Of a DNA stretch of 17,195 nt, positions 1-17,195 are shown piece by piece. Location: positions 1 to 17,195 of the forward strand of contig WGAL01000153.1 of assembly GCA_015494845.1 (NCBI GenBank), read 5' to 3'. The position numbers were made by a program, and so were the translations under genes. The notes beneath the pieces are model-generated. The model saw only the letters and a list, made by a program, of their open reading frames with translations, searched no databases and had not been told where the DNA came from. Within the stretch, counting starts at the first letter, position 1. Each line of letters begins with the position of its first letter. Source of the DNA: Melioribacteraceae bacterium (GTDB lineage Bacteria; Bacteroidota; Ignavibacteria; Ignavibacteriales; Melioribacteraceae).

Positions 1-175
1 CCTTGAATGCCGGAATTGCGTTATTACTTCTAATGTAATCTTCCGCAATTCTATCCAATTCCAGCGTCGTTATTCCCGGTTTAACGTAACTCTTACAAAG
101 TTGTAAGGTCTCTGCAACAAGTTGAGAACTTTCGCGTATGTAATCGATTTCTTTTTTCGTTTTAATAAAAATCAA
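1..175 (-). CDS. map: Methionine aminopeptidase type I, N-terminal 58 residues (runs off left edge)
   Basis: This enzyme removes the initiator methionine from nascent proteins in the cytoplasm. The reading frame after secY translates to a peptide containing KTKKEIDYIRESSQLVAETL and, later, KPGITTLELDRIAEDYI and NNAIPAFK. This is the typical N-terminal region of bacterial Map before the metal-binding core; the catalytic His and Asp residues lie beyond the window. No ATG is available: an in-frame TAA lies just upstream, and the first usable start is TTG at 175-173, followed by Ile-Phe-Ile-Lys. ATT codons at 172 and 166 are less likely alternatives. The gene begins 8 bp after the secY stop, so it is probably co-transcribed and coupled. 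A purine-rich stretch at the end of secY (GGAAGAAG) may serve as the ribosome site. secY followed directly by map, with no adk between, is seen in several phyla. Identity is firm; the start codon is inferred. Confidence 0.9.
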   Translation of the reverse strand, partial: MIFIKTKKEIDYIRESSQLVAETLQLCKSYVKPGITTLELDRIAEDYIRSNNAIPAFK

Positions 176-183
176 TTATACGC

Positions 184-1518
184 CTATCTTCTTCCTTTCA
201 TTTTACCGGCCTTCATAAAGCCGTCGTAATGTCTCATCAACAAATGAGATTCCACTTGTTGTAACGTATCCAACGCTACGCCGACAATAATCAAAAGACT
301 TGTTCCGCCGAAAAATCTTGCGAAACTTCCCGATACTCCGAGACGCGAAATAAACGCAGGCAAAATTGCCACAATCGCAAGGAATATTGAGCCGGGTAAA
401 GTTATTTTGGTTAAAATATTATCAATAAATTCCGCGGTTTGTTTACCCGGACGAATACCCGGAATAAATCCGCCTTGTTTTTTCATATTTTCAGCAACGT
501 CTTCCGGATTAAACGCAATCGCCGTGTAAAAATAAGTAAAGAAGATAATCATCAACGCGTAAATGAGCGAATACGTAAACGACGTATATTGGAAATATCC
601 TGCGACAGTTTGCATAAATTCGCTATCCGGGAAGAACGAAAGTACGGTACTTGGAATAAACATAATCGCTTGAGCAAAGATAATCGGCATAACGCCGGCG
701 GTATTAACTCGCAAAGGAATATATTGAGTTACGCCGCCCATAACTTTTCTTCCGACAACGCGTTTTGCGTATTGAACCGGAATTCTTCTCGTTCCTTGCG
801 TAACCAAAACGATAGCCGCAATTATGAAATACAAAAGAACCAAGATAACAATCTCAATAACAATATTGCGTTGTCCGGCGGAAAGCAATCTGAATTCGTC
901 AAGCAAAGCGTAAGGCAATCTGTCGATAATTCCAACCGTAATAATTAACGAAATGCCGTTGCCAATTCCTTTATCCGTAATTTGTTCGCCAAGCCACATA
1001 ATAAATACTGTTCCGGCGACAAGATATAAAATCGTAGAGAATGTCCAGAAAAATCCTTGAACTTCAGCCGGTATAATCGGAACGCCGTTAAAATTTATAT
1101 TTTTCAAGTGAATCGTAACGCCCCAAGCTTGAAACGCTGAAATAATAACGGTTCCGTATCTTGTCCATTGTGTAATCTTTTTTCTGCCTTCTTCGCCTTC
1201 TCTTTGCAATTTTTGAATGGAAGGAACAACGGCTCCCAACAATTGCAAAATAATCGACGAACTGATGTAAGGCATAATACCAAGAGCAAAAATAGCCGCG
1301 TTGGAAAATGCGCCGCCGACAAACAAATCGTATAATCCGAACAAATTGTCGGATGTTTTATTCGCCATTGCTTGCGTTAAAATATTATGATCGATTCCAG
1401 GCAACGTAATGTGCGCGCCAACCCGGATGACAACAAGCAATGCGAGCGTGTAGAGAATTCTTTGTCTCAGCTCGTGAATCTTAAAAATATTACGGAATGT
1501 TTCTTGAAATTTCGCCAT
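184..1518 (-). CDS. secY: Preprotein translocase subunit SecY
   Basis: SecY forms the inner-membrane channel, with SecE and SecG, through which unfolded proteins are exported or inserted. The 444-residue length matches the family (E. coli 443). Hydrophobic segments consistent with ten transmembrane helices begin near residue 22. The plug and TM2 region lies around residues 72-105 (ending VVPSIQKLQREGEEGRKKITQWTR in two parts: VVPSIQKLQ then REGEEGRKK). The TM3 to TM5 hydrophobic runs lie near 121-138, 155-176 and 188-198. The cytoplasmic C5 loop at about 336-361 holds the conserved GIRPGK, whose Arg356 matches the arginine needed for SecA-driven transport in E. coli. The basic C-terminus (AGKMKGRR) is cytosolic. 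Its ATG shares one base with the rplO stop (TAATG) and the SD is weak, so translation is probably coupled to rplO. This is the usual place of secY at the end of the spc group. Confidence 0.98.
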   Translation of the reverse strand: MAKFQETFRNIFKIHELRQRILYTLALLVVIRVGAHITLPGIDHNILTQAMANKTSDNLFGLYDLFVGGAFSNAAIFALGIMPYISSSIILQLLGAVVPSIQKLQREGEEGRKKITQWTRYGTVIISAFQAWGVTIHLKNINFNGVPIIPAEVQGFFWTFSTILYLVAGTVFIMWLGEQITDKGIGNGISLIITVGIIDRLPYALLDEFRLLSAGQRNIVIEIVILVLLYFIIAAIVLVTQGTRRIPVQYAKRVVGRKVMGGVTQYIPLRVNTAGVMPIIFAQAIMFIPSTVLSFFPDSEFMQTVAGYFQYTSFTYSLIYALMIIFFTYFYTAIAFNPEDVAENMKKQGGFIPGIRPGKQTAEFIDNILTKITLPGSIFLAIVAILPAFISRLGVSGSFARFFGGTSLLIIVGVALDTLQQVESHLLMRHYDGFMKAGKMKGRR

Positions 1519-1982
1519 TAATCTTTAATCTCTTTTATGGTTCCACCTTGAGCTTCAATTTTTTCTTTTGCGGATGCGCTGAATTTGTGCGCTTCCACGT
1601 CGAGTTTTGCGTTTAATTCGCCGTTTCCCAAAATTTTATACGGCGCGGTCGCTTTGGAAATAATTCCGTTTTTATAAAGAGTTACCGCATCAACTTTTCC
1701 ATCTTCAATTTTGCCGTTATCGACTAACTTCTGCAACATCGAAACGTTTACGGCTTGATAACGAACTTTAAATATATGATTAAATCCTCTTTTCGGAACT
1801 CTTCTTTGAAGCGGCATTTGTCCGCCTTCGAACCAAGCGCGATGTTTAAAACCGGAACGCGATTTTGCGCCGTTCATACCGCGCGTAGCTTGTCCGCCAT
1901 GTCCGCTGCCTTCGCCGCGTCCTACTCTTTTTCTTTTCTTTTTAGAACCTTCAGCATATTTCAAATTACTTAGAATATCCAT
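1518..1982 (-). CDS. rplO: 50S ribosomal protein L15 (uL15)
   Basis: L15 is a late-assembling 23S rRNA-binding protein of the large subunit. The 154-residue product has the Gly- and Arg-rich extended N-terminus of the family (KKKRKRVGRGEGSGHGGQAT, then a GMNGAKSRSGFK-type stretch) followed by the compact C-terminal domain. It is slightly longer than the 144 residues of E. coli. The ATG follows the rpmD stop with no gap (TAAATG), and GAGG lies five bases upstream inside the last rpmD codons. The stop overlaps the secY start by one base. The order rpmD-rplO-secY is standard for the spc operon. Confidence 0.98.
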   Translation of the reverse strand: MDILSNLKYAEGSKKKRKRVGRGEGSGHGGQATRGMNGAKSRSGFKHRAWFEGGQMPLQRRVPKRGFNHIFKVRYQAVNVSMLQKLVDNGKIEDGKVDAVTLYKNGIISKATAPYKILGNGELNAKLDVEAHKFSASAKEKIEAQGGTIKEIKD

Positions 1983-2180
1983 TTACGCCTCGTCTTCTTC
2001 AATTTCTTCAACTTTAACCAAATGCGATACTTTTTTAATCATTCCGCGAATTTGCGGCGTGTCGTTTTTAATTGTGGAATAATTCGGTCTTCCCAACCCT
2101 AATGCCGCAATAGTTCTCTTTTGATCTTTCGGTCTGTCAATTATACTTCTTATTTGAGTTATTTTTAATTTCTTAGCCAT
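1983..2180 (-). CDS. rpmD: 50S ribosomal protein L30 (uL30)
   Basis: L30 is a small 23S rRNA-binding protein of the large subunit. The N-terminal MAKKLKITQIRSIIDRPKDQ and the following segment with LGLGRPN match the bacterial L30 fold. The ATG at 2180 is chosen because the SD GAGGTGA ends two bases before it. An in-frame GTG at 2186 lies inside that SD and would be a poor start. The product is 65 residues, a little longer than the usual 58-60, because of an acidic tail ending EEIEEDEA, which is odd for such a basic family. Some lineages (for example cyanobacteria) lack L30, so its presence is a weak taxonomic clue. The gene lies 11 bp after rpsE. Confidence 0.96.
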   Translation of the reverse strand: MAKKLKITQIRSIIDRPKDQKRTIAALGLGRPNYSTIKNDTPQIRGMIKKVSHLVKVEEIEEDEA

Positions 2181-2182
2181 CG

Positions 2183-2189
2183 TCACCTC
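2183..2189 (-). promoter_or_regulatory. Ribosome binding site of rpmD
   Basis: The minus strand reads GAGGTGA, a seven-base match to the anti-SD end of 16S rRNA, two bases before ATG at 2180. It decides the rpmD start against the GTG at 2186 that it contains. Confidence 0.85.
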
Positions 2190-2191
2190 GA

Positions 2192-2698
2192 TCAGGAATT
2201 AAACAATTCACTTACTGTCATATTTCTTCTTTTTGCCATCGCTCTCGCGTCAACCAAGTTTAACAATCCCTGCATGGTCGCTTTTACTTGGTTATGCGGG
2301 TTGCTCGAACCCAAAGATTTTGTCAAAACGTCTTGAACGCCTGCAAGTTCCAAAACCGCGCGAACTCCGCCGCCTGCGATAAGTCCGGTACCAGGAGAAG
2401 CAGGTTTCAATAAAACTCTTCCTGCACCGTATTTACCGATAATTTCATGCGGAATCGTTCCGTTAATAACCGGAACTTTGTAAACGTTTTTCTTTGCGTC
2501 GTCAATACCCTTTGAGATTGCGTCAGTTACTTCGTTAGCTTTGCCCAAACCTACGCCTACGTGTCCGTTGCCATCGCCAACAACTACAATTGCGTTAAAG
2601 CTGAAACGGCGACCGCCCTTTACAACCTTTGCCACTCTGTTGATGTGAACAACCTTCTCTTTCAATCCGTCCAGTATTGTAACTTTCTTTGATCTCAA
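2192..2698 (-). CDS. rpsE: 30S ribosomal protein S5 (uS5)
   Basis: S5 lies at the mRNA entry side of the small subunit and takes part in decoding accuracy and mRNA helicase activity. The 168-residue product (E. coli 167) has the double-stranded RNA-binding-like N-terminal domain with VNRV-type and [20 protein letters not shown] motifs at about residues 18-46. The C-terminal domain contains [20 protein letters not shown] and the GSSNPHN motif. The start is TTG at 2698: no ATG or GTG gives a full N-terminus, and GGAG lies seven bases upstream. Unlike its neighbours it follows a 117-bp gap from rplR that contains a tRNA-Gln gene. After tRNA excision its message would have a 41-base A/U-rich leader. 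Confidence 0.97.
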
Positions 2699-2705
2699 TT
2701 TAATT

Positions 2706-2709
2706 CTCC
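2706..2709 (-). promoter_or_regulatory. Ribosome binding site supporting the TTG start of rpsE
   Basis: GGAG on the minus strand lies seven bases before TTG at 2698. This spacing supports TTG as the true S5 start. Confidence 0.75.
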
Positions 2710-2710
2710 G

Positions 2711-2736
2711 TTATTTCAAATTATTTCAAATTATTT
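2711..2736. repeat. Short tandem repeat between tRNA-Gln and rpsE
   Basis: The ten-base unit TTATTTCAAA occurs twice in tandem (2711-2720, 2721-2730), and a third partial copy starts at 2731. On the transcript strand this gives an A/U-rich, apparently unstructured run (AAATAATTTG units) directly before the rpsE ribosome site. It could act as an S1-binding or enhancer-like leader, or be neutral slippage expansion. It does not encode protein. Confidence 0.7.
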
Positions 2737-2739
2737 TAG

Positions 2740-2810
2740 CAGCCGGAAGAGGATTCGAACCTCTACATACGGCTCCAAAGGCCGCTGTCCTACCATTAGA
2801 CGATCCGGCT
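2740..2810 (-). tRNA. tRNA-Gln, anticodon TTG, embedded in the spc operon
   Basis: The minus strand folds into a complete cloverleaf of 71 nt. The acceptor AGCCGGA/TCCGGCT has seven Watson-Crick pairs. The D stem GTCT/GGAC has one G-U pair and a compact seven-base loop AATGGTA with GG. The anticodon stem GCGGC/GCCGT has one G-U pair. The loop CTTTGGA gives anticodon TTG (bases 2778-2776), which reads CAA and, by wobble, CAG. The variable loop has four bases. The T stem AGAGG/CCTCT has loop TTCGAAT. Discriminator G73 suits tRNA-Gln. CCA is not encoded (the 3' flank is CTA), so it must be added by nucleotidyltransferase. The gene starts 5 bp after the rplR stop and ends 41 bp before the rpsE start, on the operon strand. 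I see no promoter of its own, so it is probably processed from the ribosomal protein transcript. Confidence 0.97.
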
Positions 2811-2815
2811 GTGCG

Positions 2816-3181
2816 TTAAAATTTCAATCCGGCTTTTCTTGCGCCGTCTGCCAACGCTTTAATTCTTCCGTGATATTTATACCAACCTTTATCGAAAACA
2901 ACCGTTTCGATACCTTGTTCCAATGCTTTTTTACCCAAGTATTCGCCTACAATTGCGCTTTTTTCAACTTTGCTTTTTGCATTTGCAAGTTGTTCTTGAA
3001 TATCTTTTGTTTTGGTAGAAGCCGCGGCAAGCGTTTTGCCGCTAGCGTCGTCTATTAATTGTGCGTAAATATGTTTCAAACTTCTGAAGACGGTAAGTCT
3101 CGGTCTTTGTGCCGTTCCTCTAACTTTGCTTCTAACTCTAAGCGCTTTCTTGGCTCTTCTTCTTGCAACTAATTTATCCAT
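2816..3181 (-). CDS. rplR: 50S ribosomal protein L18 (uL18)
   Basis: L18 binds 5S rRNA with L5 and L25 and helps dock it onto the large subunit. The 121-residue product has the basic N-terminus with [20 protein letters not shown] and the [19 protein letters not shown] strand of the family. It ends with the conserved [19 protein letters not shown]. The segment before it reads [10 protein letters not shown], where FDRGGY-like sequence is more usual; this is a conservative departure. The ATG is preceded by AAGGAG ten bases upstream. A second ATG lies between them but opens only a four-codon frame. The stop lies 5 bp from the 5' end of the tRNA-Gln, so a terminating ribosome would cover the tRNA acceptor stem. 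Confidence 0.97.
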
Positions 3182-3196
3182 TGCTCATAAACTCCT

Positions 3197-3733
3197 TTAT
3201 TTACCTGCCGCCTTACCGGCTTTTCTGATAATAACCTCGTCAATATATCTGATACCTTTTCCTTTGTACGGTTCAGGTTTGCGGAACGAACGGATTTTTG
3301 CCGCAACGTTTCCGACAAGTTCTTTGTCGATTCCTGAAATAACAACTTGATCCGGTGCGGGAACTTCCACTTTAATCTCTTCTGGCGGAATAAAATAAAT
3401 AGGATGCGAGTAACCGACGTTTAACAACAAACCTTTTCCTTTAAGTTCCGCTCTGTAACCAACGCCGATAATTTTAAGCGTTTTTTTATAACCTTCCGTT
3501 ACGCCTTTTACCATATTCGCAATCAAAGCGCGGGTTAAACCGTGTAATGCTCTGTTTTGTTTTGCGTCGTTTGGTCTTGTTACAATAATTTCGTCGCCTT
3601 CAACTTTAACCGTAATATTCGGATGAACTTCCATTTGAAGTTCGCCTAATTTCCCTTTTACGGTTACGTTTTGACCGTCAATCTTTACTTCAACGTCTTT
3701 AATATTTATCGGTTTCTTACCTATTCTTGACAC
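3197..3733 (-). CDS. rplF: 50S ribosomal protein L6 (uL6)
   Basis: L6 sits near the sarcin-ricin loop of the large subunit and is needed for late assembly and factor binding. The 178 residues (E. coli 177) show the two tandem L6 domains. The N-terminus MSRIGKKPI, the mid-region NMVKGVTEGYKKTLKIIGVG and the C-terminal signature PEPYKGKGIRY at about residues 153-163 are typical. The start is GTG at 3733, with AGG four to five bases upstream and a further AGAGG before that; the conserved MSRIGK N-terminus confirms it. The gene lies 15 bp before rplR and 19 bp after rpsH. Confidence 0.98.
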   Translation of the reverse strand: MSRIGKKPINIKDVEVKIDGQNVTVKGKLGELQMEVHPNITVKVEGDEIIVTRPNDAKQNRALHGLTRALIANMVKGVTEGYKKTLKIIGVGYRAELKGKGLLLNVGYSHPIYFIPPEEIKVEVPAPDQVVISGIDKELVGNVAAKIRSFRKPEPYKGKGIRYIDEVIIRKAGKAAGK

Positions 3734-3752
3734 TTTTCCTACCTCTTAATTT

Positions 3753-4148
3753 TTACCAAATGTAGCAAATAACTTCGCCGCCAACGCCTTCCTTACGGGC
3801 TTCTTTATCAGTTAATAATCCTCTTGACGTTGAAATAACCGCAATTCCAAGTCCGTTCAAAACTCTCGGAATTTCGTCTTTACCAACGTATTTTCTTAAG
3901 CCTGGCGTACTTACTCTTTTCAATCCTTGAATGGACGGTTCGCCGTCAACATATTGAAGATAAATTTTGAGAACATTTTGTTTGTTATCTTCAATAACTT
4001 CGTAATCTTTAATGAATTTGTTATTTTTAAGAATTTCGGTAATTCCTACTTTCATGCCTGATGAAGGCATTTCAACAAATTTCTTTCTTGCTTTTACAGC
4101 GTTTCTAATTCTTGTCAAATAATCAGCAATCGGATCTGTAACTGGCAT
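3753..4148 (-). CDS. rpsH: 30S ribosomal protein S8 (uS8)
   Basis: S8 binds helix 21 of 16S rRNA early in assembly of the 30S platform. In E. coli it is also the translational repressor of the spc operon. The 131-residue length matches the family. The N-terminal [13 protein letters not shown] and C-terminal signature [20 protein letters not shown] with the final ICYIW are characteristic. The ATG has AGGAG ten bases upstream. I did not find an obvious S8-helix mimic at the rplX-rplE junction, where E. coli keeps its operator, so autoregulation here cannot be claimed from sequence. Confidence 0.98.
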
Positions 4149-4169
4149 TTATACTTTTCTCCTAATCTT

Positions 4170-4439
4170 TTACCAACTTGCTTTCTTAACGCCTGGCAAT
4201 TCGCCTCTTAGCGCCATTTCGCGCAGCACTAATCTCGAAACGCCAAACTTTCTGTAATATCCTCTCGGACGTCCCGTAACCGCGCATCTGTTTCTGAGTC
4301 TGACAGGCGAAGAATTACGGGGCAATTTTTGCAAACCTTCCCAATCGCCTTTCGCTTTCAACTCTTTGCGCAATTCGGCATATTTGTCAACTAATTTTTG
4401 TCTTTTCGCTTCTCTTGCTATTAAACCTTTTCTTGCCAT
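4170..4439 (-). CDS. rpsN: 30S ribosomal protein S14 (uS14), long zinc-free form
   Basis: S14 assembles late into the 30S head and contacts 16S rRNA near the A and P sites. At 89 residues this is the long form. The CXXC pairs of the short zinc-ribbon form are absent: the corresponding region is [20 protein letters not shown], with one cysteine, and the C-terminal [17 protein letters not shown] is typical. It is therefore predicted to be zinc-independent. The ATG is preceded by AGGAAAAA. The position between rplE and rpsH is standard. Confidence 0.98.
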
Positions 4440-4454
4440 TTTTTCCTACTTATT

Positions 4455-5054
4455 TTAATTCTTTTTCTTAAATGGAAAACCGAAAGCTTTAAGTAATTCG
4501 TACGCTTCTTTGTCGGTTTTTGCGGTTGTTACAAAAGTAATGTCCATTCCCAAAATGCGATTTACCTTGTCGATATCTATTTCTGGGAAAATTGTGTGTT
4601 CCTTAATTCCGAGCGTGTAATTTCCTCTACCGTCAAACGCTTTGTCGGATACTCCGCGGAAGTCGCGAACGCGCGGCAACGCCGTTGCAATTAATCTGTC
4701 GAGAAATTCATACATTCTCGCTCCGCGCAACGTTACTTTTGCGCCGATTTTCATTCCTTCGCGAAGTTTGAAATTGGAAATCGACTTTCTCGCGGTTCTA
4801 ACTGCCGGTTTTTGTCCGGTAATCGTCATCAATGCGGTTTGCGCTTCTTCAAGCAATTTCGGGTCTTGGACCGCGCCGCCAACGCCCATATTCACAACAA
4901 TTTTTTCCAAGCGGGGAACTTCCATAATATTGCCGTATTGAAATTCCTCTTTGAGTTTGGAAATAATTTCTTCTTTATATTTCGTAAAAAGTCTCGGCGT
5001 AATTTTTTCTTCAACCGTCGTATTTACTTCTTCTGTTTTTTTCTTCTTTGCCAT
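4455..5054 (-). CDS. rplE: 50S ribosomal protein L5 (uL5) with a charged N-terminal extension
   Basis: L5 binds 5S rRNA and forms the central protuberance bridge to the 30S head. The 199-residue product is about 20 longer than E. coli L5 (179). The core starts near residue 19 ([20 protein letters not shown]). It includes the [17 protein letters not shown] motif, the [14 protein letters not shown] segment and the C-terminal [20 protein letters not shown]. The extra N-terminus, [18 protein letters not shown], is highly charged and low in complexity. The ATG at 5054 has GGGA a few bases upstream, and no internal ATG or GTG gives a conventional N-terminus, so I read the extension as genuine. The gap to rplX is 18 bp. 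Confidence 0.97.
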
Positions 5055-5072
5055 TTATCCCAGTCCTAAAAT

Positions 5073-5399
5073 TTATGACAACATTTCGTTACTTACTTTT
5101 GCGACTCTTACGCTTTTCTTCTTACCGGTTTTGTCGTCGATAATTATTTTTTTGCCGATTCGAGTCGGTTTATTCGTTTTCGGATCAACAAGCATTACGT
5201 TAGATGCGTCAATCGGCATTTCCTTTTCAACAATCGCTCCGTTAGGGTATTGTTGATTCGGTTTTGTGTGACGTTTTCTGATATTAACGCCTTCGACAAT
5301 CACTCTGTTCTTTTTAGGGAAAACTTTCAGAACCTTTCCGGTCTGTCCTTTGTAGTTCCCTGCTATCACAATTACGTTATCGTTCTTTTTAATCTTCAT
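5073..5399 (-). CDS. rplX: 50S ribosomal protein L24 (uL24)
   Basis: L24 is one of the two assembly-initiating proteins of the large subunit and sits near the peptide exit. The N-terminal KOW motif reads [20 protein letters not shown], followed by [18 protein letters not shown] and the family C-terminal region. The ATG at 5399 (108 residues) is chosen because AGGG lies seven bases upstream. An in-frame TTG two codons earlier would leave one base between SD and start. E. coli L24 is 104 residues. The C-terminal end ([10 protein letters not shown]) is slightly extended. Confidence 0.97.
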
Positions 5400-5406
5400 A
5401 TTCAAA

Positions 5407-5410
5407 CCCT
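5407..5410 (-). promoter_or_regulatory. Ribosome binding site of rplX
   Basis: AGGG on the minus strand lies seven bases before ATG at 5399 but only one base before the in-frame TTG at 5405. It therefore decides for the ATG. Confidence 0.65.
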
Positions 5411-5414
5411 GTTT

Positions 5415-5783
5415 TTATAGCACTTCTGGCGCTAATGAAACAATTTTCATAAATTTTTTATCGCGTAATTCTCTTGCCACAGGCCCGAAAATACGGGTTC
5501 CTCTCGGCTCGTTTTGGTTATTAAGCAATACAGCCGCGTTTTCGTCAAATCTGATATATGAACCGTCTTTGCGTCTGATTTCTTTTTTGGTTCTAACGAC
5601 TACGGCACGAGACACATCGCCTTTTTTAACATTGCCATTCGGGATCGCGGATTTTACTGCAACCACAATAATATCCCCGACGCTTGCGTATTTCCTTCCG
5701 CTGCCGCCAAGTACTTTTATGCACTTGACTTTTTTCGCCCCGGAGTTATCCGCTACCACTAATGATGTTTCTTGTTGAATCAT
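5415..5783 (-). CDS. rplN: 50S ribosomal protein L14 (uL14)
   Basis: L14 lies on the subunit interface and forms bridges to 16S rRNA with L19. It is also the docking site for the silencing factor RsfS. The 122 residues match the family. The start [20 protein letters not shown], the basic [20 protein letters not shown] region and the end REKKF-like [16 protein letters not shown] are diagnostic. The ATG has AAGGAG nine bases upstream. This is the first gene of the spc group; the gap to rpsQ is 26 bp with no promoter or terminator that I can see, so the S10 and spc groups appear to be joined. Confidence 0.98.
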
Positions 5784-5809
5784 TTCTTACAACTCCTTAA
5801 TCAGCACGA

Positions 5810-6067
5810 TTACTTAGCTTTTTCAATTATTTCTACTAATCTCCACTTCTTTCTTTTGCTTAATGGTCTTATTTCCATAATTTTAACAACATCGCCGACG
5901 TTACTTTCGTTTTTCTCGTCATGAGCCATAAGCTTTTTCGTAATCTTGAAATATTTTTTATATATCGGGTGTTTGACGCGTCTTTCGATTTTTACGACAA
6001 TGCTTTTATCCATTTTATTCGAAACTACAACGCCTGTTCTCGTTTTCCTTCTGCCTCTGGTCTCCAT
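5810..6067 (-). CDS. rpsQ: 30S ribosomal protein S17 (uS17)
   Basis: S17 is a primary 16S rRNA-binding protein at the junction of the body and platform. The 85-residue product has the OB-fold signature [20 protein letters not shown] at about residues 12-31. This is followed by [19 protein letters not shown] and the [20 protein letters not shown] segment. The ATG follows the rpmC stop by 3 bp, and its SD (AGGAG) lies within the last rpmC codons, so the two are probably coupled. Confidence 0.98.
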
Positions 6068-6070
6068 CGA

Positions 6071-6298
6071 CTAATTCGTCTCCTGATTTTTATTTTCATT
6101 TTTCTGCGCTTCAAGTTCTCTTTCTCTAAGCACGGTTTTCATTCTGGCAATGTCTTTTTTCGTATTTCTCAACTTGGCGGTGTTTGCCAAATTTTTAAGC
6201 TCGTTTTGAAATCGCAAATCGACCAGATTATTCTCTTCTTCTTCGATTCTCTTAATAATTTCTTCCGTGCTCATTTCTCTGATTTCGTAAATCTTCAT
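6071..6298 (-). CDS. rpmC: 50S ribosomal protein L29 (uL29) with a polar C-terminal tail
   Basis: L29 lies at the peptide exit and, with L23, forms the docking platform for trigger factor and SRP. The alpha-helical hairpin is recognisable: KIYEIREMSTEEIIKRIEEE, then LVDLRFQNELKNLANTAKLR and NTKKDIARMKTVLRERE. The 75 residues exceed the usual 60-66 because of a polar tail (EAQKNENKNQETN). The ATG is preceded by a purine-rich AAGGTAAGAGAAAA stretch. The rpsQ ribosome site is embedded in the tail codons, which may explain part of its sequence. Confidence 0.95.
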   Translation of the reverse strand: MKIYEIREMSTEEIIKRIEEEENNLVDLRFQNELKNLANTAKLRNTKKDIARMKTVLRERELEAQKNENKNQETN

Positions 6299-6315
6299 CG
6301 TTTTCTCTTACCTTT

Positions 6316-6732
6316 TTATTGAAAATCAGGTCTTGCAACAATTTTAGTTTTAATTGGCAATTTGTACGATGCCATTTTTAACGCTTCGGTAGCCAATTCT
6401 TTCGATACGCCTGCCACTTCGAACATAATTCTCCCGGGTTTTACAACAGCGACCCAAAATTCAGGATTACCTTTACCTTTACCCATTCTTGTTTCGAGAG
6501 GTTTTTTGGAAACAGGTTTATCGGGAAAAATTCTAATCCAAACTTTACCGTCTCTTTTCATCTTACGTGTAATGGCAACGCGGCAAGCTTCTATCTGTCT
6601 GGAAGTTATCCAACCGGCTTCCAACGCTTTTAAGCCCATATCGCCGAAAGCAACGCGATGACCTCTTTGCGCTTTACCTTTTCTTCTTCCTCTATGAGAT
6701 TTTCTATATTTAACTCTTTTTGGCAATAACAT
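6316..6732 (-). CDS. rplP: 50S ribosomal protein L16 (uL16)
   Basis: L16 binds late near the A-site tRNA elbow and is required for peptidyl transferase centre maturation. The 138 residues (E. coli 136) start [20 protein letters not shown]. The conserved [20 protein letters not shown] and [19 protein letters not shown] motifs lie at about residues 55-102. The ATG has AGGAG nine bases upstream. The order rpsC-rplP-rpmC-rpsQ is standard. Confidence 0.98.
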
Positions 6733-6762
6733 AAAACTCTTCTCCTGGTAGTCTTAATTCGC

Positions 6763-7398
6763 TTAAATGTTTCTTACGTAAACTTCGCCTTTGAAAATCC
6801 AAACCTTAACGCCGATAGAACCGTAAATGGTTTGAGCTGTCGCCGTAGCGTAATCAACGTCCGCTCTAAGCGTGTGCAACGGAATTCTTCCTTGCTTGTA
6901 CCATTCGGTTCTTGCCATTTCGGCTCCGCCAAGGCGACCGGAACACATAACTTTAATTCCTTCGGCGCCCATTCTCATTGCCGCGGCAATTGCGGATTTC
7001 ATAGCGCGGCGGAACGAAACTCTGCCTTGCAATTGGTTTGCAATATTTTCGGCGACCAAGTAAGCATCCAATTCAGGTCTTTTAATTTCCGTAATCTGAA
7101 CCTTAACTTCTTTGTCGAGAAGTTTTTTCAATTCCTCTTCCAAATGCGCAATCTCTTTCCCGCTCTTTCCAATAACAACACCTGGACGGGAAGTGTGAAT
7201 TGTGATAGAAAGATTTTTCGACGTTCTGTCAATAATAATTCTCGAAACGCCTGCTTTTTTCAATCTTTTTCTGATATAAGTTCTAATCTTTCTATCTTCT
7301 TCCAATTTGGATTTGTAGCTTTTCGGCTCGTACCAATTGGATTCCCATCCTCTGATTATTCCTACTCTAAAACCTATCGGATTTGTTTTCTGACCCAA
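6763..7398 (-). CDS. rpsC: 30S ribosomal protein S3 (uS3)
   Basis: S3 lies at the mRNA entry tunnel and takes part in ribosomal helicase activity with S4 and S5. The 211-residue product is shorter than E. coli S3 (233), mainly at the variable C-terminus, which ends VYVRNI. The N-terminus [20 protein letters not shown] is diagnostic. A type II KH domain carries [18 protein letters not shown], with the GKSG loop at residues 77-80. The C-terminal domain has [20 protein letters not shown] and [20 protein letters not shown]. The start is TTG at 7398. The conserved Met-Gly-Gln-Lys opening and a perfect AGGAGG six bases upstream confirm it. Confidence 0.98.
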
Positions 7399-7404
7399 AA
7401 GTTT

Positions 7405-7410
7405 CCTCCT
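7405..7410 (-). promoter_or_regulatory. Perfect Shine-Dalgarno before the TTG start of rpsC
   Basis: The minus strand carries AGGAGG with a six-base spacer to TTG at 7398, the strongest SD in the window. It may compensate for the weak start codon. It overlaps the last bases before the site, 3 bp past the rplV stop. Confidence 0.85.
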
Positions 7411-7412
7411 GC

Positions 7413-7757
7413 TTAGCTTTTAGTAGCGACTACTATTGTTAAATGATTTGTTCTTCTTCTAATTCTGTAAGCTCTTCCCATGGGCGCCGGTTGAATTCTT
7501 TTCAACATCGGGCCTGGATTTGCATAAGCTTCTTTTACGTATAAATCCGAAATATCCACGTTAGCCGCTTCGTCTTTGTTTAATAAATTGGCTATTGCCG
7601 ATTTCAAAACCTTTTCGGCATATACCGAAGCGTGTTTTGGATTAAAATGTAAAATGCTCAGAGCTTCTTCAACCGATTTGCCTCTGATAAGATCGATTAC
7701 CAATCTCATTTTACGAGGCGAAACTTTAATATATTTATGCGTTGCTTTTGCTTCCAT
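7413..7757 (-). CDS. rplV: 50S ribosomal protein L22 (uL22)
   Basis: L22 lines the exit tunnel; its beta-hairpin tip with L4 forms the constriction. The 114-residue product shows [20 protein letters not shown] at about residues 13-32 and [19 protein letters not shown] for the hairpin loop at about 80-98. The end is [13 protein letters not shown]. The hairpin has no obvious deletion of the kind linked to macrolide resistance. The ATG has GAGG seven bases upstream. The stop lies 14 bp before the rpsC start. Confidence 0.98.
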
Positions 7758-7770
7758 ATCTAAACCTCAA

Positions 7771-8058
7771 TCACTTTTTACGAGCGGCTTTTTCCGCTTT
7801 GGTTCCAGGATGTCCTCTAAAAATTCTAGTAGGAGCAAATTCTCCTAACTTGTGTCCAACCATATTTTCCGAAATGTAAACCGGAATCATTTTGTTTCCG
7901 TTGTGAACTGCGATTGTATGTCCGACAAATTCAGGAACAATCATACTTGCGCGAGACCAGGTTTTAACAACTTTTTTCTCGTTGCGCTCGTTCATTTCAC
8001 GAATCTTTTTCAACAATTTGTAATTTACGTATGGACCTTTTTTAATTGATCTTGGCAT
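7771..8058 (-). CDS. rpsS: 30S ribosomal protein S19 (uS19)
   Basis: S19 is in the 30S head, near the A-site finger bridge, with S13. The 95 residues start [19 protein letters not shown]. They contain the family signature [20 protein letters not shown], followed by [20 protein letters not shown]. The ATG has only a weak GAGTG-type site upstream. The position between rplB and rplV is standard. Confidence 0.98.
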
Positions 8059-8078
8059 ATTTTACACTCTACGCTTAA

Positions 8079-8903
8079 TTATTTTCTTCTCTTAACAATT
8101 AATTTATCAGAAGGTTTTCTTTTCTTTCTCGTTTTAAGACCTTTGGCTTTCTGTCCCCAAGGCGAAACCGGATGCCCGCCGCCTGAAGTTTTGCCTTCGC
8201 CGCCGCCCATCGGGTGATCGACAGGGTTCATCGCAACGCCGCGAACGTGAGGTCTTCTCCCGAGCCAGCGACTTCTACCTGCTTTTCCGAGACTGATATT
8301 CAAATGGTCTGCATTTCCGACAACGCCGTATGTTGCCATACATTCGAGATTAACCATACGAACTTCGCCGGAAGGCATTTTCAATGTGCCGTATTTTCCT
8401 TCCTTCGCAACCAATTGCAAGGAAGCTCCGGCGGCTCTGCCTAATTGTCCGCCTTTTCCAGGCTTTAACTCAACATTGTGAACAAAACTACCGAGCGGCA
8501 TATTTTTTAATTTTAACGCGTTTCCGACTTTAATTTCGGCATTTTCTCCGGACATCAAAACATCGCCGACTTTCAATCCGTTCGGAGCTAAAATATAACG
8601 TTTTTCCCCGTCTGCGTAGTGTAAAAGAGCGATTCTTGCGGTTCTGTTCGGGTCGTATTCAATCGAATGAACTTTTGCCGGAATTCCGTGTTTATCTCTT
8701 TTAAAATCTATTATTCTGTATTGTCTTTTGTGTCCGCCGCCGCGATGACGAGCGGTAATGCGACCTAAGTTGTTTCTTCCGCCGGATTTTTTAAGCGGCG
8801 CAAGCAACGATTTTTCAGGAACAGTTTTGGTAATCTCCTCAAAAGTGGAGATTGACATAAATCTCGTTCCAGGCGTAATCGGTTTTAATTTTCTAATTCC
8901 CAT
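8079..8903 (-). CDS. rplB: 50S ribosomal protein L2 (uL2)
   Basis: L2 is a primary 23S rRNA-binding protein needed for subunit association and peptidyl transferase activity. The 274-residue length matches E. coli (273). The N-terminal RNA-binding domain includes [20 protein letters not shown] at about residues 41-60. The C-terminal domain carries the loop [20 protein letters not shown], with His230 equivalent to the conserved histidine of E. coli L2. The basic end ([16 protein letters not shown]) is typical. The ATG is preceded by GGAGAG. Confidence 0.99.
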
Positions 8904-8922
8904 TGATTATCTCTCCAGTAGC

Positions 8923-9216
8923 CTAAACTTCGCTTATTAAGTCTATTGTTTGACCTTCTTTCAACGTAACAATTGCTTTCTTAAATCTCGGCGTTCTGCC
9001 TTGAAATCTTCCTTTTCTCGTCCACTGAGTTCTTTGTTTACCTTTATATCTCATCGTATTAACCGAAACCACTTCGACTTCGAATTTCTTTTCAATTGCT
9101 TTGGCAATTTCGATTTTGTTTGCGTTGTAATCTACAACAAAACCGTATTTATTTTGTCCTTCGGTTAAGTCGGTTAATTTTTCGGTTAATAACGGTCTTA
9201 CTAAAACGTTTCGCAT
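8923..9216 (-). CDS. rplW: 50S ribosomal protein L23 (uL23)
   Basis: L23 lies at the tunnel exit and is the main contact for trigger factor and SRP. The 97 residues start RNVLVRPLLTEKLTDL. They include YGFVVDYNANKIEIAKAIEK and the strand VVSVNTMRYKGKQRTQWTRK, then the basic RFQGRTPRFKKAIVTLKEGQ. The acidic exit-site residues and overall length agree with the family. The SD is weak (GAGAGA), and the gene is closely spaced (20 bp) after rplD. Confidence 0.98.
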   Translation of the reverse strand: MRNVLVRPLLTEKLTDLTEGQNKYGFVVDYNANKIEIAKAIEKKFEVEVVSVNTMRYKGKQRTQWTRKGRFQGRTPRFKKAIVTLKEGQTIDLISEV

Positions 9217-9236
9217 CTTCTTTCTCTCTCAGCGTA

Positions 9237-9863
9237 TTAATTTAAAATATCTTCTATTTTCTTAATTGCGCTTTGCTGTATCACAAGTATCTGATTATTT
9301 ACCAAATCATACGTCGAAGCTTTGTATGCTTCAAGAATATTCACTTTAGGAATATTTCTTCCGGATTTGTACAAATTGTTTCTTGTCTCGTCGGTCAGCA
9401 AAAGAACTTTCTTTCCGTCCAAATTCAGCGATTTTAATATTTCCGCAAATTTTGAAGTTTTAGGCGCTTCGAAATCAAAATCCTCGATAACGAGAATTTG
9501 ATTCGCTTTCGCTTTATAAGAAAGCGCGGATTTCCGAGCCAACTTCATTACTTTTTTGTTTAATTTTTGGCGATAGCTACGCGGACGAGGACCGAAAACC
9601 GTTCCGCCGCCAACCCAAAGGGGCGACCTAATCGTACCGGCGCGCGCGGTTCCGCGACCTTTTTGTCTCCAAGGTTTTCTACCGCCGCCGCGAACTTCGC
9701 TACGTTCTTTCGCTTTATGCGTACCTTGTCTTCTGTTTGCCAAATATGCTTTAACAGCCAAGTAAATCACATGATCGTTCGGTTCAATTCCGAAAATAGC
9801 ATCGGATAACTCAACAGTTTCTCCGCTTTTTGAACCGTCTATTTTATAAACCTCTAATTTCAT
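9237..9863 (-). CDS. rplD: 50S ribosomal protein L4 (uL4)
   Basis: L4 binds 23S rRNA and its long internal loop reaches the exit-tunnel constriction. In E. coli it also represses its own S10 operon. The 208-residue product (E. coli 201) contains the signature ANRRQGTHKAKERSEVRGGG, then RKPWRQKGRGTARAGTIRSP at about residues 62-81. The FGPRPRSYRQKLNKKVMKLA segment follows, then the globular C-terminal domain. If L4 autoregulation exists here, the only sizable leader structure I see upstream of rpsJ is the stem-loop at 10848-10871; that link is speculative. Confidence 0.98.
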   Translation of the reverse strand: MKLEVYKIDGSKSGETVELSDAIFGIEPNDHVIYLAVKAYLANRRQGTHKAKERSEVRGGGRKPWRQKGRGTARAGTIRSPLWVGGGTVFGPRPRSYRQKLNKKVMKLARKSALSYKAKANQILVIEDFDFEAPKTSKFAEILKSLNLDGKKVLLLTDETRNNLYKSGRNIPKVNILEAYKASTYDLVNNQILVIQQSAIKKIEDILN

Positions 9864-9881
9864 CTCTTTCTCTACTCAACT

Positions 9882-10502
9882 TTACTTATTAATTTCAACA
9901 ATCGAATTTATAGCGCCAGGCACGCTTCCTTTAACAAAAATTATATTCTTTTCCGGCATTATTTTAACAATTTTTAAATTCCGAACCGTAACTGTTTCGT
10001 TTCCGGTTCTTCCAGCCATTCTCATTCCTTTGAAAACTCTTGAAGGATAAGAACTTTGTCCAATAGAACCAGGCGCTCTTTCTCTGTCGCCTTGTCCGTG
10101 AGTTCTACCGCCAACACCGCCAAATCCGTGACGTTTTACGACGCCTTGAAAACCTTTACCTTTGGATTTTCCGGTAACTTTTACGGTATCGCCTTCGTTA
10201 AAAATTTCGGTCGTTACTTTATCACCGATTTTGAATTCAGATACATTAAAATTTTTGAATTCCTTCAAGTATCTTGCCGGTTCAAGATTGTGCTTTTTAT
10301 AATATTCGAGTTGCGGTTTATTTGTATGTTTTTCTTTTCTTACGCCAAAACCGAGTTGCAATGCTTCGTATCCGTCCTTTTCTTTGGTTCTTACCATCGT
10401 AACTGTGCAAGGACCAGCCTCTATAACCGTAACCGGAATGTTTACTCCGTCTTCGGTATAAATATTTGTCATTCCTATTTTTTTACCAAGTAAACCAGGC
10501 AT
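9882..10502 (-). CDS. rplC: 50S ribosomal protein L3 (uL3)
   Basis: L3 initiates 50S assembly and its loop reaches the peptidyl transferase centre. The ATG at 10502 (206 residues; E. coli 209) is chosen because GAGG lies six bases upstream. It gives the family start [18 protein letters not shown]. An in-frame TTG four codons earlier sits inside that SD, three bases from the rpsJ stop. The [18 protein letters not shown] motif and the loop [20 protein letters not shown], then [15 protein letters not shown], are diagnostic. The Gln of GSIGQ is the residue methylated by PrmB in E. coli. Confidence 0.98.
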
Positions 10503-10508
10503 CTTTTT

Positions 10509-10512
10509 CCTC
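10509..10512 (-). promoter_or_regulatory. Ribosome binding site of rplC
   Basis: GAGG on the minus strand lies six bases before ATG at 10502 and overlaps the in-frame TTG at 10514. It therefore selects the ATG. Confidence 0.75.
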
Positions 10513-10514
10513 AA

Positions 10515-10823
10515 CTATAACTTAATCTCAATATCAACACCCGCCGGGATTTCAAGTTTGCTTAACGCATCGACGGTTTTATTGTTTGAATTGTGAATAT
10601 CAATCAATCTCTTATGCGATTTAATCTCAAATTGTTCGCGCGATTTCTTATCAACGTGAGGCGATCTCAACACGGTAAAAACTGTTCTGCGCGTAGGCAT
10701 CGGAATAGGACCGGAAACTACCGCGCCGGTGCTTTTTACCGTTTTAATAATTTTCTCCGTCGATTTGTCAATCAACTGATGATCGTATGATTTTAATTTA
10801 ATTCTAATTTTTTGACCAGCCAC
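10515..10823 (-). CDS. rpsJ: 30S ribosomal protein S10 (uS10)
   Basis: S10 is in the 30S head and, as NusE, also takes part in transcription antitermination with NusB and in coupling through NusG. With a GTG start at 10823 the protein is 102 residues (E. coli 103), starting [25 protein letters not shown] lies seven bases upstream. An in-frame TTG two codons earlier is only one base from it. The [20 protein letters not shown] motif with [18 protein letters not shown] and the end [11 protein letters not shown] are diagnostic. It opens the S10 group after the 65-bp tuf-rpsJ gap. Confidence 0.97.
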
Positions 10824-10830
10824 TTTCAAT

Positions 10831-10835
10831 CTCCT
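10831..10835 (-). promoter_or_regulatory. Ribosome binding site of rpsJ
   Basis: AGGAG on the minus strand lies seven bases before GTG at 10823 and one base before TTG at 10829. The GTG is therefore the better start. Confidence 0.75.
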
Positions 10836-10847
10836 AAATTTATTTTC

Positions 10848-10871
10848 AGGGACGCCCTTTCAGACGTCCCT
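10848..10871 (-). promoter_or_regulatory. Stem-loop between tuf and rpsJ, no U-tract
   Basis: The transcript strand forms a nine-pair stem, AGGGACGTC with GGCGTCCCT (one G-U pair), around a six-base TGAAAG loop. It starts 18 bp after the tuf stop. It is followed by GAAAATAAA, not by a run of T, so it does not look like an intrinsic terminator. It could stabilise the 3' end of the tuf message, mark a processing site, pause polymerase, or act as a small S10 leader element. The fold is seen in the sequence; the role is not. Confidence 0.6.
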
Positions 10872-10888
10872 TACTTATAAAAGAGTTT

Positions 10889-12097
10889 TTATTCAAATAT
10901 CTTCGTTACAACTCCTGCGCCAACTGTTCTACCGCCTTCGCGAATAGCGAAACGCAATCCTTCTTCCATAGCGATTTCGGAAATCAAAGTAACTTTGATT
11001 TTTACGTTATCGCCAGGCATAACCATATCGGTTCCTTCAGGAAGTTCAACTACACCGGTAACGTCAGTTGTTCTGAAGTAGAACTGAGGTCTGTAACCGT
11101 TGAAGAACGGAGTATGGCGTCCGCCTTCGTCTTTTGACAAGATGTAAACTTCGCCTTCAAATACTTTGTGAGGAGTAATGGAGCCAGGTTTTGCAAGAAC
11201 CATTCCTCTTTCGATTTCTTTTTTATCGATACCGCGCAAGAGAATACCAGCGTTGTCGCCAGCGATAGCGGAATCAAGTTCTTTACGGAACATTTCGATA
11301 CCGGTAACAACAGTTTTCTTGTGCATTCCGAGACCGATAAGCTCAACTTCGTCACCAAGTTTGATTTCGCCGCGTTCTACTCTACCGGTAGCAACGGTTC
11401 CGCGACCTGTAATCGAGAATACGTCTTCAACAGGCATCAAGAAAGGTTTGTCAACGTCGCGTTCCGGTAACGGAACGTATTCGTCAACAGCTTTCATAAG
11501 ATCCCAGATTGGTTGCAAGCGCGGATCGTCTGCAGGAACGGAATCATCGGAAGCAGCTTCAAGAGCTTGCAATGCGGAACCGCGAATAATCGGAATTTCG
11601 TCACCAGGGAATTCGTATTCGTTCAAGAGTTCACGCAATTCCATTTCAACGAGTTCGATTAACTCTTCGTCGTCCATCATATCAACTTTGTTCAAAAATA
11701 CAACGATTCTCGGAACGCCTACCTGACGAGCCAACAAGATGTGCTCACGAGTTTGAGGCATAGGACCGTCAGTTGCAGCAACTACGAGAATTGCGCCGTC
11801 CATTTGAGCCGCACCGGTAATCATGTTTTTAACGTAGTCAGCGTGTCCAGGACAGTCAACGTGAGCGTAGTGTCTATTTTCAGTTTCGTATTCTACGTGT
11901 GCAGTTGCAATCGTAATACCGCGTTCTCTTTCTTCAGGTGCGTTGTCAATAGAATCGAAAGTTCTCTTTTCAGACAAACCTCTTTTTGCAAGCGCCATTG
12001 TGATGGCGGCTGTTAATGTAGTTTTACCATGGTCAACGTGTCCGATGGTACCGATATTAACGTGAGGTTTACTCCGATCAAATTTTTCTTTTGCCAT
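10889..12097 (-). CDS. tuf: Translation elongation factor EF-Tu
   Basis: EF-Tu delivers aminoacyl-tRNA to the ribosomal A site with GTP. The 402-residue protein has the G domain motifs GHVDHGKT at residues 19-26, DCPGH at 81-85 (His85 catalytic), NKVD at 136-139 and SAL at 174-176. Domains 2 and 3 follow, ending [12 protein letters not shown]. Between SAL and the domain 2 linker it is about eight residues longer than E. coli ([14 protein letters not shown] region, about 181-194), near where Thermus EF-Tu also has an insertion. AAGGAG lies nine bases before the ATG. The tuf gene lies 39 bp after fusA and 65 bp before rpsJ. Whether a second tuf copy exists cannot be seen here. Confidence 0.99.
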
Positions 12098-12136
12098 TGA
12101 ATTTTCTCCTTTTACTTTTTATTACTTCTCTATTCG

Positions 12137-14218
12137 TTATTTACTTGCTTTTACAATTTCTTCAGCCACGCTTTGAGGAACTGGGCTGTAATGAGAAAAT
12201 TGCATTGTGTAAATTGCGCGACCCTGAGTCATAGAACGCAGTCTTGTCGCGTAACCAAACATTTCGGATAACGGAGCTTGCGCTCTGATAACCTGGGCAT
12301 CTCTGCGTGCAGTAAATCCTTCGATTTTTCCGCGACGCGAATTCAAATCGCCCATAACATCGCCGAGATATTCTTCCGGCGTAATTACTTCAATCTGCAT
12401 AATCGGTTCTAACAATACAGGATCCGCTTTACGCGCTCCTTCTTTCAAAGCCATAGAACCGGCAACTCTGAACGATAATTCGTCCGAGTCAACTTCGTGA
12501 TACGAACCGTCGTATAACGTGGCTTTAATATCTACCATCGGATAACCGGCAATTACGCCGTTTTTCATAGCGTCTTCAATTCCTTTCGATACAGCAGGAA
12601 TATACTCTTTTGGAATAACGCCGCCGACGATATTATTAATAAATTCGTAGCCTTTCCCTGGTTCGTTTGGTTCAAACTCTACGAGAACATGTCCGTACTT
12701 TCCTCGTCCGCCGGATTGTTTTACAAACTTTCCTTCAGCTTTAACCGCTTTCGTAATTGTTTCGCGATAAGCTACTTGCGGCTTACCGATGTTCGCTTCA
12801 ACCTTAAATTCGCGTTTCATTCTGTCAACGAGAATTTCGAGATGAAGCTCGCCCATTCCGCTAATTAACGTTTGTCCGGTTTCTTCGTCAACGCGGACTT
12901 TAAACGTCGGGTCTTCTTCGGAAAGTTTCATCAAAGCTTCGGAGAGTTTTTCCTGGTCGGCTTTCGATTTCGGCTCAATTGCAATTTGAATTACAGGTTC
13001 CGGGAAAGTCATTTTTTCCAACATAATCGGATTTTTCTCGTTTTCGCAAAGCGTATCGCCGGTGCGAGTATATTTTAATCCGACAATCGCCACAATATCG
13101 CCTGCACGGACTTCGTCCATATCTTCGCGATGATTTGCGTGCATTAAAAGAAGTCTTCCGATTCTTTCTTTTTTCCCAGCATTTGAATTATACACATACG
13201 AGCCGGCTTTCATCTTTCCGCTGTAAACTCTAACGTAAGTTAATTTACCTACGTACGGGTCGCTCATAATTTTGAAAGCCAAACCGGTAAATTCTGATTC
13301 AGGAGTTTGTTTAATGAATACTTCATCGTCTTTGTAAACATGATGAGCTTTAATATCTCCCAAATCGAGAGGCGAAGGTAAAAAGTCAACTACCGCGTCA
13401 AGTAATTTTTGCACGCCTTTATTCTTAAATGAAGAACCGCAAAGAACCGGAACAATCTTCAATTCGATTGTGGCGCGTCTTAACGTCGCGGTAATTTCTT
13501 CCGGCGTAATTTCTTCGCCTTCAAGGTATTTTTCAAGAAGCGTATCGTCAACGTCGGATACAGCTTCGAGCATTAATGTTCTGTATTTATTTGCAACCGC
13601 AACCAAATCTTGCGGAATTTCAATATCTTCGTACGTTGCGCCGAGCGTTTCGTCGTGATACATTCTGGCTTTCATCTCAATCAAATCGATAACGCCAGCA
13701 AACATATCTCCGGAGCCTATAGGCAATGTAATCGGAACCGCATTCGCCCCGAGGCGGTCTTTAATCATATCAACAACATTGTAAAAATCGGCGCCTACGC
13801 GATCCATTTTATTAATAAATGCAATTCTCGGAACGCCGTATTTATCGGCTTGACGCCAAACAGTTTCCGATTGCGGTTCCACTCCTCCGACTCCGCAGAA
13901 AAGCGCAATAGCACCGTCCAAAACGCGCAATGCGCGCTCAACTTCCACGGTAAAATCAACGTGTCCAGGAGTGTCTATAATGTTAATTTGATGATTTCTC
14001 CAATAAGCTGTGGTTGCCGCGCTCGTAATTGTAATTCCACGTTCCTTTTCCTGTTCCATCCAATCCATCGTCGCAGCGCCATCATGAACCTCGCCGATTC
14101 TGTGCGTTTTGCCGGTATAATACAGAATTCTTTCCGTAGTCGTTGTTTTACCGGCATCGATGTGAGCCATGATGCCAATGTTTCTAACTTTCGATATATC
14201 TACTCTTTTTCTACCCAT
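12137..14218 (-). CDS. fusA: Translation elongation factor EF-G
   Basis: EF-G is the GTPase that drives ribosomal translocation and, with RRF, ribosome recycling. The 693 residues contain G1 AHIDAGKT at 18-25, a switch I region with [12 protein letters not shown]3 DTPGH at 82-86 (His86 catalytic), G4 NKMD at 136-139 and a G5-type GSSFK at 261-265. The GTPase subdomain is followed by domains II to V. Domain IV includes [17 protein letters not shown], and domain V ends with [19 protein letters not shown]. The close match to canonical EF-G and the str location argue for the housekeeping copy rather than a paralogue. The ATG is preceded by AGGATTAG and lies 16 bp after rpsG. Confidence 0.99.
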
Positions 14219-14234
14219 CTAATCCTAATAATCC

Positions 14235-14702
14235 TTACCATCTAAAGTGGGCAAACGCTTTGTTTGCTTCTGCCATTCTGTGCGTATCGTCTTTTTTCTT
14301 AACCGACGGACCTTCGCCGTTAGCCGCCGCCATTAATTCAGCCGCTAACTTTTGAGCCATCGATTTATCTTTTCTGTCTCTCGAATAATTTTTAATCCAA
14401 CGGAAAGCAAGCGCAATTCTTCTTTCAGGTCTTACTTCCATAGGAACTTGGTAAGTAGCACCGCCTACTCTGCGGCTTCTTACTTCTACCAAAGGTTGAA
14501 CGTTTTGAATCGCTTTGTTGAAAATTTCAAGAGCCGGTTTTTTCGTTTTCTTTTCAATAATATCAAAACTTTCGTAAACAATCTTTCTGGCAATATTCTT
14601 TTTGCCGTCCCACATAATATAATTTATGAATTTAGCGACTAAAACATCGTTAAATTTCGGATCCGGTTTTATATACCTTTTTTCTGCTCTTCTCTTTCTC
14701 AT
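14235..14702 (-). CDS. rpsG: 30S ribosomal protein S7 (uS7)
   Basis: S7 nucleates assembly of the 30S head and contacts E-site tRNA. The 155-residue product has [20 protein letters not shown] near the N-terminus and the beta-hairpin and helix signature [19 protein letters not shown] at about residues 77-95. It ends with [15 protein letters not shown]. The ATG is five bases after the rpsL stop, with only GAG as a possible SD, so translation probably depends on coupling to rpsL. In E. coli S7 represses through the long rpsL-rpsG spacer; here that spacer is missing. Confidence 0.98.
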
Positions 14703-14707
14703 AACTC

Positions 14708-15085
14708 TTATTTAGCCTTTGGTTTTTTAGTACCGTATTTTGATCTTCCTTGTTTTCTGTCTTCAACGCCAGCCGTGTCAAGCGTACCGCGAATGATGTG
14801 ATATCTAACGCCCGGCAAGTCTTTTACCCTACCGCCTCTGATGAGAACAATCGAGTGTTCCTGTAAGTTATGTCCTTCGCCGGGAATGTAAGCGGTAACT
14901 TCAATACCATTCGTAAGTCTAACCCTTGCTACCTTTCTTAAAGCTGAATTCGGCTTCTTCGGAGTGGTCGTGTAAACTCTTGTGCACACACCTCTCTTTT
15001 GCGGATTTCCATCCAGCGCCGGAGCTTTACTCTTAAAGGTAATTTTCTTCCGTCCTTTCCTTACCAATTGATTAATAGTAGGCAC
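14708..15085 (-). CDS. rpsL: 30S ribosomal protein S12 (uS12)
   Basis: S12 lies in the decoding centre and controls accuracy. The 125-residue product has the conserved [20 protein letters not shown] and, later, [20 protein letters not shown] with [12 protein letters not shown]. Lys43 and Lys88 (counting Met; the usual Lys42 and Lys87) are wild type, so no streptomycin-resistance change is seen. Asp89 is the residue methylthiolated by RimO in E. coli. The start is GTG at 15085, with GGAGG four bases upstream; the conserved [12 protein letters not shown]-terminus supports it. It is the first gene after the promoter at 15121-15149, with an expected leader of about 30 nt. Confidence 0.98.
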
Positions 15086-15089
15086 TATT

Positions 15090-15094
15090 CCTCC
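15090..15094 (-). promoter_or_regulatory. Ribosome binding site before the GTG start of rpsL
   Basis: GGAGG on the minus strand lies four bases before GTG at 15085. It supports the non-ATG start at the head of the operon. Confidence 0.75.
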
Positions 15095-15114
15095 ACTACT
15101 TTCAAAAATTTCAG

Positions 15115-15140
15115 ACCCTCAATATAGAAATATTAAGGGT
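15115..15140. promoter_or_regulatory. 26-bp dyad overlapping the str promoter
   Basis: Arms of 11 bp flank a four-base centre. On the minus strand they read ACCCTTAATAT and ATATTGAGGGT, matching at 10 of 11 positions. The dyad covers the spacer, the -10 box and the expected transcription start. As RNA from rpoC read-through it pairs fully, the odd position being a U-G pair, and a weak T-run follows seven bases later. As plus-strand RNA that position is a C-A mismatch, although T residues follow at once. It may be an operator, the 3' stem of rpoC mRNA, or both. Confidence 0.55.
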
Positions 15141-15149
15141 TTTTGTCAA
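15121..15149 (-). promoter_or_regulatory. Sigma-70-type promoter of the str-S10-spc cluster
   Basis: On the minus strand the -35 box TTGACA (15149-15144) is a perfect consensus. It is followed by a 17-bp spacer and the -10 box TATATT (15126-15121), five of six. Upstream of -35 lies an A/T-rich stretch with two tandem GTTAAATA units, resembling an UP element. Initiation is expected near 15113-15115, giving a leader of about 30 nt to rpsL. It lies in the only gap of notable length between rpoC and rpsL, so it likely drives the downstream genes, in addition to any read-through from rpoBC. Confidence 0.8.
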
Positions 15150-15174
15150 GTTATCTTATTTAACTATTTAACAT

Positions 15175-17195
15175 TTATGCTTTTTCTTCCGGTTTTTCTA
15201 CTTGATTTTCATCATTTTCGTCGTTTTCTTCAAACAACGCCATTTCTTCTTCCGGAATTTCAATCTGAATATTTCTATATTTTTTAAGTCCTGTACCGGC
15301 AGGAATCAAATGTCCCATAATCACGTTTTCTTTCAAGCCGAGCAAATTGTCGCGTTTTGCTTGAATTGCCGCATTCGTAAGAACCTTTGTCGTCTCTTGG
15401 AACGATGCCGCGGAAATGAAGCTTTCGGTAGAAAGAGCCGCTTGCGTAATACCGAGCAATACGTTGTCATAAGTTGCCGGTTCGGCGTCTCTAACTTTAA
15501 GCTCTTTCTCGCCTCTTCTCTTCAACGAGTTCATAATCTCGCGGTATTTTGCTCTCGTGATTAATTGACCTTCGCGCAATTTCGAATCGCCTGGGTCTTC
15601 TACGTAAACCATATTTTGAATGCGTGAGTTCTCAATGTTAAATTTAACGCGGTCAACCAAATCTTCTTCGATAAAGTCGGTATCACCTGAAGTTACGATT
15701 CTTACTTTCTGCAACATTTGGCGAACAATAACCTCAATGTGCTTATCGTTAATCTTAACGCCTTGCAAACGATAAACTTCTTGGATTTCGTTTACAAGAT
15801 ATTCCTGAACCGCGTTCGTTCCTTTGATTTTCAGAATATCATGCGGGTCAATTGGTCCGTCGGTGATTTTCTCGCCGGCTGTAATTTCGTCGCCGTCTTG
15901 AACCAAAATATGTTTACCGTAAGCTACGGAATATACTTTCTGGATCGAACCGTCGTAAGATTCCACGATAATTTCACGGGAACCACGTTTACGCGCTCCG
16001 TATTTTACGATACCTTCGATTTCTGAAACAATCGCCGGGTCGTGCGGGCTGCGCGCTTCGAAAAGCTCGGTAACGCGAGGCAGACCGCCGGTGATGTCGC
16101 GCGTTTTTGAAGTTTGTTTTGCGATTTTCGCCAATGTCGCGCCGGCTTTTATTTCGTCGCCTTCGTCAACCGCAAGGTGAGCGCCGATTGGCATATTAAA
16201 TACTTTCTCGGTTCCGTCTTCCGCAACAATCACAATCGAAGGATTGAGCGTCTTTTCTTTCGATTCGATGATAACTTTCTGAACGTGTCCGGTTTGCGTA
16301 TCCGAAACGTCTTTAACGGTATTTCCGTTAATCAAATCGACAAATTTAACTTTACCGGAAATATCGGAAATAATTACCGCGTTGTACGGGTCATGGTAAT
16401 ACAACGGTTGTTTTTTCTTAACCTTATCGCCGTCGCTAATTAAAAGTTCTGCGCCGTAAGGAACTTCGTAACGTTTGATTACTCTGCCTTCGTCGTCTTT
16501 AATTTTAATTACGCCGCGACGTCCGATAATAACTTTAACATTTGTTGTATCGCCGAAAATATCGGTTTTTTCGTAATCAACATATTTGATTTTCTCAAAT
16601 TCGGCAACGCCGTCAACAGAAGATTCAACTTGCGATTGCGAAGCAATGTGCGAAGAAGTACCGCCCAAGTGGAAAGTTCTCAACGTAAGCTGCGTTCCCG
16701 GCTCGCCGATTGATTGAGCCGCAACAATACCCACCGCTTCGCCGACTTCCACAAGTTTGCCTGTGGTCAAGTTTCTTCCATAACATTTAGCGCAAACGCC
16801 GTGTTCGGATTCGCAAGTTAATACGGTTCTGATAAATACGGATTCGATATTCGCTTCTTCAATTTTCTTTGCGATATCTTCGGTAATCATTTCGCCGGCT
16901 TCAATAATCACTTCGTCTGTAATCGGATGATAAACATCTTCTTGCGCAACGCGTCCGGTAATACGCTCGGCGAGAGATTCTTTTATTTCTTCGCCGTCTT
17001 TCAAAGCGGTTGTGTAAACGCCGCGGATTGTTCCGCAATCTTCTTCAGAAATAATCACGTCTTGCGCAACGTCGGTCAATCTTCTTGTAAGGTAACCGGC
17101 ATCCGCAGTTTTCAACGCGGTATCAGCCAAACCTTTACGCGCACCGTGCGTTGAAATAAAGTATTCGAGAACCGACAAACCTTCCTTGAAGTTCG
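15175..17195 (-). CDS. rpoC: RNA polymerase beta' subunit, C-terminal 672 residues (runs off right edge)
   Basis: The frame stays open to the right edge, so the N-terminal part is outside the window. Counting from the first whole codon (17193), residues 1-40 are the bridge helix ([20 protein letters not shown] and beyond). The second zinc site is complete: Cys53, Cys127, Cys134 and Cys137 ([11 protein letters not shown]). The trigger loop starts with [19 protein letters not shown], ending near 178. An insertion of about 180 residues then separates the trigger-loop halves, up to [18 protein letters not shown], in the position of the E. coli SI3 insertion. The C-terminus has the conserved [20 protein letters not shown], then [14 protein letters not shown] and [12 protein letters not shown] [12 protein letters not shown]. 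It ends with an acidic tail. The stop lies 89 bp before rpsL. Confidence 0.99.

Follow-up and report, generated by a model that had tools for sequence, protein, structure and literature searches.

A gene for tRNA-Gln(UUG) sits between rplR and rpsE in the spc ribosomal protein operon of the window (the whole stretch of 17,195 nt analysed here), and a tRNA at this site is the standard arrangement in a clade of the class Ignavibacteria. The gene's position, its conservation, the compensatory changes in its stems and the single UUG copy among the typed tRNAs form the basis of a reading that we consider probable: a working tRNA-Gln(UUG) entered the spc operon once, replaced the usual copy and, in the window's order, is transcribed together with the spc message and excised from it.

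A tRNA-Gln gene inside the spc operon

On its minus strand the window carries the str, S10 and spc groups, from part of rpoC through secY, with gene names assigned from protein order and sequence. ARAGORN reported a tRNA-Gln with anticodon TTG at 2739-2810 on this minus (operon) strand, 72 nt long with A1-U72 as its first pair and no CCA encoded at its 3' end, and the Rfam model RF00005 matched 2740-2810 at 66.7 bits, which with a cut-off of 29 identifies a tRNA, while the UUG anticodon is that of a tRNA-Gln. Upstream on the same strand, rplR for ribosomal protein L18 (2816-3181; assigned as an open reading frame and from relatives) stops 5 bp before the tRNA, a minus-strand spacer (2811-2815) too short for a promoter. 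Downstream, the open reading frame of rpsE for ribosomal protein S5 (2192-2698, minus strand) opens with TTG behind a spacer (2699-2738, minus strand) that has no terminator-like site and contains, at 2706-2709 and seven bases upstream of that start, a GGAG likely to be the ribosome binding site. The whole rplR-rpsE distance thus comes to 117 bp, with 40-41 bp from tRNA to rpsE; remaining gaps from rplN to secY are at most 21 bp (lengths that depend on our choice of start codon for rplX and rpmD) and the rpsQ-rplN junction measures 26 bp. Separately, an apparent TTG start of rpsE (window 2696-2698) was seen in 13 of 14 tabulated genomes from the window's order, with or without the tRNA, and we reject the idea that this start is tied to the tRNA, non-ATG starts being common also in class members that lack it.

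A search for L18 matched 56 of 58 genomes, the window's own among them, and 30 loci (L001-L030) from the window's genome and its near relatives were fetched. The same tRNA follows rplR in all of them except one (L030 of G017), and two (L021, L027) have some 170 and 100 bp extra between rplR and the tRNA. When the 29 sequences, the window's included (25 distinct), were aligned, 21 of 21 stem pairs were kept in every one and 13 of these pairs change on both sides, compared with a mean of 4.9 in shuffles. Pairs that are kept while both partners change indicate that the tRNA is under selection and not a chance match. Together with the ARAGORN and Rfam results, this bears out what the first-pass annotation had read from the letters: a sound cloverleaf for tRNA-Gln(UUG) on the operon strand, 5 bp after the L18 stop and 41 bp before the S5 start, in a gene group whose other spacings stay below 30 bp. 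As a side observation, the insert of about 170 bp between rplR and tRNA in G055 (L021:1328-1497) carries short inverted repeats.

Spread, and probable gain and losses

Our class sample comprised 149 genomes, in 144 of which rplR was matched. Going by the best match of a tRNA-model search, at least 61 of the 149 have a tRNA that follows rplR at about 4-54 bp on the strand of that gene, and these positives fall under ten family codes (f1, f3, f8, f11, f13, f14, f15, f19, f20, f24); for family f2, the tRNA was seen in loci of the window's order. The comparison with related genomes that the earlier annotation had proposed for the rplR-rpsE spacer therefore comes out in favour of the gene, and conservation across so many genomes rules out the assembly join which that annotation had considered at this point. 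Elsewhere the site looks different. No tRNA was present in the stretch when 20 class loci without a model match were read (L090 of G160 reaching its contig end too early), nor at the site in eight further class loci (f18, f5, f4), nor between rplR and rpsE in 20 loci from other classes of the phylum; 15 additional class or phylum loci yielded two tRNA-Gln, the variant of G069 described below and twelve sites without a tRNA. An unfiltered search for tRNA remnants in 12 loci lacking the gene found none, its seven matches all scoring 10.8 bits or less. In a search with L18, the best 80 of 552 named records include four with the tRNA (L117, L118, L126, L146), all labelled Ignavibacteria or Ignavibacteriales, and a fifth record so labelled (L121) is without it. 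With four among these best 80, the earlier statement that no standard arrangement has a tRNA at this spot may hold for bacteria at large, but it fails for this clade.

One of the 61 positives, G069, has a GUG (His) anticodon on a tRNA-Gln body at the spc site (L068:1878-1949). In family f14, 17 other loci read UUG, two of them from the genus of G069 (neighbours were checked for part of these loci), and among 5 typed of 7 tRNA matches G069 itself showed no UUG tRNA-Gln. Since G069 alone has GUG, we rejected an anticodon change from Gln to His as a trend; perhaps it reflects one isolated change or an error in the assembly.

A tree built on ten linked proteins from 61 genomes gathers all 34 rows with the tRNA in one branch of 40 rows (SH-aLRT 99), six rows there being without it, and the tRNA label needs five changes on this tree as compared with a mean of 20.3 in shuffles, none of which (0 of 500) came as low. 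When 12 named records were added, all 38 tRNA rows again fell in one branch, now of 45 rows (SH-aLRT 99), and the change count stayed the same; in this second tree five Ignavibacteria records lie inside the class, which identifies it as Ignavibacteria, and Chlorobia are adjacent. As the simplest reading, one ancestral gain with about four losses would fit both trees, which come from quick searches, carry no bootstrap and contain one long row (f23); the direction of gain rests on the outgroup used for rooting. Entry into the spc operon may hence be pictured as a single event at the origin of a large clade inside the Ignavibacteria.

Copy number, proposed replacement and charging

A tRNA-Gln(UUG) of another type lies elsewhere in one genome each of f4, f6, f7, f10, f12, f16, f18, f22 and f23 and in two of f5, all of them lacking the spc tRNA, and this other type we take to be the usual bacterial one. 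It is from this usual tRNA-Gln(UUG) that the spc copy would have taken over. In the window's genome, all 17 of 17 tRNA matches could be typed and the tRNA-Gln count suggested by the first-pass annotation gave one UUG (the spc copy) and one CUG gene, a UUG count that is not final in a genome 78% complete with 17 tRNAs. In seven closed or nearly closed genomes (G012, G035, G046, G048, G049, G163, G072) no UUG besides the spc copy appears among the 30 typed of 61 matches, with untyped matches below 52 bits and the lowest typed UUG tRNA-Gln among the examined genomes at 64 bits; a very divergent tRNA-Gln could escape, and under the strict threshold of the tRNA-model search six class genomes were without any match. 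Exceptions to the single UUG copy do exist, as a second UUG tRNA-Gln is present in G105. Five genomes without the spc copy (G017, G061, G093, G064, G088) have their UUG tRNA-Gln elsewhere, that of G017 being of yet another type and located away from the spc site, and in G022 a tRNA-Gln(UUG) of different sequence occupies the spc site itself.

As for the source of the spc tRNA, an origin from tRNA-Glu, suggested by a tRNA-Glu-like D arm, is not supported by best identities: for 59 distinct spc-type D-arm sequences these average 68.0% to 14 tRNA-Glu(UUC), 72.6% to 11 usual-type tRNA-Gln(UUG) and 71.8% to 22 tRNA-Gln(CUG), in a comparison sorted by D-arm word from which 9 other UUG sequences, several of them from the spc site, were excluded. 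Nor did we find a simple link between the spc tRNA and a missing glutaminyl-tRNA synthetase, since many carriers have a synthetase match above 700 bits. Of the 149 class genomes, 76 have the enzyme above cut-off, G001 from the window's genus among them; the incomplete G000 gave no match, and f15 genomes as well as 7 of 11 f8 genomes gave none above cut-off.

Among alternatives to our reading, the one that survives best sees a neutral chance insertion, which became impossible to lose once it was the sole UUG tRNA-Gln and which has no regulatory meaning; we give it a real chance, albeit one short of even. Consistent with this, all five loss genomes that were examined have another UUG tRNA-Gln, and glutamine codon use in the window does not separate ribosomal proteins (CAA 67, CAG 14) from fusA, tuf, secY and the part of rpoC (CAA 56, CAG 13). 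What speaks against neutrality is that the tRNA persists over many families and that the sister class Chlorobia also has a tRNA in its spc operon.

Proposed transcription and processing, and parallels

In the window's order, the tRNA most likely forms part of the spc transcript. Between 2500 and 3800 the window has no terminator-like site (1.7 in shuffles) and one weak promoter-like site on the operon strand within rplR (2.6 in shuffles), in a consensus scan that could miss promoters inside rplR. Between rplR and the tRNA lie about 4-25 bp in 20 f1 and f3 genomes of this order and 28-54 bp in f8 and f15; since a protein match may stop short of the true end, these lengths may err by one codon. 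Of 41 loci from the order, 8 have a TAnnTTT box no more than 60 nt from the tRNA, and 2 a fuller two-box match within 150 nt. With so little room and no consistent box before the tRNA, co-transcription and excision are favoured there. RNase P would then cut the tRNA at its 5' end, with RNase Z or other nucleases acting at the 3' end and CCA being added later where it is not encoded. Excision would split the message in two, leaving an upstream piece that ends with rplR and a downstream piece that opens with rpsE and keeps its own likely ribosome binding site. Co-transcription and any dosage effect are inferred, as is the processing, which follows what is generally known of how tRNAs mature.

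Family f8 appears to depart from this. In its loci (L223-L226, L385-L391) 11 of 11 genomes, from 7 genera, have a TAnnTT motif that starts 10 nt beyond the rplR stop while the rest of the spacer differs, and with spacers resampled at order 1 none of 5000 draws contained it in more than 5 of 11, a figure that is descriptive as the motif was chosen after the sequences had been seen. In 8 of the 11, a loose TTTG-like box lies 17-22 nt upstream, where the conserved end of L18 already dictates part of the sequence. In f15 (L238, L239, L392-L397) a T-rich promoter-like element with TATATATATTTG is found between tRNA and rpsE in 8 of 8 genomes, and GCGGCCCTAACTC precedes the tRNA in five, with near forms in the remainder; this conservation is weaker evidence, seven of the eight genomes coming from one genus. 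According to passages of PMC7366714, Bacteroides promoters combine TTTG with TAnnTTTG, of which only the second is confirmed for Flavobacterium, and the f8 and f15 boxes resemble this promoter. Its fixed distance suggests that the f8 box is a candidate promoter for the tRNA itself, and co-transcription is therefore not universal. For the window's order, given its short gaps, no terminator-like site in the window and no consistent promoter box, it is plausible that the tRNA is made in proportion to ribosomal protein mRNA, as the first-pass annotation proposed, while the f8 candidate and the f15 element before rpsE mean that strict proportionality cannot be general.

Taking f8 as the guide, a separate promoter that overlaps the end of rplR might drive the tRNA, such that tRNA supply is independent and only the site is shared with the operon. 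To our minds this is rather improbable, as the narrow gaps in the 20 genomes of the window's order, the low number of its loci with a nearby box and a motif picked after viewing the sequences all argue against it. An equally doubtful view holds that the tRNA serves mainly as a cut site, which splits the spc message and sets the rpsE-secY half apart from the rplN-rplR half. A location kept over many families and the f15 element before rpsE are in line with it; however, the tRNA is the only UUG reader found and that need alone could explain why it is kept, G017 and families f5, f7, f10 and f18 manage without a tRNA here, and the f15 genomes come largely from a single genus. Slightly less doubtful, though still speculative, is the idea that spc tRNAs are built-in message dividers, with the rplR-rpsE break point later gaining a promoter for the tRNA (f8) or for rpsE (f15) and Chlorobia likewise using a tRNA-Gly at rplN-rplX. 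A single entry with replacement and, in the window's order, excision from the spc message is still the account that we prefer, and we hold back from greater confidence in it because of the separate-promoter evidence from f8, the four losses it needs and the weak promoter match in rplR. Between a coupling of tRNA supply to ribosomes, message division and neutrality, sequence alone does not decide.

Few bacterial gene orders are as stable as that of the spc operon. With a tRNA kept in this operon through most of a clade, and as the only UUG reader found, tRNA processing would become a constant part of how a ribosomal protein message is handled, and the losses, the possible promoter gains and the Chlorobia parallel offer natural comparisons for a link between tRNA supply and ribosome synthesis. 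In the Escherichia coli tufB operon (thrU-tyrU-glyT-thrT-tufB), tRNAs are cut from a joint transcript. Lying on the same strand, within the operon and with no intervening terminator-like site, the window's gene has the structure of a tRNA gene of this kind. Both systems join tRNA genes to a translation-machinery gene, the joint transcript here being a predicted one; but the tufB tRNAs lead an operon with EF-Tu, whereas here one tRNA, the only UUG tRNA-Gln found, lies in the middle of the spc operon.

A literature search, with most subscription journals outside it, listed nothing that deals with a tRNA gene inside the spc operon of Ignavibacteria or Chlorobia, and an operon gene list in PMC1924603 is without such a tRNA. 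In Chlorobia, a tRNA-Gly(UCC) lies between rplN and rplX in five gene-placed loci (L260, L261, L135, L149, L182). Like the tRNA-Gln of Ignavibacteria it is in the spc operon and on the same strand, but it is another tRNA in another gap of a sister class, and it is most simply seen as a separate insertion. Among 20 further loci of the phylum, 11 showed no tRNA in the upstream half of the spc operon and nine had tRNA-Gly(UCC) there (L365-L368, L373, L374, L382-L384), seven of these belonging to f31, one to f29 and one to f44.
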